Below are positions 1-64,000 of a DNA stretch of 64,000 nucleotides, in pieces; within the stretch, counting starts at the first letter, position 1, and the number at the start of each line of letters is the position of its first letter. The stretch lies in the IMG/VR virus record IMGVR_UViG_3300042154_002696, positions 1 to 64,000 of that record; one strand, written 5' to 3'. This DNA is from a virus. The notes under the pieces are model-generated. The model did no database searches, was not told the DNA's origin, and worked only from the letters and a program-made list of their open reading frames with translations. Position numbers and translations under genes: made by a program.

Positions 1-519
1 ACCGAGCCCTCCTGTAGAATAAGTTACAGAAGCTCCTGATATGCGACTACTTGTTCCTGGACCTCCTGTACCTCTCGTTGTTGGAGAAGAGCCATTTCCA
101 CCTACACCTGATGCACCACCTCCACCACCACAAGGCCATTGATTGACAATAGCACCATTTCCACCAGCGTTACCTTGACCTAATGTACCACTAGCACCAG
201 ACGCGCGATTACCACCACCACCACAACCGCCAGTGCTTGCTGTTGCATCTGGAGCCTCAGAACCTCCACGTCCACCACCAATTGAACTTACTAATGTCGT
301 TACACCATCCAATATCTCTGAATTTCCTCCGTTGAGTGCTGCGGTACTATCACCATTTCTACACCCCTTTCCACCCAATCCAACGGTAATCGTATAGTTT
401 TTTGCGGTTACGGTAAGACCCGTAGCAGTTAGAAATCCACCAGCACCACCTCCTCCACCCTGAAAACCGCCTCCACCACCTCCTCCACCACCTACAACTA
501 AATATTCTACTTGTGCCAT
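1..519 (-). CDS. Glycine-rich tail-fibre adhesin, C-terminus beyond window
   Basis: The frame is open from the ATG at 519 to the window edge (173 codons), so the C-terminus is missing. After the start MAQVEYLVVGG the protein is dominated by runs of Gly, with segments such as LTVTAKNYTITVGLGG, as in the glycine-rich domains of phage tail fibres and adhesins, where Gly runs can pack as polyglycine-II helices and the loops contact the receptor. It is the last gene seen in a leftward block of fibre genes. A TATTTATT box lies 10 nt before the ATG. The fold is inferred from composition; the receptor-binding role is likely but unproven. Confidence 0.7.
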   Translation of the reverse strand, partial: MAQVEYLVVGGGGGGGGGFQGGGGGAGGFLTATGLTVTAKNYTITVGLGGKGCRNGDSTAALNGGNSEILDGVTTLVSSIGGGRGGSEAPDATASTGGCGGGGNRASGASGTLGQGNAGGNGAIVNQWPCGGGGGASGVGGNGSSPTTRGTGGPGTSSRISGASVTYSTGGLG

Positions 520-529
520 ATTACTATTA

Positions 530-537
530 AATAAATA
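530..537 (-). promoter_or_regulatory. Late-motif box TATTTATT
   Basis: TATTTATT on the minus strand, 10 nt before the ATG at 519, in the 81-nt gap between two fibre-region genes. It is one of 17 boxes of form TATTTAT(A/T/C) in the window. Confidence 0.45.
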
Positions 538-600
538 TCTTATCAGAACCGCCTGATGATGCTGATGTTCCTCTTGTTATTACCATTTGTTATGTTATTT

Positions 601-792
601 TTACCTCCAAACTCCTGATATTTTAATTTTTGGATTTGCAGTTTTCCATACTCCAGATACTTTTATCCATGTTATAGCATCTTTCCACGCACCTGCTATT
701 TTAATCCACATTATGTTTCCAGATACTGGTAGCTCAATAGGTATTGACCCAATTTCAATCTGTGCGCCATCAAATAATCTTCTTGTTGCCAT
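601..792 (-). CDS. Small tail-region protein with W-K repeats
   Basis: 63 residues from an ATG at 792, one base downstream of the next gene's stop at 794, so it is co-transcribed with the fibre genes. It contains spaced units of the type G-x-W-K (IAGAWKDA, VSGVWKTA, ISGVWR), each about 14-18 residues apart, alternating with hydrophobic strands. Short repeated strands of this kind occur in small phage tail-fibre accessory proteins, but I cannot name a family. The repeats suggest a small beta structure. A virion or fibre-assembly role is inferred only from position. Confidence 0.6.
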   Translation of the reverse strand: MATRRLFDGAQIEIGSIPIELPVSGNIMWIKIAGAWKDAITWIKVSGVWKTANPKIKISGVWR

Positions 793-793
793 C

Positions 794-1621
794 TTATGCT
801 TCTGTTAATATTACTGCACCTCCCATAGCCAAATTTATTATTGTACCATTTGCTAAAAAAGTTAAACAAGCATCAGGGTGAATTTCGCATAAAGAACCAA
901 TTATACAATTTGAACTTACGGCATCTAATGGTGCTTGACCACCCGATACATCTTCAAATGAAATCATTGCTAAAGGTTTATATAGGCATACACCAAAGTC
1001 TCCTGCTGTTCCTGTTGTCCCTGCAAGAGTCACCGACTCAATACTTCTTACTCCTGTGTCTCCTGCTTGTAAAGGAATAGGAATCAATATTCTTACCTCT
1101 CTGAAATTTGTATTACCAAATGATGTTGCAGTTGATGTTCTACCAGATGTCCCTGCCTGATTAGTGTAACTTATCGTAATAGTTGTAGAGGTGGTTCCTA
1201 CTGTACTAAAAATTATAATTCCTGCCATTACTCCCTCACCTGATGTATATCTTGTTAATGCTGCGGTTGGAAGGTTAGTTGTTTGAGGTGTTGTAACAGT
1301 TCCGCTCAATCCTCCATTAATGTTTAATAAATCAATCATTATTCCTGCCATGCCTCCTCCTCCTGTTGATGTTGGAATAAATGAAAATCTTCCACCAAGA
1401 AAAGTAAGTCTGCCTGTTGAAACTGCAGGAATAGGGCCAATAGATTGTAAGGAATCTTTATTAGTTACTATACTTGTTGTTGGCGTAGCAGGAGCAGGTG
1501 TAAAAAGTTGCCAAATTGCATTGAGTCTGCCTGCTCTTGACATACCTCCGTTCATCAAAAAATCAGATGCCCTGTTTTCGCTAAGTCTTTCTACGTATTC
1601 GTTAAAATCTGTTAGTGCCAT
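794..1621 (-). CDS. Virion-type protein, paralogue A
   Basis: 275 residues, ATG at 1621. Closely related to its neighbour at 1623-2447: both start MALTDFNEYVERLSENRASDF and both end in VILTEA. The middle holds the family core found in all four adjacent genes: a segment like GLSGT(V/S)T, LTRYT, then YTNQAG.SGRTST, then NFGVCLYKPL and a C-terminal PDACLTF. The beta-rich, Gly/Thr-rich composition fits a virion surface or tail protein. Families like this recur in tailed-phage structural regions, but the exact role is unknown to me. The stop is one base from the ATG of the downstream 63-residue gene. Confidence 0.75.
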   Translation of the reverse strand: MALTDFNEYVERLSENRASDFLMNGGMSRAGRLNAIWQLFTPAPATPTTSIVTNKDSLQSIGPIPAVSTGRLTFLGGRFSFIPTSTGGGGMAGIMIDLLNINGGLSGTVTTPQTTNLPTAALTRYTSGEGVMAGIIIFSTVGTTSTTITISYTNQAGTSGRTSTATSFGNTNFREVRILIPIPLQAGDTGVRSIESVTLAGTTGTAGDFGVCLYKPLAMISFEDVSGGQAPLDAVSSNCIIGSLCEIHPDACLTFLANGTIINLAMGGAVILTEA

Positions 1622-1622
1622 A

Positions 1623-2447
1623 TTATGCTTCCGTTAATATTACTGAACCTCCCATATACAAAGCGTTTATTGCTCCATTCCCTAAAAATGTTAAACAAGC
1701 ATCAGGATGAATTTCACATAGTGAACCAACTATACATCCCGAACTTACGGCATCTAATGGTGCTTGACCTGTTGTACGTTCAAATGAAATCATTGATAAA
1801 GGTTTATATAAACATACACCAAAGTTTCCTCCTCCTCCCGTTGAGGAAGCAAGAGTTACTGATTCAATACTTCTAAATCCTTTATCTGCTCCTTGTAAAG
1901 GAACAGGTATAAAAATATTATTTTCCCTAAAATTTGTTTGACCAAATGATGTTGCCGTTGATGTTCTACCTGATACACCTGCTTGATTAGTGTAGCTAAC
2001 TTGAATAGTTGTAAGGGTGTTTCCTACTTGTGTAAAAATTACAATTCCTGCCATTACTCCTTCTCCCGATGTATATCTTGTTAATGCTGCGGTTGGAAGG
2101 TTAGTTGTTTGAGGTGTTGTTACAGTTCCGCTCAATCCTCCACTAATATTCAACAAATCAATCATTATCCCTGCAGCACCGCCTCCTCCTGTTGATGTTG
2201 GAATAAATGAAAATCTACCACCAAGAAAAGTAAGTCTGCCTGTTGAAACTGCAGGAATAGGGCCAATAGATTGTAAGGAATCTTTATTAGTTACTATACT
2301 TGTTGTTGGATTAGCAGGAGCTGGTGTAAAAAGTTGCCAAATTGCATTTAACCTTAAACCTCTTCCCATACCTCCGCTCATCAAAAAATCAGATGCCCTG
2401 TTTTCGCTAAGTCTTTCTACGTATTCGTTAAAATCTGTTAGTGCCAT
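1623..2447 (-). CDS. Virion-type protein, paralogue B
   Basis: 274 residues, ATG at 2447. It is a recent duplicate of the gene at 794-1621: the first 50 codons and several internal stretches are nearly identical in DNA, while the segment around residues 165-230 has diverged (for example IFTQVGNTLTTIQVSYTN here against IFSTVGTTSTTITISYTN). It shares the four-gene family core (SGRTSTATSFG, NFGVCLYKPL, PDACLTF). Probably a virion surface or tail component, with the divergent part as the variable face. Function is inferred from location and composition only. Confidence 0.75.
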   Translation of the reverse strand: MALTDFNEYVERLSENRASDFLMSGGMGRGLRLNAIWQLFTPAPANPTTSIVTNKDSLQSIGPIPAVSTGRLTFLGGRFSFIPTSTGGGGAAGIMIDLLNISGGLSGTVTTPQTTNLPTAALTRYTSGEGVMAGIVIFTQVGNTLTTIQVSYTNQAGVSGRTSTATSFGQTNFRENNIFIPVPLQGADKGFRSIESVTLASSTGGGGNFGVCLYKPLSMISFERTTGQAPLDAVSSGCIVGSLCEIHPDACLTFLGNGAINALYMGGSVILTEA

Positions 2448-2448
2448 A

Positions 2449-3297
2449 TTATTTTTCTACTGTTGCTAATAAGCCAGTTAATTCAGGAGCAGTATTACCA
2501 ATTGGAATAAACATTAATGCTAAACAAGCATCAGGGTCAATTACAGGTATGCCTGGAAGTCCTGTTGTATAATCTCTCCAACCCATTGTCCCTGCGACAT
2601 TAACAGGTATCCAGGCTAATGGTTGAGCAATGGTAATACCGAAGTTCCCTAATGTTCCTGTTGAGGTATTTAATTGCACTGTTTGAATACTTTGTATTCC
2701 CGAATCTCCTGCGGCTAAAGGTATTCTTTGCATTCTTGTTACCTCTCTAAAACCCGTTGCTGCAATATTTATAGTTGAAGTTCTCCCCGATGTCCCTGTC
2801 TGATTGGTGTAGGTCATAGTTAATGTTCTTGAGTTACCGCCTAAATCAATATAAATCTCATAAAACGCTATATTCCCTGTGCCTCCCGTGTAACGGGTTA
2901 AAGCAGGAGATGCAGGTGAACCTTGTACAGTTTGTGCTGCGGTTGAAGTGCCCGAAAGACCGCCTATATGAAATAATCGGTCATATAACAAATAAACCCC
3001 TGCTGATAATGGTGTAATAGCTGCACCTATCGAATACTTATCTCTACCGCCAGTTGCTGGTGTGAAAGGTATTGCACCCTGAGTTGTACGGTCAGGTATT
3101 GAACCTGTTGTTGGGACTGCACCTCCTGCGGGCATCCCATCATAAGTCCATAACGAGCAACCCCTACCTGATACTGGTGATGTTACTGTAACACCTGATA
3201 CACGAGGCGTTTTTTGAAAAAAGATATTTTCAGGATTTCCATTATTGCCTCCTGTTTGTAAGTTAATTAATTCTGATAAATCTGTTATTGCTGCCAT
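2449..3297 (-). CDS. Virion-type protein, paralogue C
   Basis: 282 residues starting MAAITDLSELINLQ at the ATG at 3297. The frame stays open upstream to 3375, but that part overlaps the end of the next gene and has no counterpart in paralogue D, so the ATG at 3297 is chosen. TAA of paralogue D and this ATG share a base (TAATG). Nearly the same as paralogue D in the first 30 residues (TGGNNGNPENIF) and the end (LLATVEK). Core motifs: LLYDRLFHIGGLSGT, YTNQTGTSGRTSTI, REVTRMQRIPLAAGDSGIQSI, NFGITIAQPLAW, PDACLAL. Probable virion protein of unknown role. Confidence 0.75.
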   Translation of the reverse strand: MAAITDLSELINLQTGGNNGNPENIFFQKTPRVSGVTVTSPVSGRGCSLWTYDGMPAGGAVPTTGSIPDRTTQGAIPFTPATGGRDKYSIGAAITPLSAGVYLLYDRLFHIGGLSGTSTAAQTVQGSPASPALTRYTGGTGNIAFYEIYIDLGGNSRTLTMTYTNQTGTSGRTSTINIAATGFREVTRMQRIPLAAGDSGIQSIQTVQLNTSTGTLGNFGITIAQPLAWIPVNVAGTMGWRDYTTGLPGIPVIDPDACLALMFIPIGNTAPELTGLLATVEK

Positions 3298-4145
3298 TAT
3301 TTTTCTACTGTTGCTAATGTACCATATATTTCGGGTGGAGTTGTAGTACCTGCAACAAACATTAATGCTAAACAAGCATCAGGGTTTATGACAGGTATGC
3401 CAGGCAATCCTGTTGTGTAATCTCTCCAACCCATTGTACCTGTACTATTAATAGGTATCCAAGCTAAAGGTTGTGCGATGGTTATGCCAAAATTCCCTGC
3501 GGTTAGCGTTGAGGCGCTTAATTGTATTTCCTGAATTGATTGTATTCCCGAATCTCCTGCGGCTAAAGGTATTCTTTGCATTCTTGTTACCTCTCTAAAA
3601 CCCGTTGCTCCAATATTTATAGTTGAAGTTCTCCCCGATGTCCCTGTCTGATTGGTGTAGGTCATAGTTAGTGTTGTTGTGGTTGCTCCTATTTGTGTAT
3701 AAATCTCATAAAATGCAATGTTACCTGCGCCACCTGTATTACGAGTTAGAGCAGGTGAAGCAGGGGAACCTTGAATTGTTTGTGCTGCGGTTGATGTTGC
3801 AGATAAACCACCCTCATGAAACAATCTATCATACAATAAATAAACGCCTGATATAAATGGTGTAATACTCGTATTAATTAAGTGTTTATCTCTACCTCCA
3901 GTTGCTGGTGTGAAAGGTATTGCTCCTTGAGTTGTACGGTCAGGTATTGCACCTGTTGTTGGGACTGCACCTCCTGCGGGCATTCCCTCATAAGTCCAAA
4001 AAGAACAACCTCTACCAGCGATTGGGTTTGTTGCTGCAACACCTGATACACGAGGCACTTTGTGGTAGAAGATATTTTCGGGATTCCCGTTATTACCTCC
4101 TGTTTGTAAGTTAATTAATTCTGATAAATCTGCTATTGCTGCCAT
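3297..4145 (-). CDS. Virion-type protein, paralogue D
   Basis: 282 residues, ATG at 4145. Paired with paralogue C: same start (MAAIADLSELINLQ), same spacing of LLYDRLFHEGGLS, YTNQTGTSGRTSTI, REVTRMQRIPLAAGD and NFGITIAQPLAW, and the same ending. The A/B and C/D pairs share the central core, so all four descend from one gene by two rounds of duplication. The ATG sits 13 nt inside the 3' end of the preceding 68-residue gene, showing tight co-translation. Probable surface or tail protein; receptor or carbohydrate binding is only a guess. Confidence 0.75.
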   Translation of the reverse strand: MAAIADLSELINLQTGGNNGNPENIFYHKVPRVSGVAATNPIAGRGCSFWTYEGMPAGGAVPTTGAIPDRTTQGAIPFTPATGGRDKHLINTSITPFISGVYLLYDRLFHEGGLSATSTAAQTIQGSPASPALTRNTGGAGNIAFYEIYTQIGATTTTLTMTYTNQTGTSGRTSTINIGATGFREVTRMQRIPLAAGDSGIQSIQEIQLSASTLTAGNFGITIAQPLAWIPINSTGTMGWRDYTTGLPGIPVINPDACLALMFVAGTTTPPEIYGTLATVEK

Positions 4146-4339
4146 ATTATTCCATTTTGTATTGCGTGTTCTTTTACCTCTATGATTAGGTTAGCTAAAT
4201 TGTCTAAATTCGTACCTGATTGAAATACTAAACCACCACCTTGTGGAAGTATCTCAAAATTATCATTACTAATTTGTAATGCCCAATCTCCACCATCTGA
4301 TAGATATAGAAATGACTCCGTCTTACTAATTACTTTCAT
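4133..4339 (-). CDS. Small unknown protein
   Basis: 68 residues, ATG at 4339, TAG at 4133 overlapping the start of paralogue D by 13 nt. The sequence has a hydrophobic beta pattern (ESFLYLSDGGDWALQIS) and an amphipathic C-terminal helix (LANLIIEVKEHAIQ). It leads the four-paralogue operon and follows a gap with an inverted repeat containing the late box. No family recognised; it may be a small fibre chaperone or structural protein, inferred from position only. Confidence 0.55.
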   Translation of the reverse strand: MKVISKTESFLYLSDGGDWALQISNDNFEILPQGGGLVFQSGTNLDNLANLIIEVKEHAIQNGIIWQQ

Positions 4340-4380
4340 ATTTTATTTAATTGTGTTATTTGTATGATTATACATAGTGT

Positions 4381-4416
4381 ATATGATAAATATTATATTA
4401 CTTTTATTTATCATAT
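4381..4416. repeat. Perfect 12-bp inverted repeat with late boxes on both arms
   Basis: ATATGATAAATA at 4381-4392 and TATTTATCATAT at 4405-4416 are exact inverse complements around a 12-nt AT-only-but-one spacer. Each arm carries TATTTATC in its own direction. It lies in the 100-nt gap between the collagen-like gene and the gene starting at 4339, 42-77 nt before that ATG. Confidence 0.6.
4385..4392 (-). promoter_or_regulatory. Late-motif box TATTTATC
   Basis: TATTTATC on the minus strand, 45 nt before the ATG at 4339. It is the left arm of the inverted repeat at 4381-4416. Spacing is longer than at most other boxes. Confidence 0.4.
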
Positions 4417-4439
4417 CTTTAATTGAAAAATTTGTAGTA

Positions 4440-7400
4440 TTACACATATTGTAAATAAATATCACCGTCAACTCCTCCTGAAGGAGCAGCAGTTCCTGAT
4501 GTTATAACCTTATTAGCACCAAGTGTATTATATGATACTGTCCTTGGTGTCGAACCGTCAAAAGAAATTCCTGAAGCATCACCACTCCCTGAGTCATCAA
4601 ATGTAACAGAATTTGCGGTTACTCCTGTTACCGAAATTCCTGATGTCCCACTTGAACCGCTAGTTCCCGATGAACCACTTGAACCTGAACCAGAAGTTCC
4701 TGAACTTCCACTTGACCCTGAGCCAGATGTTCCTGATGAACCTGATGAACCTGCTCCTCCTGAAGTTCCTGACGAACCTGAAGAACCGCTTGAACCTGAT
4801 GAACCACTTGTTCCTGAGGTTCCTGGCGATGAAGGTGATAATGTAGTTGTTACCTGAGATACCGTAGCGTCCTCGAAATAACAAGTCATTGTTCTGCCCG
4901 CTAATGTATTTGCATAAAATTTAACAACAATTCTATCAGTAGAACTTACTGATGTTGCAGAAACTGGTACTGAAAATAGATAAAGTTCAATTAGAGTTCC
5001 ATCATCAATTGGATGAGGAACAGCACTATTTGTTCCTATTAAAGTTTCAGTTCCTCCTGAGGTTCTTGCATAAATTTCAGCATATAATTTTGGAGTACCT
5101 CCATTTGAATTCATTGAAACGAATTGCTCAAAGTTCCAATTTCCTGATGGTATTGTGGTTATATTTGGGTCACCTATAATTGTTGCAAAAGAACCAACTA
5201 ATTGATTTCCAGCTCCAGCTGCCGTTAACGTTGTCCCTACCCCAATGTAAATGTCCCTATCCATCACATAGTATGTTGGAATTGTTGAAGCAGAAGAAGG
5301 GTTGAAATAGTAAACTAAACCTGTTGAAAATCCATTTATACCACTTGTTCCTGATGAACCTGAACTTCCATTAGTTCCTGATGAACCACTTGAACCCGAT
5401 GTTCCTGAAGAACCTGAACTTCCGCTAGTACCCGATGAACCACTTGAACCTGAACCAGAAGTTCCTGAACTTCCACTTGACCCTGAGCCAGATGTTCCTG
5501 ATGAACCTGATGAACCTGCTCCTCCTGAAGTTCCTGATGAACCACTTGAACCTGAACCAGATGTTCCTGAAGAACCTGAGCTTCCGCTTGAACCTGAACC
5601 AGATGTTCCTGAAGAACCTGAGCTTCCGCTAGTACCTGATGAACCACTTGAACCTGAACCAGATGTTCCTGAAGAACCTGAGCTTCCGCTTGAACCTGAA
5701 CCAGATGTTCCTGAAGAACCTGAGCTTCCGCTTGAACCTGAACCAGATGTTCCTGATGAACCTGAGCTTCCGCTAGTTCCTGATGAACCTGAGCTTCCGC
5801 TAGTTCCTGATGAACCACTTGAACCTGAACCAGATGTTCCTGAAGAACCTGAGCTTCCGCTAGTTCCTGATGAACCACTTGAACCTGAACCAGATGTTCC
5901 TGAAGAACCTGAGCTTCCGCTTGAACCTGAACCAGATGTTCCCGAAGAACCGCTTGAACCTGACGTTCCTGATGCACCATTTACTCCTGATGTTCCTGAC
6001 GAACCTGAAGAACCTGAACTTCCACTTGTTCCCGATGAACCACTTGACCCTGATGTTCCAGAAGAACCTGAACTTCCATTGGTTCCAGACGAACCTGATG
6101 TCCCTGAACTTCCACTTGTTCCTGACGAACCTGATGTCCCTGAACTTCCACTTGTTCCTGACGAACCTGAACGTCCACTACTTCCTGAAGAACCACTTGA
6201 ACCTGAAGTTCCATTGGCTCCACTTGTTCCTGAACTACCCGAAGAACCGCTTGTTCCTGATAAACCAGACGTTCCACTTGAACCCGAACTACCCGAAGAA
6301 CCTGATGTTCCTGAACTACCTGAAGAACCACTTGTTCCTGATGAACCCGAAGTTCCCGATGAACCTGAACTTCCACTTGAACCAGAACTACCTGAAGAGC
6401 CAGATGTTCCTGATGAGCCTGAACTACCACTTGAACCTGAGCTTCCACTTGAACCTGAGCTTCCACTTGTTCCAGCAATTGCGCCAACAGAAGTTAATAC
6501 AAATGAATAGTATGCGTTACCCTCAGTATAATATACAACAGAATGTGATGTAGAATCATTATTGTTTAAGTATAACCTAACAATCATTCTGTTTGTTGGG
6601 TCAATAGTTGTTGTTGGTAATACTATATCAACATTTACCTCAACTGGTATCACACTACTTACCCACCCAATCAGTACAACACTTGATGTAATTGTTGGAC
6701 CAATCGGAGTTCCTGAACTATTAGCTAATTGTATTTCAACATATGCATCAATATCGTCATTACTTGCAGGTTTTAAATAATTTAAATGAAATCTTTGAAC
6801 TCCTGCAGGTATAACTGAAAATCCTAATTGTGGTGTTATATAATCAGATACAAGTATATTTTGAGCAGAACCTGATAAACTTGTTGTTACTGTTTGTGTT
6901 GTTGCTGTTGATGGTTCAGTTGATAACACTTTATAACCCGAAACATCACTATTTTGACTTTCATTGAAATAAAAAACTTGTCCTGCGGATATACCATTCT
7001 CTCCTGATGTTCCTGAAGAGCCTGAACTACCATTAGTTCCTGAAGAACCACTTGAACCAGATGTTCCACTTGAACCAGATGTTCCACTTGAACCTGAACT
7101 ACCGCTAGCTCCCGAAGAACCACTTGAACCTGAACTACCACTACTTCCTGATGAACCGCTTATTCCTGAACTACCGCTAGTTCCTGATGAACCGCTTGAA
7201 CCAGATGTTCCAGATAAACCACTTGAACCTGAACTTCCGCTTGTTCCTGAACTACCGCTAGCTCCTGATGAACCGCTTGAGCCTGAAGTTCCACTTGAAC
7301 CAGATGAACCTGAACTACCACTAGCTCCTGAAGAACCACTAGTTCCTGAAGAACCACTAGTTCCTGATGTACCACTTGAACCTGAAGAACCATCAGCTCC

Positions 7401-9818
7401 TGAAGTTCCTGAACTACCACTTGAACCAGCAACTCCTGAAGTTCCTGAACTACCACTTGAACCAGCAACGCCCGAAGTTCCTGATGAACCTGATGTTCCT
7501 GAACTACCCGAACTTCCATTAACACCGCTTGTTCCAGAACTACCTGAAGAACCGCTTGTTCCAGAACTACCACTAGTGCCGCTTGAACCTGATGAACCAG
7601 CATCTCCTGATGTACCACTTGAACCTGAAGAACCAGATGCTCCTGAAGAACCTGAACTACCGCTAGTTCCTGACGAACCAGAAGTTCCGTTAGTTCCTGA
7701 TGTACCACTTGAACCTGAACTACCTGAAGTACCGCTAGTACCTGATGAACCATCACCACCTGCAGCACCATTTAAGTTTGTTGACCAAGATGTAAGTGTT
7801 CCCGTTCCTGTTATTCCAAGAACTTTAAGAGTTAAAGAACCCGTTGATGGATTATAAGATACAACTTGTCCATTAAAGTAATCGGTAACACTATTTGCAA
7901 CAAGAATATCTTGAGATGTAGAATATGATAGATTTGTACTTGTTGTTAATGTTGTATTAACACCAACAGATAAAGTTGATAAATTAATTGATGTTGTTGA
8001 CACACCTGAATATTGTGGAGAAATTCCTGAAGTACCTGAAGAACCACTTGAACCATTTATCCCTGAGGTTCCTGAAGAACCTGAACTTCCGCTAGTGCCT
8101 GAACTACCTGATGAACCAGAAGTTCCTGAAGAACCAGAAGTTCCTGAAGAACCAGAAGTTCCTGAAGAACCGCTCGAACCTGAAGAACCGCTAGTTCCTG
8201 AAGAACCAGATGCACCTGAACTACCACTTGAACCTGAACTTCCGCTAGTTCCTGACGAACCACTTGAACCAAAACCTGAAGTTCCTGAAGAACCGCTTGA
8301 ACCAGATGTTCCTGAAGAACCTGAACTACCACTTGTACCTGAACTACCACTTGAACCTGAGCTGCCACTTGAACCACTTGTACCTGAAGAACCACTTGTT
8401 CCCGAAGAACCTGAAGTTCCACTTGAACCAGATGTTCCTGAAGAACCTGAAGAACCTGAAGTTCCTGAGCTTCCGCTTGAACCCGAACTTCCTGAAGAAC
8501 CGCTTGAACCTGAGCCAGATGTTCCCGAAGAACCTGAAGTTCCACTTGAACCAGATGTTCCTGAAGAACCTGAAGAACCTGAAGTTCCTGAGCTTCCGCT
8601 TGAACCTGATGTTCCTGAAGAACCTGAGATTCCGCTTGAGCCAGATGTTCCTGAAGAACCTGAACTTCCACTTGTACCTGAGCTTCCACTTGAACCAGAA
8701 GAACCTGAAGTTCCGCTCGAACCTGATGTTCCTGAAGAACCTGAAGTACCGCTTGAACCTGAAGAACCGCTAGTTCCTGATGAGCCAGATGTTCCTGATG
8801 AACCTGAACTACCACTTGTACCTGAGCTTCCACTTGAACCAGAAGAGCCTGAAGAACCACTTGAACCAGAACTACCGCTTGAGCCAGATGTTCCTGAAGA
8901 ACCAGAACTACCGCTTGAGCCAGATGTTCCTGAACTTCCGCTCGTTCCTGACGAACCACTTGAGCCAGAACTTCCACTAGTTCCAGACGACCCACTGGCA
9001 GTAAACCCCGAAACAACAACAGTACCACCATAATCATTGGTTAATGTTAAAGTTTGGGTTAAACTATCAAATGTTCCACCTGTAATATATGTGTCGGTAA
9101 GACCCGTAATTGTTATTGTTCCACCTGTTACATCATAAAGGAGTAAATCACCCGCAGCATAATCAAAAGTACCACCTGTGATTCCTGCTCCCTGACCTGT
9201 TGTTACACCCGTAACTTCAATTTCAGAACCTGTATTTGTTGTAAAAACTAATGTATCTCCCGTGTATGTTCCTCCTGTAATTACAGGATATGAACCATTA
9301 AAAATTTTCCACCTTGCATTATCCCTTGAAACTCCATTAACACCTTCAATTGTTGAACCCGTCCATGCAGAAATAAAATTTCTTCCTTCTTGACTTCTAG
9401 AATTAACGGTTGTAGTGTAATCACTAATATTAGTAACATTGGTTTGACCACTGATACCTGCCCATAATGTATCGTAATTTGGTATTGAGTATTGGTAAAT
9501 CAAGTTCTCTTCAACCACATAAACTAACATTCCTAATTTTCGTCTACCTGACGAAATATTATCAGAATGTAATGTTAATAATGTTGGGTTAAATGTATTA
9601 TTAGTTCCAATGGTTAATTGGATTGGTATTGTGTTTGCAGAAAATTCTTGTGAACCTGTACCTGAAAAAGTTAAATTTAAATCAGTTAAGTTATAAACTT
9701 CCATATAACCACCAACACCAAGTACCGAAAAATTGGTTCCTTGAACCGCATTTCTTGATATACTTATTGGACCGTCAGTTTGTTGACCTGTTATTGGATT
9801 TTTATATGGAAAAGACAT
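4440..9818 (-). CDS. Giant collagen-like fibre protein
   Basis: 1792 residues, ATG at 9818. Residues 1-about 272 form a globular beta-rich N-terminus. Four collagen-like Gly-X-Y blocks follow (about 273-596, 688-936, 1113-1493, 1663-1726), built almost only of GSS and GTS triplets. Between them are three globular inserts; inserts 2 (about 937-1112) and 3 (about 1494-1662) are homologous to each other (both begin near a V-(F/Y)-YFN motif and share a (D/N)R-(I/M)-(I/V)-V-(K/R) strand). The C-terminus ends GDIYLQYV. There is almost no Pro in the triplets, and blocks 3-4 carry repeated two-residue breaks (GTS-GS-GSS). Probably a long trimeric fibre; Ser/Thr density makes it a candidate for glycosylation. 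Confidence 0.85.
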   Translation of the reverse strand: MSFPYKNPITGQQTDGPISISRNAVQGTNFSVLGVGGYMEVYNLTDLNLTFSGTGSQEFSANTIPIQLTIGTNNTFNPTLLTLHSDNISSGRRKLGMLVYVVEENLIYQYSIPNYDTLWAGISGQTNVTNISDYTTTVNSRSQEGRNFISAWTGSTIEGVNGVSRDNARWKIFNGSYPVITGGTYTGDTLVFTTNTGSEIEVTGVTTGQGAGITGGTFDYAAGDLLLYDVTGGTITITGLTDTYITGGTFDSLTQTLTLTNDYGGTVVVSGFTASGSSGTSGSSGSSGSSGTSGSSGTSGSSGSSGSSGTSGSSGSSGSSGSSGSSGSSGSSGTSGSSGSSGTSGSSGTSGSSGSSGTSGSSGTSGSSGTSGSSGSSGSSGTSGSSGSSGTSGSSGISGSSGTSGSSGSSGTSGSSGSSGTSGSSGTSGSSGTSGSGSSGSSGSSGSSGSSGTSGSSGSSGTSGSSGTSGSSGTSGSSGTSGSSGSSGSSGSSGTSGSSGSSGTSGSSGSSGTSGFGSSGSSGTSGSSGSSGSSGASGSSGTSGSSGSSGSSGTSGSSGTSGSSGTSGSSGSSGTSGSSGSSGTSGINGSSGSSGTSGISPQYSGVSTTSINLSTLSVGVNTTLTTSTNLSYSTSQDILVANSVTDYFNGQVVSYNPSTGSLTLKVLGITGTGTLTSWSTNLNGAAGGDGSSGTSGTSGSSGSSGTSGTNGTSGSSGTSGSSGSSGASGSSGSSGTSGDAGSSGSSGTSGSSGTSGSSGSSGTSGVNGSSGSSGTSGSSGTSGVAGSSGSSGTSGVAGSSGSSGTSGADGSSGSSGTSGTSGSSGTSGSSGASGSSGSSGSSGTSGSSGSSGASGSSGTSGSSGSSGLSGTSGSSGSSGTSGSSGISGSSGSSGSSGSSGSSGASGSSGSSGTSGSSGTSGSSGSSGTNGSSGSSGTSGENGISAGQVFYFNESQNSDVSGYKVLSTEPSTATTQTVTTSLSGSAQNILVSDYITPQLGFSVIPAGVQRFHLNYLKPASNDDIDAYVEIQLANSSGTPIGPTITSSVVLIGWVSSVIPVEVNVDIVLPTTTIDPTNRMIVRLYLNNNDSTSHSVVYYTEGNAYYSFVLTSVGAIAGTSGSSGSSGSSGSSGSSGSSGTSGSSGSSGSSGSSGSSGTSGSSGTSGSSGSSGTSGSSGSSGSSGTSGLSGTSGSSGSSGTSGANGTSGSSGSSGSSGRSGSSGTSGSSGTSGSSGTSGSSGTSGSSGTNGSSGSSGTSGSSGSSGTSGSSGSSGSSGTSGVNGASGTSGSSGSSGTSGSGSSGSSGSSGTSGSGSSGSSGTSGSSGSSGTSGSGSSGSSGTSGSSGSSGTSGSSGSSGTSGSGSSGSSGSSGTSGSGSSGSSGSSGTSGSGSSGSSGTSGSSGSSGTSGSGSSGSSGSSGTSGSGSSGSSGTSGGAGSSGSSGTSGSGSSGSSGTSGSGSSGSSGTSGSSGSSGTSGSSGSSGTNGSSGSSGTSGINGFSTGLVYYFNPSSASTIPTYYVMDRDIYIGVGTTLTAAGAGNQLVGSFATIIGDPNITTIPSGNWNFEQFVSMNSNGGTPKLYAEIYARTSGGTETLIGTNSAVPHPIDDGTLIELYLFSVPVSATSVSSTDRIVVKFYANTLAGRTMTCYFEDATVSQVTTTLSPSSPGTSGTSGSSGSSGSSGSSGTSGGAGSSGSSGTSGSGSSGSSGTSGSGSSGSSGTSGSSGTSGISVTGVTANSVTFDDSGSGDASGISFDGSTPRTVSYNTLGANKVITSGTAAPSGGVDGDIYLQYV
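4640..9010 (-). repeat. GSS/GTS-coding triplet repeat tracts
   Basis: Long degenerate 9-bp repeats encoding Gly-Ser-Ser and Gly-Thr-Ser occupy most of this span (on the plus strand they read as variants of CCTGAAGAA, CCTGATGTT and CCACTTGAA), broken by the non-repeat inserts at roughly 7755-8030, 6480-7000 and 4830-5340. Repeats like these can change length by slippage or recombination. Confidence 0.85.
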
Positions 9819-9828
9819 ATTTTTTTTT

Positions 9829-12507
9829 TTAGATTTTAGTATTACCCTTAAAATAAATCGGGCTAGTTAATGTTGTGCCAACAGGTTGTAATCCGCTAAC
9901 TGGCATCCAAAGAACTCTGTATGTTCCAGCAGGAATGGCACAACCTGAAGGTATTGTAACGTTTATAGTTGATAATGAAGGTACTGGAATTGAACCAACA
10001 ATTGATGGATTACAAGCACTTCCATAAGAAATGTCAACAGTCATATTATTCATAGAGTTGTTAACACCATTTAATGGAATCCATATTGAATAGAAATAAT
10101 CTGTATTAACATTTACCGAACTTAACGGTATTTCTATACTACCAAAAGTATATTGAGATTGAGAACAACCGAATGAATCCGTACCTGACCCGCTAGTTTG
10201 TTTAATTAAACCATTAAAATCTGATACAGGTTCTATGTAGTTTCCAAAACCAGCAGTTGTGAATCCTGAATACTTCGCATATATTATTAAATCAGCGGCG
10301 TAATTATTAATAGGTGGTACACCACTATTTGAGAATCCAAAGAAGTTTGTTGCTCCACTATCGGACATATATTGACCAAGATTTAATGCCGAATTAGAAT
10401 CTTGAGGTTCAGGGAAGATATAAGCGTAATATGAAGGTGGCGTTGGTGTTGGAGTACTTGTCTGTGTTGGTGTTATTGTTGGAGTAACCGAAGATGTTGG
10501 TGTTGGAGATAATCCAGGTGTTGGAGTAGTTGTTGGAGTACTTGTGTTTGTAACCGTTGGAGTAACCGTTGGAGTTGTGGTATTTGTCGGAGTAGGTGTT
10601 GGAGTTGCATTAGTTGTTGGAGTATTTGTTGGTGTAGGTGTCGGAAGAATTAATCCACAATCAACACAATCAGGATTTAATAAACTATATTTGTCTTTTA
10701 ATATTCTAAAGTTGTGTTTGATTTGTCCTGCATTTAATGGTTCAGTGTACATCATAAATGTACTGATATCACCAATTAAACTACCACCAAAAATTTCTTC
10801 TAACTTAATGTTTGTTGTTAAACCAGAATAAATGGTGTTATTTAAATCATTTGTAGTTAAACATTCAGGGTCTTGTTGATAAGTTAAACCGCTCAACGCA
10901 TCAGGACATCCGCCTGAGAATGTTAAGTTGTCGTGAAGTCCTTGAGTTCCCCCACCAATTGAGATGTTATATGCAACACCAATTTGTTTTTCCTTTTCAA
11001 CGTTTAATAATCTTGGGATGATTTCCTCAAAGTTTTCTGTAACCAAAAATAATTTTCCGTTAACGTAGAACTTAAGAGTTCCCAATCTATATTTTTGTTC
11101 CTCCGTCCACATATCGTTAAACGTAACGACTTCGGTAGAGGATGGGTCATAAGGTTGTTCGTGGGTAAGTGGTGGTTCAATTAAACTTACACTTCTTCCT
11201 TCAAGAGTTGCAAAGTATACATCTTTTGTAATTAAACCAATTCCACCTTTATCATATAAATCACAAGTATCTAACCATTCATATCTTTCAAATACTGCAT
11301 CAATTTGAACCCAATGTTCAACATTAAGATATGTGGTTCCACTGCAATCCTCAAAAATACCTCTTGTTGAGCACCATTCAGTTATTGAGGTTCCTGTAAC
11401 ATAAGTTATTCCTGTTAAACAGGTTCCAGTACTTTCACATCCTCCAGTAATTCTATAAGTTTTAACACATAATCTTGGATTACCACTATCACCGCTTAAT
11501 CTTAACGATAAAGCGTTTGACACACCATCGTATAAAGGGTCTCTTTCAGGGTATTCTGCCGTTACCGTACAATCACATGCACAACCACAAAGACAAGTAG
11601 TTATTGTTCCACCTGATTGTTGATATACTTCCATACAATCAGAAGATGTATTTGCACTACTAGCACAACCACAAGTGTGCATACAAGTCAAACCTGAAGT
11701 AACTCTTGTATAACCCGTATCTTGTTTTGGTGAACCGTCAGCATAATGATAAAATTTATTCTCAGCTCTGGCACCCATATAAAAGAATGTTCCTTTATTG
11801 TTGGGATATCTTTGGTTAAGACCAACGGAAGTATTACCTGTCCATTGATACTTCAACGTAAACTCTGTTGTCCAACCTAAAGAAACTCTTTGTGGAAATA
11901 CTTGGTAATCATAACCTGGTATTTTATAAAATCCTTGAAAAAATCCTCCGTCTAAACTTGCAACATATCCTATGTCTCCACCTTCATTTTGGTAAGATAA
12001 ATCGTAGGTATATGAGTTATCATTCCATAATCTATTTTGAGTTGTAGTAAAACCTGTGATAGGATGAAGTTTCATTCTTCTATCATATTTGTATCTACTA
12101 AACTTATCTGTTGAATTAGTATATAATCCTGTGGTAATCTGTATGGTTTCACCCGACATATTTTGAACTAAACCATTATCAATTCCTGTTAATCCAACGT
12201 CACATAATTCAGTTGTGATAGGACAAAAGTTGGGGTCAACATTGTCGGGATTCCAATAATTCTCTGATACAATAGTATCGGCACTAAACACACAAGGTGA
12301 TACTTGACATAAAGTAGTACCACTACTATTAAAATCAAATTTAAAGGGCATTCTATTCCCATCATCTTCACCAATTAATAGAGGTGAAAAAATAACTTCT
12401 TGGTCATAACTTTTTTCGTCTGACGCAAGACAAATATCAGTTATTTCATTAACAGGTTTTAAACCAAATCTCCTAAAATTATATTGATTTATATTTTGAT
12501 ATGCCAT
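9829..12507 (-). CDS. Large virion protein with Cys-rich, lectin-like and Thr/Pro linker parts
   Basis: 892 residues, ATG at 12507. The first 270 residues look beta-rich and structural. A Cys-rich stretch follows (residues about 270-330, with CMHTCGCASS and CLCGCACDCT). Residues about 470-625 read like a concanavalin/LamG-type lectin domain, with GTLKFYVNGKLFLVTENF and the typical final helix MYTEPLNAGQIKHNFRILK. A linker of TPT-type repeats (about 635-705) leads to a C-terminal beta domain. It resembles phage tail proteins that carry carbohydrate-binding modules. It is the first gene of the leftward fibre block, with a TATTTATC box 8 nt before its ATG. Ligand unknown. Confidence 0.75.
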   Translation of the reverse strand: MAYQNINQYNFRRFGLKPVNEITDICLASDEKSYDQEVIFSPLLIGEDDGNRMPFKFDFNSSGTTLCQVSPCVFSADTIVSENYWNPDNVDPNFCPITTELCDVGLTGIDNGLVQNMSGETIQITTGLYTNSTDKFSRYKYDRRMKLHPITGFTTTQNRLWNDNSYTYDLSYQNEGGDIGYVASLDGGFFQGFYKIPGYDYQVFPQRVSLGWTTEFTLKYQWTGNTSVGLNQRYPNNKGTFFYMGARAENKFYHYADGSPKQDTGYTRVTSGLTCMHTCGCASSANTSSDCMEVYQQSGGTITTCLCGCACDCTVTAEYPERDPLYDGVSNALSLRLSGDSGNPRLCVKTYRITGGCESTGTCLTGITYVTGTSITEWCSTRGIFEDCSGTTYLNVEHWVQIDAVFERYEWLDTCDLYDKGGIGLITKDVYFATLEGRSVSLIEPPLTHEQPYDPSSTEVVTFNDMWTEEQKYRLGTLKFYVNGKLFLVTENFEEIIPRLLNVEKEKQIGVAYNISIGGGTQGLHDNLTFSGGCPDALSGLTYQQDPECLTTNDLNNTIYSGLTTNIKLEEIFGGSLIGDISTFMMYTEPLNAGQIKHNFRILKDKYSLLNPDCVDCGLILPTPTPTNTPTTNATPTPTPTNTTTPTVTPTVTNTSTPTTTPTPGLSPTPTSSVTPTITPTQTSTPTPTPPSYYAYIFPEPQDSNSALNLGQYMSDSGATNFFGFSNSGVPPINNYAADLIIYAKYSGFTTAGFGNYIEPVSDFNGLIKQTSGSGTDSFGCSQSQYTFGSIEIPLSSVNVNTDYFYSIWIPLNGVNNSMNNMTVDISYGSACNPSIVGSIPVPSLSTINVTIPSGCAIPAGTYRVLWMPVSGLQPVGTTLTSPIYFKGNTKI

Positions 12508-12515
12508 TTAATAAT

Positions 12516-12523
12516 GATAAATA
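12516..12523 (-). promoter_or_regulatory. Late-motif box TATTTATC (leftward)
   Basis: TATTTATC on the minus strand, 8 nt before the ATG at 12507, in the 52-nt divergent gap. It has a counterpart facing the other way at 12537. Confidence 0.5.
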
Positions 12524-12536
12524 CCTTATGTGTTAG

Positions 12537-12544
12537 TATTTATA
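12537..12544 (+). promoter_or_regulatory. Late-motif box TATTTATA (rightward)
   Basis: TATTTATA on the plus strand, 15 nt before the ATG at 12560. The context GTATTTATAGAT recurs at 33137-33148 before another rightward gene. The two boxes in this gap would fire in opposite directions. Confidence 0.5.
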
Positions 12545-12559
12545 GATAAAAAAGAAAAG

Positions 12560-13390
12560 ATGATTACAACAGATACAGAATTTTATTCATCGCCATATTA
12601 TTTTTTACTAAGAGATAAGGGAGAAAAATACTCCCTATACTACTCTGTGGAAGGAAATCTAAATGAAGCTCGTAAAAAAGACGAAGTAATTCATTTTGAA
12701 AAAAGTAAAGGGACTAAGGTTAAAAATCACCTTAAAAAAGTTGCTAAGGAGAAAAAAATTAAAACTACTAAAGGACTTAAGAAAGATTTAGAAGAATTAG
12801 TTAACTTAGATGGTGCATTATCTAACTCTAAAATACCAATTCTTGACCCAAAACTACACCCAAAGAAAACAATGGACCAAACTGTTGCTGCGGCAAGAAT
12901 AACAAATGACCCAATTTCTCGTGGTTATAGAACATATTATGGTGAGTCAGTTGAAGAAATTGATGAGATTGATATGTCAGGAGCATTCGGTTACGAAGAA
13001 ACTGAAGATATGGATGGTGAAGAAACTTACAAATATTTAGTTAAAAAGATGGGAATGGAACCTGACGATGCAAAAGAAAGAACAAAACAAAAAGGTCAGG
13101 ACCCAACAGGAAAAAAAGATAAGAAATCTCCATACTATAAAGATAAAAATTTCATAACAAGAGCAACGTTATCTGAAATCCAAAAACAAAAGATGATTAA
13201 AGTGGTGGAAGATTTATTAATGAATAAAAAAAATTCAGACAATTCTGAAGTTGGTAAAAAAGAAATGGGTAAAAGCATTGATGAATTACCATTATTAATT
13301 AGAAAAAATTTAAAAACACTTTTGAATCACGTTGAAAAAAATGGGTATTCAAAAGAAGATTTAATCAAACTGATAAAAAAAGGTGAATAA
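12560..13390 (+). CDS. Unknown phage protein, Lys-rich
   Basis: 276 residues from the ATG at 12560 (MITTDTEFYSSPYYFLL). A TTG at 12530 would add 10 residues but lies over the box at 12537, so it is rejected. The middle is rich in Lys and Glu (KVKNHLKKVAKEKKIKTTKG), then DPISRGYRTYYGESVEE and an acidic patch. The C-terminal 70 residues are predicted helical (ATLSEIQKQKMIKVVEDLL). No family recognised. It heads the rightward operon opposite the fibre genes. A late virion or assembly role is inferred from its late box. Confidence 0.65.
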   Translation: MITTDTEFYSSPYYFLLRDKGEKYSLYYSVEGNLNEARKKDEVIHFEKSKGTKVKNHLKKVAKEKKIKTTKGLKKDLEELVNLDGALSNSKIPILDPKLHPKKTMDQTVAAARITNDPISRGYRTYYGESVEEIDEIDMSGAFGYEETEDMDGEETYKYLVKKMGMEPDDAKERTKQKGQDPTGKKDKKSPYYKDKNFITRATLSEIQKQKMIKVVEDLLMNKKNSDNSEVGKKEMGKSIDELPLLIRKNLKTLLNHVEKNGYSKEDLIKLIKKGE

Positions 13391-13850
13391 AAACTTATAC
13401 GATAAAGAAATTGAGTTTCCGTCGGATAAACAAGAACATATGAGAAAATGTTTTCATATGGTAAAAAATGCCGATGAAAATACTGAAGGATATAATAGAA
13501 ATAAAGAACTTCAAGGACAAAAATTTATCACATATAAACAATTAAAAAGAATAAAAAACTTTTTTGATAACTTTAAAGGTAACCACAAAGAACCTTCATT
13601 TATTTTAAATGGTGGTGTTGAAATTAAAAATTGGGTTAACGATGAGTTAAGAAAAATGAGGGATTATCTTAAAAACACCAAAACCAATAAAATGGATACT
13701 GGTATGATGAATCAATTTATTGACCCTCACGAGAAAAAAGATTTTACAAATGTAAGACCCTCTCAAGAACATTCCAGAACCGTTGATAAATATAATGCAT
13801 CGGTAACCGAAAGTTTAAAGAGAATAAACGAACTAATATCAAAAATATAA
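13383..13850 (+). CDS. Unknown phage protein
   Basis: 155 residues if the GTG at 13383 is used, overlapping the previous gene's stop by 8 nt; the next in-frame ATG is at 13440. The GTG is preferred because the overlap is typical of this operon. The product is charged and mostly helical, with KYKQLKRIKNFFDNFKG-like helices, a central GGVEIKNWVNDELRKMRDYLK and a C-terminal helix ending SLKRINELISKI. There is no membrane segment, signal peptide or recognisable domain. It likely works with its neighbours at 12560 and 13855. Confidence 0.6.
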   Translation: MNKNLYDKEIEFPSDKQEHMRKCFHMVKNADENTEGYNRNKELQGQKFITYKQLKRIKNFFDNFKGNHKEPSFILNGGVEIKNWVNDELRKMRDYLKNTKTNKMDTGMMNQFIDPHEKKDFTNVRPSQEHSRTVDKYNASVTESLKRINELISKI

Positions 13851-13854
13851 AATT

Positions 13855-14148
13855 ATGTCACAACAAATCCCTGTAGATTTAAATCAAACAGAACCAAACG
13901 CACTTTCTTCTGTCGCTGACCAAGAAAGAGCAAAATTAATCCCAAAAAACGACTATAATAAAGTTGGTAATGAATACTCTTCAGTTAATAAAGACGCTAT
14001 TGCAGACGGAGACTCTTTAGGTAGAGGTACGGGAACATTCTTAGATGTTTATAACACGGCAGCTGGAACAATAGAAGATGTTGCTGAAAGAAAAAACGAA
14101 ATAAAAATAAATAAATTCAACCAATCAAAAGTTTATCCTGATTTCTAA
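13855..14148 (+). CDS. Small unknown phage protein
   Basis: 97 residues, ATG at 13855, 4 nt after the previous stop; its TAA shares a base with the next ATG (TAATG). The product is hydrophilic and low in aromatic residues (MSQQIPVDLNQTEPNALSSV ...), with an acidic Gly-rich middle (DGDSLGRGTGTFLDVY) and a short Lys/Asn-rich tail. No domain recognised. It may be a small virion or internal protein. Confidence 0.6.
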   Translation: MSQQIPVDLNQTEPNALSSVADQERAKLIPKNDYNKVGNEYSSVNKDAIADGDSLGRGTGTFLDVYNTAAGTIEDVAERKNEIKINKFNQSKVYPDF

Positions 14149-14528
14149 TGAAATTACAAGAAACATTAAAAAGTTTAATTTGCGAAATTGCTTCTTTAGA
14201 TAGTGTTATAGATGCTATTAAACAAAAGCAACGCGTTATTATCTATTATGATGGTGATGAGCCAGGTGGTAGAGGATTAAGAGAAATTGAACCAGTATGT
14301 TTAGGTGTTAGTAAAGCAGGTAATAAAGTTGTCAGAGCTTGGGATAGTGAAGGTGCGTCTCACACGGGTTATAAAGGAGAACAACCTTTGCCTGGTTGGA
14401 GACTATTTAGATTAGATAAAATCTTAAGTTTAAAACCAACAGGAGAAAATTTTACAGAAATGAAACCAAATTTCAATCCTAATGGTGACAAAAGCATGAT
14501 TAGCGTTATTATTATAAGTAAATTTTAA
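14148..14528 (+). CDS. Stand-alone WYL-domain protein
   Basis: 126 residues, ATG at 14148. Residues about 18-105 match the WYL pattern: an AIKQKQRVIIYY strand, then REIEPVCLGVSKAGNKVVRAWD, then WRLFRLDKILSLKPTGENF. In bacteria WYL domains sense ligands, often nucleotides or nucleic acid, and are usually fused to a helix-turn-helix; none is present here. The N-terminus MKLQETLKSLICE ends in I-C-E, like T4 capsid-targeting peptides cut by the prohead protease, so packaging is possible (inference). WYL is my best family call; the exact function is unknown. Confidence 0.65.
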   Translation: MKLQETLKSLICEIASLDSVIDAIKQKQRVIIYYDGDEPGGRGLREIEPVCLGVSKAGNKVVRAWDSEGASHTGYKGEQPLPGWRLFRLDKILSLKPTGENFTEMKPNFNPNGDKSMISVIIISKF

Positions 14529-14532
14529 AAAC

Positions 14533-15153
14533 ATGGATAGATTAATGGAAAAATTGGCTTTATCTAAAGCCATTATGGATAAAGCGGAAGGTATAAAAAG
14601 TACCCGCACAATGAATGATGGATTACCTCCAACATCACTACAACAATTTGATGCTCCTGCTGCGAAATATAACATTCCTGATGAGTTCTTACGAGAAAAT
14701 AATTCAGTTCAACAACCTTATTTGTCAGAAGTTCCAAGAGAGAATACAAAACCAGTTGGTGTTCCGACGGTGGACGCAATTAAGAATTCTAAATTACCTG
14801 ATGAAATTAAAAGGTTAATGATGGAACACCCTATTGCTCAACCTCAACAACAAAATGTAACAATGTCTGATGAGCTTATTGAAAGGGCAACAAGATTAAT
14901 GAAGAAAAATGATGGTAGTTATCTTCCTGAATCCGCAAAAAAACCAGCATCAACCGCAACACCACAACAAACTAATGTTGGAACAATTGACTATAAATTA
15001 ATTAAAAAAATGATTAATGAGGCAGTTAATGACGCATTACAAGAAAATGGTTTAATTGTTGAATCTACTGAAAAATCTAATGAAGTTTTTAACTTTAAGG
15101 TAGGTAAACATCTATTTGAAGGTAAAATTACCAAAATTAAAAAATTGTCTTAA
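14533..15153 (+). CDS. Unknown protein, possible virion component
   Basis: 206 residues, ATG at 14533. The N-terminal helix MDRLMEKLALSKAIMDKAEG is followed by a low-complexity Pro/Gln/Asn-rich middle (QQFDAPAAKYNIP, HPIAQPQQQNV), and the last 70 residues form a helix (DYKLIKKMINEAVNDALQE) then a short beta part (FNFKVGKHLFEGKITKIKKL). The layout of a disordered middle with small ordered ends fits a virion-associated or assembly protein. It is the last gene of the first rightward group; a 56-nt gap with a box-like sequence follows. No family recognised. Confidence 0.6.
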   Translation: MDRLMEKLALSKAIMDKAEGIKSTRTMNDGLPPTSLQQFDAPAAKYNIPDEFLRENNSVQQPYLSEVPRENTKPVGVPTVDAIKNSKLPDEIKRLMMEHPIAQPQQQNVTMSDELIERATRLMKKNDGSYLPESAKKPASTATPQQTNVGTIDYKLIKKMINEAVNDALQENGLIVESTEKSNEVFNFKVGKHLFEGKITKIKKLS

Positions 15154-15182
15154 CCACTTTATTTTTTACCGATAAATTACTA

Positions 15183-15190
15183 TATTTCTA
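15183..15190 (+). promoter_or_regulatory. Possible promoter before the sugar cassette
   Basis: TATTTCTA, one mismatch from the late box, 19 nt before the ATG at 15210. The overlapping TATATTTC at 15181 also resembles the Bacteroidota -7 box TAnnTTTG with one mismatch. Which type it is, if either, cannot be told by eye. Confidence 0.3.
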
Positions 15191-15209
15191 AAAAATATAT
15201 TAATTTATT

Positions 15210-16418
15210 ATGTCTAAAATCAAAGTATTAGTTGTCCCCTCTGACAGAACAGGTGTGGGTAAATTTAGGTCTGTAGACCCTCACGTCTTTCTGCAAAATC
15301 TATATGGGGATGATTTCCATGTTGATATCATATATGATACACCATACGAAGATTTATCGTTTTGGACGCAATATCAAATAATTGCTTTTCATAGAAGCAT
15401 TGGTCCTGATTTTGATAAATCATGTGAATTAATTCAAAAATTAAATGGATTGGGAGTTGTTACAGTTTGTGATATTGACGATTATTGGATGCCAGGAAAA
15501 GAACACCCAATTCACGATATCATTAGAGTTAACAAGATTAACGAAAAAATTACGGCAAACCTTAGAGTTTCTAAATACGTAACAACAACCACAACTTTAT
15601 TTGCCGATGAGATTAAAAAGTTAAATAAGAATGTTGTTATATTCCCTAACGCAATTAATCCTAATGAACCTCAGTTTAAAGAACCAACATTAGAATCTGA
15701 TAGATTAAGAGTTGGTTGGTTAGGTGGTTCTTCTCACTTACACGACCTTCAATTATTAAGTTTAGGAAAAACACTTGACCTTAAAGATAAATTACAATAT
15801 GTGTTATGTGGTTTTGATACAAGAGGTAGTGTTACTGAAATCAATCAACAAACAGGTGAACAAAAGAAAAGAGATATTCTACCTCATGAAACTGTTTGGG
15901 CTGAGTATGAAAAAATATTCACAAAAAACCTTAGTACCGTATCGGAAGAGTATAAGAAATACCTATTGCAATATACTCAAGAAGAATATCCAAATGAGAT
16001 AAATGAACCTTATATTAGAGTTTGGACAAAACCTGTAACATCTTATGCTAAAAATTATTCAAAATTTGATGTATCTTTGGCACCAATAAAAAATCATATG
16101 TTTAATAGAATGAAATCTCAATTAAAAGTTATTGAAGCTGGTTTCTATAAGAAAGCGATTATTGCGTCTGATTTAGGTCCATATACACTTGACTTGAAAC
16201 ATTGTTTACAAAATGGTAACTTTGTAGATGGAAACGCATTGTTAGTTAGTGAGACTAGAAATCACTCCGATTGGTCAAAATACATAGATAAATTGGTTAA
16301 AAATCCTAACATGGCTAAAGATATGGGTGAAAGATTATATGAGACAGTTAAAGACAAATATGATTTAAACACTGTAACAAGAGATAGGGCTTCTTTTTAT
16401 AAATCAATAATTAAATGA
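15210..16418 (+). CDS. Glycosyltransferase, GT-B fold (GT4-like)
   Basis: 402 residues, ATG at 15210. The N-terminal half begins with a Rossmann strand and Gly loop (KIKVLVVPSDRTGVGKFRS) and has CDIDDYW. A linker (NKNVVIFPNAINPNEPQF) leads into the second domain (LRVGWLGGSSHLHDLQLL), whose end has the nucleotide-sugar binding pattern KVIEAGFYKKAIIASDLGP. This order is typical of GT4-type retaining enzymes. It opens the sugar cassette and overlaps the next gene by ATGA. The sugar donor cannot be read from the sequence. Confidence 0.8.
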   Translation: MSKIKVLVVPSDRTGVGKFRSVDPHVFLQNLYGDDFHVDIIYDTPYEDLSFWTQYQIIAFHRSIGPDFDKSCELIQKLNGLGVVTVCDIDDYWMPGKEHPIHDIIRVNKINEKITANLRVSKYVTTTTTLFADEIKKLNKNVVIFPNAINPNEPQFKEPTLESDRLRVGWLGGSSHLHDLQLLSLGKTLDLKDKLQYVLCGFDTRGSVTEINQQTGEQKKRDILPHETVWAEYEKIFTKNLSTVSEEYKKYLLQYTQEEYPNEINEPYIRVWTKPVTSYAKNYSKFDVSLAPIKNHMFNRMKSQLKVIEAGFYKKAIIASDLGPYTLDLKHCLQNGNFVDGNALLVSETRNHSDWSKYIDKLVKNPNMAKDMGERLYETVKDKYDLNTVTRDRASFYKSIIK

Positions 16419-17116
16419 TAACAACACCTATAACAAAATTATTATTCTTGGACATTGAAACCGTAGGTATTCAACCTGATTGGGAATCTTTAGAAAAGAA
16501 TAGACCCGAATTGGCATTCCAATTCCAAAACTACCACGACTGGTTTCAAAAAAGATTTCCTGAAGACGCAGACAAACCTGTAGGTGATATGTTTGTTAAC
16601 AGAGCAGCATTAGTTCCTGAATTTGCAAGAATTGCTTGTATTAGTGTTGCCTTTGTTACCGAAAAAGGTGATATTAAAATGCAATCATTCAGTGACCCCG
16701 ACGAAAAGAAACTATTACAAGACGTTCAAAAACTGTTATATAGAGTTGGTGAACTTGGTTTCCATTTATGTGGACACAATGTTAAAGGATTTGATATCCC
16801 AATGATGGCAAAGAGAATGATTATGAATGGTGTTATGCCACCTAAGATATTACCAGGTCACGATACCAAACCTTGGGAGATTAAAGCGTTGGACACCAAA
16901 GAAGTTTGGCAATACGGTGGATATGGTTCAATTGCATCCTTAGAGCTTATGTGTGTTTGTTTGGGTGTTGAGTCCTCAAAGACAATGGAAGTGACTGGTA
17001 ATAAAGTTCACGACGCTTTTTGGGTTAAAAAAGATATTGAAGGAATTGTAAAATACTGCGAAAAAGATGTAACAGTATTAATTGAAGTAATAAAAAAATT
17101 AAACGAATTAAAGTAA
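16415..17116 (+). CDS. DnaQ-like 3'-5' exonuclease (PolB-type proofreading fold)
   Basis: 233 residues, ATG at 16415 in an ATGA overlap. All DEDDy exonuclease motifs are visible: ExoI LFLDIETVG (residues about 9-17), ExoII CGHNVKGFDIPMM (about 117-129) and ExoIII YCEKDVTVL (about 214-222), where Tyr and Asp complete the active site. It fits the stand-alone exonucleases related to the family-B polymerase proofreading domain. It probably acts on DNA during phage replication or host DNA breakdown. It sits between a glycosyltransferase and dUTPase, so nucleotide genes are interleaved with sugar genes in one transcript. Confidence 0.85.
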   Translation: MITTPITKLLFLDIETVGIQPDWESLEKNRPELAFQFQNYHDWFQKRFPEDADKPVGDMFVNRAALVPEFARIACISVAFVTEKGDIKMQSFSDPDEKKLLQDVQKLLYRVGELGFHLCGHNVKGFDIPMMAKRMIMNGVMPPKILPGHDTKPWEIKALDTKEVWQYGGYGSIASLELMCVCLGVESSKTMEVTGNKVHDAFWVKKDIEGIVKYCEKDVTVLIEVIKKLNELK

Positions 17117-17742
17117 TGCAAAATATTAGTGGATTAGATGGTTTATACGACCCAAAACTTAGAGAAGACATTGAAGCTCAATTTGAGAGAATTAAACAAG
17201 AGATGGGGTTTGAACCTGACGAAAATTACGAAAAAGAATTAGAAGAGATGTTAGGACTTTCATTTGAAGAAATGGAAAATGATATTAATAAATCATTGAT
17301 GACAAAAACAATTAAAGTTGAGTTAACTGAGGACGATTCTGTTATGCCGTCATACGCATACCCATCAGATTCAGGATTTGATTTATATTCAACCAAGGAA
17401 CTTGAAATTGGTTCATTTGGTAGAGTATTGGTACCGACAGGAATAAAACTTTCTTTCCCTGAAGGATATGAAATACAAGTTAGACCCAAAAGTGGTTTAG
17501 CCCTAAAACAAGGTTTAACGGTTCTTAACACACCAGGAACTGTTGACCAAGGATATACAGGTGAAATACAAGTAATCGTATTCAACACCAACAATTATTC
17601 AGTTATGATACCAAAAGGAATGAAAATCGCTCAAGCGGTTCTATGTCCCGTAGTTTCTGGTAAGATGGTTGAGTTTGAATTGGTAGGTTCAGTGGAAGAT
17701 AAAGATAGGGGTGATAACGGATTTGGTTCAACAGGAATTTAA
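17116..17742 (+). CDS. dut: dUTPase with N-terminal extension
   Basis: 208 residues, ATG at 17116 (TAATG overlap). All five trimeric dUTPase motifs are intact: SDSGFDLYS, RPKSGLALKQG, NTPGTVDQGYTGEI, KIAQAVL and C-terminal RGDNGFGSTG. It hydrolyses dUTP to dUMP and PPi, keeping uracil out of phage DNA and supplying dTMP synthesis. About 62 acidic helical residues (FERIKQEMGFEPDENYEKEL) precede the usual start; an internal ATG at 17299 would give a normal-length enzyme, so two products are possible. Confidence 0.93.
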   Translation: MQNISGLDGLYDPKLREDIEAQFERIKQEMGFEPDENYEKELEEMLGLSFEEMENDINKSLMTKTIKVELTEDDSVMPSYAYPSDSGFDLYSTKELEIGSFGRVLVPTGIKLSFPEGYEIQVRPKSGLALKQGLTVLNTPGTVDQGYTGEIQVIVFNTNNYSVMIPKGMKIAQAVLCPVVSGKMVEFELVGSVEDKDRGDNGFGSTGI

Positions 17743-17743
17743 A

Positions 17744-19369
17744 ATGATAACAATAGGATATTCAACAAGAGAACATAACCCAAAATTTATTGAATACTTG
17801 AAGAAAAGTTCAGGAAATAAAAAAGTTGAGGTTATTGAGAAAGTTAACAACGGGGAGAAGTCCCTATCTCAAGTTTACAATGAAATACTTGAGGAGGCTA
17901 GTAACGATATTGTAGTTTTGTGTCACGATGACATTTATTTTGAAACTTCAAGTTGGTATTATAAACTTAAATCACATTTTGAAGAAAGTGATTATGGTAT
18001 TTTAGGTGTTGCAGGAACCACAGAGATGCCAACATCTGGTAGATGGTGGGACTCAAGAAGAAAAATGATGGGTACCGTAAACCACGAAAGTGGTGGAAAA
18101 AAATGGACATCAAAATATTGTGATGATTTTGGTAAATCAATTAAACAATCAGTAATTGTTGATGGTCTTTTCATTGCTTTAAGTAAATCAAGAATTAAAA
18201 ATAATTTTGACGAAGAATTTAAAGGATTCCACTTTTATGATATTGGATTTTGTTTTAAAAATCATTTAGATGGAGTTAAAATTGGTGTTATTTCAAATAT
18301 TAGAATTACTCACAAATCTATTGGTGAAACTAATGAACAATGGGAACAAAACAGAGAATTCTTCGCCACAAAATATAATGACAGTTTACCAACTAAGATT
18401 CCATTTGACCCAAATACAAGATTAAAAGTATTATTATCTTGTATTTCATTTAGGAACTTTACAGGCTCAGAATTATATGTTTATGAACTTGCCAAAAGTT
18501 TAATGAAACTAAATTGTAGTGTTACAGTTCTTTCTCAGGTTGGGGGTCCATTAACTGATATGGCAAAAAAAATAGGTATTAAATGTCTTTCATTTGAAAA
18601 TGCGCCAGGATTTAAACTTGGTGATGGACAATGGGGGATGAATACACCTGAAGGATTTAAACCATCAACACTTAATGCGTTATATAGAATCTCAGAGGTT
18701 GATTTTGATATCGTACATTTCCAACACAAACCTGTGGCAGAAAGGATTCTTAATATGTATCCTGAATTACCTAAAATAGCTGCAATTCATTCTGAAGTAA
18801 TTTCTTTGGAGGACCCAGTTAAAGATAATACAATTAAAAAATACATTGCAATTCGTCCTGAAATAAAAGAACATATGGTTAATAATTTTGAAATACCTGA
18901 AGAAATGATTGAAGTTATTTACAACCCTGTAGATAATGAAAAATTTAAACCTAAAGATGTTTCGGAAGAAAATTATGTTTTATTTGTAGGAACAATAGAT
19001 TACTTAAGAAAAGAAACCATTTTAGATTTAATGGAATACACAAGAGAAATTGGAAAAGAATTGTGGTTAGTCGGTGAAAATAATGGAAATTATTTAGAAA
19101 ATCTTTTATTTGAAGAACATGTTAAACATTTCCCATCAACTTGGGATGTTGAAGATTTTATTTCAAAGGCATATGAAACGGCAGGAATTCAACTAGGTAG
19201 AACTACGATTGAAAGTTGGATGTGTGGTAAATCAAGTTGGATATATAAAGTAGATAAAGGTGGATTTATTTTGTCGAAAGAAAAACACGGACCTCCATCC
19301 GATATTGAAAAATACCATACAATGAACGTTGCACAACAAATAAAAGATGAGTACATTAAACTACTATGA
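17744..19369 (+). CDS. Two-domain glycosyltransferase (StrF/GT2-like + GT4-like)
   Basis: 541 residues from the ATG at 17744; a GTG at 17711 would add 11 residues inside dut and is rejected. Residues 1-about 220 look like the StrF-type GT2 domain: NDIVVLCHDDIYFETSSWYY with the HDD metal motif, GILGVAGTTEMP, then DEEFKGFHFYDIGFCF. Residues about 230-541 form a GT4-like domain: TRLKVLLSCISFRNFTGSE, then IYNPVDNEKFKP, VLFVGTIDYLRKE and LGRTTIESWMCGKSSWIY. A fused pair may add two sugars in sequence or pair one active and one binding domain. Acceptor unknown. It overlaps the next gene by ATGA. Confidence 0.78.
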   Translation: MITIGYSTREHNPKFIEYLKKSSGNKKVEVIEKVNNGEKSLSQVYNEILEEASNDIVVLCHDDIYFETSSWYYKLKSHFEESDYGILGVAGTTEMPTSGRWWDSRRKMMGTVNHESGGKKWTSKYCDDFGKSIKQSVIVDGLFIALSKSRIKNNFDEEFKGFHFYDIGFCFKNHLDGVKIGVISNIRITHKSIGETNEQWEQNREFFATKYNDSLPTKIPFDPNTRLKVLLSCISFRNFTGSELYVYELAKSLMKLNCSVTVLSQVGGPLTDMAKKIGIKCLSFENAPGFKLGDGQWGMNTPEGFKPSTLNALYRISEVDFDIVHFQHKPVAERILNMYPELPKIAAIHSEVISLEDPVKDNTIKKYIAIRPEIKEHMVNNFEIPEEMIEVIYNPVDNEKFKPKDVSEENYVLFVGTIDYLRKETILDLMEYTREIGKELWLVGENNGNYLENLLFEEHVKHFPSTWDVEDFISKAYETAGIQLGRTTIESWMCGKSSWIYKVDKGGFILSKEKHGPPSDIEKYHTMNVAQQIKDEYIKLL

Positions 19370-20523
19370 TAATTGGTGTTATAGGTGGTAGTGAAGTAGG
19401 TTTATCTTTTGCATTATTATGTGAAAAAATAGGATATGATGTAATTGTTTCGGATGTTGAAGAAGATTATATCTATAACCTCAACAATAAAATTTGTTTA
19501 ATAAATGAACCAATGGTTCAATCAATGTTATTGAGTTCTACTAATTTTAGTGCAACTACAGATAACATGGAGTTAATGAAAATTTCCGATATGATTTTTA
19601 CTTTCATATCAACACCACAATCAATTGAAGGTAATCTTGACACAAAGAATGTTTTTGATGTTATGTCTAATTTTTATAGTTTATCATCATTAGATGTTCC
19701 TCTATACAATAAAAAATTTATTGTGTGTAGTACAACAAATCCTGGTGATGTCGGTCAAATTCAAACCAGATTGTATCCTTATAATGTACAAGTCGCATAC
19801 GTATCAGAATTTACATCTAAAGGTGATATTGTTAAAGGTTTTCAACAATCTGATGTATTATTAATAGGGACCGAATACCAAGAGTTTGCAAACGAATTAA
19901 TAGGACTTTATACTAAGATTCAAACTACACCTCTAAATGCTTATGTAATGTCAATTAAAGCTGCCGAGATAACTAAAATAGGTATCAATAGTTTAATTGC
20001 AACAAAAATAACTTACGCAAATATGTTAGGCGAAACAATGATTAATTCAGGAATTGAAGATGAAATCAATATGGTTTTAACTGCAGTTTGTGGTGATTCA
20101 AAAATTGACAAAAAACACATAAAATATGGGTTTGGATTCGGTGGACCATCAATACCAAAAGATAATAGAGTATTTGGAAATTACTTAAATTCAGTGGGGG
20201 TTGACTTTAACTTACCACTAACAATTAACGATTACAATAAAAAACATTCAGAATTTTTAAAGAATTATTATACACAAAAAAACCCCGACAGAACAATCCC
20301 ATTTGTTATGGACGGCATATCTCATAAAAAAGGGTTTGATGTTGTAGAAGAGTCACAACAGTTTCAATTATGTGTTGATTTATTGGGTGAGGGTTATACT
20401 TTATACGTCATAGAAATTAACGAAATTACCAAAAAATTAACTTCTATGAGTGATTCTTATAGTAACCGACTTAAATTTTTTAAACCAGGAACAACTCCGC
20501 AAGGATACAAAATTACACTATAA
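19366..20523 (+). CDS. UDP-glucose/GDP-mannose dehydrogenase-like protein lacking the catalytic Cys
   Basis: 385 residues. The N-terminal NAD domain starts MIIGVIGGSEVGLSFALL, the middle keeps the family's STTNPGDVG and EFTSKGDIVKG, and the helix KAAEITKIGINSLIATKI carries the conserved Lys (K204). The catalytic motif normally reads GFGG-x-C-x-PKD; here it is GFGGPSIPKD, so residue 262 is Ser (codon TCA). In known members this Cys is the nucleophile for the second oxidation step. The protein may stop at the aldehyde, do another reaction, or only bind. A true sugar dehydrogenase lineage is clear; the activity is not. Confidence 0.75.
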   Translation: MIIGVIGGSEVGLSFALLCEKIGYDVIVSDVEEDYIYNLNNKICLINEPMVQSMLLSSTNFSATTDNMELMKISDMIFTFISTPQSIEGNLDTKNVFDVMSNFYSLSSLDVPLYNKKFIVCSTTNPGDVGQIQTRLYPYNVQVAYVSEFTSKGDIVKGFQQSDVLLIGTEYQEFANELIGLYTKIQTTPLNAYVMSIKAAEITKIGINSLIATKITYANMLGETMINSGIEDEINMVLTAVCGDSKIDKKHIKYGFGFGGPSIPKDNRVFGNYLNSVGVDFNLPLTINDYNKKHSEFLKNYYTQKNPDRTIPFVMDGISHKKGFDVVEESQQFQLCVDLLGEGYTLYVIEINEITKKLTSMSDSYSNRLKFFKPGTTPQGYKITL

Positions 20524-20524
20524 A

Positions 20525-21238
20525 ATGATAATATTAACCACAACATATAATTGTGAAAATTATGTAGAAAAATCTTTATTGAGTATTATGTCTCAAAGAT
20601 TTAGAGATTTTAAATGTTACATTACTGACGATATGTCAACTGATAATACTGTTGATGTGATAAAAAAAACCATAAATGGAGATAATCGATTTATATTAAT
20701 TGAGAATAAAACAAAAATGTTTCAAGCTGGTAACTATGACCAAGTAATTCGTGGTTTAAACGCTCACGATGATGAGATATGTATTGAAGTAGATGGTGAT
20801 GATTGGTTACCAAACCCAAATGTTTTTACTCTAATTAATGAAGTGTATCAAGACCCTGATGTATGGATTACCAGTGGTTCATTCAAGTACCACGACGGTA
20901 GACCAGGGTTTGCAAATCCACCAACTAACTTTACAAACATAAGAAAACAAACTTTCACATTATCTCATTTAAGAACTTGGAAATCTTGGTTATGGAAAAA
21001 AATTAAACCAGAAGATTTAAGAGATAGTAATGGTAACTTATGGGAAATTGCCTGTGATTTAGCATTTATGTTTCCAATGGTTGAAATGGCAGGTGAAAAA
21101 CATTTTAAGTTTTTACCAACAATTAATTACATATATAACGAATTAAACCCATTAAACGAACATAAAGTTAATTTACCAAAAGTATCCGCCACGGCTAATA
21201 TTATTAGAAATAAACCATCATATAGTAAAGTAGAATAA
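20525..21238 (+). CDS. Glycosyltransferase family 2
   Basis: 237 residues from the ATG at 20525, just after the previous stop; a longer frame from 20450 lies inside the previous gene and is rejected. Standard GT-A layout: MIILTTTYNCENYVEKSL, then YITDDMSTDNTVDVIK, then the metal-binding stretch EVDGDDWLPNPNVF. The last third carries HLRTWKSWLWKKI and MFPMVEMAGEKHFKFLP, seen in other GT2 enzymes. It transfers a sugar from a nucleotide donor to an unknown acceptor. TAATG overlap with the next GT2 gene suggests both are made together. Confidence 0.82.
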   Translation: MIILTTTYNCENYVEKSLLSIMSQRFRDFKCYITDDMSTDNTVDVIKKTINGDNRFILIENKTKMFQAGNYDQVIRGLNAHDDEICIEVDGDDWLPNPNVFTLINEVYQDPDVWITSGSFKYHDGRPGFANPPTNFTNIRKQTFTLSHLRTWKSWLWKKIKPEDLRDSNGNLWEIACDLAFMFPMVEMAGEKHFKFLPTINYIYNELNPLNEHKVNLPKVSATANIIRNKPSYSKVE

Positions 21239-21927
21239 TGAAAATTTCAATTTGTATTCCAACATGGGAACAATATGGTAGAGGTGTTGAATTTTTAAGA
21301 AATAACTTTGACCATATTTTAACTCAAACATATAAAAATTTTAATGTAATAATTTCAGACCATAGTAAAAATAATGATATTGAATTGTTATGTAATTTTT
21401 ATTCCGATAAATTTGAAATCAAATACTTTAAAAACGAAAATCTTTATGGTAACGGTCCTGCCAACACAAATAACACAATAATTAATGCGGATGGAGACAT
21501 AGTTAAAATCATTTTTCAAGATGATTTTTTGTATCAAGATAATGCGTTAGAATTAATAGTAAAAGAATTTGAAAATGATGAGTGTAATTGGTTAGTCAGT
21601 GGATGTAACCATACCCATGACGATGGTCAAACTTTTTCAAATTTTATGATTCCTCATTGGAATGATAAAATTGTCATGGGAGTTAATACAATTAGTTCTC
21701 CATCTGTCTTATCTTTTAGAAATAACAATCCTTGTCTTTTTGATGAAGAATTAACAATGTTAATGGATTGTGAAATGTATTATCAACTTTACATTAGATA
21801 CGGATTACCTAAAATTATATCTGATTATTTAATCACAAATAGGATGCATCAACATCAAATTAGTAGTTTATATAATAAAGATATATGGTCAGAAATAACT
21901 TACATAAAAAACAAATATAACATATGA
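21238..21927 (+). CDS. Glycosyltransferase family 2
   Basis: 229 residues, ATG at 21238. GT-A fold with the start MKISICIPTWEQYGRGVEFL, acceptor-side HILTQTYKNFNVIISDHS, and a metal-binding IIFQDDFLYQDNALEL in place of the usual DxD. The C-terminal half has PHWNDKIVMGVNTISSPSVL and CEMYYQLYIRYGLPKII, as in small GT2 enzymes. It lies between another GT2 gene and an FkbM methyltransferase with overlapping ends on both sides. Donor and acceptor unknown. Confidence 0.8.
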   Translation: MKISICIPTWEQYGRGVEFLRNNFDHILTQTYKNFNVIISDHSKNNDIELLCNFYSDKFEIKYFKNENLYGNGPANTNNTIINADGDIVKIIFQDDFLYQDNALELIVKEFENDECNWLVSGCNHTHDDGQTFSNFMIPHWNDKIVMGVNTISSPSVLSFRNNNPCLFDEELTMLMDCEMYYQLYIRYGLPKIISDYLITNRMHQHQISSLYNKDIWSEITYIKNKYNI

Positions 21928-22649
21928 AAACAAAACAACAAATAATTGAAACTATTGGAAATTGTCATGTTCCATATGTTGATTCTTTTCACTTAAACGG
22001 TGTTAATTATGGTAGAAGTTTATTTAATTTAGATTGGATACAATTTTTAATTGAATCTCCAAAAATAATTTTTGATATTGGATGTTATGATGGTGGTGAT
22101 AGTATAAGATTTAAACAAGGATTTCCTATTTCTGAAGTTTATTCATTTGAAGCCTCCCCAACAAGAATTAATATGTTAAAAAATACTTCAGCGCAATATG
22201 GTATTAATGTTGTTGAAAAAGCTGTGTGTGAATATGACGGAACAATTGATTTCTATGAATCTTTAATTGATAGGACAAGGGTTGACGCTCAAGGTTCTAT
22301 TTTTAAACATACCGATTTTTACAAAAACAAATACCCACAAGTTTTTCAAAATTCAGAACATGTTGAAGTACCTTGTACAACAATTGAATCTTTTTGTCTT
22401 CATAATAATATTGAAGAGATAGATTTTGCACACATTGATGTTGAGGGTGCGGAATTAAATGTAATTAAAGGTTTTGGTAAATTTCTACCAAAAATGGTTT
22501 TTATTGAAACTTTAGGAGATGAGATGTTTCATGGTGGTACAAAAAAAGAAGATGTACATGATTTATTATTGTCTTACGGATATTTTTTAGCAAAAGATTT
22601 AACTACCGATAGATTATATATACTTGAAACTATTGTTACAAATGATTGA
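21924..22649 (+). CDS. FkbM-family methyltransferase
   Basis: 241 residues, ATG at 21924 (ATGA overlap). SAM-binding motif IIFDIGCYDGGDSIRF, then VYSFEASPTRINMLKN, then AHIDVEGAELNVIKGFGKFL, and EFVEKAVCEYDGT-like strands: the standard FkbM pattern. Such enzymes O-methylate sugars or natural products. In this setting it most likely caps or modifies a sugar on the glycan made by the neighbouring transferases. Confidence 0.85.
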   Translation: MKTKQQIIETIGNCHVPYVDSFHLNGVNYGRSLFNLDWIQFLIESPKIIFDIGCYDGGDSIRFKQGFPISEVYSFEASPTRINMLKNTSAQYGINVVEKAVCEYDGTIDFYESLIDRTRVDAQGSIFKHTDFYKNKYPQVFQNSEHVEVPCTTIESFCLHNNIEEIDFAHIDVEGAELNVIKGFGKFLPKMVFIETLGDEMFHGGTKKEDVHDLLLSYGYFLAKDLTTDRLYILETIVTND

Positions 22650-23349
22650 AACATTTATTACTGTTCATGACCAAGACATCGTTTTAAAAAACGAAGAATC
22701 TCAAAAATATTCTAATTTAACTAAATATAGATATGTTTTTGTAGGAAATAATGATGTCTCTAAGATAACCCATTTAGATAATGTTATTTTTGCAAAAAAT
22801 TATGAAGATAATATTGAACATTTAAATTATTTTCTTGATTTTACTTCATGGTATTTAATCATTAAAAATGATTTAATAAAAACAGATTTTGTTTCTTTAA
22901 TTCAATATGATACAGATATAAAAAATTCATTTGAAATTAAAACGATTAACAATTTAAACTCAACCCCAAACTCAATTATTGGGTATGTACCATATCCTAT
23001 GGCTTATTGTGATTTTTTAGATTGTTGTAAGGGTACGGAATTATTAGATAATTCATTAACAAATGTTTATAACTTAAAAGTTTATGATGTTGTTGACGAA
23101 CATATTAAAAAAACATCTGACACTTTATGGCCGTCGTCAAATAATATAGCGACCACAAAATCAATATTAAAAAAATTGGTAAATTGGTTTGAGCCTATGG
23201 TTTACGACATGGGTAATTTGAAATATTCAGGTCACGCATTTGAAAGAGTTATTAAGATATTCTCAATCATTAATAACATTGGGAATTCATATGTTAATGA
23301 TGTTCTTATTCATCATCAAATGGATTCTCATAAAACACAAAAAGGATAA
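22642..23349 (+). CDS. Unknown protein, possible glycosyltransferase
   Basis: 235 residues from the ATG at 22642, overlapping the previous stop by 8 nt; an upstream TTG at 22624 is rejected. It has GT-A-like traits: an N-terminal beta-strand ETFITVHDQDIVL, VSLIQYDTDI that could serve as a DxD site, and a C-terminal WFEPMVYDMGNLKYSGHAFER, a pattern of putative capsule glycosyltransferases that carry a His near the end. I cannot place it in a family with confidence. Its position within the cassette supports a sugar-related role. Confidence 0.6.
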   Translation: MIETFITVHDQDIVLKNEESQKYSNLTKYRYVFVGNNDVSKITHLDNVIFAKNYEDNIEHLNYFLDFTSWYLIIKNDLIKTDFVSLIQYDTDIKNSFEIKTINNLNSTPNSIIGYVPYPMAYCDFLDCCKGTELLDNSLTNVYNLKVYDVVDEHIKKTSDTLWPSSNNIATTKSILKKLVNWFEPMVYDMGNLKYSGHAFERVIKIFSIINNIGNSYVNDVLIHHQMDSHKTQKG

Positions 23350-23371
23350 AAAAAAATAAAAAGAATAAAAA

Positions 23372-24007
23372 ATGGAAAATTTAAAAATGGATAACGAAAT
23401 GTTATTCTCAATCGCCTCTATTAGTGAGGGTCATCACAAAGTTAAATATAGAGGTATTAAACTAATTAAAGACCCTTTTGATTATTTGTTATACCAAATG
23501 ATAATAAATGAAGTTAAACCTGATTTAATAATAGAAATTGGAACTAATCATGGAGCGTCGGCATTATACATGGCGGATATGTTAGATTTGATTGGTAATA
23601 GTGGTGTAATACATACTATAGATATTATGGAATATCCTATGGATAGTTTAGTTTTAAATCATCCAAGAATTGTTAGATTTTTGGGAGGTTTTCAAAGTTA
23701 TAATTTAGAAAACGCCAAAGGATTTAATACCATATTGGTCATTGATGATGGTTCTCATTTATATGGTGATGTTAATGGCGTTATGGATAAATTTAAAGAT
23801 ATTGTTTCCGTTAATTCTTATTTAATAATTGAAGATGGAATGTTAATTCATATTGGACTTGAACAACAGTATGATGGGGGTCCATTGAGAGCAATTAGCG
23901 AATTTCTACCCAACAACCCTAATTTCCAAATTGATAGAAAATGGTGTGATTTTTTTGGTAAAAATGCAACTTTCAATCCAAATGGATTTCTTAAAAAAAT
24001 ATACTAA
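23372..24007 (+). CDS. CmcI-like (cephalosporin hydroxylase family) methyltransferase-type protein
   Basis: 211 residues, ATG at 23372 after a 22-nt A-rich gap. Contains DLIIEIGTNHGASALYMADML (SAM-like site), VIHTIDIM, ILVIDDGSHLYGDV, then YLIIEDGMLIHIG, GGPLRAISEFLPNNPNFQID and a C-terminal NPNGFLKKI. This is the CmcI pattern, common in O-antigen loci, where members are thought to be O-methyltransferases or hydroxylases. It is the second SAM-type protein in the cassette. Substrate unknown. Confidence 0.78.
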   Translation: MENLKMDNEMLFSIASISEGHHKVKYRGIKLIKDPFDYLLYQMIINEVKPDLIIEIGTNHGASALYMADMLDLIGNSGVIHTIDIMEYPMDSLVLNHPRIVRFLGGFQSYNLENAKGFNTILVIDDGSHLYGDVNGVMDKFKDIVSVNSYLIIEDGMLIHIGLEQQYDGGPLRAISEFLPNNPNFQIDRKWCDFFGKNATFNPNGFLKKIY

Positions 24008-24016
24008 ATCATTAAT

Positions 24017-24817
24017 ATGTATAACATATCAGTCATTTCAGGATTTGGGTTAGATGTTAATTTTCAAACTGATAAACCTTGTGAACTATACGTTGACAGA
24101 ATTCCTATTACCCCAAAAACTTCGGTAAGGGTTTTATGGGTTTTAGAACCAAATGAAATTTCAGGTTTTAAACAATCAGTAATAAATAATTACGATAAAT
24201 TTGATTTAATTTTGACTTGGGATAAAAATATTTTATTGTCTTGCCCAAATGCAAAATTATTTCCTTATGGAACAACTTGGATTAAGGATTTTGAATTCCC
24301 TGGTCAAAAAGAATATTGTATTACAACGTTAATTGGTGGAAAAACGATGGTTTCGGGTCATTATTTAAGACATCAAATACCTGAGATAAGTAAATTAATA
24401 ACATCAATTCCTGTTCATTTATACAATAGTATAAACACATCTTTTAAACAATTGCCAGAATTAAGACAAATGGTAAGTACATCATCGAAAAACGAATTAT
24501 TTTATTCTCAATTTCATATTGTAATTGAGAATGTCACTTCAGATAATTGGTTTACCGAAAAAATCGTTGATTGTTTCCAAACAAAAACAATTCCGATTTA
24601 TATTGGATGTGAAAATATTGGTGATTTTTTTGACATAAAAGGAATATTTCATATTAAATCATTGGAAGAAATGGTTGAAGTATGTAATAACATCACACCT
24701 GAAACATATCAAAATATGTTAGACTATGTTAATATAAACTATGAAAAGTCTATGAACTATCACGACCATAAAAAACGTCTTGAAGATGCGGTTAACTTAT
24801 TTATTTCAAATAACTAA
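24017..24817 (+). CDS. GT10-like fucosyltransferase
   Basis: 266 residues, ATG at 24017. The C-terminal half has the GT10 signature: FHIVIENVTSDNWFTEKIVD, then IPIYIGCENIGDFFDIKGI. In alpha-1,3/4-fucosyltransferases this block binds GDP-fucose. The N-terminal half (VLWVLEPNEISGFKQS, LILTWDKNILLSCPN) is the variable acceptor-binding domain. Length is a little short for the family. It is next to a GT11-like enzyme and a GDP-fucose synthase-like gene, which supports use of GDP-fucose or a related GDP-deoxysugar. Confidence 0.8.
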   Translation: MYNISVISGFGLDVNFQTDKPCELYVDRIPITPKTSVRVLWVLEPNEISGFKQSVINNYDKFDLILTWDKNILLSCPNAKLFPYGTTWIKDFEFPGQKEYCITTLIGGKTMVSGHYLRHQIPEISKLITSIPVHLYNSINTSFKQLPELRQMVSTSSKNELFYSQFHIVIENVTSDNWFTEKIVDCFQTKTIPIYIGCENIGDFFDIKGIFHIKSLEEMVEVCNNITPETYQNMLDYVNINYEKSMNYHDHKKRLEDAVNLFISNN

Positions 24818-24820
24818 AAT

Positions 24821-25603
24821 ATGGATACAGTCTCAACAAGATTAATGGGTGGTTTAGGAAACATGATGTTTCAAATTGCAACGGCATATAGTGTTGCTCT
24901 TAGAGATAATAAAGAAATGATTTGTGACACTAGAGATATGGTCATACCTCACAAACCATATACATTCTATTCTGATAATATTCTCAGAAAAGTAAAATGT
25001 TCTTATACCCCAACGAATCAAAGACATATTGGTGAACAAGGTTTTCAATATTTTCCAATACCAAAATTTGACGGAAATGTGAAATTAATTGGTCACTTTC
25101 AAAGTGAAAAATATTTTATAAACCATAAAAATGAAATATTAGATTTGTTTGAAATTAATGATAAAACTAAAAATAATTTATTAGAAAAGTATGGTGATAT
25201 TATAGGTAAAGATACTTGTTCAATTCATGTGAGAAGAGGTGATTATCTTGGATTACCGAATCATCATCCAACACAATCAATTGACTATTATAAAAATGCA
25301 ATTAAAATTATCGGTGAAGATAAACATTATCTAATATTTTCGGATGACATTGAATGGTGTAAAGAAAATTTTGATTTCATTGAGAACAAAACTTTTATTT
25401 CTGACAATATAGATTATGAAGACCTATACTTAATGTCTATGTGTAAAAATAACATAATTGCCAATTCAACTTTTAGCTGGTGGGGAGCTTGGTTAAATAA
25501 AAATGAGAATAAACAGGTAATAATACCTAGTAAATGGTTTGGGGATGCCTACTCATCTTTCAAAACTGAAGACCTATATTGTAACAATTGGATTAAACTA
25601 TGA
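24821..25603 (+). CDS. Alpha-1,2-fucosyltransferase, GT11
   Basis: 260 residues, ATG at 24821. All GT11 motifs are present: an N-terminal RLMGGLGNMMFQIATAYSVA, the donor-binding SIHVRRGDYLG (HxRRxD, residues about 136-146) and LIFSDDIEWCKENF, then NSTFSWWGAWLN. It transfers L-fucose, or in some O-antigen systems a related GDP-sugar, to position 2 of an acceptor. Its stop overlaps the next gene, the GDP-fucose synthase-like reductase (ATGA), tying donor synthesis to transfer. Confidence 0.88.
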   Translation: MDTVSTRLMGGLGNMMFQIATAYSVALRDNKEMICDTRDMVIPHKPYTFYSDNILRKVKCSYTPTNQRHIGEQGFQYFPIPKFDGNVKLIGHFQSEKYFINHKNEILDLFEINDKTKNNLLEKYGDIIGKDTCSIHVRRGDYLGLPNHHPTQSIDYYKNAIKIIGEDKHYLIFSDDIEWCKENFDFIENKTFISDNIDYEDLYLMSMCKNNIIANSTFSWWGAWLNKNENKQVIIPSKWFGDAYSSFKTEDLYCNNWIKL

Positions 25604-26523
25604 CTGTATTAGTAACAGGTTCAAACGGATTAGTTGGAAATGCGTTAAAAAAATTATTAGGTGATAATCACATCTATCATACAAGAAAAGATGCCGATTT
25701 AACTAATGAGATAATTACTAAAGAATATATTACATATCATGTAAAAAATTCTGATGTTGACACAATCATACATTGTGCAGCAATGGTAGGAGGGGTTCAA
25801 GCTAATTCAATAAACAATGAAACATTTTTTATAGAAAATTATAAAATAAATAACAATGTTATTAGTTCTGCGTTTGAAAATAAGATTAAAAATTTTGTAA
25901 ACTTATCCTCTACTTGTATTTTTCCTGATTCTAATATTACTTACCCATTAACTGCAGACCAAATTGATATTGCACCCCCTCACTCGTCCAATTATGGGTA
26001 TTCTTATGCTAAACGATTATCAGGATATCAAACAAAAATAATTAGACAATTAACAGGTAATAATTGGATTACAATTGTACCGACAAATGTATATGGTCCT
26101 TACGATAATTTTCATCCTAGTTATAGTCATTTAATCCCTGGAATAATACACAGGGCATATGATTCTAAGGTAAATAATGAGGACTTTGTAGTATGGGGTG
26201 ACGGAAGTCCATTAAGACAATTTATACATTCAAAAGATTTAGCTAAAAATATTATGTGGGCAATTACTAATTGGAATAGTGATGTTCCATTTATGGCAGT
26301 TAACGATAATGAACATTCAGTTATGGATGTTGTTAAAATTGTTATTAAAAAATTTGGTATTGAGGAAAGTCGATTAATTTTTGACGATACAATGCCAAAA
26401 GGTCAATTCAGAAAACCAGCAAAATCTGATATACCTAAAGATTATAACTATATTGATTTAGAAACAGGAGTAAACGAAACCATTGATTGGTTTAATAACA
26501 ATTATAACACACTAAGAAAATGA
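25600..26523 (+). CDS. GDP-L-fucose synthase-like (or ColC-like) epimerase/reductase
   Basis: 307 residues, ATG at 25600. NAD(P) motif VLVTGSNGLVGNAL, HCAAMVGGVQANSINNETF typical of GDP-fucose synthases, the LSSTCIFPD strand, catalytic Tyr-x3-Lys in GYSYAKR, then PTNVYGPYDNFHP and RQFIHSKDLA. GDP-fucose synthase makes GDP-L-fucose from GDP-4-keto-6-deoxymannose; its relative ColC makes GDP-L-colitose from the ColD product. The next, overlapping gene is ColD-like, so either reaction is possible. No GDP-mannose dehydratase is in the window, so the precursor must come from the host or elsewhere in the phage. Confidence 0.87.
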   Translation: MTVLVTGSNGLVGNALKKLLGDNHIYHTRKDADLTNEIITKEYITYHVKNSDVDTIIHCAAMVGGVQANSINNETFFIENYKINNNVISSAFENKIKNFVNLSSTCIFPDSNITYPLTADQIDIAPPHSSNYGYSYAKRLSGYQTKIIRQLTGNNWITIVPTNVYGPYDNFHPSYSHLIPGIIHRAYDSKVNNEDFVVWGDGSPLRQFIHSKDLAKNIMWAITNWNSDVPFMAVNDNEHSVMDVVKIVIKKFGIEESRLIFDDTMPKGQFRKPAKSDIPKDYNYIDLETGVNETIDWFNNNYNTLRK

Positions 26524-27680
26524 AACGAATTGATTTAATTCAAGATACTATTGATAACCAAGACATTGATAATTTAATTGAATGGTTAAAAGATTACCCA
26601 AGATTAACTAAAGGTCCTAAAACAATTGAATTTGAGAATAAATGGTCTCAATGGTTGGGGTCAAAATATTCCGTATTTGTTAATTCAGGGTCTTCTGCAA
26701 ATTTACTTATGCTATACGCATTAAAAATTCTTAATAAAATGAAGAATACTAAAGTTTGTGTCCCAACATTATGTTGGGCAACAGATTTGGCACCCGTACT
26801 TCAATTTGATATGGAACCATTATTAATTGATTGTAATTTGGATAATTTATCGGTTGATTTAACTCACTTAGAAGAAGTGTTTAAAACAGAACAACCATCG
26901 GTATTATTATTAGTCTCGGTTTTAGGTTTATCTCCTGATATGGATTCTATTGTTGAATTATGTAAAAAATATGATGTAATATTACTTGAAGATAATTGTG
27001 AGTCGCAAGGAACTAAATTTAAAGGTATTAAACTTGGTAATTTTGGATTGATGTCATCATTCTCAACCTATTTTGGACATACTATGTCAACTATAGAAGG
27101 AGGAGTTATTTCAACTAATGATGAAGAAATATATAACACTTTATTACAACTTAGAAGTCATGGATGGGATAGAGATTTATCAACAAACAAACAAAAAGAG
27201 TTAAGAAGTGAATGGAAAGTAACCGATTTTTCGGCTTTATATACTTTTTATATTCCAGGGTTTAACTTAAGAAGTACGGATTTACAAGCACAAATTGGTA
27301 TCAAACAATTGGATAAAGTTGATGGGATGATTAATAATCGATATGAAAACTTCTTATATTATAAGTCTAAGTTAGAAGGTAAAACATGGTTCCCAAAAAC
27401 CTTTAATGATAGTTACACTTCAAATTTTGCAATTCCATTTATAGCCAAAACCATTGAAGATAAAGAAACTTTAATTAAAGAATTGGATGAAAATAACATT
27501 GCTTGTCGACCATTAATTTCAGGTTCAATGGGTATTCAACCATTCTACAAAAAATTATATGGAGAGAACAAATTACCTAATTGTTCAATAATAGATGATA
27601 AAGGAATTTATGTTCCTAATCACGATAAAATGACAAAAGAAGATATTGACAGAGTTTGTAATATCTTATTAAAATATTAA
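26520..27680 (+). CDS. ColD-like GDP-4-keto-6-deoxymannose 3-dehydratase (DegT/DnrJ/EryC1/StrS family)
   Basis: 386 residues, ATG at 26520 (ATGA overlap). PLP-family layout: VNSGSSANLL (residues 54-63), ILLEDNCESQGT, then STYFGHTMSTIEGGVIS. In sugar aminotransferases this last motif holds the Lys that binds PLP; here it is His187, in a FGHxxSTIEGG context. That change is the known mark of ColD, which removes the 3-OH of GDP-4-keto-6-deoxymannose on the way to GDP-colitose. Together with the reductase before it, this suggests a 3,6-dideoxyhexose pathway. The His is seen; the substrate is inferred. Confidence 0.82.
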   Translation: MKRIDLIQDTIDNQDIDNLIEWLKDYPRLTKGPKTIEFENKWSQWLGSKYSVFVNSGSSANLLMLYALKILNKMKNTKVCVPTLCWATDLAPVLQFDMEPLLIDCNLDNLSVDLTHLEEVFKTEQPSVLLLVSVLGLSPDMDSIVELCKKYDVILLEDNCESQGTKFKGIKLGNFGLMSSFSTYFGHTMSTIEGGVISTNDEEIYNTLLQLRSHGWDRDLSTNKQKELRSEWKVTDFSALYTFYIPGFNLRSTDLQAQIGIKQLDKVDGMINNRYENFLYYKSKLEGKTWFPKTFNDSYTSNFAIPFIAKTIEDKETLIKELDENNIACRPLISGSMGIQPFYKKLYGENKLPNCSIIDDKGIYVPNHDKMTKEDIDRVCNILLKY

Positions 27681-27683
27681 GAT

Positions 27684-28472
27684 ATGTTGAAGTTCTTTAA
27701 ACCCGCAAGAGGTAATAAAATTCATCAACGAGGATATTTTTCATATATTACCGAAGCGGTCGTCCACATACATAATGTATTATTAAATTATCCAAACGAA
27801 AAATTAAAGATTTATTATGATTTATCTAATATTGAAGGATATGGTAATCAAAACATTTACGAAGCGTGTTTTGTTCAAGATGAAAATGATTACTTAAACA
27901 ACATTAATGAGTATTCTAATATTGAATTAGTTAATTATATATCACAATTAAATGCCTATGAAAAAGAAACTTTAACGAAAGATAATTTAGAAATGTGTGA
28001 ATCAATAATTAAAAATAATTTTATATTAAATGATGAGATGAAACAATTGTTTTCATCGAGGCATCCTCAAATTGATTTTACAAAAACAATTGGATTTCAT
28101 AGGAGAGCAACTGACATGTCTGCAATACATCACGTCTCAACAATAGATTTATCAAATATCTTTAATATCTTAGAAAAAGAAGAATTTGAAAATGTTTTTT
28201 TAATGTGTGATAATTTAACCGATTTAGATAAATTTAAAAAAAGATATGGTAATAAGTTAATTACTTTTGATGAATTTACATCATCAAAATCAGATGACAA
28301 CCCATTTTTTAAATTAAAAAATGATGATGAGTTAATCAAACAACATATTCAAGAGATTGTTTTTGGTGCCTACACATTAGGAATGACTAAAAAACTATTT
28401 TGCACCAAATCAAACCTATCAACATTTTCAATATTTTCAAACTCAAAATTAAATTTTAACAGACTTAATTAA
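27684..28472 (+). CDS. Putative glycosyltransferase with HxRRxD motif
   Basis: 262 residues, ATG at 27684. Residues about 137-144 read GFHRRATDM, close to the GDP-binding HxRRxD motif of NodZ, O-fucosyl- and other fucosyltransferases; a later FLMCDNLTDLDKFKKRYG and LFCTKSNLSTFSIF match the usual C-terminal binding part. The first half is unlike any family I know. A third fucosyltransferase-type enzyme would fit the cassette. The assignment rests on the one motif, so it is moderate. Confidence 0.6.
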   Translation: MLKFFKPARGNKIHQRGYFSYITEAVVHIHNVLLNYPNEKLKIYYDLSNIEGYGNQNIYEACFVQDENDYLNNINEYSNIELVNYISQLNAYEKETLTKDNLEMCESIIKNNFILNDEMKQLFSSRHPQIDFTKTIGFHRRATDMSAIHHVSTIDLSNIFNILEKEEFENVFLMCDNLTDLDKFKKRYGNKLITFDEFTSSKSDDNPFFKLKNDDELIKQHIQEIVFGAYTLGMTKKLFCTKSNLSTFSIFSNSKLNFNRLN

Positions 28473-28474
28473 CT

Positions 28475-28858
28475 ATGATTACAATCCCTATTAGCATTGG
28501 AGAATTGATTGACAAATTATCAATACTTTACATTAAAAAAACAAAAATTTATAACCCCGAAAAATTAGAATTTATAAACGAAGAATTTGAATTATTATAT
28601 AACATATCGTCCTATTATTTAAATGAGGAAAATATTTCAACACTTTACAGTAAATTAGTTGAAATTAATTCAAAACTTTGGGAAATTGAAGATGAAATTA
28701 GAAATAATGAAAATAGTAAAATTTTTGATTCGCGTTTTATTCATTTAGCAAGACAAGTTTATCAGACTAATGATGAAAGATTTTCATTAAAAAATAAAAT
28801 TAACGAATTAACCAATTCTGAAATTAGAGAGCAAAAAGAACATATTAACTACCAATAA
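28475..28858 (+). CDS. DUF6165-like protein
   Basis: 127 residues, ATG at 28475. Begins ITIPISIGELIDKLSILYIKK, the typical start of DUF6165 proteins, followed by a long helical body (LYSKLVEINSKLWEIEDEIR) and LARQVYQTNDERFSLKNKIN. DUF6165 genes sit in lipopolysaccharide and glycan loci, but their function is not known. It ends the dense part of the sugar cassette, just before phoH. Confidence 0.75.
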   Translation: MITIPISIGELIDKLSILYIKKTKIYNPEKLEFINEEFELLYNISSYYLNEENISTLYSKLVEINSKLWEIEDEIRNNENSKIFDSRFIHLARQVYQTNDERFSLKNKINELTNSEIREQKEHINYQ

Positions 28859-28885
28859 AGTTCTATAAAAACAAATATAAATTAA

Positions 28886-29629
28886 ATGGCAAATACAAGA
28901 CCAAAAAAATCACCAGTATCAACTTCTTCTGAAGAAGAAGGGAATCATAAATCAAAAAAAGAGATTATTTGCTCAATTCTAAAAAAGAAAACAAAAGAAA
29001 AGTTTTTAACTCAAACACAAAAAAGATATTACGACACACTAATGTCAAATGAGGTAACTATTTGTTCAGGACCTGCAGGTGTTGGTAAAAGTTATATTAC
29101 AATGAAAGCGGCCATTGATTTGTTGTCAGACCCAACCACACCTTATGAAAAAATTATAATTGTAAGACCAGCGGTTGAAGCTGAAGAAAAATTAGGTAGT
29201 TTACCTGGTAATGTTGAAGAAAAATTAGACCCGTATATTTTCCCATCATATTATTTATTAAATAAAATCATCGGAAAAGAAAACAGAGAAAAATTAAAAA
29301 ATTTGGAAGTTATTGAAGTTTTTGCATTAGCGTTTATGAGAGGAATGAATATTGATAATTCAATATTAGTTTTTGAAGAAGGACAAAATGCAACACCTAG
29401 TCAAATGAAACTTTTATTAACAAGAATAGGTTTTAATAGTAAATTTTTTATATCGGGTGACGTTGAACAATCTGATAGATATAAAAACAAAACACATAGT
29501 GGATTATGGGATGCTATTGAAAGGTTTAGAGGTGACAAAGACATCTCAACATTTGAATTTACAGACAAAAAAGATATTGTTAGAAATCATTTAATTAGTA
29601 AAATTTTAGAAAAATACGAAACCGAATGA
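28886..29629 (+). CDS. phoH: PhoH-family ATPase
   Basis: 247 residues, ATG at 28886. Walker A GPAGVGKS (residues 62-69), IIVRPAVEAEEKLGSLPG, and Walker B LVFEEGQNATPSQMKLLLTR, where the usual Asp-Glu is Glu-Glu (164-165). ISGDVEQSD is the third conserved block. PhoH is frequent in phages, and bacterial members are RNA helicase/RNase-linked or phosphate-responsive, but the phage role is unsettled. The first 45 residues are an unconserved Ser/Lys-rich extension. Its stop overlaps the next gene. Confidence 0.88.
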   Translation: MANTRPKKSPVSTSSEEEGNHKSKKEIICSILKKKTKEKFLTQTQKRYYDTLMSNEVTICSGPAGVGKSYITMKAAIDLLSDPTTPYEKIIIVRPAVEAEEKLGSLPGNVEEKLDPYIFPSYYLLNKIIGKENREKLKNLEVIEVFALAFMRGMNIDNSILVFEEGQNATPSQMKLLLTRIGFNSKFFISGDVEQSDRYKNKTHSGLWDAIERFRGDKDISTFEFTDKKDIVRNHLISKILEKYETE

Positions 29630-30222
29630 GAATTGCAATAGAGTTAAATGGTGTTTTACGGGACACCTTAAAAAAAATACAACAAGAGTACGAAAAATGG
29701 TATTTAGAAAATCCATTTAAAGAAGATAACGAAAAATCAGAATATGAAGTAATTTCTGATTTAACAACTTTGGAAATCTTAAAACACCTTAAATTTAAAG
29801 ATGAAGATGAATTATATAAATTTTTGTATACAGAACATACTATGGAGATTTTTGGGCACGCGGGTTCAGTTGAAACATCAAGTATGATGGACATGAATGA
29901 GTTTTATTTGGATAATAGAGATAATCACGACATTCTAATTGTTTCCGATGAAATTGGTAAATCAAAACCAGCCTCATTATTTTTCATATCAAAGTTTGGG
30001 TGTTTGGTAGAAACAATAAAATTTTACAGTGAATCAACAATTAATTCAATGTGGGATTCAATTGACGTTTTACTTACAGCAAATCCTACCTTATTATTAA
30101 ATTATCCAAAAGGAAAAACTGTTATTAAATACGAAACCTCATATAATAAAACTATTGAGGTTAAACATTCTATAACCAAATTAAAAGAATTAACTACAAA
30201 AATAAAAGAATTACATGATTAA
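29626..30222 (+). CDS. Degenerate HAD/5'-nucleotidase-like protein
   Basis: 198 residues, ATG at 29626 (ATGA overlap). The N-terminus MRIAIELNGVLRDTL looks like HAD motif I of 5'(3')-deoxyribonucleotidases (normally DxDGVL), but both Asp are replaced (Glu and Asn). ILIVSDEIGKSKPASLFFISKFG resembles HAD motif II and its partner helix, and MWDSIDVLLTANP resembles motif IV. Without the nucleophile Asp it is probably not a phosphatase; it could be a binding or regulatory protein. Family call is tentative. Confidence 0.5.
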   Translation: MRIAIELNGVLRDTLKKIQQEYEKWYLENPFKEDNEKSEYEVISDLTTLEILKHLKFKDEDELYKFLYTEHTMEIFGHAGSVETSSMMDMNEFYLDNRDNHDILIVSDEIGKSKPASLFFISKFGCLVETIKFYSESTINSMWDSIDVLLTANPTLLLNYPKGKTVIKYETSYNKTIEVKHSITKLKELTTKIKELHD

Positions 30223-30523
30223 AGTATTAGGAGAACATTATTATTTTGATTTGGACAAAATTGAAGAATATTTGGATATGTCTGACAAATCAACCGAAAA
30301 GTCAACCGACGAAAAATCAACCGACGAAAATGAATTAAGTCTAAATGAAACAAAGATTAACATCATAAAATTTGAAATGGTGAAAATGTTAATGGATACT
30401 GTACTAACTGAAAATGAAGATACCGACGAAACATTAGGTTCTAAATCAAGTTCTAATACAAGTATACCATTCAGATTAGCTTTCAATAGCTTATTAAACA
30501 AAAAACTTATAAATTATTATTAA
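30215..30523 (+). CDS. Small unknown acidic protein
   Basis: 102 residues, ATG at 30215, overlapping the previous stop by 8 nt. Starts IKVLGEHYYFDLDKIEEYLDM, then an acidic low-complexity repeat (KSTEKSTDEKSTDENE), then a helix (INIIKFEMVKMLMDTVL) and a C-terminal SIPFRLAFNSLLNKKLI. No family recognised. The position between the HAD-like gene and a glycosyltransferase gives no clear hint. Confidence 0.55.
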   Translation: MIKVLGEHYYFDLDKIEEYLDMSDKSTEKSTDEKSTDENELSLNETKINIIKFEMVKMLMDTVLTENEDTDETLGSKSSSNTSIPFRLAFNSLLNKKLINYY

Positions 30524-30524
30524 T

Positions 30525-31577
30525 ATGGACGCATCGTTAAACGAAAAAGTAAAACAGTCGATTCAAAATCTTAGGGATAAGAAATCAAGAATATATTTCC
30601 TTATCCAAGATACCAAAGGAAATGCAAAAGCATCAGTTAGATTAATCTATCAAATGGCAAAATCTCTTTTGGACGCGGGATTTAACCCGATAATCCTTCA
30701 CGAGAAAAAAGAATATGCAGGAGTTATTGCATGGTTAGATGAAGAATATATGTCTATTCCTCATAAAGCAATTGAAGGTGAAAATTTAGAAATCTCACCT
30801 GAGGATTTTATTATTGTTCCAGAGTTGTTTGGATATGTTATGGAGCAAGTTAAAAATTTACCTTGTGGTAAAATAGTTTTAACTCAAAACTATAATCATA
30901 TTGTCGAAACATTACAACCTGGTCAAAGTTGGGCTCAATATGGTTTCTTAAAGTGTTTAACTACTACAACAAAACAACAAGAATATATTGAAACAGTAAT
31001 GAGACAATCAAGTTTTGATATCATTAAACCTTTAATTACCGACAATTTTTATCCAAAAATTTTACCTCCAATGCCAATTATTGGAGTTCATACTAAAGAA
31101 CAAGAAGATACTATCAATATCATTAAAACTTTTTACTTAAAATTTCCTCAATATAGATGGTTTACATTTAGAGATTTAAGAGGTCTTTCTGAGAAAGAAT
31201 TTTCAAACTCATTAAGAGATTGTTTTGTTAGTGTTTGGATTGACGATGAGAGTGGATTTGGTACCTTCCCATTAGAATCTATGGCATCGGGAGTACCTGT
31301 TATTGGTAAAGTCCCTAACATTCAACCTGAATGGATGAATGATGACAATGGAGTATGGTTAACAAATAAAAATATGATTTGTGATTTTATTGCTGACTAT
31401 ATTCAAAATTGGTTAGAAGACAATATCAAAACAGAACTTTACGAAAACATAAAGAAAACCGTTGAAACTTATACAAATAAACAAGAATTTGACTCTACTG
31501 TAGTTTCATTATTTGAAAACTACTTAAACGTAAGAGCAGAATCATTTGAACAACAAATATCTAAAACCGAAGAATAA
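30525..31577 (+). CDS. Glycosyltransferase, GT-B fold
   Basis: 350 residues, ATG at 30525. N-terminal Rossmann part RIYFLIQDTKGNAKASVRLI; C-terminal donor site ESGFGTFPLESMASGVPVIG (residues about 242-261), the GT4-type E-x7-E pattern, then WMNDDNGVWLTN. It resembles GT4 enzymes in O-antigen or teichoic acid synthesis. Another GT gene follows, 1 nt after its stop. Acceptor and donor unknown. Confidence 0.78.
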   Translation: MDASLNEKVKQSIQNLRDKKSRIYFLIQDTKGNAKASVRLIYQMAKSLLDAGFNPIILHEKKEYAGVIAWLDEEYMSIPHKAIEGENLEISPEDFIIVPELFGYVMEQVKNLPCGKIVLTQNYNHIVETLQPGQSWAQYGFLKCLTTTTKQQEYIETVMRQSSFDIIKPLITDNFYPKILPPMPIIGVHTKEQEDTINIIKTFYLKFPQYRWFTFRDLRGLSEKEFSNSLRDCFVSVWIDDESGFGTFPLESMASGVPVIGKVPNIQPEWMNDDNGVWLTNKNMICDFIADYIQNWLEDNIKTELYENIKKTVETYTNKQEFDSTVVSLFENYLNVRAESFEQQISKTEE

Positions 31578-31578
31578 T

Positions 31579-32385
31579 ATGAACGAAAAATTATCACTAT
31601 CCATTATACTACCAATCAAATCATCTAAATCTAAAGATTTTAATGATTATTTTGAGAAAGCAATAACTTCAATTAAATCACAAACAGTTGAAGTTGAAGA
31701 ATTATTAATAGTACACACATCTGAAGAGTCGTTAATTAATCACCTAAATGGTTATGACTTTGGAACATTAAATGTTACTAAATTATTATGGGATAAAGAC
31801 CCTAACTATTGTGAACAAATTAACTACGGTATTAAAAACGCCAAAGGTGTTTGGGTTTCTTTATTTGAATTTGACGATGAATATTCATCAATATGGTTTA
31901 AAAATGTTAAAAAATATATTGAAGCATATCCTCAAACACAAGTATTTTTACCTGTTGTTGTTGAGACTGATGAAAAAGGTATATTTGCAGGATTTACCAA
32001 CGAAGCAACATTTGCCGCTAACTTTAGTCAAGAAATGGGATTTTTATCTAATGAAACTCTACAAGAATATCAAAATTTCCAAACCTCAGGTAGTGTAATT
32101 AAAAAAGAAGTTATTGAAGATTTTGGTGGATTTAAGTCCTCCATAAAGTTAACATATGTTTATGAGTTTTTGTTAAGATTAACTTATAACTCTGTTTCAA
32201 TTATGACTATACCAAAACTTGGATACAAACACTCAAACATGAGAGAAGGTTCAATTTTTTGGAACTATAAGTTTGGTGAACAAAAAATGTTAGAAGATGA
32301 AGTTAAGTTTTGGATTCAAACGGCAAAAAAAGAATTTTTCTTTGTTGACGATAGAGTCATAAAATATCAATCAGAGAATGGATAA
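31579..32385 (+). CDS. Glycosyltransferase family 2
   Basis: 268 residues from the ATG at 31579, one base after the previous stop; a longer frame from 31546 overlaps the previous gene and is rejected. GT-A pattern: LSIILPIKSSKSKDF, then ITSIKSQTVEVEELLIVHT, LLWDKDPNYCEQINYGIKNA, and the metal site FEFDDEYSSIWF. The C-terminal part (FGGFKSSIKLTYVYEFLLRL) matches typical GT2 acceptor sides. It ends the sugar cassette and its TAA overlaps the sigma-factor start (TAATG). Confidence 0.8.
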   Translation: MNEKLSLSIILPIKSSKSKDFNDYFEKAITSIKSQTVEVEELLIVHTSEESLINHLNGYDFGTLNVTKLLWDKDPNYCEQINYGIKNAKGVWVSLFEFDDEYSSIWFKNVKKYIEAYPQTQVFLPVVVETDEKGIFAGFTNEATFAANFSQEMGFLSNETLQEYQNFQTSGSVIKKEVIEDFGGFKSSIKLTYVYEFLLRLTYNSVSIMTIPKLGYKHSNMREGSIFWNYKFGEQKMLEDEVKFWIQTAKKEFFFVDDRVIKYQSENG

Positions 32386-33134
32386 TGCAAGAAACTCTAT
32401 CTGCAAAAACAGAAGATGTTTTGTCCAAAAAAAGAGGTAGGAAAACTGTAAATGTAAATTATTTTGATGTTAGAGAAGAAAATGCTGTTAGAAATTATCT
32501 ATTAGCCGAAACTTCAGAAGAGAAAAATAAAATATATAACGAATACTTAAGAGGACCTCTTGATAAGATGATTTCATCCATAATAAGACGATATAAATTA
32601 TATCGTAAAGATATGGATTTTACAGAAATTCACTGTGACACACATTCTTTTCTAATGACTAAGGTTGATAAATTTAAACCTTCAAAAGAAAAGAAAGCAT
32701 ATTCGTATTTCGGTACAATTTGTAAAAATTACTTAATGGGTCAAATAATTAAAGACCAAAAAGAAACTAACCGAAAAGTATCATATGAAGATATGTCTGA
32801 GAGTATTGAGGAAAGACCTGACATGATATATAGAATTGATGACGATGTCGTTGACACAAGTATAATAATTGGTGAATATTTAAAAGAATTAATGGAATTC
32901 ATTGAGAAAGAAAATTTAAATGATAACGAGAAAAAATTAGGTTATGCCTTGGTTGATTTATTTGACAATTACGAATCTATTTTTTCAAGTGCGGATAACA
33001 ACAAATTTAATAAAAATGTTATTCTTCTTTCATTAAGAGAAATGACAAATTTAAGCACCAAAGAAATTCGTAGTTCTATGAAAAGATTTAAGAAATTATA
33101 TATTTTCATCCAATCAAAAATGAAATCAGATTAA
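32385..33134 (+). CDS. gp55-like late sigma factor
   Basis: 249 residues, ATG at 32385. Residues about 53-130 look like sigma region 2: LDKMISSIIRRYKLYR, then AYSYFGTICKNYLMGQIIKD, comparable to the helix of T4 gp55 that holds the -10 element. Residues about 210-245 (VILLSLREMTNLSTKEIRSS) resemble a region-4-type helix-turn-helix. T4 gp55 directs host RNA polymerase to late promoters with a TATAAATA box. The baseplate genes follow directly, the first with a TATTTATA box 3 nt before its ATG. Family call by pattern; promoter link is inference. Confidence 0.72.
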   Translation: MQETLSAKTEDVLSKKRGRKTVNVNYFDVREENAVRNYLLAETSEEKNKIYNEYLRGPLDKMISSIIRRYKLYRKDMDFTEIHCDTHSFLMTKVDKFKPSKEKKAYSYFGTICKNYLMGQIIKDQKETNRKVSYEDMSESIEERPDMIYRIDDDVVDTSIIIGEYLKELMEFIEKENLNDNEKKLGYALVDLFDNYESIFSSADNNKFNKNVILLSLREMTNLSTKEIRSSMKRFKKLYIFIQSKMKSD

Positions 33135-33137
33135 AAG

Positions 33138-33145
33138 TATTTATA
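33138..33145 (+). promoter_or_regulatory. Late-motif box TATTTATA
   Basis: TATTTATA with the context GTATTTATAGAT, only 3 nt before the ATG at 33149 and 3 nt after the sigma-factor stop. If it is a promoter, the mRNA would be leaderless. Confidence 0.45.
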
Positions 33146-33148
33146 GAT

Positions 33149-33514
33149 ATGCCAAGACCACAACGTAAAGAAATAAATTTTACTAAAGATTCAATTCTTT
33201 CTTTAATGCAAGAAATCTATAATGAACTAGTAGAACAAAGACAAACCGCCATTAGAATTCAAAATAAAATGTTAACAATGTTGAAAGACCCTAACGACAT
33301 GATGACAATTGGACCTGTGATTGAAAAACAACAAAAAATTGTTAATGATTGTGTTGAAAAGAAAATAAGTTTATCAAAACTTCAATCTAGTATTTGGGAA
33401 AAATCCAATAATAATACAGAATCTTTCTCTTTAGCAGATTTAGATGACGACCTTATTCAAAATTTAATTGAAAAGGATGTTACTAATGATGAAGAGAATT
33501 ATAAAATGAAATAA
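33149..33514 (+). CDS. Small helical protein of the baseplate operon
   Basis: 121 residues, ATG at 33149. Mostly helical with Gln/Glu/Lys-rich heptad-like segments (DSILSLMQEIYNELVEQRQ, VIEKQQKIVNDCVEKKISLSKL), then an acidic end. No membrane or catalytic motif. It begins a run of tail/baseplate-type genes and may be an assembly or tape-like accessory; that is inferred from context only. Confidence 0.6.
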   Translation: MPRPQRKEINFTKDSILSLMQEIYNELVEQRQTAIRIQNKMLTMLKDPNDMMTIGPVIEKQQKIVNDCVEKKISLSKLQSSIWEKSNNNTESFSLADLDDDLIQNLIEKDVTNDEENYKMK

Positions 33515-33519
33515 AATTG

Positions 33520-35628
33520 ATGTCAGATTATAGTTCAGATTTAGGTAAGGCTAAAAGTCAAATAAGTGCTAACAAAACTTACATTGAGGTTTCAAAATCT
33601 GCCAAAAAATTAAAAAGTTCTGCTGGCAACTCTTTTTCTCAAGGTGTTGCACAAACTGCGTCATCTTTAGATAAAGTGGCTCAAGAACAGAAAAGATTTT
33701 TAAGAAATCAACCAACATCCTTTGAGGAGCTTTTAAATTTAATTGGTTTAACTAATGGTAGCGGTTTAGAAACAACAAAATATCTTAAAAAGAAACTTTT
33801 AGAAACCGTTGTTAAGATAGAACCTCAAATTCAAAAAATAATCAGTGAGGAGGCTCTAAAAGCTTTAGGATGTTCTCAAGAACAAACATTTAAAGGTTAT
33901 TCAGCTTCTGATTTAAGATTAAATCCAATTTCAACAAGGTTACCTATTACTGATGGAATCTATGTGCCAGTACAATCCTTAGACATACTTTCAATATTAA
34001 AAAGTCCTATTAACAGTAAATTAAGTAAAATTTCTTTAGAATATGTTGACCCAAAGACAACAATACAGGACAATTTAAAAACATATAGACCTTATAAGGG
34101 AGAAGACCCATTTCCAATGAACAGAGAATTGGCTCTTAGGTTAGAAACAAATAATATTGGTAAATCATATTATCAAGAATATGATGTAGACTACCAAGGA
34201 ATTTCAAATCAAAAAATATTTGATTTTGTGTATTCACCGACAAATCAATATGGTATTGCTCAAGATTGTTATAGAATTGCGTTGATTGATAAACCTGTGA
34301 ATGTATTAACAACTAATGGTGCAACAGTTGGAGAAACCAGTAATAAAGTTGGTGAATTTTTAAAAGACTACTATTCAACAATAAAAATAATAGATACTGT
34401 TGATTTTGTGGTGGCACTTGTAAATATAATTTGCGGTGCGGTAGATATGAGTGCCAAGCCAAGTTCTGATAAAATTTTAGAAACTACAAAATTTGAATTA
34501 ATTCTTCAAAGAATATTAGGTCTTTGTTTTGATAGTAGACGTGAGATTGATGTTAGTGGTGTTTCTAAAATTGCGGAATTGGACGGGGTTAATGATTCAT
34601 TTTATGAATTAACTGAAGTTGATTTAAGAAATATTGAAAATAGAATTTCAAATATTCAAAACGGTGTTACTGAATTTGAGGATTGTGGTAACGTAAAACT
34701 ACCTGTTGACTATGAAACAATAACCGATGAATTACTTAAATTTAGAGATACTGTTGATGTTTTAAATGCAGAACAACAAGTTTCGGCTATGAGTGAAATT
34801 TTAGACACTATTTATCAAAACCCTGATTGGCAAGTAAGTTTACCGACCAATTTAGATGTTAAGTTTGCACTTAATAAAGAATTTATAAAACAAATTCCAT
34901 TAGCGGTTGCATCTGTGGTATTAAGTCCGAAAGTGTTATTACCGATTTTTACTTTACTTCAAGTTGTTGAAAGTGATGCTACAAGGGCATATAATAAAGC
35001 GGTTACTTCTGCAAATACATATACCCAATCGGGAAATACTGTACTTGGAGGTGTTAATAATATTGTAAATAATTCAACAGATTTTCTTAAAGTATTTCAA
35101 AGTTTTAACATACAAGTTGTTTCAAAAATAGGAGCTATTTTTATTGAAGAATTATATAAAGTATTAAAAAAAGATTTATTAAATTTATTAAGCTTAATCA
35201 TTAAAGATGTTGTCGTATCGGCAAAATTAAAAAAATACAAAACGATTATAAGATTGGTTAATATTCTTTTGGTTGTTTCACAATTAGTTCAAGATTATAG
35301 AAAATGTAAATCATTAATTAATGATATCTTAACTTTATTAAAAACTATATTTGGTAAACCAGATGGTAAAATACCTTTACCTTTATTATTGTTGTCTGAA
35401 TTTTTACCAGGAAGTTCTCCTGAAAGAGCAACAATCGCAACTATTGAATTATTACAATCAGTTGGAATACCGACAGGTACCCTTCCTGATGGTTCACCAA
35501 ATTTGATGGCAATATATAATCTTATGGCTAATAAAGGTGCTGATGATGAAGAGACTGAAAATGGTAAAGTTGAGGGTACTGTAATAACACCAGCAGGAAT
35601 CTATAGGGTTTTTGGTAAAAAAAGATAA
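33520..35628 (+). CDS. Large putative baseplate/tail protein
   Basis: 702 residues from the ATG at 33520; the TTG one codon earlier is rejected. Alternates helical parts with long Leu/Val/Ile-rich stretches near the C-terminus (PLAVASVVLSPKVLLPIFTL and IIRLVNILLVVSQLVQDY), which could insert in or sit near a membrane. Lacks a known enzyme motif. Ends with VEGTVITPAGIYRVFGKKR. Placed between a helical protein and the gp5-like OB-fold hub gene, so a baseplate or tail-structure role is likely. Exact T4 counterpart not assignable by eye. Confidence 0.6.
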   Translation: MSDYSSDLGKAKSQISANKTYIEVSKSAKKLKSSAGNSFSQGVAQTASSLDKVAQEQKRFLRNQPTSFEELLNLIGLTNGSGLETTKYLKKKLLETVVKIEPQIQKIISEEALKALGCSQEQTFKGYSASDLRLNPISTRLPITDGIYVPVQSLDILSILKSPINSKLSKISLEYVDPKTTIQDNLKTYRPYKGEDPFPMNRELALRLETNNIGKSYYQEYDVDYQGISNQKIFDFVYSPTNQYGIAQDCYRIALIDKPVNVLTTNGATVGETSNKVGEFLKDYYSTIKIIDTVDFVVALVNIICGAVDMSAKPSSDKILETTKFELILQRILGLCFDSRREIDVSGVSKIAELDGVNDSFYELTEVDLRNIENRISNIQNGVTEFEDCGNVKLPVDYETITDELLKFRDTVDVLNAEQQVSAMSEILDTIYQNPDWQVSLPTNLDVKFALNKEFIKQIPLAVASVVLSPKVLLPIFTLLQVVESDATRAYNKAVTSANTYTQSGNTVLGGVNNIVNNSTDFLKVFQSFNIQVVSKIGAIFIEELYKVLKKDLLNLLSLIIKDVVVSAKLKKYKTIIRLVNILLVVSQLVQDYRKCKSLINDILTLLKTIFGKPDGKIPLPLLLLSEFLPGSSPERATIATIELLQSVGIPTGTLPDGSPNLMAIYNLMANKGADDEETENGKVEGTVITPAGIYRVFGKKR

Positions 35629-35629
35629 T

Positions 35630-35833
35630 ATGAATAAAGAAGAATTTGAAGATATTGTAAAAGAATTAGGTGATTTAAAAAATACGCCAAACGCAAAGTT
35701 AATTGAAATCATGGACAAATTGACCTCTGATTTTGATGCAACAAAAAATAACATAATAGGGTTAACTTTATATTTGGATAAAGTTGAAGAGATGTATAAT
35801 AAAACATTAAACGAATACCAGACTAGAACGTAA
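35630..35833 (+). CDS. Small unknown helical protein
   Basis: 67 residues from the ATG at 35630. A longer frame from 35612 runs into the previous gene. All helical with a Lys/Glu pattern (KEEFEDIVKELGDLKNTP, LIEIMDKLTSDFD), so it is a possible short coiled coil. TAATG overlap with the OB-fold gene. Role unknown; baseplate accessory by context. Confidence 0.6.
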   Translation: MNKEEFEDIVKELGDLKNTPNAKLIEIMDKLTSDFDATKNNIIGLTLYLDKVEEMYNKTLNEYQTRT

Positions 35834-37644
35834 TGGATAATAACTCAATATTTTTCCAAGTCCAAATTTTAGATAACGAAGACCCCCTAATGTTAGGTAG
35901 GGTTAGAGCCAGATTATTAATTGATAATTATCAAGATATTATTCGAGGTATTAATGACCCGCCATGGAATGAAGAAAAGGATAAATGGACTCCAAGAGAC
36001 CCATTTGTTTTTAATCCTCTTATGCCGTATTTTATATATCAGGTACCTAAAGTTGATGAGATGGCACAAGTCATTTATTTAAATAAAGATTTTAAATACC
36101 AAAACCAATATTATATACAAAATACGTTTTCTACCCCAACAGCAACTAAATTTGAATATTACGTTGGTGGAAACAAATTTACGGGTACAGGTATGCAATT
36201 AAAAGCTCCTAAACCTTTAAAAAACCAAGATGGGACATATACCGACCAAGCGGTTCACAAAGGTGTATTTCCTGAACCAGGTGATAATGGATTGTTAGGT
36301 CGTGGTAGTGCGGATGTTGTGGTTAAAGAAAATGAAATTTTAATTAGGGCAGGTAAATTTAGAGGTAGTTCTTTAGAACCGAATATTCCACCTGTTGCAA
36401 ATCCACAAAGAGGTTTTTTACAGTTATCAAGATTTAATTTAACAAAAGTTAAACAACCTAATAAAATTATATCACAAGTCAACGAACAAACTGTATTAGT
36501 AAATTATTTAATTGAATGGACTATAACAAATCCTGAAAATACTCAAGAAAAATTTACAGGTACTGTTTATTTGTATCGGTTAAAAAATGATTTATCAACT
36601 AATTCTAAAAATTTAACAGTTGGTAGTGTTGTTAAGGAAAATTTAAAGTCATTAGTTGCGTCTGAAACATTTAGTTTACTATCCAAGTTAGAGACTGCTG
36701 CCTTTATAAATAATTTTATACAAACTTGTAATAATTCAAATATTACAAAATCAGGCGTTCAATTATTTACCGATTCTAATAATAAATTCCCAATTTTTTA
36801 TAGACCAAACAATTTAACGTATAATATTTTAAAATCATCGGTACCACCAGCACCAACATACAATCAAAATTATTACTCTATTGGTTACAAAACTTTAGCC
36901 CCTATCCCCAGTATTAATTGTAATATTACAATACAAGTTATTGATGTTACTAAAGGGACTGTTGTTACAACTGGAACTGTTGATGGTGACCGAAATTTTT
37001 TAGATGAACTTTATCAAAGTGTTGTCAATCAAGTAACTAATAATTTAATTTCACAAAAAATAGAAAATGTGTTATTACCTGCTGTCGATGAATTAGATGG
37101 TTCAACCATAACCGCACCGACAACAATTACTGTTGCGGAATCTACTGAATCATTTAAGAATGTTACAGAAATTTATAATCAAATAAAATTACAACCAGCA
37201 TTAAAAATTCCTGGATACGGTTTAATTTATGCTAAGGATAAAGTTGGTACTCCAATAAATTTTACATCAACAACTGTCCCACAATCAAAAACCTTTGCAG
37301 ACCCAACAACATATGGTGCACTTGCAAGTGATTACTTATATCTATTATCACATAATTCGGCAATACCAGGTAAAGGTAAAATTAATTTTGACGATACTTT
37401 ATATGGAATTAATTTGGACCAATTTGTTGATGAAATATTACCAAAGACATCAAGTTTGGTTAGAGGAGAAGAACTTTTAGAGTTGATTAATTTAATTGTT
37501 AGGTTCCTTACAACACATACTCACGCTTACCCTGGATTACCTCCAGTTCCTGTAACACAAGATGGTTCAAACGTTGCGGACTTGTTAACCGAACTACAAA
37601 ACGCATATACTAAAATTCTTAATAACAATATTCGACTTAATTGA
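35833..37644 (+). CDS. gp5-like baseplate hub protein with OB fold
   Basis: 603 residues, ATG at 35833. The start NNSIFFQVQILDNEDPLMLGRVRARLLIDNY matches the T4 gp5 N-terminal OB fold, with the DPLxLGRVR(V/A)R signature. The protein has no lysozyme domain or regular beta-helix repeats that I can see. Its C-terminus has LLELINLIVRFLTTHTHAYPG with a THTH motif, a type seen near hub/spike proteins. It likely forms the central baseplate hub. Followed by TATTTATT and the next gene. Total length and missing lysozyme differ from T4 gp5. Confidence 0.75.
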   Translation: MDNNSIFFQVQILDNEDPLMLGRVRARLLIDNYQDIIRGINDPPWNEEKDKWTPRDPFVFNPLMPYFIYQVPKVDEMAQVIYLNKDFKYQNQYYIQNTFSTPTATKFEYYVGGNKFTGTGMQLKAPKPLKNQDGTYTDQAVHKGVFPEPGDNGLLGRGSADVVVKENEILIRAGKFRGSSLEPNIPPVANPQRGFLQLSRFNLTKVKQPNKIISQVNEQTVLVNYLIEWTITNPENTQEKFTGTVYLYRLKNDLSTNSKNLTVGSVVKENLKSLVASETFSLLSKLETAAFINNFIQTCNNSNITKSGVQLFTDSNNKFPIFYRPNNLTYNILKSSVPPAPTYNQNYYSIGYKTLAPIPSINCNITIQVIDVTKGTVVTTGTVDGDRNFLDELYQSVVNQVTNNLISQKIENVLLPAVDELDGSTITAPTTITVAESTESFKNVTEIYNQIKLQPALKIPGYGLIYAKDKVGTPINFTSTTVPQSKTFADPTTYGALASDYLYLLSHNSAIPGKGKINFDDTLYGINLDQFVDEILPKTSSLVRGEELLELINLIVRFLTTHTHAYPGLPPVPVTQDGSNVADLLTELQNAYTKILNNNIRLN

Positions 37645-37652
37645 TATTTATT
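37645..37652 (+). promoter_or_regulatory. Late-motif box TATTTATT
   Basis: TATTTATT immediately after the hub gene's stop and 10 nt before the ATG at 37663. Confidence 0.45.
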
Positions 37653-37662
37653 ATTAAAAATA

Positions 37663-39192
37663 ATGTCAATTTTAAGGTCATATATAGATAAGAACAATAC
37701 AATTAGTTCAAACTCATATGTTAATACGGGTAGGAATCCTATTGTTGAGTTAAATTTTGGTGCTTCGGATTATATAATCCCCAACTATGGTTACACTCGT
37801 TATTTATTCAATTTAGATTTAACAGATTTAACCTCAAACATACAAACAGGTGTAATATCAACAGGTTGTACCACAGGGATAACACACGTCCTTAAAATGA
37901 CTAATACGTCGTCATTTGATAATGAATTGTTAAATACGTTTATGTCAAATGAAAGAAGAAGAGCAACATCATTTGATTTAATATTATTTAGAATACCAAA
38001 AACATCAGGAAGTACTGGTGACCCCCAAGATTGGGATGAAGGTGTTGGGTTTGATTATACAGATACAAATCGTAATCAAAACAGTCCATACGGAGGTTCT
38101 ACTCCAATAACTTATGTTGATAGTAGAGCGTACTCAACAAGACCCTCAAATTGGTACCAAACAACTACAATAAGTGGATGGTCTCAATCAGGTGTTTATA
38201 ATAATTCAAATTCATTAACAGGATTAACAGGTTTAAATTATTCGGCATTAACTATTGTTGATAGACAACATTTCCAATTAGGTAACGAAGACCTTAATAT
38301 GGATATGACCAATGAAATTAACGGTATATTAAACGGAACAATTACAGGTGTTACAGGTTGGGGTGTTGCGTATGTACCACAGATTGAAAACATAACAGGT
38401 TTAACTGACAGTTATAGTGTGGCATTCTTTTCAAGACATACTCAAACATTCTACCAACCATATCTATTAACAACATACGATGATTTAATTAAGGATGATA
38501 GAAATGTCTTCTTAAAAAACCAAACAAACAAATTGTATTTGTATATTTACCAAAATGGTGATTTAGTTAATTTGGATTCAGACCCATTTGTTAGAATTGA
38601 AGACCGAAATGGTGCTGCGGTATCAGGTATGACTTCATTGACAACTTGTTTAAAGACAAGAGGTGTTTATGAGGTAACCATTCCAAATGGATTTTCAGGT
38701 TATCCTACCCCATGTCAATTTTACGATGTATGGTCGGGTTTAACAATTAACGGACAATCTATTCCAAACGTAACTAATCAATTCACATTACAACAATATA
38801 GTGCGGGCATTCAAATCGGCACACTATCTAAAGAACCGACTAATTTTGGATTTAATTTCTATGGTATTTTACAAAACGAACAAATTATAAATACCGATAT
38901 TAGAAAGGTTGGGGTTACAATTAAGAAAGCTTATACAGGTCAAGTTCCATTAGAAAACATATCTGCATTTTATAGAGTATTTGTTAAAGAAGGAACCACA
39001 GAGGTTTTAGTACAAGATTGGACTCCAATCAACAGAACTCCAAATGAATATTATTTTATATTTGATACAAGAGATAAAATACCTAATCAATATTATGTAG
39101 ACATTCAAGTGAATACTTCAGGAGAAAAGAATACTTATAAGAGACAATTAACATTCAACATAGTAAATAAAAAAAGTAACATTACAACATAA
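37663..39192 (+). CDS. Putative baseplate/tail structural protein
   Basis: 509 residues, ATG at 37663. Beta-rich, with N-terminal FNLDLTDLTSNIQTGVIS, a middle with SNWYQTTTISGWSQSGVY, and C-terminal VEVTI-type strands and YYFIFDTRDKIPNQYYVDIQVN that look like an Ig-like or beta-sandwich end. No enzymatic motif. It follows the hub gene and has its own late box, so it is probably a baseplate or tail protein. No family recognised. Confidence 0.65.
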   Translation: MSILRSYIDKNNTISSNSYVNTGRNPIVELNFGASDYIIPNYGYTRYLFNLDLTDLTSNIQTGVISTGCTTGITHVLKMTNTSSFDNELLNTFMSNERRRATSFDLILFRIPKTSGSTGDPQDWDEGVGFDYTDTNRNQNSPYGGSTPITYVDSRAYSTRPSNWYQTTTISGWSQSGVYNNSNSLTGLTGLNYSALTIVDRQHFQLGNEDLNMDMTNEINGILNGTITGVTGWGVAYVPQIENITGLTDSYSVAFFSRHTQTFYQPYLLTTYDDLIKDDRNVFLKNQTNKLYLYIYQNGDLVNLDSDPFVRIEDRNGAAVSGMTSLTTCLKTRGVYEVTIPNGFSGYPTPCQFYDVWSGLTINGQSIPNVTNQFTLQQYSAGIQIGTLSKEPTNFGFNFYGILQNEQIINTDIRKVGVTIKKAYTGQVPLENISAFYRVFVKEGTTEVLVQDWTPINRTPNEYYFIFDTRDKIPNQYYVDIQVNTSGEKNTYKRQLTFNIVNKKSNITT

Positions 39193-39659
39193 TGAAAACA
39201 ATTAAATTAACCGAAAACGATATCCAAAGATTAGTAAACAAAGTATTAAAAGAACAAGAAACTGCTCAAACAAACTATATGTTCTTTTCTAATCTAAAAC
39301 AAATGAAAAGACAAATCGAAATGATGATGGAGATGGACCCTGATATGATTGACAAGATTATTCAAAATGGTCACGATTGGGCTGATGACCACATTTCAGA
39401 AGCTAAAACCAATATGGACCAAGTATTTGATTTCCTTAAAAATGAGATGGAAAAAGAATCTCAGTATGTTGATTATGAAGATATCAACGAAGGTAGAAAA
39501 AAAACAGGAACACCACTATGTGCTAGGGGTAAAGCATCAGCTAAGGCTAAATTTAAAATCTACCCCTCAGCTTATGCAAATGGTCATGCCGTTCAAGTAT
39601 GTAAAGGTGATATCAAAGGTTTAGATGGTAAGAAACATTGCTCAGGAGCTTATTGTTAA
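39192..39659 (+). CDS. YPSAYAN-motif phage protein with capsid-targeting-like N-terminus
   Basis: 155 residues, ATG at 39192 (TAATG overlap). The N-terminal helix IKLTENDIQRLVNKVLKE ends in L-K-E, the (L/I)xE pattern used by the T4 prohead protease. Residues about 108-145 hold the conserved phage module CARGKASAKAKFKIYPSAYANG, then HAVQVCKGDI, with spaced Cys (also C146-C155). Proteins with YPSAYAN are common in T4-like and marine phages and of unknown function. A packaged internal protein is possible; the cleavage site is inference. Confidence 0.65.
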   Translation: MKTIKLTENDIQRLVNKVLKEQETAQTNYMFFSNLKQMKRQIEMMMEMDPDMIDKIIQNGHDWADDHISEAKTNMDQVFDFLKNEMEKESQYVDYEDINEGRKKTGTPLCARGKASAKAKFKIYPSAYANGHAVQVCKGDIKGLDGKKHCSGAYC

Positions 39660-39674
39660 TTTTTTCACAAATTA

Positions 39675-39705
39675 TTTTTTATTTCGGTAATTTGAATTAT
39701 CTTTG
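39675..39705 (+). promoter_or_regulatory. Bacteroidota-type promoter, weak -33
   Basis: -7 box TATCTTTG at 39698-39705 (matches TAnnTTTG). 19 nt upstream is TTTT (39675-39678) instead of TTTG. The ATG of the next gene is at 39728, 22 nt after the box. The same -7 box occurs at two better promoters in the window. Confidence 0.6.
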
Positions 39706-39727
39706 TCGTAATCATAAAAAATAAATA

Positions 39728-40132
39728 ATGAGACTAATTTTACATAAATTAAAAAGGTCAATTCAGAAATGGTATATTTCTTTATCAAGACTTTCAACGC
39801 AAGGGGTTCAAAAGTCAAAACACGAAAGAGATTGTATTGCCATCTGTAAGAAACTAATTCTAAAAGAAGATACAACACTTCTATTCACACCAATTTCAAC
39901 TAAAAGATATATTAGAAACGAAAAAAATCAAATTTTTGTTATTCTTGAAAATCATACTGTTAAAGTAATTAATCACGTATATTCTTATACAGTGTTTTTA
40001 GAACAAACAACTTGGAATAATATTGTATCTACGTTTGATAATGAACTTGAAAAACGCAGAGATGATTTTGAAAAAGAAATTATTTCAAATATCAAACATT
40101 CACTTCAAAATATTTTACAAAACATTCAATGA
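39728..40132 (+). CDS. Unknown protein, possibly early
   Basis: 134 residues, ATG at 39728. A basic N-terminus (LHKLKRSIQKWYISLSRL) precedes a beta-rich middle (IFVILENHTVKVINHVYSYTV) and a helical end (FEKEIISNIKHSLQNILQ). It has its own host-type promoter, unlike the structural genes around it, suggesting early expression. Its stop overlaps the membrane protein gene (ATGA), so the pair may act together at the membrane. No family recognised. Confidence 0.6.
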   Translation: MRLILHKLKRSIQKWYISLSRLSTQGVQKSKHERDCIAICKKLILKEDTTLLFTPISTKRYIRNEKNQIFVILENHTVKVINHVYSYTVFLEQTTWNNIVSTFDNELEKRRDDFEKEIISNIKHSLQNILQNIQ

Positions 40133-40437
40133 GAAACAATTCTTTTAGGCAAACGTTCTATTTAGGTTTATTAATTCTTATATCATTAAGTGGATTATTA
40201 ACAATAATTGGTATTAATGTTTATAATTCATTTTCAACAAAACTTAAAAAAACAAATGTTGAAGATACTTTTGTTAATTTTGAAGATGTATCAAAAAATA
40301 TTCACGATACAGTTTATATTGAGAAACCAAATCATAAGGATACTTCTAAAGTAATTCATATAGATAGAGTAAAACCAACTACTTCTAATGTTGTTAAAAA
40401 ATTGGATACTACAAAATCGTTAGATACTATTAATTAA
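40129..40437 (+). CDS. Small membrane protein, one transmembrane segment
   Basis: 102 residues, ATG at 40129. A hydrophobic helix FYLGLLILISLSGLLTIIG at residues about 10-28 follows a short basic start, so the C-terminal 70 residues would face one side of the membrane. Those residues are hydrophilic and Lys/Thr/Asp-rich. Pairs with the upstream gene under the host-type promoter. Ends overlap the convergent gene at 40430 by 8 nt. Possible superinfection or lysis factor, but there is no specific evidence. Confidence 0.6.
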   Translation: MRNNSFRQTFYLGLLILISLSGLLTIIGINVYNSFSTKLKKTNVEDTFVNFEDVSKNIHDTVYIEKPNHKDTSKVIHIDRVKPTTSNVVKKLDTTKSLDTIN

Positions 40438-41122
40438 TTTTTTTATATTCGTTAAGGATAGAAACTATTGTATCCCTAATTGATTCTTTCTTTGGTTTGT
40501 AAGAGACCATCGTTGGTTTATTACCTTTACCAACTTTAGGTTCTTTTTTCTCTTCTCTTCTTTTTTGGGAACATGCCGCTTTTTTCTGAGAATCGGTCAT
40601 TTTAGATGCAACTCCAGCCGCTCTACATTTAGGATATCCTTTAGAATCCGATTCAGGTCTACCACACGGAGGATGACCACCACCTTCTTTTTTTCTACAA
40701 ATATTCACCCAAGGACCGCTAGGTTGTTTTGAACCTTTTGGTTTTTTCTTTGTTCCAAACCAAACTGCCAAATCTTCTTTAATTGGTTCAACCGCTCGTT
40801 TAATTATGTCTTCAGGATTTTCAACATCACCAATATTACCACCATCTTCATCATTTTGTCCTGTATAGAAACTTTTTAGATATTTATCTACTTGAGCGAT
40901 TCTATCAGTTCTTTTTTCTATTCGAGCTCTTTCTTCAGGTGTTTCTTTAAAATCACCGTCAGCCTCTTCATATGCCAACTCCGCATTATTATACTTATAA
41001 ACAGGAGTATTAAATGGTGCTAATTGGTTTTGTTTCCAATCTTGTGGAGCAAGAACAATTGGAACTTTAAAATTTCCAGCACTTCCTGAACCTGTGGCTT
41101 CACTAATTCTATTTTTTTTCAT
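40430..41122 (-). CDS. Lys-rich phage protein with Cys module
   Basis: 230 residues, ATG at 41122. The C-terminal half carries a phage module PWVNICRKKEGGGHPPCGR, then KGYPKCRAAGVASKMT and SQKKAACSQKRREEKK, highly basic with spaced Cys; similar modules are found in T4-like and cyanophage proteins of unknown function. It ends with the helix RDTIVSILNEYKK. The middle is acidic (TGQNDEDGGNIGDVENPEDI). A DNA- or capsid-internal role is possible because of the charge. It has a TATTTATA box 9 nt before the ATG. Confidence 0.65.
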   Translation of the reverse strand: MKKNRISEATGSGSAGNFKVPIVLAPQDWKQNQLAPFNTPVYKYNNAELAYEEADGDFKETPEERARIEKRTDRIAQVDKYLKSFYTGQNDEDGGNIGDVENPEDIIKRAVEPIKEDLAVWFGTKKKPKGSKQPSGPWVNICRKKEGGGHPPCGRPESDSKGYPKCRAAGVASKMTDSQKKAACSQKRREEKKEPKVGKGNKPTMVSYKPKKESIRDTIVSILNEYKKIN

Positions 41123-41131
41123 ATACTTAAC

Positions 41132-41139
41132 TATAAATA
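41132..41139 (-). promoter_or_regulatory. Late-motif box TATTTATA
   Basis: TATTTATA on the minus strand, 9 nt before the ATG at 41122. The same bases read TATAAATA on the plus strand, 15 nt before the rightward gene at 41155, so the element might serve both. Confidence 0.45.
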
Positions 41140-41154
41140 TATCGTTAATACATT

Positions 41155-41361
41155 ATGGAACAACAAAAACAACCAATAGCATTTCTATTTGAAGAGGTTG
41201 CAATATACAAACCTGAAGACATTGATAATTTGATTGATAATTTAACTGAAGAACAATCAAAGTTTATGTTAATCAGAGCGGTTCAAATGGCTTATAAAAA
41301 TGGATTATATTCTTTAACAGAATCCGAACTTGTTTCCAAATCACTTAGAATTTTAAAATAA
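41155..41361 (+). CDS. Small unknown protein
   Basis: 68 residues, ATG at 41155. Helical, acidic then basic (EDIDNLIDNLTEEQSKFMLI, then AVQMAYKNGLYSLTESELVS). It sits alone on the plus strand between two minus genes and ends in a terminator. No family recognised. Confidence 0.6.
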   Translation: MEQQKQPIAFLFEEVAIYKPEDIDNLIDNLTEEQSKFMLIRAVQMAYKNGLYSLTESELVSKSLRILK

Positions 41362-41363
41362 AA

Positions 41364-41387
41364 AAAAGGGTCTCACGGGACCCTTTT
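41364..41387. terminator. Bidirectional intrinsic terminator
   Basis: AAAAGGGTC at 41364-41372 pairs with GACCCTTTT at 41379-41387 around a 6-nt loop, with A and T runs on either side. It lies between the convergent stops at 41361 and 41391 and can end both transcripts. Confidence 0.85.
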
Positions 41388-41390
41388 AAT

Positions 41391-42173
41391 TTATATTTTA
41401 TTTCCACAAGACGGACAAAACTTATATTTTGTTTTTGTCTTGGTTCCACATTCGATACAAAATTGTTTTATTTCATCCACAGTTTTATTTTTATTATTCA
41501 ATGGTAATATTTTTAAACTCACTTGGTGAGATACAAAATAATCAAAATTTTCATACGATTGTGTAAATTTTTGATTTGATTTTTCACCCTTCTCAACTCT
41601 ACCTGTTTCTATAGATTTTTTACTTCTAATATTTGGACCTTGTGGTGTTGTAGTTGTTTTACCAACAACTGATGAATAATTTACATTAGAATCACTTGTA
41701 AAAGTTTGAACGCTATCGTGATAATTAAGTGAACCTGTATTATTTGCTGAGAATAGGTTTTGATTATATAATGAGGAATTTCCACCAAAATAAGTTACAG
41801 TACCATAAAATGGGTTATATGTTTGTTCATTATAGAACTCAATTCTAACATCACCATTTAAATCAATTGCCGTCTTGTTTGACGAAGTATCTTTTACCTC
41901 ATAGGTACCGAACTCAAATTTATTATTTGAGTCAAGGAAACGTTCTAAAAATACTCTCTGACCTGGTCTGATAATAATCCCTGTTGAAGAGATGTAATCA
42001 CCATTCAGTTTGATTTTACAAAGAATAGATTTTTGGGTTGGATTATGAATTTCAAATTCAAAATTGTCTTTATCGTTAAGAAAGACATTGTGTCCATTAT
42101 AGACTTTTAAACGCGACTTTTTCTTTGTGATGTGCGCAGTCGGTTTGCTCACGTTTGTTGTTGTGTAATACAT
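41391..42173 (-). CDS. Beta-rich protein with C-terminal zinc ribbon
   Basis: 260 residues, ATG at 42173. Residues 1-about 120 are beta-rich (NDKDNFEFEIHNPTQKSILC, RVFLERFLDSNNKFEFGTYE), like a small jelly-roll or decoration-type domain. The C-terminus CIECGTKTKTKYKFCPSCG is a four-Cys zinc ribbon. It is directly downstream of the major capsid gene, across a terminator, so a head-decoration or accessory role is plausible. I recognise no family for the whole protein. Confidence 0.65.
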   Translation of the reverse strand: MYYTTTNVSKPTAHITKKKSRLKVYNGHNVFLNDKDNFEFEIHNPTQKSILCKIKLNGDYISSTGIIIRPGQRVFLERFLDSNNKFEFGTYEVKDTSSNKTAIDLNGDVRIEFYNEQTYNPFYGTVTYFGGNSSLYNQNLFSANNTGSLNYHDSVQTFTSDSNVNYSSVVGKTTTTPQGPNIRSKKSIETGRVEKGEKSNQKFTQSYENFDYFVSHQVSLKILPLNNKNKTVDEIKQFCIECGTKTKTKYKFCPSCGNKI

Positions 42174-42310
42174 TTTTTTTAATTTTATTATAGTTAATGA
42201 CTATGTTACCAATACCTTTGTATCCGTGAATACTCTACAGCTTGTTATGGCTGGGGACTAATAAACTAAAATCTACATATAAATATAAACCACTACACAT
42301 TTGTGTAAAT
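42174..42310 (-). other. Long leader of the zinc-ribbon gene
   Basis: 137 nt without an open frame between the terminator and the ATG at 42173. It contains the TATTTATA box at 42278-42285, about 104 nt before the ATG, much farther than other boxes. The intervening RNA is mixed in base content, with a GGCTGGGGAC patch rare for this genome. No tRNA fold seen. It may be a regulatory leader. Confidence 0.35.
42278..42285 (-). promoter_or_regulatory. Late-motif box TATTTATA
   Basis: TATTTATA on the minus strand, 28 nt past the capsid terminator and about 104 nt before the ATG at 42173. Confidence 0.4.
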
Positions 42311-42313
42311 AAA

Positions 42314-42339
42314 AAAAGGGACAATTTCTTGTCCCTTTT
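42314..42339 (-). terminator. Intrinsic terminator after major capsid gene
   Basis: Perfect 11-bp stem AAAAGGGACAA / TTGTCCCTTTT with a 4-nt loop (TTTC), flanked by a T run in the minus direction. It lies 22 nt after the capsid gene's stop. Confidence 0.88.
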
Positions 42340-42360
42340 AGTGTATTTGTTAAAGATTGA

Positions 42361-44181
42361 TTATCTCAATTCTCTTAAATCAAATGTTCTAACACCATCT
42401 ACTGTAATTCTGCCGTAAAATCTATTATTCACCATTTTCTTAGCGTATCTGGTCATGATACCTTTGATTGGTGTAAAGTTAAACGGATTGTACATAGTTG
42501 GAGTTAATTGTAGGGGTACGTATGGTGCGTAAATGTAACCAGTATCCAATAGAGATGTGCCTTTGTGACCCATTAACACTTGGTTAGCTGGGAAATAAGG
42601 GTCTCTGTATACTTGGTAACGACCTGCCAATGTACCAACTCTTTCAATACCCATGTTGTATTGGTCTTGCTCAGGAGCTGCGTTTGATACGTGGAAATAC
42701 TCCAAGTCATCAAAAATTGCACTGATTTCAGAAGAAACAACAATCCAATTTGCTCCACCTCTTAAGGTAGATTTGTGGATTTGAGCTGAAATTTGGTTGA
42801 TTGCTGTAATCAAGGTTTGGTTCCAATCTTTTTGAGTGTATGGAACTGCACTTGAACCTAAACGTTTCCAACCATTATAATCCCATCTTAAGTTCCATGC
42901 TGCACCTTTACGTAAATCACGTAAGATTTCTCTGTCGATTTCAGCCGCAACTTGTTCTGATAATAAAGCTGTTAATTCAGCCTCAGCATCAATGTTGTGG
43001 AATGCTGCAACGTCTTGTGCCATTTCTGGAGACCATTGAGCTCTTAATTTTCTTTCAGTCACAGAAACTGTTACTGACAATAAGTCAAACGATACTTCAC
43101 CAATTCTATCTTCAAACTCTAAGTTTTTGTAGATTCTGTAAGTTGCACCAAATGCACAACCAGTAGTTGTTAAATCACTAGATGTTGTTGAAGAGAAAGT
43201 TGAACCTGTGTAACCGTCCATAGAACCACCACAAGTGATACATACTGGAACTTGTAAGTCAACTTCTAAGTAAATTTTACCGTTAACGTCACATATGTTG
43301 TCGTATTGACCACCACCTGTTCTAGAGTTAGGGAAAGCTGCAGGGTCGTTAGCTGTACCGTATTCTACAATACCTTTACCATATTTTTGAGTTACTACTC
43401 TAAATAAATAAGGGTTAGTAGCATTTGCAGCTGTTGTTGGATTATTTGCGTTACCGTAGATAGTTAAATCAGATAAGAAAGATTCGTTATCCATTGGGTT
43501 ACCATCAGGACCGATTAATTTACCTGCTGCTACAGTAGCAAAACCTTCCATAACGATTAACACTTTTCTGTAATCGCTTAGTCCATAACCTGAAGCAACT
43601 AATGAACTACCTACAGAACTCCACACAACTGTTGTTACTGGTGCAGTAATTGCGGAATATTGTCCTTTAGAATAGTCAAATAAACCTGGTGGGTCTAATG
43701 CTGGTTCGTTACCTTCATAAAATCTGTCATAAAGGTCTTTAGTTAAAGCGTAGTCATAACCTGCGCCAGGAGTAGCTTGTGTAGCGTTTGGTGAACCATA
43801 CGGTGCGTAGTGGATACCTGTGTTGTTAGCTCCATCATTTTCGTATTTTTGAATGTTAGGTACGAAGTAGAATAACTTACCGATTGGTAAGTTCATAGCT
43901 TGTACTGAAACGATGTCGTTTGCTAATAGTTTAGAGAATACACGTCTAACAATTGGGAAAACCACTGTTTCAAAAGCTCCTGTATCAGAAGTAGATGATG
44001 CTTCATTGATTAAGAATGATGCTTGGTTTTCGTATAATTGTGCTACGTTTTCTCTCATGTGACCTTTAAGACCTTCTAAAAAGCCTAATTTGTCCCATTT
44101 GTTGATTGTGTCTTCTTTGATAACTTTAAGGTGCTTAAGACCGATGTTACCGACAAGACCTGATTCTAATAATGCTCCCAT
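42361..44181 (-). CDS. Major capsid protein, gp23-like
   Basis: 606 residues, ATG at 44181. The N-terminal third carries the gp23 pattern: ENVAQLYENQASFLINEAS, then VVFPIVRRVFSKLLANDIVSVQAMNLPIGKLFYFVP. The C-terminal part has MTRYAKKMVNNRFYGRI near the end. INE at residues 58-60 fits the (L/I)xE cleavage site of the prohead protease, close to the T4 site at Glu65, so a mature protein from A61 is predicted. It forms the hexameric capsid shell. Longer than T4 gp23 (521). Follows the scaffold gene with a 41-nt gap and ends in a strong terminator. Confidence 0.92.
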   Translation of the reverse strand: MGALLESGLVGNIGLKHLKVIKEDTINKWDKLGFLEGLKGHMRENVAQLYENQASFLINEASSTSDTGAFETVVFPIVRRVFSKLLANDIVSVQAMNLPIGKLFYFVPNIQKYENDGANNTGIHYAPYGSPNATQATPGAGYDYALTKDLYDRFYEGNEPALDPPGLFDYSKGQYSAITAPVTTVVWSSVGSSLVASGYGLSDYRKVLIVMEGFATVAAGKLIGPDGNPMDNESFLSDLTIYGNANNPTTAANATNPYLFRVVTQKYGKGIVEYGTANDPAAFPNSRTGGGQYDNICDVNGKIYLEVDLQVPVCITCGGSMDGYTGSTFSSTTSSDLTTTGCAFGATYRIYKNLEFEDRIGEVSFDLLSVTVSVTERKLRAQWSPEMAQDVAAFHNIDAEAELTALLSEQVAAEIDREILRDLRKGAAWNLRWDYNGWKRLGSSAVPYTQKDWNQTLITAINQISAQIHKSTLRGGANWIVVSSEISAIFDDLEYFHVSNAAPEQDQYNMGIERVGTLAGRYQVYRDPYFPANQVLMGHKGTSLLDTGYIYAPYVPLQLTPTMYNPFNFTPIKGIMTRYAKKMVNNRFYGRITVDGVRTFDLRELR

Positions 44182-44222
44182 TTTAGTATTTGTTTTGTTT
44201 TTTTTAATTTATTTTTATTTTT

Positions 44223-45737
44223 TTATCCAAGTTTACCCATTAAATCTTTCATTCTTAAGAATTGAGGATTTTCATAGGTTTTTGATTCAATTAAAGTTGC
44301 AGATGAACCTGTTGTTACAGTTTTGTTTAATTTAGCACCTACTGATTCGTTAATTGATTTCGTGTCTACCTTATTTAATTCGTCTTTGATTGACTTATAA
44401 AGATTTTTAGATTCTTTTAAAGTTTCAACATCGTCAAATCTTCTAAGGATATTTATTTTTTCTTTTTTAGTTGTTGAGTGTTCTGTAAACAATCTAGTAG
44501 CGTAAGCTAAGTTTGAATTGAAGATAGCAACTTCGTTAAGTTTTTCTCTGAAAACATTTAACGCTTTTCTATATTCTTCATTTTTTTCTCTCAACATTCT
44601 AACTTCTTCTTGAGTAGATTCTGTTTTAACACCACTTTTACCATAAACATAGTTTCTGTTATTAGTGATACCTTTTCTTAATCCTCTACCTTCTTTAGAA
44701 CCCATACCATAAGTTCTTGCAGCTTCTTTAGTTTCTATTTTTTCGAATGCCTTTTCTCCTTTAGAATTTGTCATACCTTTTTTAGTTGTGTAATCGCCTT
44801 CTTTGGTTTCAGCTTTAACAACTTTAGATTTACCTTCCATGTTACCACCTTTTTTGTATTCGAATTTAGCTTTACCTGTACCTACTGATTTAGGACCTTG
44901 TTTCATGTCTTCTTTAAATCCGCCAGATACTTTATTCTTATAAGAGAATTTTGGTCCTGTACCAATTCCAACACCCTTAGGTTTAATGGTTTTCTTAACA
45001 CTTTTAGATTCATACATTCCCATGTCATCATCATCCATGTTATCATCATCCATGTTGTCTTCTTCATCCATTTCTTCTGTGTCGTCTTCATCTAAAGTAA
45101 TTTCATACATAACTTCGTCTGAATCATCAACATCTGACATATCACTTTCATCAAAAATTGATGCAATAACATTATCAAGTGTATCATCATTCATATCTTC
45201 AGAATCGTCTTCCATCATTTCGATATCATCGTCTTCCGTCATATCTTCAGAAGAGAAATCATCTTCCATAGATTCACCAAGCTTAACTAGATATTCTACA
45301 TCAGAGTTGTCATCGGTTAAATGAATATTATCACCGTCTTTTTTTACGATAATTCCATCATTTTCACCCATAGCTTTAAACACTTTCAAAATTTCTTCGT
45401 CAGAAGCATCAGTTAAATCTATTGGATTTTCGTCTGAATCCATATCCATGTCCATACCCATTTCAACATCGTCCATATCTACATTATCTGTATCTATGTC
45501 ATCATCTTCAATGTCCATATCCATTTCCATTTCATCATTATCAGCATCCGTATCAACGTCTGCATCTATTTCAATCTCACCATCCTCGTCTTGCTCGGTT
45601 AGAGATTCTTTTACTAATTGACTGATTTCTTCTTTCATTGTAGATTGAAGTATTCCTTTTGCATTCTCGGCTATTGCTTCTTCAACTTGTTTCATTTGAA
45701 TAAGAGCCTCTTGAACTAAAGATTTATTTTCTTTCAT
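44223..45737 (-). CDS. Prohead core/scaffold protein, gp22-like
   Basis: 504 residues, ATG at 45737. Residues about 48-245 are extremely acidic with Met-Asp repeats (MDMDIEDDDIDTDNVD), the middle 250-370 is basic Lys/Gly-rich, and the C-terminal part is helical (LREKNEEYRKALNVFREKLN, then NSNLAYATRLF). The gene lies between the prohead protease and the major capsid gene, where T4 has gp22. A removable acidic core protein that directs shell assembly is likely. Sequence similarity to gp22 is not evident by eye; the call rests on position and composition. Confidence 0.78.
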   Translation of the reverse strand: MKENKSLVQEALIQMKQVEEAIAENAKGILQSTMKEEISQLVKESLTEQDEDGEIEIDADVDTDADNDEMEMDMDIEDDDIDTDNVDMDDVEMGMDMDMDSDENPIDLTDASDEEILKVFKAMGENDGIIVKKDGDNIHLTDDNSDVEYLVKLGESMEDDFSSEDMTEDDDIEMMEDDSEDMNDDTLDNVIASIFDESDMSDVDDSDEVMYEITLDEDDTEEMDEEDNMDDDNMDDDDMGMYESKSVKKTIKPKGVGIGTGPKFSYKNKVSGGFKEDMKQGPKSVGTGKAKFEYKKGGNMEGKSKVVKAETKEGDYTTKKGMTNSKGEKAFEKIETKEAARTYGMGSKEGRGLRKGITNNRNYVYGKSGVKTESTQEEVRMLREKNEEYRKALNVFREKLNEVAIFNSNLAYATRLFTEHSTTKKEKINILRRFDDVETLKESKNLYKSIKDELNKVDTKSINESVGAKLNKTVTTGSSATLIESKTYENPQFLRMKDLMGKLG

Positions 45738-45747
45738 TTATTTAACA

Positions 45748-45755
45748 TATAAATA
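45748..45755 (-). promoter_or_regulatory. Late-motif box TATTTATA (scaffold gene)
   Basis: TATTTATA in the context ACATATTTATATGT, which is nearly palindromic, 10 nt before the ATG at 45737. Confidence 0.5.
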
Positions 45756-45811
45756 TGTACCGAATTAGAAAAATTCATTTCTAACCTGATATCATGTTTG
45801 TTTTTATTTAC

Positions 45812-45819
45812 TATAAATA
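45812..45819 (-). promoter_or_regulatory. Second late-motif box TATTTATA
   Basis: TATTTATA in the context GGACATATTTATAGTAA, 74 nt before the ATG at 45737 and just after the tandem terminators. Together with 45748 it gives the scaffold-capsid pair two boxes. Confidence 0.45.
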
Positions 45820-45835
45820 TGTCCAAGCATAAAAA

Positions 45836-45854
45836 AAGTGGTAATTAACCACTT
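45836..45854 (-). terminator. Intrinsic terminator, second of a tandem pair
   Basis: AAGTGGT / ACCACTT stem with a 5-nt loop, followed by a run of seven T in the minus direction. It comes 24 nt after the first terminator and before the scaffold promoter. Confidence 0.75.
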
Positions 45855-45877
45855 CAAATAATTTAATAAACAAAAAA

Positions 45878-45899
45878 AAAGTGGTCCGTAGACCACTTT
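45878..45899 (-). terminator. Intrinsic terminator, first of a tandem pair
   Basis: AAAGTGGTC / GACCACTTT perfect 9-bp stem, 4-nt loop, then nine T in the minus direction. It begins 4 nt after the stop of the DUF4494-like gene. Confidence 0.85.
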
Positions 45900-45902
45900 A
45901 AT

Positions 45903-46112
45903 TTATTCAATAACTTCATCAATTTTACTTTCAGAGACTGATGTAATTCTCCAATCATGAGTAAACCCTTCATACTTTCCTGTTACCTTGGCTTCTACAT
46001 CCGTTACAGAAAACCCTTTTACAAGTTTCTCTTCTCTAATTTTCTTAATTTTACCAGTTGTTTCGTCAGGTAAATCATACTGAACTTTTGCTACAAAAAA
46101 TTTTTCTTCCAT
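45903..46112 (-). CDS. DUF4494-like small protein
   Basis: 69 residues, ATG at 46112. KFFVAKVQYDLPDETTGKIK, then REEKLVKGFSVTDVEAKVTG and WRITSVSESKI match the short DUF4494 pattern (aromatic-x-K-V-x-Y strand, then an LV-x-F/A-S-V/F-T-(D/E)-(A/V)-E-A block). DUF4494 is mostly seen in Bacteroidota and their phages, with no known function. It sits between the protease and the scaffold and ends in tandem terminators. Confidence 0.65.
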   Translation of the reverse strand: MEEKFFVAKVQYDLPDETTGKIKKIREEKLVKGFSVTDVEAKVTGKYEGFTHDWRITSVSESKIDEVIE

Positions 46113-46120
46113 ACTGTTAT

Positions 46121-46843
46121 TTATTTTCCCAAATAATCGTTCAATTTTTTCATTAAGTCAATTCCTTTGGTTTGAAATTCAGAATTTTCAGGTGATTTAT
46201 ATTTTTTTTCTTCTTCAATATTCTCGTCATACTTACTTCTATCCTCAGCATTACTAAATAAATAAGCCCCAGGAGTTGATGGAGATGATACCAAATCAAA
46301 ACAAATTAATTCAAAATCATCTTGAACTTCATTTCTTTCACCTACTTTTTTTAAGGAACCTACCCCTCTTGAAGATACTCCCATTGTTACACCTTGTCTC
46401 ATTAGATTAGCGGCTTGGTCTCCTTTGGTGGATACAATACCTCTCTCGTGAAATCCTGGTGAGGTTAACAATTTAAGTTTACCCATCAGAATGTTTGCTT
46501 CCCACCATATATCTGTGATAATGTGAGCTACTCGGTCTAAGTCAATTAAGGATGACTCAGGGTGATTAAGTTCTGATGTTGATAAACCTTTGGCAATTGC
46601 CTTCTTGTAGTTCTCAGCTTCTCTTTTTAATATCCTTTCAGGATAGAATCTTCCATTTCTATTTGGAGTGTCATATTTTTGTAACACCGCATAAAATTCA
46701 AATGGATTTCTATAATCTAAAGTTGCTGCTTCCTTTAACATTATGGAATTACGAACATCTTTAGGAGAAACCCAACCTGCGTCTGTTTCAATTAATATAC
46801 CGTGACCAACTTCATTTGCTTCTAAAATTCTTAACTTTTTCAT
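46121..46843 (-). CDS. Prohead core protease, gp21-like
   Basis: 240 residues, ATG at 46843. The pattern AVLQKYDTPNRNGRFYPERIL, then STSELNHPESSLIDLDRVAH, GKLKLLTSPGFHERGIVS, and MGVSSRGVGSLKKV, then FDLVSSPSTPGAYL matches phage prohead serine proteases with His in ELNHP and Ser in SSRG. It cuts scaffold and capsid proteins at (L/I)xE sites during maturation. Gene order portal, protease, scaffold, capsid is as in T4, with extra genes between. Confidence 0.9.
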   Translation of the reverse strand: MKKLRILEANEVGHGILIETDAGWVSPKDVRNSIMLKEAATLDYRNPFEFYAVLQKYDTPNRNGRFYPERILKREAENYKKAIAKGLSTSELNHPESSLIDLDRVAHIITDIWWEANILMGKLKLLTSPGFHERGIVSTKGDQAANLMRQGVTMGVSSRGVGSLKKVGERNEVQDDFELICFDLVSSPSTPGAYLFSNAEDRSKYDENIEEEKKYKSPENSEFQTKGIDLMKKLNDYLGK

Positions 46844-46856
46844 TAATACTTTTTAT

Positions 46857-46864
46857 GATAAATA
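46857..46864 (-). promoter_or_regulatory. Late-motif box TATTTATC
   Basis: TATTTATC followed by AT, 13 nt before the protease ATG at 46843. Confidence 0.5.
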
Positions 46865-46883
46865 TATCAATCAAGTATCTTTG

Positions 46884-47321
46884 TTAAATTTTTTTCTCTT
46901 TTGAAAGTGAAAAATCAAAGTATTTATTTTCAATTACATTATCTCTGACAATATTTTTTATAATTTTTTTAATAGATTCCTTTATTTCTGAAGATTTAAA
47001 ATCCATTTCTTGATTGGTATATAAATTAACTTCTAAGTTAAAAAATGATTTTTTTCCGTGTAAAATACCACTTGTTCTTAAGTCTAAATCTACAATACTT
47101 GTTTCTTTAAAAAGATTAGAATCAATTGAGTTAAATACTGAATGTTTAATTTCTCTATTTAGATTACCCACGACCCGATTCCAATTGTCGTGTTCAAATT
47201 TGGGGGAAACCCAAGATTGGATGTTTATGTACAGGGATTTAAGATTCTTAGAATCTACAGTACCATAGACCGATTTTATCGGACTATACAGATTTAACTT
47301 TACACTTTTGCCTTTTTTCAT
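46884..47321 (-). CDS. Unknown head-region protein
   Basis: 145 residues, ATG at 47321. Beta-alpha pattern with KSLYINIQSWVSPKFEHDNW, then VVGNLNREIKHSVFNSIDS, TSIVDLDLRTSGILHGKKSF and FNLEVNLYTN, and a helical tail. No membrane part or catalytic motif. It lies between the portal-side gene and the protease and is divergent from bS21. A head-assembly role is suggested only by location. A perfect palindrome sits 7 nt before its ATG. Confidence 0.6.
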   Translation of the reverse strand: MKKGKSVKLNLYSPIKSVYGTVDSKNLKSLYINIQSWVSPKFEHDNWNRVVGNLNREIKHSVFNSIDSNLFKETSIVDLDLRTSGILHGKKSFFNLEVNLYTNQEMDFKSSEIKESIKKIIKNIVRDNVIENKYFDFSLSKEKKI

Positions 47322-47328
47322 TAAACTT

Positions 47329-47342
47329 CATTGATATCAATG
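47329..47342. promoter_or_regulatory. Perfect 14-bp palindrome, candidate operator
   Basis: CATTGATATCAATG, an exact dyad in the 100-nt divergent gap between the gene at 47321 and bS21. It starts 7 nt before the leftward ATG. A dimeric repressor could bind here; no regulator is identified. Confidence 0.4.
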
Positions 47343-47421
47343 TTTATTTATTTAGTGAAAAAATAATACAAAATAATACCATTGTCAAAAAAAATTCAAT
47401 AAATTAAAGTATTTGTATAAT

Positions 47422-47610
47422 ATGTTAGTAGTAAAAATAAATAATGGTGACCTTAGTAAGGCGTTAAAAACTTTAAAATCTAAAGTTATCAAAACTAAAC
47501 AGAATCAAATGTTATTTGATAAAAAAGAATTTGTAAAAAAATCTGTTGCAAAAAGAAGCCAAAAATTAAAGGCAACTTACATACAAAAAATAAGAACTTC
47601 CTTAGATTGA
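47422..47610 (+). CDS. rpsU: Phage-encoded ribosomal protein bS21
   Basis: 62 residues from the ATG at 47422; a TTG at 47413 would add three residues and is rejected. LVVKINNGDLSKALKTLKSK, then KKEFVKKSVAKRSQKL and KATYIQKIR match the bS21 family, with the C-terminal pattern (SVAKR..KLKA.YIQ) typical of Bacteroidota. bS21 binds the small subunit next to the 16S rRNA 3' end; in Bacteroidota it helps hide the anti-Shine-Dalgarno sequence, with a Tyr at about this position (Y53 here) involved. Only plus-strand gene in this part; its end overlaps the minus gene at 47602 by 9 nt. TATTTGTA, one mismatch from the late box, is 4 nt before the ATG. Confidence 0.88.
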   Translation: MLVVKINNGDLSKALKTLKSKVIKTKQNQMLFDKKEFVKKSVAKRSQKLKATYIQKIRTSLD

Positions 47611-48300
47611 TTCTTCTAAGTTTTTTAACTTAAGAAAATTTAATTGGTCAAACTTTTCGGACTTTAATCTATCAATAGTTTCAGACAATTTTGTTTTTAA
47701 CTCAAATTCCTCTTCTTTTTCTAAGATTGAATTAAGTTTACATATTGCACTTTCTCTAATAGTTTCAAATTTACCCTCAAGAGATTTTGTGTCTTCAGAC
47801 ATTAATTGAATAAATTCTTTTTTTGTTGTTTCATCTAAATTATCCACAAAATTACTTAAAGTTTGATTTGCAATACTAACCATAGATTTTAATGGAAGAT
47901 TAATTGATTCTTTAACAATGCTGGTTTTAGAAACTAAAACACTTGTGATGTTCTTTTTAGAATTAATTCTTTCTAATAAGTTTAATTTATTAGTATAAAC
48001 AAGAGTATCAATGTCAGAATATTTGTTCTCAATGTTTTCCGAAATAGTACTTGGTAATTTAATGTTCGGTAATAAATTTTGGATTAAACTAATACCTTCC
48101 TCTAAGAAATCCTTAGCGTCAGATTCATTTAGTCCTTGAGGAGTATTCAATTGGTCGTATAAAGAATACAATTTAGACATATTTTTGTTATTCAAAACAT
48201 TATGTTTGAATTCTTTTAACAATTTCTTGAATTCCTTTTCATCTTTGTAGGATTCAAAAAGATTATTTTCAATTATGGATTTGATTTTTCCGAACGTCAT
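47602..48300 (-). CDS. Unknown head-region protein
   Basis: 232 residues, ATG at 48300. Almost wholly helical, Lys/Glu/Ser-rich (KEFKKLLKEFKHNVLNN, LSNFVDNLDETTKKEFIQL, ILEKEEEFELKTKLSETI), with coiled-coil-like heptads. It follows the portal gene, where T4 has small core proteins (gp67/gp68). The N-terminus GKIKSIIENNLFE has a IIE site for the prohead protease. A prohead core protein is plausible, not shown. Confidence 0.6.
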   Translation of the reverse strand: MTFGKIKSIIENNLFESYKDEKEFKKLLKEFKHNVLNNKNMSKLYSLYDQLNTPQGLNESDAKDFLEEGISLIQNLLPNIKLPSTISENIENKYSDIDTLVYTNKLNLLERINSKKNITSVLVSKTSIVKESINLPLKSMVSIANQTLSNFVDNLDETTKKEFIQLMSEDTKSLEGKFETIRESAICKLNSILEKEEEFELKTKLSETIDRLKSEKFDQLNFLKLKNLEESI

Positions 48301-48317
48301 TTTAAGTGTGGTTTCAA

Positions 48318-48325
48318 TATAAATA
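48318..48325 (-). promoter_or_regulatory. Late-motif box TATTTATA
   Basis: TATTTATA on the minus strand immediately after the portal stop, 17 nt before the ATG at 48300. Confidence 0.5.
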
Positions 48326-50179
48326 TTATGAGTTTAATAACTTATCCAATTCTTTTGAAATTTCTCCTAAAGAATCTTGTCCTTGTGATAAATTTAAGAA
48401 TCTTGAGTTCTCACCAAAATTACTTTCTAACAAAATATTCATATTAGCAATCTTAGATTCTGGTGTTACCTCACCTCCTGCTGGCGGTGGTGGTACCTCT
48501 CCTCCTTCAGGTGGTAATGGTGCTTCTCCTCCTGCAGGCGGAGGTGAGCTAAATGCTTCCATTCCTGTTGCTCCTCCTTCTTCACCTCCTCCTGTGGTTG
48601 CAGTTGCGGTTGCAGTACCTCCTGAATTATTACCATATAATTTATCAATATTATCAAATAAACCTGTTTTGGTGATAACGGTAGGAGTTGCTTTAAGTTC
48701 TTCTCCAACAGCTCTTTCAATTCTTTGTTGTTGTAAATCTAATCTGATTTCTTCGTCGGACCAATTAAAGATATGTTTTTTAGCCCAAGTTGAAGATGTT
48801 GCTTGAATACCGTTTCCTGGGTCGGCAACCAAATCTTTATATAATAACACTTTTTCTTTCCAAACGTCAATCTTTAATAAGTCTGCTTGGGTAGATGGAT
48901 TAGATAATCCTAATGTAAAGTTTTGTAATTCGTCTTCAAACCCTAATAAAAATAAGTGAACAATTGCAATCTTATTAAGTTCAGCAATCATACTTTTTTG
49001 AATTCTGTTAATTGTACGAGCAAAACGAATATCTTGTAATGATAAGTTTTTACCATCACCAACAACTTCCTCAAAACCTAAAAATGCTTTAGGAACACGA
49101 AGAGCCGTTAATAATTTCTTTTGGATATATTCTATATCAGCAATCTCTGATAGGTTTGTTGCTCCTGGTAATGTTGTAATTGGGTCTGGTGCTGCTGGGT
49201 CACGAACAGGAATAAAATAATCTTGGTCAACAGCCATTTGGTTGAATCTCATATCCACATTACCTGTCTTTGAATCTACAACTTGTTCTCTTTTAAACTT
49301 ATTGGCAACACGATTAACATACGCTTCAACATCATCGTCATTCATATTACCTACGAATACTTTGAACATTCTTCTTTCAGGTGCTCTTGAAGTTCTATAA
49401 ATTAACATCGCATCTTCAGATAATAATAATTGTTTCCAAATACGTCTTGCCTTTTCTAACATTGAAGTACCATAAGGAAGTTTTCTATCGTCACCCAATA
49501 ATCTAAAGTGACCGACTTCCCACGATTGGAACTCCATATTTCTATTTTTCCAAGTAAAGTGAAGAGCTTTTTTGTTCTCGTCTTTTTCTAAGGTGATATC
49601 TGTGGTAATTCTTGCACTAACACCAATTTCGTGACGTTCAATTTCAATTGTCGGTAATTGTTGACAACCAATAATACCTTTTTCAGGGTCTAATTTTAAA
49701 TAGATAAAATTATCACCATACTTACAAGTATTTCTTGTCCACATCGGTAGGTTGGTATTAATATCTAAGTTATTGTTAAATAAATCCGCTAATACTGATT
49801 TTATACGTTTTGATTCAGAATAAATTTGAAGAATAAAACCATCTTCGTTTGTGGTTGTTGATTCTTCTGCATAAATGTCTAATGCTGCAGAAATCTCAGG
49901 GGTATACTCCATTGATTCGTAATCATATTGAGCGGATAACCTTGACGGTTCATAATAAATCGCTTGGGAATATAAATTGTTTTCAACCTTTGCCCATTGA
50001 TTTGTTAAATAAAATGTTTGTTGTGCTTGAAGTTTTTCTCTTTCAAAATCGTCACGATTTGTTGTACGTAGAAGTTCAGTTTTGTCAAACTTAAATGTAG
50101 GATAATCCTGTTTTAATAATGAGTTTGGTCCAAATGTTTTGGACAACCTCTGCCATACTGTTGAATTATTATCGCTCAT
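48326..50179 (-). CDS. Portal protein, gp20-like
   Basis: 617 residues, ATG at 50179. gp20-type features: SRLSAQYDYESMEYTPEISA and ALDIYAEESTT near the start, then CKYGDNFIYLKLDPEKGIIG, RKLPYGTSMLEKARRIWKQL, and RAPERRMFKVFVGNM, then QKKLLTALRVPKAFLGFEE. These are typical of T4-type portals, which form the dodecameric vertex for DNA entry. The last 80 residues are a Gly/Pro-rich tail (PPPAGGEAPLPPEGGE) not found in T4. The box at 50208 precedes it. Confidence 0.92.
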   Translation of the reverse strand: MSDNNSTVWQRLSKTFGPNSLLKQDYPTFKFDKTELLRTTNRDDFEREKLQAQQTFYLTNQWAKVENNLYSQAIYYEPSRLSAQYDYESMEYTPEISAALDIYAEESTTTNEDGFILQIYSESKRIKSVLADLFNNNLDINTNLPMWTRNTCKYGDNFIYLKLDPEKGIIGCQQLPTIEIERHEIGVSARITTDITLEKDENKKALHFTWKNRNMEFQSWEVGHFRLLGDDRKLPYGTSMLEKARRIWKQLLLSEDAMLIYRTSRAPERRMFKVFVGNMNDDDVEAYVNRVANKFKREQVVDSKTGNVDMRFNQMAVDQDYFIPVRDPAAPDPITTLPGATNLSEIADIEYIQKKLLTALRVPKAFLGFEEVVGDGKNLSLQDIRFARTINRIQKSMIAELNKIAIVHLFLLGFEDELQNFTLGLSNPSTQADLLKIDVWKEKVLLYKDLVADPGNGIQATSSTWAKKHIFNWSDEEIRLDLQQQRIERAVGEELKATPTVITKTGLFDNIDKLYGNNSGGTATATATTGGGEEGGATGMEAFSSPPPAGGEAPLPPEGGEVPPPPAGGEVTPESKIANMNILLESNFGENSRFLNLSQGQDSLGEISKELDKLLNS

Positions 50180-50207
50180 ACTCTAAATTTACTAATTACC
50201 TTGATAA

Positions 50208-50215
50208 TATAAATA
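50208..50215 (-). promoter_or_regulatory. Late-motif box TATTTATA (portal)
   Basis: TATTTATA on the minus strand just past the terminase stop, 28 nt before the portal ATG at 50179. Confidence 0.5.
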
Positions 50216-50216
50216 G

Positions 50217-51980
50217 TTAGCGAGCACCAAATAACCATCCATATTTTTGGTAATCGGCTTTAGTAGCTGCACCATTATTGTTCAAAGTATTATCTCTACC
50301 CATTTGTGGTATCAATGGGTTAAAGAATTCTGATGAATTTTTATTTTCATTTACCGTAGTCGCCCAAGAATTTATCATAGCCTTTGTATGATTGGTTACT
50401 TTCTCTAAAGATTGAAAAGATTTTTCGGCAACATACAATGCCATTGAAACCCCCATGATACAGTCGTCGTGATGATTTTTTTGATGGTCAGGTCTTCCGT
50501 TAATATAAATGAAAGTATTCATTTCATTATACAATCGGTTTGAATACACTTTAAATCCGTGTCTTACATTTTCTTCAAATGCGGATATGATTTGAACTCT
50601 TTTTGAGTTAAAGTTAATCCCCGGTATTTTGTCGTTAATTTTTGGGTCCCATTTCCATTTATTCGTGGTATCAACATTATCAACATATAAACCACCTTGA
50701 TAACTTAATTCTTGGAGTTTTCTTGCCGTAGAAATACCCATACCCCCCGTGATATCAATAACACAATAGGCGTTATACATTGTTCCCCACTTATAAGCAA
50801 TCTCTGCCAATACATCTGGTGGAACCTTGGCAACATATTCCAATACCTGTTCTCTTTCGTCAAAATCGATGATTTGAATACACGAGAAATCCTCAGAGTC
50901 ACCACGGGATACATCCACACCCATAACATACTTATGTCCGTTTACAGGTTCTTTAAATATCCATAACGAACCACCCATCAGTTTAGCTTGGGGGTCACGT
51001 AATGTGTTTTTGGCAATATCTTGCATCAATTCAGATTCAAATACGTTATCACCTGAACCTAAGAAGTCACACTCTAACTCCTGAGCAACCTTTCTCCTAT
51101 CAAATTTTAACTTTTTAACCATACCCTCAAACCAAGATGAGCATGGTTTATATCCTTGAGCAATATAGTCGGTTACAACTGAATGGTCTCTTTCATATGG
51201 GTTTTCCATAGATAAATCAATCACATCTTTAGTTGTATATTCTTCTCGATTTAATAGAAAGTGAACCAAATCATTAGTTTTAACCATATACAAATCTTTT
51301 GTATATCTTGGGTCACGATACCAAAACATCTCAGATATTTTGAAATCGTTCATATTTCTTAATGATTGGTCGTAAATCTCATAATAAATTGCATCGTATC
51401 CGTTTGGTGTGGATACAACAATAACTTTACCACCCGTAGATAGTGAAGCCATACAGGCAGACCAGAAATCTCCGTCTGCTTCAATAAACGCCGCCTCGTC
51501 AAATATAAGGATTGTTGGAGTATAACCCCTCAAAGCATCCTTTGATGTTGCAACGGCTTTAACTTCACAATCGTTAGTTAACTTAAAATGTCTTTGTGAA
51601 TTTTTTTCTTTTGAGAACCCTATTCCGACCCATGGAGGCCATTGTTCTGTAAAGTTTCTAATTTTGTTAGCCATCTCGACGGATGTATCTAACTTATTGG
51701 CAATGATTAGGATTTTTTCGGGTTTGTTCTTTTTGGCAAACACCAATTTTTTTGATGCCCATGCAGCGGTAACTGTTGTTACACCCGCCTGACGATACTT
51801 TAACGCAATATTTTCATTGAATTTATCGTAATCATCTATTAAACTAACTTGGTCGGGGAATAAGTCCAAAGGGACATATTTGGATACGGTATTATCGTAT
51901 GTTTGTAAGTAGGTACGAAGTGCATAAGGAGTATTCCTCATACACTTCGTAGCTTCAATTATTAATTGTTCTTTATTCAC
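50217..51980 (-). CDS. Terminase large subunit, gp17-like
   Basis: 587 residues from GTG at 51980; an ATG at 51941 is the alternative. An upstream ATG at 51988 is out of frame and stops at once. ATPase: Walker A-like KYRQAGVTTVTAAW, Walker B TILIFDEAAFIEADG, coupling SLSTGGKVIVVSTPNG. Nuclease: MGVDVSRGDSEDFSC, YCVIDITGGMG and NHHDDCIMGVSMAL give the three acidic groups of the RNase H-like fold. It drives DNA packaging and cuts concatemers. Gene order to portal matches T4 with portal next. Confidence 0.95.
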   Translation of the reverse strand: MNKEQLIIEATKCMRNTPYALRTYLQTYDNTVSKYVPLDLFPDQVSLIDDYDKFNENIALKYRQAGVTTVTAAWASKKLVFAKKNKPEKILIIANKLDTSVEMANKIRNFTEQWPPWVGIGFSKEKNSQRHFKLTNDCEVKAVATSKDALRGYTPTILIFDEAAFIEADGDFWSACMASLSTGGKVIVVSTPNGYDAIYYEIYDQSLRNMNDFKISEMFWYRDPRYTKDLYMVKTNDLVHFLLNREEYTTKDVIDLSMENPYERDHSVVTDYIAQGYKPCSSWFEGMVKKLKFDRRKVAQELECDFLGSGDNVFESELMQDIAKNTLRDPQAKLMGGSLWIFKEPVNGHKYVMGVDVSRGDSEDFSCIQIIDFDEREQVLEYVAKVPPDVLAEIAYKWGTMYNAYCVIDITGGMGISTARKLQELSYQGGLYVDNVDTTNKWKWDPKINDKIPGINFNSKRVQIISAFEENVRHGFKVYSNRLYNEMNTFIYINGRPDHQKNHHDDCIMGVSMALYVAEKSFQSLEKVTNHTKAMINSWATTVNENKNSSEFFNPLIPQMGRDNTLNNNGAATKADYQKYGWLFGAR

Positions 51981-51987
51981 AAAGACA

Positions 51988-53289
51988 TTAGTCCTTTGGA
52001 GGTAGTATTATGTTTAAAGACCCTAAGAAATCTTCAAAACCATCATCATCATTATCAGAGTTAATATTTTCCTCTTCTTTATAACTCTCAAACTCTTCTT
52101 TCATTGTCATAGCTTCTTTCATAATTTCCTTAAATTTTGAAGTTGCTTTGGCAACATTAGATGGATTTTTATCGTCAATTGCATTTCCCATAAGTTTCAA
52201 AAACTCTTGAGCTGGTATTTGATATAATAAAGTTCTAAAAAAGGGTGATAACCCTTTATTTTTTTCTTCAAATAATTCATTTGGTAATGCCATTCTGAAT
52301 TTCTCCACAATTGGAGGTCCAATTCTTAATTGCATTGGTTCATTAGGTAAAGTATCAGTTTGACCTTTAACTTTTTCACGCATTACTGGGTCTTGTGATT
52401 GTCCGTGTCTACCTACAGCGGCTTCAAATCCTTTAACTAATTCATGACATAAAATTGGAAAAATTAATCCTGTTGCAATAATTTTAGTATCAGGTTGATA
52501 TTCACCTTCTTCACCACCTTCATCTTCATCGGCGTCGTCCATTTCAGATTTACCTGCAACACCTTGACCAGTTTGACTCATCATTTCAATCATTTGTTCC
52601 ATAGTAAAATACATGAAATCATTAATTGCCATAATACCCAAATAATCTCTATATAAAGAAGGGTCAATTGCATCTAATTGTGCTTTAACTTCAGGTTTTT
52701 GGAAAAGGAAATGTCCTTTTTTTGCAAAACCTTGTATCATTGCATTAATAATATTTCTCTTATGTTTTTCTAATTCAAAAATTTCTTCATCAGTTAAATC
52801 TTCAACATCAAATGACGGTATTTCAAAGGAATCTTCTTTTTCTTCATCGTCATCCTCTTCTTCTTTATCATCTTCAGGTTCAAGTCTAAAATTATCCGCA
52901 TTTGGCATACCTAAACTAGCCTCAATTTGATACCAATCTCTATCCGCTTCAGTTTCTTCTAAAGAAGCTTCAATTGCCAATTCAATTAACTCGTCGGTAT
53001 GAGCACTTTCAATTCTCATTACGTTAGAAAGTTTTCCCATCATTTCTTGATAAACCATTCCTTGTACTTGTTTAGAACTAAGGTCTTGAATACCAGTAAC
53101 TTGTCTTAATTTGTTTGCAACTTCTTGAAACCTACCACTAACTAATCTTTCTACATCAGCAGGACCATTTTTCAATGCAGGGTTATTAGCATATATATTC
53201 TCAGGACTACCCAATTTTCTTTCTAAATTTGGGTCCATTCTTTCGGGAGTATTCCCGTAATCTATTTGTTCATTAAATCTTTTTGCCAT
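51988..53289 (-). CDS. Unknown protein upstream of terminase
   Basis: 433 residues, ATG at 53289. Mostly helical: GRFQEVANKLRQVTGIQDL, HTDELIELAIEASLEETEAD, a strongly acidic stretch (EPEDDKEEEDDDEEKED), then HKRNIINAMIQGFAKKGHFL and GIMAINDFMYFTMEQMIEM, and an acidic tail. Charged linkers suggest a virion or packaging-associated protein. It ends 7 nt before the terminase start. No family recognised; it could be a small-terminase-like or head-completion protein, but there is no direct motif. Confidence 0.6.
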   Translation of the reverse strand: MAKRFNEQIDYGNTPERMDPNLERKLGSPENIYANNPALKNGPADVERLVSGRFQEVANKLRQVTGIQDLSSKQVQGMVYQEMMGKLSNVMRIESAHTDELIELAIEASLEETEADRDWYQIEASLGMPNADNFRLEPEDDKEEEDDDEEKEDSFEIPSFDVEDLTDEEIFELEKHKRNIINAMIQGFAKKGHFLFQKPEVKAQLDAIDPSLYRDYLGIMAINDFMYFTMEQMIEMMSQTGQGVAGKSEMDDADEDEGGEEGEYQPDTKIIATGLIFPILCHELVKGFEAAVGRHGQSQDPVMREKVKGQTDTLPNEPMQLRIGPPIVEKFRMALPNELFEEKNKGLSPFFRTLLYQIPAQEFLKLMGNAIDDKNPSNVAKATSKFKEIMKEAMTMKEEFESYKEEENINSDNDDDGFEDFLGSLNIILPPKD

Positions 53290-53292
53290 ATT

Positions 53293-54120
53293 TTATTTTT
53301 CTATTAATTTCATAATTGCATCAATAATATTATCCTTTGCCTGTTCAGGAGAAATTGCTCTTGGTGCTTCCTTTTCACCTGGATGTGGATTTTGACCTGG
53401 ATGAGCAGGTCTTGTTCTTGGTTTTGTTGTAGGTTTTGTTATCGGTTCTTTTACAGGAGCAGTTGTTGATTCTTTAGTTTCACTTTTTTTTGCTCTTGGA
53501 GCTTCCTTTTCACCTGGATGTGGATTTTTACCAGGATGAGCGGGTCTTGTTCTTGGTTTTGTTGTAGGTTTTGTTATTGGTTCTTTTACAGGAGCAGTTG
53601 TTGATGTCTCCGAAATAACTTTTAATAAGTCACCTTTTGTAATTCTAGGGGGTAAATGTTTTTCCACGATTTTTTCTATTTGAGATTCTAGGAACAAAGA
53701 TACGGGATTTTTTCCTTCTTTCAATTGTTTTTTTACAGACATTACACATCTTTCCCATTTTCTTGATTTTTTAGGACCAACTTGGGCGTGGCAAATAGCC
53801 CAAGGATTTGGACCACTTTCATTTTCTTTTTCAAAGATACCCATTCCATCATCTGTTGCATCTGGGTCTTGGGTTACATTTAATGTGTCATCTTCCTCAA
53901 GTTCTTTTTCAGTCATAGTAACATTAACTCCTTGAGAATTTAAATTTTTAGCGATTTGTGATGCCGCAGGATTTTTACTACTAACCATTGTAGTACCTTT
54001 AGATTGTTCCCCCAATAATTTAGAGTGTAATAAATCAACTTGTGATTCGGTTAATTTACTAACTGTTTTTGAGGATAATCCTTTTTCAATTAGTTGTAAT
54101 GCTTTTCTATTAATTTTCAT
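53293..54120 (-). CDS. Unknown protein with Pro/Lys tandem repeats
   Basis: 275 residues from the ATG at 54120; a TTG at 54138 would overlap further and is rejected. N-terminal helices (KALQLIEKGLSSKTVSKLTE) are followed by NPWAICHAQVGPKKSRKWER, a phage-type block with two Cys, and FLESQIEKIVEKHLPPRITKG. Then two near-identical 37-38-residue repeats (TTAPVKEPITKPTTKPRTRP, AHPGKNPHPGEKEAPRA) lie at about residues 182-219 and 225-262. The repeats are Pro/Lys-rich, so likely extended and DNA- or protein-binding. The gene is between two other unknowns in the packaging operon. Role unclear. Confidence 0.6.
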   Translation of the reverse strand: MKINRKALQLIEKGLSSKTVSKLTESQVDLLHSKLLGEQSKGTTMVSSKNPAASQIAKNLNSQGVNVTMTEKELEEDDTLNVTQDPDATDDGMGIFEKENESGPNPWAICHAQVGPKKSRKWERCVMSVKKQLKEGKNPVSLFLESQIEKIVEKHLPPRITKGDLLKVISETSTTAPVKEPITKPTTKPRTRPAHPGKNPHPGEKEAPRAKKSETKESTTAPVKEPITKPTTKPRTRPAHPGQNPHPGEKEAPRAISPEQAKDNIIDAIMKLIEK

Positions 54121-54505
54121 ATACCAATTTTTTTTCAAATTCTAATACCAAATCTCTTTCGTATAGTTTATCTTTAATTTCTTCTTCAGTGTTTCCAAAT
54201 CTAAAAACAATTCTTTTTTGTTCTTCAGATTCTTCTGTCTCCCATGCTAATGCGACAACATCATCCATTGAGTCTATCATACAAAAAAAATCGGAGTTCT
54301 GAATTAATTCCAATTTTAAATCGGTATTTCTCAGGACCCCTACTTTCTTAATATATTGTATTTCAGGTGGAGTTGGATATCCATTGGAAGGTTTGTTATC
54401 CCAACTGTCTCCCCAAACATCCAAACTATCTGAAAAAATGAATTCATATAAATTATCTCCCTTATAGTTAGGACCTAGTCCATTCACATAAGTTAAATAA
54501 CTCAT
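54110..54505 (-). CDS. Unknown protein
   Basis: 131 residues, ATG at 54503-54505. The start YLTYVNGLGPNYKGDNLYEF, then IFSDSLDVWGDSWDN and PTPPEIQYIKKVGVLRN have an ordered alpha/beta look; the middle SDFFCMIDSMDDVVALAWE and the end LYERDLVLEFEKK complete it. Overlaps the next gene by 11 nt and the previous by 4 nt. Found between virion-type genes, likely a small virion or assembly protein; no family known to me. Confidence 0.6.
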   Translation of the reverse strand: MSYLTYVNGLGPNYKGDNLYEFIFSDSLDVWGDSWDNKPSNGYPTPPEIQYIKKVGVLRNTDLKLELIQNSDFFCMIDSMDDVVALAWETEESEEQKRIVFRFGNTEEEIKDKLYERDLVLEFEKKLVYEN

Positions 54506-55740
54506 AAAATTTCTCCGTTAGTTGTAATTCTTACTTGACCTGATTTAGTTTCAAAAACTAAATTCTTTTTATTAGTAACTCCAACAAATTTAGAATTAAT
54601 ATTTTTTTCTAAAAATCTTTTAGCAGCCAATTCTTGTTCAATAGTTTCAGTCATTTTAACAACTGATTCCATAATTTGATTAACAACCGCTTTTTTCTTT
54701 GAAACTTCTTGAATTTGTTTTTCTTTACCTTCTCTAATTTCTTTTTTTGAAACCTCAAAATATTTTGAAATTACTTTGTCAACTTTTGATTCACCAAAGA
54801 TGCTATCAAAGATTGACCCGTTACCGTAATCCATTTCTTCCATTTCAGATTCAACTGGAACGTCCATATCTGCTTGAATATCTTCAACTTCAGTATCGTC
54901 AGTCATATCTTCACCGCCCATATCATCAGACATATCTTCACCTTCCATGTCATCTTCTTCAAATTTAGACATAATATCTTCTTTATCTTCTTCTGATAAA
55001 GAACTTAACTCTAATGAAGATAATACCATATTGATAACATATTTAATGTCTTCAGATGTCATTCCTTCTTGAGAATCAAGGGTTCTAATTTTTTGAGTTA
55101 GTTTACCTGTAAGTTTTTGAATGGTTTTAAATGTAACTGTATCACCTTCATCTCCTGTTGGCTCTTCAATTTCAACATCAGTTTCAACGTCCATATCTTC
55201 CATTCCCATATCTTCCATTCCCATATCTTCCGTTCCCATATCTTCCATTCCCATATCTTCTCCACCTTCAATTGGTGATGGAGGTAATTCAGGACTTGGT
55301 ACCGCTGGCGGTGCAGCAGGTGGTGCCATAGGAGCCTCCATTTCAGGAGCTGGTGCTGGTTTTGGAGTTTTTAAGGTAAATCTTTTTTGTTCACCGTATA
55401 ATGAAACACCTTCCTCATTTTCGTTGAGTCTGTTTAACTCTCCTGCCACAAGGTTTAATCTTTTAAATGCCTGTGAATATGAAGAATAGTATTTTCTGTT
55501 CTTCATTGGTTCAAGATAATCAGTTTCTGATTCAGAAATTGTTTTCTTAATAATATAACCTTGTCTTTCTTTGACAATTTCATATTTGTTTCCATCAGCA
55601 AGAGATATTGAATACTCTGACTTTGCATTTTCATTTATAGTTTGTGGAATTATTTCTTTAAATCGAGCAATTTCCATAATTCTTTTTATTTTATCATCGC
55701 CTGTTAGTTTTTCACTACCAATTGGTTTTAAGTTTGACAT
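54502..55740 (-). CDS. Acidic virion/core-type protein with Met-Glu-Asp repeats
   Basis: 412 residues, ATG at 55740. A folded N-terminus (ADGNKYEIVKERQGYIIKK), a Pro/Ala linker (PAPAPEMEAPMAPPAAPP), then repeats of GMEDM and EDMG type at about residues 162-182, then an acidic stretch and a C-terminal helical/beta part (FVGVTNKKNLVFETKSGQVR). The acidic composition resembles the scaffold protein at 44223. It may be a prohead core or internal virion protein. It heads the packaging gene run without a visible late box. Confidence 0.62.
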   Translation of the reverse strand: MSNLKPIGSEKLTGDDKIKRIMEIARFKEIIPQTINENAKSEYSISLADGNKYEIVKERQGYIIKKTISESETDYLEPMKNRKYYSSYSQAFKRLNLVAGELNRLNENEEGVSLYGEQKRFTLKTPKPAPAPEMEAPMAPPAAPPAVPSPELPPSPIEGGEDMGMEDMGTEDMGMEDMGMEDMDVETDVEIEEPTGDEGDTVTFKTIQKLTGKLTQKIRTLDSQEGMTSEDIKYVINMVLSSLELSSLSEEDKEDIMSKFEEDDMEGEDMSDDMGGEDMTDDTEVEDIQADMDVPVESEMEEMDYGNGSIFDSIFGESKVDKVISKYFEVSKKEIREGKEKQIQEVSKKKAVVNQIMESVVKMTETIEQELAAKRFLEKNINSKFVGVTNKKNLVFETKSGQVRITTNGEIL

Positions 55741-55761
55741 ATTATTTGTTATTTTGTTTTT

Positions 55762-56922
55762 TTAATTATTTAATCCGTTAAATCCACCTAATGTGATTCC
55801 GTTTAATTGTGCATATGGTACTCCATTTGCGTCTGTGAATATTGGGTGAGGTGCTGTCGTACCTGATGGATTCATTTCTGTTCCTCCACTAACATTACCT
55901 AACATTGCAATAGTATACTCGTATTGTACGTCAACACCAATTCCTGAAAAAGGATATTGTGATGGTGTAGGTGTTGGGGTTTTAGTGTTAGTTGGAGTTA
56001 CTGTTGGAGTTACTGTTGGAGTTGAGGTTCTAGTTGGAGTTACAGTTGGAGTCGCCGTTTTAGTTGGAGTTACTGTTGAAGTTACTGTTGGAGTTGCCGT
56101 TTTAGTTGGGGTTATTGTTTGAGTTGGTGTTGTGGTTGTTGTTGGAGTATTTGTTGGCGTTTTAGTTGGCGTTGTTGTTGTAGTAGGAGTAACCGTCGAA
56201 GTTTGAGTTGATGTAACTGTCGGTGTTGCGGTTTTTGTAGGAGTAACTGTTGGTGTTGCGGTTTTTGTAGGAGTAACTGTTGGTGTTGCGGTTTTTGTAG
56301 GAGTTACCGTTGAAGTAACTGTTGGTGTTGGTGTTGGTAATGGACATGTTCCGATTGAAGTATAAGTTCCATTACCTAATATAATAGTAATTTCTTGACC
56401 ACAGTTAATTATTGTCTGATAGGCTCCTACTTGAACTTGGTAATTAAAACCATTGCAATCTTTAACAATAAAAGTGGTATTACCTGACCCCCCGTATAAT
56501 TCATATGTTTTACATACATTAGGCGTATTACTTGGAGTTACTGATATTGTTGGAGTAACTGTTGGTGTAGGTGTTTGTGTTGCAGTTTTTGTTGGTGTAA
56601 CTGTTGGCGTAGCGGTTTTTGTTGGAGTTGGTGTGGGTGTTTGACTTGATGGTGTAACTGTTGGTGTTGGAGTCGGTGTTGGTGTTGGATTTGCAGATAA
56701 ACAAGTAGAACAATCAGTATAATCTATTGACATGGTTGCAACCGTGTCTGCAGCCGTAGCAGGTTCTGCATTATCAATAATATCATAACATCCTGGTGCT
56801 GTTGCTCCATTAAATGTTAAATAATAATTACCATTTACCGCTGGTAATGCTGAACTATTAAAGTCAACTAATATTGATGCTCCTCCCGAACAAGGACCTA
56901 TAAGATATGTTACTAATGCCAT
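55762..56922 (-). CDS. Thr/Pro-repeat virion protein
   Basis: 386 residues, ATG at 56922. Two small Cys-containing domains (residues 1-about 78, 130-195) and a C-terminal part (FSGIGVDVQYEYTIAMLGNV) are joined by long TPT(P/V)T and TKTATPTVTP repeats (about 79-130 and 196-330). Such mucin-like linkers are extended and often O-glycosylated. The same linker type occurs in the 892-residue protein at 9829. Probably a virion fibre or decoration protein. The TATTTATT box is 12 nt before its ATG. Confidence 0.75.
   Translation of the reverse strand: MALVTYLIGPCSGGASILVDFNSSALPAVNGNYYLTFNGATAPGCYDIIDNAEPATAADTVATMSIDYTDCSTCLSANPTPTPTPTPTVTPSSQTPTPTPTKTATPTVTPTKTATQTPTPTVTPTISVTPSNTPNVCKTYELYGGSGNTTFIVKDCNGFNYQVQVGAYQTIINCGQEITIILGNGTYTSIGTCPLPTPTPTVTSTVTPTKTATPTVTPTKTATPTVTPTKTATPTVTSTQTSTVTPTTTTTPTKTPTNTPTTTTTPTQTITPTKTATPTVTSTVTPTKTATPTVTPTRTSTPTVTPTVTPTNTKTPTPTPSQYPFSGIGVDVQYEYTIAMLGNVSGGTEMNPSGTTAPHPIFTDANGVPYAQLNGITLGGFNGLNN
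55975..56700 (-). repeat. TPTVTP-coding repeat tracts
   Basis: Short imperfect repeats encoding Thr/Pro/Val/Lys units (plus-strand words such as GTTGGAGTTACT and GTAGGAGTAACT) fill about 55975-56340 and 56530-56690. A similar tract lies in the gene at 9829, about 10440-10645. Confidence 0.8.
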
Positions 56923-56934
56923 TTTATTTTTCTA

Positions 56935-56942
56935 AATAAATA
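56935..56942 (-). promoter_or_regulatory. Late-motif box TATTTATT
   Basis: TATTTATT on the minus strand, 12 nt before the ATG at 56922. Confidence 0.45.
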
Positions 56943-56965
56943 TATGATTTATACGAATAATTTAA

Positions 56966-57709
56966 CTAATCTTGAATTGTTCTTTCAACTGACAATTCTT
57001 TATCCTTAATTTTAGTTTTTTCATCAAAAAGTTTTCCGATGTGACCTGACCTTCTTAGATACTTGAAAACCAAATTTTCATAAGAAAATTCACCATCTTT
57101 TTCTAATCCTGATTGTCTATAGTCCTTTAACTTATCTTTTAATTTTTTTAACTTTTTGGTGTCCCCATCAACTTTAGATTCCTCAATTGCATCATCAATT
57201 TTATCTGTCCAACTTTTTATTTTGGTTTTTAAAACAGACATATCAATATTTTTATGAGTTTTTGTTGGAACGTGTACCCATTCATCATTCATAACGGAAT
57301 ATACTCCATCACTATTTGCCTCATCAGACGCAGGTTGAGCATAAACCTCAACATCGTATCCGAAGATTTTGATGTTGTGTTTGTCATTAAAAAGTTTTTT
57401 CTTTAAATCAAAAAGTTCTTTATAAAGTTCTTCTTGTTTTCCGTATCTTTCAAAATCAACAATAACGTGTAAGTCAAAGTCAGAGAATTCTGACCAATTG
57501 AAATTTACTAAAGAACCCATAAAAAAAATATCTTCAACAAAAACATCTTCGCCCAAATCTTCAATAAACTCTTCAGCAATACGCATAAGAGCTTTTCTAA
57601 CCTTTGGAACCATAGTTGCCTTTTTGGGGTCTTCAGAATTTTCCCAAACTTTTGGGTTTAAAGTATCCTTTATTGAAAAGCTATCAAGAATTTTTTGAGA
57701 ATTATTCAT
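56966..57709 (-). CDS. Nucleotidyltransferase-fold protein
   Basis: 247 residues, ATG at 57709. Residues about 60-82 read FFMGSLVNFNWSEFSDFDLHV, the hG(G/S)x9-13DhDh signature of the polymerase-beta-type nucleotidyltransferase fold; a further acidic strand GYDVEVYAQ supplies the third acid. The C-terminal half is helical and Lys-rich (VDGDTKKLKKLKDKLKDY). Targets of such enzymes include tRNA ends, proteins and antibiotics. Similar genes occur in T4-like marine phages with no assigned role. The AATAAATA context before the ATG gives a TATTTATT box. Confidence 0.72.
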   Translation of the reverse strand: MNNSQKILDSFSIKDTLNPKVWENSEDPKKATMVPKVRKALMRIAEEFIEDLGEDVFVEDIFFMGSLVNFNWSEFSDFDLHVIVDFERYGKQEELYKELFDLKKKLFNDKHNIKIFGYDVEVYAQPASDEANSDGVYSVMNDEWVHVPTKTHKNIDMSVLKTKIKSWTDKIDDAIEESKVDGDTKKLKKLKDKLKDYRQSGLEKDGEFSYENLVFKYLRRSGHIGKLFDEKTKIKDKELSVERTIQD

Positions 57710-57713
57710 CCTT

Positions 57714-57721
57714 AATAAATA
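57714..57721 (-). promoter_or_regulatory. Late-motif box TATTTATT
   Basis: TATTTATT on the minus strand, 4 nt before the ATG at 57709. Confidence 0.42.
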
Positions 57722-57730
57722 GTAGGATGC

Positions 57731-57973
57731 TTACACTTTTTTATATGGATATTTTTTTGCAATATCTGTGGTAAAAAATTTACCTTGTGATTCAGACATT
57801 CTGAATTTTGTATAAACCTGATGAGGAACATCATCGTATTTGTATTTTATACCATTATTAAATTCAACAACCAAATCTTTTGTTTCGGTATCATATTCTG
57901 TTGCTTTAATGTTTGACGATTTAATTTCGTTTTTAATCTTCGTCCCAACGATTTCTTCTTTTAATATTGCCAT
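57731..57973 (-). CDS. KTSC-domain protein
   Basis: 80 residues, ATG at 57973. SSNIKATEYDTETKDLVVEF, then NNGIKYKYDDVPHQVYTKF and SQGKFFTTDIAKKYPYKK match the small KTSC domain, found alone or fused in phages and bacteria, with a proposed but unproven link to nucleic-acid or lysyl-tRNA-synthetase-like proteins. Overlaps the next gene upstream by 41 nt. Function unknown. Confidence 0.78.
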   Translation of the reverse strand: MAILKEEIVGTKIKNEIKSSNIKATEYDTETKDLVVEFNNGIKYKYDDVPHQVYTKFRMSESQGKFFTTDIAKKYPYKKV

Positions 57974-58271
57974 TTTCTTTTTCTTTAAGTGGTGTTAATT
58001 CATCTACCTTTTTCATTAATGGTTGCATGTAATCCATAAACTCAGTAAAAGTAGTATCAAAACCATAATCATTAACTCGTTTAAATAAAGCTTTTTGTGA
58101 ATCACCAAATTTATGAAATAAAGTCATCATCTTTGGAGTATATATTGGTGGTTTTTCTAAATCACTTTCACTGAACCCCAACTCTTGGAATTCCTGTCTT
58201 AATTCAAGGTAGATTTCAAGTAATTCTTTAGCTCCTAATGTATAGTTTAAAAATTTTTCGAAAGGTTTCAT
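57933..58271 (-). CDS. Unknown helical protein
   Basis: 112 residues, ATG at 58271. Helical with KPFEKFLNYTLGAKELLEIY, then LRQEFQELGFSESDLEKPP and FTEFMDYMQPLMKKVDELT; basic end (IKRRNRWDED). The 41-nt overlap with the KTSC gene is the longest in the window but both frames look real by composition and by their own starts. It has a TATTTATA box 3 nt before the ATG. No family recognised. Confidence 0.6.
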   Translation of the reverse strand: MKPFEKFLNYTLGAKELLEIYLELRQEFQELGFSESDLEKPPIYTPKMMTLFHKFGDSQKALFKRVNDYGFDTTFTEFMDYMQPLMKKVDELTPLKEKENGNIKRRNRWDED

Positions 58272-58274
58272 ACA

Positions 58275-58282
58275 TATAAATA
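58275..58282 (-). promoter_or_regulatory. Late-motif box TATTTATA
   Basis: TATTTATA on the minus strand, 3 nt before the ATG at 58271 and directly after the terminator that ends the UVR gene. Confidence 0.48.
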
Positions 58283-58283
58283 C

Positions 58284-58311
58284 AAAACCCCCACGATTTA
58301 GTGAGGGTTTT
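58284..58311 (-). terminator. Intrinsic terminator after UVR gene
   Basis: AAAACCC-C-CAC pairs with GTG-A-GGGTTTT around a GATTTA loop, one internal mismatch. It starts 4 nt after the stop at 58315, so it ends the UVR transcript before the next box. Confidence 0.8.
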
Positions 58312-58314
58312 AAT

Positions 58315-58707
58315 TTAAGACTTTAAATTTTTTAATTCGTCTCTGAGTTCAATCGCTCTTTCAAAGTTTTGAGTTCTGATTGCTTGGTTTAATTCAAGCT
58401 CAAGTTTTTCAACCTCCTTTTGATTTACTTCCAAGTTTTTCAATTCATCTCTCAACTTAACAGCGTCTTCAAAATTTTCATCTTCAATTGCTTTGTTAAG
58501 TTTCATTTTTAACTCATCCTTTTTAGTTAAGGATTTATCAAAAAGTTCTGATAAATCAAACACTTTTACATAACTGGTTGTTTTATATGAACCATCAGGT
58601 GATTCATAACTTTTTTCCGACCAATCGGTTTTATGGAAATCTTCCATCATTTTTTCATAATGAGCCATTAGCTCGTCTAAATTAAAGTTTCTTCTTCTTC
58701 CAAACAT
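58315..58707 (-). CDS. UVR-motif protein, possible Clp adaptor
   Basis: 130 residues, ATG at 58707. Two UVR motifs: LNKAIEDENFEDAVKLRDEL and LNQAIRTQNFERAIELRDEL (residues about 68-90 and 103-126). UVR motifs occur in UvrB/UvrC and in McsA, which binds the Clp unfoldase ClpC. The gene is divergent from a phage ClpC-like gene 195 bp away, so a McsA-like adaptor is a reasonable guess. There is no zinc-Cys motif, unlike McsA. Own terminator, so it is a single-gene transcript. Confidence 0.72.
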   Translation of the reverse strand: MFGRRRNFNLDELMAHYEKMMEDFHKTDWSEKSYESPDGSYKTTSYVKVFDLSELFDKSLTKKDELKMKLNKAIEDENFEDAVKLRDELKNLEVNQKEVEKLELELNQAIRTQNFERAIELRDELKNLKS

Positions 58708-58712
58708 ATTTT

Positions 58713-58743
58713 TTTGTTTTACTAAGTTTATTGATTATCTTTG
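58713..58743 (+). promoter_or_regulatory. Bacteroidota-type promoter before ClpC-like gene
   Basis: -33 box TTTG at 58713-58716, exactly 19 nt, then -7 box TATCTTTG at 58736-58743. Both fit the Bacteroidota primary-sigma consensus TTTG-N19-21-TAnnTTTG. Gives a leader of about 150 nt. Confidence 0.8.
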
Positions 58744-58901
58744 TAGTCATCAAATCTTATTCCGTTGATAAATATACGATAAGTTTTTATAAAACATATG
58801 TCATATTGTCATAAGAAAAAATATTATCAGACAATTTGACAATATATTTGGAAAAGAATAATTTTTGATGTTATTTTGTAGAATAAAAATTTATATATCA
58901 T
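58744..58901 (+). other. Long AT-rich 5' leader of the ClpC-like gene
   Basis: 158 nt between the promoter and the ATG at 58902, without an open frame. It has AT-rich inverted segments (CATATGTCATATTGTCATAAG, then GACAATTTGACAATATA) that could fold. No recognised riboswitch. Other phage genes here have leaders under 30 nt, so this is unusual. Confidence 0.35.
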
Positions 58902-60917
58902 ATGAACGAATTAATGGACGACGACGACAAAGCAATGGGTAAAAAACAAAAATCAACCGCAGAATCTAATACACCCGTTTTAGATAATTTTAGCAGAGAT
59001 TTAAACAAACTAGCAGAAGCTGGTAAACTTGACCCTGTGGTTGGTCGTGATAGAGAGATATTAAGGATAGCACAAATCCTGTCTCGTAGAAAGAAAAACA
59101 ACCCAATTATCCTTGGTGAACCTGGTTGTGGTAAAACCGCACTTGTTGAAGGTTTGGCAATTAAGATTGTGAATGGGGAATGTCCTCGTAATTTGGTTGA
59201 CAAACGTATTGTTAACCTTGATTTAACTTCGGTTGTTGCTGGTACAAAGTATCGTGGACAATTTGAAGAAAGAATGAAGGTGATTATTGAGGAGTTACAT
59301 GCAAACCCAAACATCATTGTGTTTATTGATGAAATTCACACATTGGTTGGTTCAGGTAATTCTTCAGGTTCAATGGATGGTTCCAACATCTTCAAACCAG
59401 CACTTTCTCGTGGTGAACTTCAATGTATTGGAGCGACCACATTGGACGAGTTCCGTAAGAACATTGAAAAAGACGGAGCATTGGAACGTAGATTCCAAAA
59501 AGTAATTGTTGAACCATCAACTGTGGCAGAGACAATTCAAATTCTTAAGAATGTTCGTGATAAATACGAAAATTTCCACAAGGTGAATTATAGTGATGAG
59601 GTTATTGAGACTTGTGTTAAGTTGGCAGACCGTTACATCACCGACAGAGAGTTCCCTGATAAAGCGTTTGATATCTTGGATGAGGTTGGAGCAAGAATGC
59701 AAACCGACTTAAAAGTTCCTGAGGTTATTGAGGAGTTGAAAAAGAAGGCTGCCGAGATTAAAGTCCAAAAATTAGAAGTAGTTAAAAAACAGAACTACGA
59801 ACAAGCAGCAGAACTTCGTGATAAGGAAAAGAAATTGTTAATTAAACTTGAACAAGAAAAGTTTAAGTTTGAAGAACAGATGTCTAAGGAAAAACAAACT
59901 ATCCTATTGGAACACGTTTATGATGTTGTTTCAAACATGACCAAAATCCCCGTGAATAAGATGAGTGTTGACGATACCAAAGCATTGTTAGATTTGGATA
60001 AAAACTTAATCGGTAAAGTTATTGGTCAAGACGCGGCGGTTATTAAAGTTGCAAAGTCAATCAAAAGAAATCGTTTAGGTATCAAGGACCCTAACAGACC
60101 AATCGGTTCATTCATATTCTTGGGGTCAACAGGTGTTGGTAAAACACTATTGGCTAAACAAATCGCAAAAGAAATGTTTGGTTCTGAAGATTCACTTATC
60201 CGTGTAGATATGAGTGAATACCAAGAGAAACACACAATCTCTAAATTGGTAGGAGCACCTCCAGGTTATGTGGGTTATGAAGAAGGTGGATTGTTAACTG
60301 AGAAAGTTAAAAACAAACCATACTCAGTAATCTTATTTGATGAGGTTGAAAAAGCACACAAAGATGTGTTCACCATCTTACTTCAAATCTTGGATGATGG
60401 CCACGTAACCGATAGTTTGGGTCGTAAGATTAACTTCAAGAATACCTTGATTATCTTAACTTCAAACTTGGGTGTTAAAAAACTACAAGATTTTGGAACA
60501 GGTATTGGTTTCTCTTCTAATACATACAGTAATGAGGAAGCTAAGAAACAAATGTTGATGAAGGAAATGAAGAATTTCTTCTCTCCCGAATTTGTAAACC
60601 GTATTGATGATACAATCGTGTTTAATTCACTATCTCAGGATGATATCAAGAAGATTACCGATATTGAATTGAAGAAGTTGGTGACTCGTCTTGTAGATAT
60701 GAAATACAACATCAGTTATGATGATACCTTGGTTGAGTATTTGGCTAAGATTGGTTATGATGAAATGTATGGAGCTCGTCCACTGAAAAGAGCTATCCAA
60801 GATAAGGTTGAAGACTTATTGTCGGAAGAAGTTCTAACAGGTAAGTTGATTGAGGGTAAAAATTACCTCATCAAAGTAGTGGATGAAAATGTGATAATTC
60901 AAAAGAAAGGACGATAA
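58902..60917 (+). CDS. ClpC-like AAA+ unfoldase without N-domain
   Basis: 671 residues, ATG at 58902. Starts with about 24 unconserved residues, so the Clp N-domain is missing. First AAA domain: Walker A GEPGCGKT (72-79), Walker B VFIDEIHTL. A UVR-like middle segment (KKQNYEQAAELRDKEKKLLI, about 295-315) marks the ClpC type. Second AAA domain: Walker A GSTGVGKT, PPGYVGYEEGG, Walker B ILFDEVEKAH. I535-G536-F537 lies where ClpC has its ClpP-docking loop, and the MYGARPLKRAI end is intact. It probably feeds substrates to host ClpP or acts as a disaggregase. It is richer in C-ending and CGT codons than its neighbours, suggesting recent transfer or high expression. Confidence 0.9.
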   Translation: MNELMDDDDKAMGKKQKSTAESNTPVLDNFSRDLNKLAEAGKLDPVVGRDREILRIAQILSRRKKNNPIILGEPGCGKTALVEGLAIKIVNGECPRNLVDKRIVNLDLTSVVAGTKYRGQFEERMKVIIEELHANPNIIVFIDEIHTLVGSGNSSGSMDGSNIFKPALSRGELQCIGATTLDEFRKNIEKDGALERRFQKVIVEPSTVAETIQILKNVRDKYENFHKVNYSDEVIETCVKLADRYITDREFPDKAFDILDEVGARMQTDLKVPEVIEELKKKAAEIKVQKLEVVKKQNYEQAAELRDKEKKLLIKLEQEKFKFEEQMSKEKQTILLEHVYDVVSNMTKIPVNKMSVDDTKALLDLDKNLIGKVIGQDAAVIKVAKSIKRNRLGIKDPNRPIGSFIFLGSTGVGKTLLAKQIAKEMFGSEDSLIRVDMSEYQEKHTISKLVGAPPGYVGYEEGGLLTEKVKNKPYSVILFDEVEKAHKDVFTILLQILDDGHVTDSLGRKINFKNTLIILTSNLGVKKLQDFGTGIGFSSNTYSNEEAKKQMLMKEMKNFFSPEFVNRIDDTIVFNSLSQDDIKKITDIELKKLVTRLVDMKYNISYDDTLVEYLAKIGYDEMYGARPLKRAIQDKVEDLLSEEVLTGKLIEGKNYLIKVVDENVIIQKKGR

Positions 60918-60922
60918 TTAAG

Positions 60923-60952
60923 AAAGGGAGAATTTATTTCTCCCTTTTTTTA
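60923..60952 (+). terminator. Intrinsic terminator after ClpC-like gene
   Basis: AAAGGGAGAA / TTCTCCCTTT stem with a 5-nt loop followed by a T run. It starts 5 nt after the ClpC stop and runs into the TATTTATT box of the next gene. Confidence 0.88.
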
Positions 60953-60960
60953 TATTTATT
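60953..60960 (+). promoter_or_regulatory. Late-motif box TATTTATT
   Basis: TATTTATT directly after the terminator T run, 5 nt before the ATG at 60966, separating the early-type ClpC transcript from the next gene. Confidence 0.45.
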
Positions 60961-60965
60961 ATTTG

Positions 60966-61730
60966 ATGAAGGAATTAATTAAAAGAATAATTAAAGAAAC
61001 CATTAAAGATGGTAAAGTTTTCTGTGACAATTGTCCTTGGTCTTGGGATTTATCTGCAGGTGGTAAAGACAAATACATTTGTCATGAATGTGGTCACGAT
61101 AATACACCAAAACAAAAATCTAATTTAAATAGATTATTAGAAAAATTCAAAAATAATTTTCCTGAAGAACTCTCTCCAAAAGTTGATTTGATTGAGAAAT
61201 TTGTTGTAGATTATATTCAAGATAATAATTTCACCGTAAAATTTATTAACTCTTGTTCTACAGGTTTTGGTGGTGTTAGAACTAAAGACCAAATTATTAT
61301 TTGTGCTCCCAATGGTATGAGTACCCTTGGTGATTTAATATATACCATATTTCATGAAATAAGACATGAAGAACAAGTAGATAAAAATAGGTTGGGATTA
61401 GATAATCCGTTAACTGATTATGATTTAGAAGATTTTGAAAAGTTATCTAAAAAATATTGGGAATTAGAAATGGATGCTGATAGGTTTGGAAAAGAAATGA
61501 TATCGAAACTTGTTATTAAACTTGGAATACCTATGGAAATTGCTAAAGAACAATTAAAATTGTCACCATATATTCAAAATTACCCGTTAGCTTCAAATAT
61601 GATTATGTCATCTTTAAAACAAATTGTTAACAGTATTAAAGACATAAAAAAATCGGGTGGAGAATATACTGATATTCAAGACCACCCGATGGTAAAAAGA
61701 CATTTAGATAAATTAGAAAATCTTATCTAA
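60966..61730 (+). CDS. Zinc metalloprotease with N-terminal zinc ribbon
   Basis: 254 residues from the ATG at 60966 (a TTG one codon earlier is rejected). The start MKELIKRIIKE ends in I-K-E, a prohead-protease-type site. Residues 20-46 hold a zinc ribbon common in phages (CDNC, then KYICHECGHDN). FHEIRHEEQ at 129-137 is an HExxH site, with WELEMDADRF (E168/D170) as the probable third ligand, so a gluzincin-like protease is likely. If the leader is cut and the protein packaged, it could act on host proteins after injection (inference). Confidence 0.72.
   Translation: MKELIKRIIKETIKDGKVFCDNCPWSWDLSAGGKDKYICHECGHDNTPKQKSNLNRLLEKFKNNFPEELSPKVDLIEKFVVDYIQDNNFTVKFINSCSTGFGGVRTKDQIIICAPNGMSTLGDLIYTIFHEIRHEEQVDKNRLGLDNPLTDYDLEDFEKLSKKYWELEMDADRFGKEMISKLVIKLGIPMEIAKEQLKLSPYIQNYPLASNMIMSSLKQIVNSIKDIKKSGGEYTDIQDHPMVKRHLDKLENLI
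61652..61690. repeat. Strong hairpin inside a coding 3' end
   Basis: ATCGGGTGG (61652-61660) pairs with CCACCCGAT (61682-61690), and inside it GAATAT pairs with ATATTC around the loop ACTG. It lies 41 nt before the convergent gene ends at 61730/61732. There is no T run, so it is not a standard terminator. Confidence 0.5.
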
Positions 61731-61731
61731 G

Positions 61732-62568
61732 TTATCTTCTTGTTCTCCAATCATATTTGGAGGCTTTCATATAGTGTAATTTGTTACCAAGAGATTCAAT
61801 CATTTTTCTACCCATATCAATTCCGTTAAACACATCTTCAACAACAACATATTCGTTTCTTGTGTGGTAGTCATAATAACCAATTGAAAAGTTAATACAA
61901 GAGAAGTCAAATTTACCTCTTAAAGCGTAAACATCGGTGTAGGGGTGAACCATATACTTCATACTGTTATTATCCATACCTTCAGTCAAAACTTTATCAC
62001 AAGCATCAAAGAATTCTGTTTCTCTATTAAATAAAACTTGACCAAAACATTTTTCGGTAATCATCCAATTCTCAGGTGCATCAAATTGGATTCCATATCC
62101 AACATTGGTGAAAAATTCTTCACTCGCCTTAAGTGAACCATGACAACCTGTTTCTTCGGATACAAAAAACGCCGCTTTGATATTTGGTAATTCACTTAAT
62201 AAGGTTAAACAAGCAAAAACACCACATTTATCATCACCACCAATACCAGTTGGGTCTCCCATATCATTGTATGCTTTGTATGATAATTTTACTTGATTTT
62301 GAGCATTAAACAACATTTCTTCCATAATGTTAATGGTATCAATATTGTGGACGGTATCTGTGTGAGAAATAACACACGGGAAATAAAAATCTTCAGGTAA
62401 TTCTGAGGATTCTTGTTTTGTTGCATATACGTTGTTGTGTTCGTCAACAAAGTGTTGAATTTTGTTTTCGGTTAACCAATTAACCAAAAACTCAACCATT
62501 CTTTCTTCTTGGTATGTCTTTGTCGGAACACTTAATACTTCCTTAAGTAATTCTAAATTTTTATTCAT
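61732..62568 (-). CDS. M20-family peptidase (PepT-like)
   Basis: 278 residues, ATG at 62568. All five metal ligands of the M20 di-zinc site are visible: H69 and D71 in SHTDTVH, D112/D113 in GIGGDDKCG, E138/E139 in VSEETGCHGS, D163 in QFDAPEN, and H235 in YYDYHTRNEY. It seems to lack the separate dimerisation domain, so it is shorter than PepT or CPG2. Likely an aminopeptidase or tripeptidase, perhaps recycling amino acids from host protein. It has a perfect host-type promoter giving a leaderless mRNA. Confidence 0.85.
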   Translation of the reverse strand: MNKNLELLKEVLSVPTKTYQEERMVEFLVNWLTENKIQHFVDEHNNVYATKQESSELPEDFYFPCVISHTDTVHNIDTINIMEEMLFNAQNQVKLSYKAYNDMGDPTGIGGDDKCGVFACLTLLSELPNIKAAFFVSEETGCHGSLKASEEFFTNVGYGIQFDAPENWMITEKCFGQVLFNRETEFFDACDKVLTEGMDNNSMKYMVHPYTDVYALRGKFDFSCINFSIGYYDYHTRNEYVVVEDVFNGIDMGRKMIESLGNKLHYMKASKYDWRTRR

Positions 62569-62572
62569 GGGA

Positions 62573-62603
62573 CAAAGATAATAAAATTATCTTTAATTCC
62601 AAA
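62573..62603 (-). promoter_or_regulatory. Bacteroidota-type promoter, leaderless
   Basis: On the minus strand, -33 TTTG (62603-62600), exactly 19 nt, -7 TATCTTTG (62580-62573), then TCCC and the ATG at 62568. With the usual start about 5 nt past the -7 box, transcription would begin at or next to the ATG. Confidence 0.82.
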
Positions 62604-62604
62604 A

Positions 62605-64000
62605 TTAATCAAACAATTCTGGTTGATATAATAAATTGTGGAAATTTTCTTCAGATAATTTTAAGACTTTATTGTTACTTTTATCTGGTCCACTAACTCT
62701 AACGATAATTTTCATATCCTCTCTATCAAATCCTTCAATTCTAAACCTATTATTTTTTTTCTTTGGTAAAACATACCAAGTATTTAAATCAAAATTCTTA
62801 ATAATTCTATTTCTAAATAATATAAAATCACCAATTGTATTTCCCTCCTCTTCGGCCGAGTTTTCTAAAATTTCTAAAATATCGTCAAATTGTCTACTAA
62901 CACTATTATTAAAACTTGTATTATCGAAATATTCTGGGTCTTGAAACTCGTATGAATTTTCCATCCAACCACCAATTCTACTGTTAGAGTTATGTTCAAC
63001 AATTTGTTTAATTAATGAGTTCGCATCTATTTTATAGATTTCCAATCTTGTTGCCCACATTAATAAATTTGCTACAGTTGTTTTAACCTCGTCATATTGT
63101 CTATAAACTTCAATTCCTGATTTTTCTAACACTTCATCAATTTCCTTTGAGACGGTATCTTTTGCCACTGAAAACATTTCAGAATTTTTTTCACTATGAT
63201 AATCACTCAATATCCAATCCATTTGTTTTGGGAATAAATCAAGAAGATTTTTATTTAGATTTTCTCTATAATCTTCGCTTTCTAAATCAAATTCAAAGTT
63301 AGGATATACCACTTCTGCAATGTCTTTAAGTTTATCCATATTTTCCTTATCTAAGTCACTAAAAATAATATACCCATTTTTAAAATCTTCTTCTACAGTA
63401 TATGAATCCATAAACTCATAATCACTATATGACGATGTTATCATTTTTAAAAACCAAACATCATCATCATCTAAATCCAAAAATGATAAAAACTCTTCAT
63501 CGTTATCAAATTCAATAATAAGTTCACTTTGACCTGGAGGTTTATTGGTTAATATTCTTTTGATTGACGGTTCTGAATTTAACAATGCCGATTCATCAAT
63601 TTTTCCTCTTGAGTATTCTCTTAATTTTTTAACAAACTCTCCAACTCCAACCAATTCATCAATCAAATCATTTTGATTTGGAAATGAATTTCTTAAATCA
63701 TTAATATTAACTTGTCGGTCCTGAGCATCGTAAATCTCTTTAGTTCTATTTTCATCATTAACGTATAACGCCAATTTAGTATTATTTTTTTTGTTAATGA
63801 AATAATATAAATTACCATTTACTGAATATCTTTGAAAAAAACCTGAATTGTCTTTTGCCGCGGTACACCATTTAGTATTAGCGCCATAATAACAAGAAGC
63901 GGCATGTGATTTTGGTTTAACAACCAAAACTTCATCATCTTCATATAATTTTTCAGCGTTGGCTTTGGCCTCTCTTTCTATATCCCCTTCAGTTTTTCTA
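62605..64000 (-). CDS. TKWC-motif phage protein, N-terminus beyond window
   Basis: 465 or more codons; the frame stays open to the window edge, and an internal TTG at 63927 is not a likely start. Near the visible N-terminus it reads VLVVKPKSHAASCYYGANTKWC, then YYFINKK, a pattern (YG-x2-TKWCT) found in many phage proteins of unknown function. The remainder is acidic and helical/beta mixed (DEEFLSFLDLDDDDVWFLKM). It ends 2 nt from the promoter of the M20 gene. Role unknown. Confidence 0.65.
   Translation of the reverse strand, partial: RKTEGDIEREAKANAEKLYEDDEVLVVKPKSHAASCYYGANTKWCTAAKDNSGFFQRYSVNGNLYYFINKKNNTKLALYVNDENRTKEIYDAQDRQVNINDLRNSFPNQNDLIDELVGVGEFVKKLREYSRGKIDESALLNSEPSIKRILTNKPPGQSELIIEFDNDEEFLSFLDLDDDDVWFLKMITSSYSDYEFMDSYTVEEDFKNGYIIFSDLDKENMDKLKDIAEVVYPNFEFDLESEDYRENLNKNLLDLFPKQMDWILSDYHSEKNSEMFSVAKDTVSKEIDEVLEKSGIEVYRQYDEVKTTVANLLMWATRLEIYKIDANSLIKQIVEHNSNSRIGGWMENSYEFQDPEYFDNTSFNNSVSRQFDDILEILENSAEEEGNTIGDFILFRNRIIKNFDLNTWYVLPKKKNNRFRIEGFDREDMKIIVRVSGPDKSNNKVLKLSEENFHNLLYQPELFD

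Follow-up and report, generated by a model that had tools for sequence, protein, structure and literature searches.

Among ribosomal proteins, bS21 is the one most frequently carried by phages (PMC9976891). The closest described system is that of Chen 2022 (PMC9723584), in which the bS21 gene of Bacteroidetes phages lies on the reverse strand within a block of TerL, portal, protease and MCP genes, is flanked by two hypothetical genes, encodes an aromatic residue at the position of Tyr54 and stands apart from host bS21. The mechanism proposed there is also the one that a preliminary description of the present DNA put forward from the sequence. The gene, its place and its proposed role are already published, and the locus described here is of the same kind; our record is a 73,954-bp fragment. 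Neither 'promoter' nor 'motif' occurs as a word in the text of Chen 2022 (PMC9723584), and that text does not describe the upstream element, the absence of a late-type motif and of a Shine-Dalgarno (SD) sequence, or the promoter swap reported below; the element, the swap and the SD contrast were not found in the literature searched.

Two further systems frame the comparison. The bS21 of Pelagibacter phage HTVC008M, also of cellular source, enters E. coli ribosomes, but its host is proteobacterial and the protein is not of the Bacteroidota type (PMC6375957). The rpsU genes of Flavobacteriales encode the same protein family with the same C-terminal anchor, including Tyr54 (PMC9976891). Loss of bS21 or of its C-terminus in Flavobacterium johnsoniae raises initiation on rpsU and lowers it on SD-less mRNA, and through its SD the rpsU mRNA can be autoregulated by bS21-less ribosomes (PMC9976891).

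The window, that is the whole stretch analysed, comprises 64 kb of the 73,954-bp virus record and contains at 47422-47610 on the + strand an open reading frame of exactly 62 codons from ATG to stop. A TTG three codons upstream is a possible alternative start; the ATG is favoured because it aligns with Met1 of host bS21. The translated protein matches Pfam PF01165 (Ribosomal_S21) at 28.1 bits, above the curated cut-off of 27, as the single such match in the whole record, and among solved structures its closest relative is the bS21 of F. johnsoniae (7jil_z), aligned over the full length with E 4.8e-7 and 42% identity. Both matches bear out the bS21 pattern first noticed in this 62-residue frame. 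The Bacteroidota-like C-terminus noted at the same time is equally borne out, since Tyr53 aligns with host Tyr54 and the terminal ...TSLD with host ...DSLE. Matches were present in 315 of 396 genomes of one Bacteroidota order, and a scan of genome contigs returned one host bS21 at 38% identity. A nucleotide search of phage records gave no near match to the locus, a protein search of them gave five huge-phage records only, all below 50% identity, and a PHROGs search gave no match for the window bS21. Scans of the window for Rfam families and tRNAs returned nothing, so that no described RNA family accounts for the region upstream of bS21. One flavobacterial-order genome carries two equal-score bS21 matches 8.5 kb apart (G498:C1:3683484 and 3692039), and two or three matches also occur in some other host genomes.

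The gene sits inside a T4-like head block whose order is terminase, portal, 232-aa protein, bS21, 145-aa protein, prohead protease, a small DUF4494 protein, an acidic scaffold-like protein and the Gp23 capsid protein. Terminase large subunit (Terminase_6N, phrog_2, 50217-51980), portal (Portal_T4, phrog_213, 48326-50179), prohead protease (Peptidase_S77, phrog_207, 46121-46843), scaffold and major capsid protein (Gp23, phrog_138, 42361-44181) are all encoded on the - strand, so that bS21 opposes TerL, portal, protease and MCP within a few genes, just as in the phages of Chen 2022. Its immediate neighbours at 46884-47321 and 47602-48300 are likewise on the - strand, which verifies the opposite orientation first described. 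The convergent neighbour (232 aa, 47602-48300) overlaps the 3' end of bS21 by 9 bp, has no family match and is predicted to be all-helical; a structure search returned no PDB match and no function for it. It is possibly the bS21_CN of Chen 2022 (family fam498), conserved opposite-strand neighbours of bS21 being present in 113-115 of 117 loci, and possibly a prohead-core gene. The divergent neighbour (145 aa, 46884-47321) also lacks a family match; for its confident alpha/beta model (pLDDT 89.5) the only good structural match (E 3e-11) is a Myoviridae sp. ctPuP5 protein that is itself uncharacterised, and a AAATAAAC-type motif near its start is kept in relatives. Between bS21 and this gene lies a perfect 12-bp palindrome, ATTGATATCAAT, at 47330-47341, which relatives do not keep exactly.

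Relatives were taken from two IMG/VR scans, the second of which yielded at least 504 confirmed matches. Among the matches listed, 117 usable viral loci represent 68 distinct bS21 proteins. The 232-aa and protease genes were each found in 113 of the 117 and the 145-aa gene in 115, at constant side and strand, and gene order around bS21 is retained in about 113. The open reading frame is not a chance one, as both the gene and its neighbourhood are kept in viral relatives. A tree of host and viral bS21, which the preliminary description had proposed as a check, places the 68 phage sequences as one clade on one side of a single branch (SH-aLRT 86), apart from 60 host sequences, one long-branch host row adjoining the phage set; the tree, built on 63 columns, is weak at its inner forks, and its host rows are all from Bacteroidota.

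Immediately upstream of bS21 we found a bipartite element private to this gene. Its upstream box, ATTGTCAAAAAAAATT, occupies 47381-47396 on the + strand (consensus in relatives [T/A]GTCAAAA.TTTT), and its downstream box, AGTATTTGTATAAT, occupies 47408-47421 on the + strand beside the start codon (consensus gATATTTGTA.TAT), with the TTTG ending 6 nt before the ATG. The combination [T/A]GTCAAAA-TTTT...gATATTTG ends about 6 nt before the ATG in 57-58 of the 68 distinct phage genes, the box starts being 24-26 nt apart in most and the downstream box keeping a near-constant distance from the ATG. Within the window, the upstream box at bS21 is the only occurrence with a TATTT partner; 99 of 114 element matches in 874 kb of loci sit at bS21, as do 8 of 9 in eight long contigs (0.86 Mb), and 30 randomised windows gave no match with the geometry of the bS21 element.

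TAnnTTTG is the motif recognised by the primary sigma factor of flavobacteria, whose -7 box lies at -12 to -5 (PMC9723704). The downstream box fits this motif only in part, its first T usually missing and its last G replaced by C in about 14%. We regard the bipartite element as a putative promoter of bS21; the primary-sigma rule (PMC9723704) predicts a transcript start about 2 nt ahead of the ATG, and by our reading of the motif's position the bS21 mRNA would be nearly leaderless. Elsewhere in the window, a peptidase-like gene (phrog_4191, 61732-62568, - strand) is another candidate leaderless gene: a complete promoter of the host type, TTG-N19-TATCTTTG, ends 4 nt before its ATG and is the only one of its kind before a window gene.

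A different motif marks the neighbouring structural genes. Of the 28 window genes preceded by a gap of 20 nt or more, 12 have TATTTAT before them, against an expectation of 0.5. The motif lies 4-18 nt from the ATG at most sites, and the sites include those upstream of the genes at 46121, 47602, 48326 and 55762; that of the 232-aa gene is at 48319-48325 on the - strand, 18 nt from the ATG. In relatives it precedes the 232-aa gene in 57 of 57, protease in 65 of 65, scaffold in 60 of 60 and portal in 48 of 48, but neither the 145-aa gene nor the capsid gene has it. That it stands ahead of head genes suggests that TATTTAT is a late promoter. The motif is absent at the bS21 start in the window and in most relatives, the downstream box there differing from it by one base. 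TATTTAT also occurs 77 nt upstream of bS21 in the window and in some relatives, which makes a second, leadered bS21 start possible.

One subclade of six members (L021, L040, L123, L129, L140 and L141) has exchanged these signals: the box is gone, and the late-type motif, as TATATTTAT, is found roughly 19-26 nt upstream of the bS21 ATG. The divergent gene in these six keeps its own AAATAAAC-type motif, so the box appears tied to bS21 and not to the divergent gene. This bears on whether all or part of the upstream box serves the 145-aa gene, with bS21 being read in some other way. Read on the - strand, the box offers TTGACA 17 nt from TATTTT, the region's best sigma-70-like match (10 of 12). Where the box is lost, however, the divergent gene and its motif persist while bS21 has the late-type motif, the second box holds a near-constant distance to the bS21 ATG, and the motif read by the primary sigma factor of flavobacteria is TAnnTTTG (PMC9723704). 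We therefore judged a divergent sigma-70 promoter the less likely assignment, and the reading as a whole rather improbable.

The start regions also differ from those of host rpsU genes. GGAGG precedes 0 of 67 phage starts in the window, and an SD was found before bS21 in none of the 68 distinct phage genes. Among 59 distinct host rpsU genes, 18 carry a strong SD; the TAnnTTTG box of the host genes, where found, lies 19-65 nt before the ATG. The autoregulated rpsU of F. johnsoniae is preceded by a 25-nt leader that includes a strong SD (PMC9976891), whereas the phage gene lacks an SD and, judged by motif position, would be almost leaderless; the strong-SD leader of a host-like autoregulated rpsU is thus seen in 0 of 68 phage genes. 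The other 41 of the 59 host genes lack a strong SD, which limits any argument from feedback to some hosts. Phage and host mRNAs look alike, both being SD-less and A-rich before the ATG. That phage mRNAs might be SD-led, with phage bS21 unmasking the anti-SD, was considered and rejected, as there is no SD and the Tyr is kept.

The very short leaders ascribed earlier to the phage mRNAs hold as a statement of motif position, the ends of the 15 TATTTAT sites within 60 nt of window starts lying at a median distance of 11 nt from the ATG. Most transcripts of flavobacteria carry leaders, with a median of 24 nt and 5.5% of transcripts leaderless in F. psychrophilum (PMC9723704), and with leaders over 10 nt in 87% of F. 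johnsoniae transcripts (PMC6847099). The further suggestion that phage bS21 favours leaderless mRNAs found no direct support; in E. coli it is ribosomes lacking bS21 and other proteins that selectively translate leaderless mRNA (PMC4929434).

Comparison of phage and host proteins divides bS21 into two parts. K40, S42 and R46 are invariant in both sets and K51 and A52 nearly so, all five being retained in the window protein, and residue 54 of phage bS21 is Tyr in 86% and His in 13%. Residues 18-33 (TLKSKVIKTKQNQ-L-F) are nearly fixed among phages, with K27 and Q28 at 100%, and differ sharply from those of hosts, F. johnsoniae included. They agree with the divergent positions 21, 23, 25 and 28 of Chen 2022 (PMC9723584), which puts this N-terminal part near the mRNA path. 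The C-terminal anchor of the predicted protein is host-like, and the part near the mRNA path, by Chen's placement, is not; phage bS21 may therefore do more than imitate its host counterpart.

The reading we prefer, to which we give an even chance, is that phage bS21 substitutes for host bS21, favours SD-less mRNAs and is uncoupled from host feedback. It would stand in for host bS21 at the 30S platform, where the conserved C-terminal helix and Tyr53 would keep the 16S rRNA tail, with its anti-Shine-Dalgarno, tucked away, holding 30S subunits in a state fit for the phage's SD-less mRNAs. Replacement of host bS21, as first proposed, is plausible given the conserved anchor, as is continued masking of the 16S tail; the late timing attached to this replacement is not secured. 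The host rpsU of many Flavobacteriales, with its strong SD, would be made when ribosomes are without bS21, whereas the phage gene, with no SD, a predicted near-zero leader and a putative promoter of its own at the start codon, would be made even when ribosomes are full of bS21. With a private, conserved promoter-like element almost on its start codon, phage bS21 probably stands outside the control applied by the host to its own bS21. We infer that the phage protein enters ribosomes, as pelagiphage bS21 does in E. coli, there leaving ribosomes at about 5% activity (PMC6375957), and that host rpsU would be repressed as a side effect. More tentatively, and short of calling it probable, we propose that the private near-leaderless promoter uncouples bS21 from both rpsU autoregulation and the late programme, so that ribosome composition would be set before late expression, one subclade having swapped to a late promoter. 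The conserved element, the promoter-swap clade as a natural contrast and the prediction on host rpsU feedback offer testable handles on how phages profit from bS21.

Expression late in infection, assumed in the preliminary description, was also concluded by Chen 2022 (PMC9723584), where bS21 RNA levels track those of the opposite-strand neighbour and the structural genes. If bS21 were made together with the structural proteins, its altered N-terminal half could steer ribosomes to phage mRNAs. The published metatranscriptome levels (PMC9723584), the position among structural genes, the nearly fixed residues 18-33 and the late-type motif in the six-member subclade are all consistent with such late selection. 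Most bS21 starts nevertheless lack the TATTTAT that portal, protease, scaffold and neighbour carry in 100%, the gene has an element of its own, and it lies antisense to late transcripts, overlapping its convergent neighbour, with no terminator found between the two. Read-through from that neighbour into bS21 would give the same RNA picture. The printed methods of Chen 2022 (PMC9723584) count mapped bases and do not mention strand, although strand handling may exist unreported, and the reads behind the late expression described there could be antisense. Late timing is not secured on these grounds, and we consider late mRNA selection unlikely, if by no means negligible.

Phage bS21 might instead make ribosomes poor at host initiation, selection of phage mRNAs being secondary or absent. 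Such a shut-off draws on the divergent N-terminal half and on pelagiphage bS21, which cut GFP synthesis to about 5% in E. coli; that test crossed host phyla, a possible cause according to its authors (PMC6375957), and a general block would hit phage mRNAs too, as they resemble those of the host. We regard it as improbable. A bS21 without an active role in translation, carried as a passenger or as a virion component, would suit a gene in the head block, and Chen 2022 names packaging as a possibility (PMC9723584), but the C-terminal anchor residues and the promoter-like element are both strongly conserved throughout a diverse clade, which makes this very improbable indeed.

Two other regions of the window touch on published remarks about bS21 phages. 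McNutt 2023 speculated that such phages might encode a protease removing host bS21; the window encodes a Clp-type ATPase/ATP-dependent protease (phrog_4871, E 1e-238) at 58902-60917 on the + strand, for which no link to removal of host bS21 is shown. A long + strand run at 12560-33514 holds sugar and surface-polysaccharide genes, including a glycosyltransferase, a UDP-glucose dehydrogenase and an aminotransferase, and genes of this kind were likewise noted in the phages of Chen 2022 (PMC9723584).
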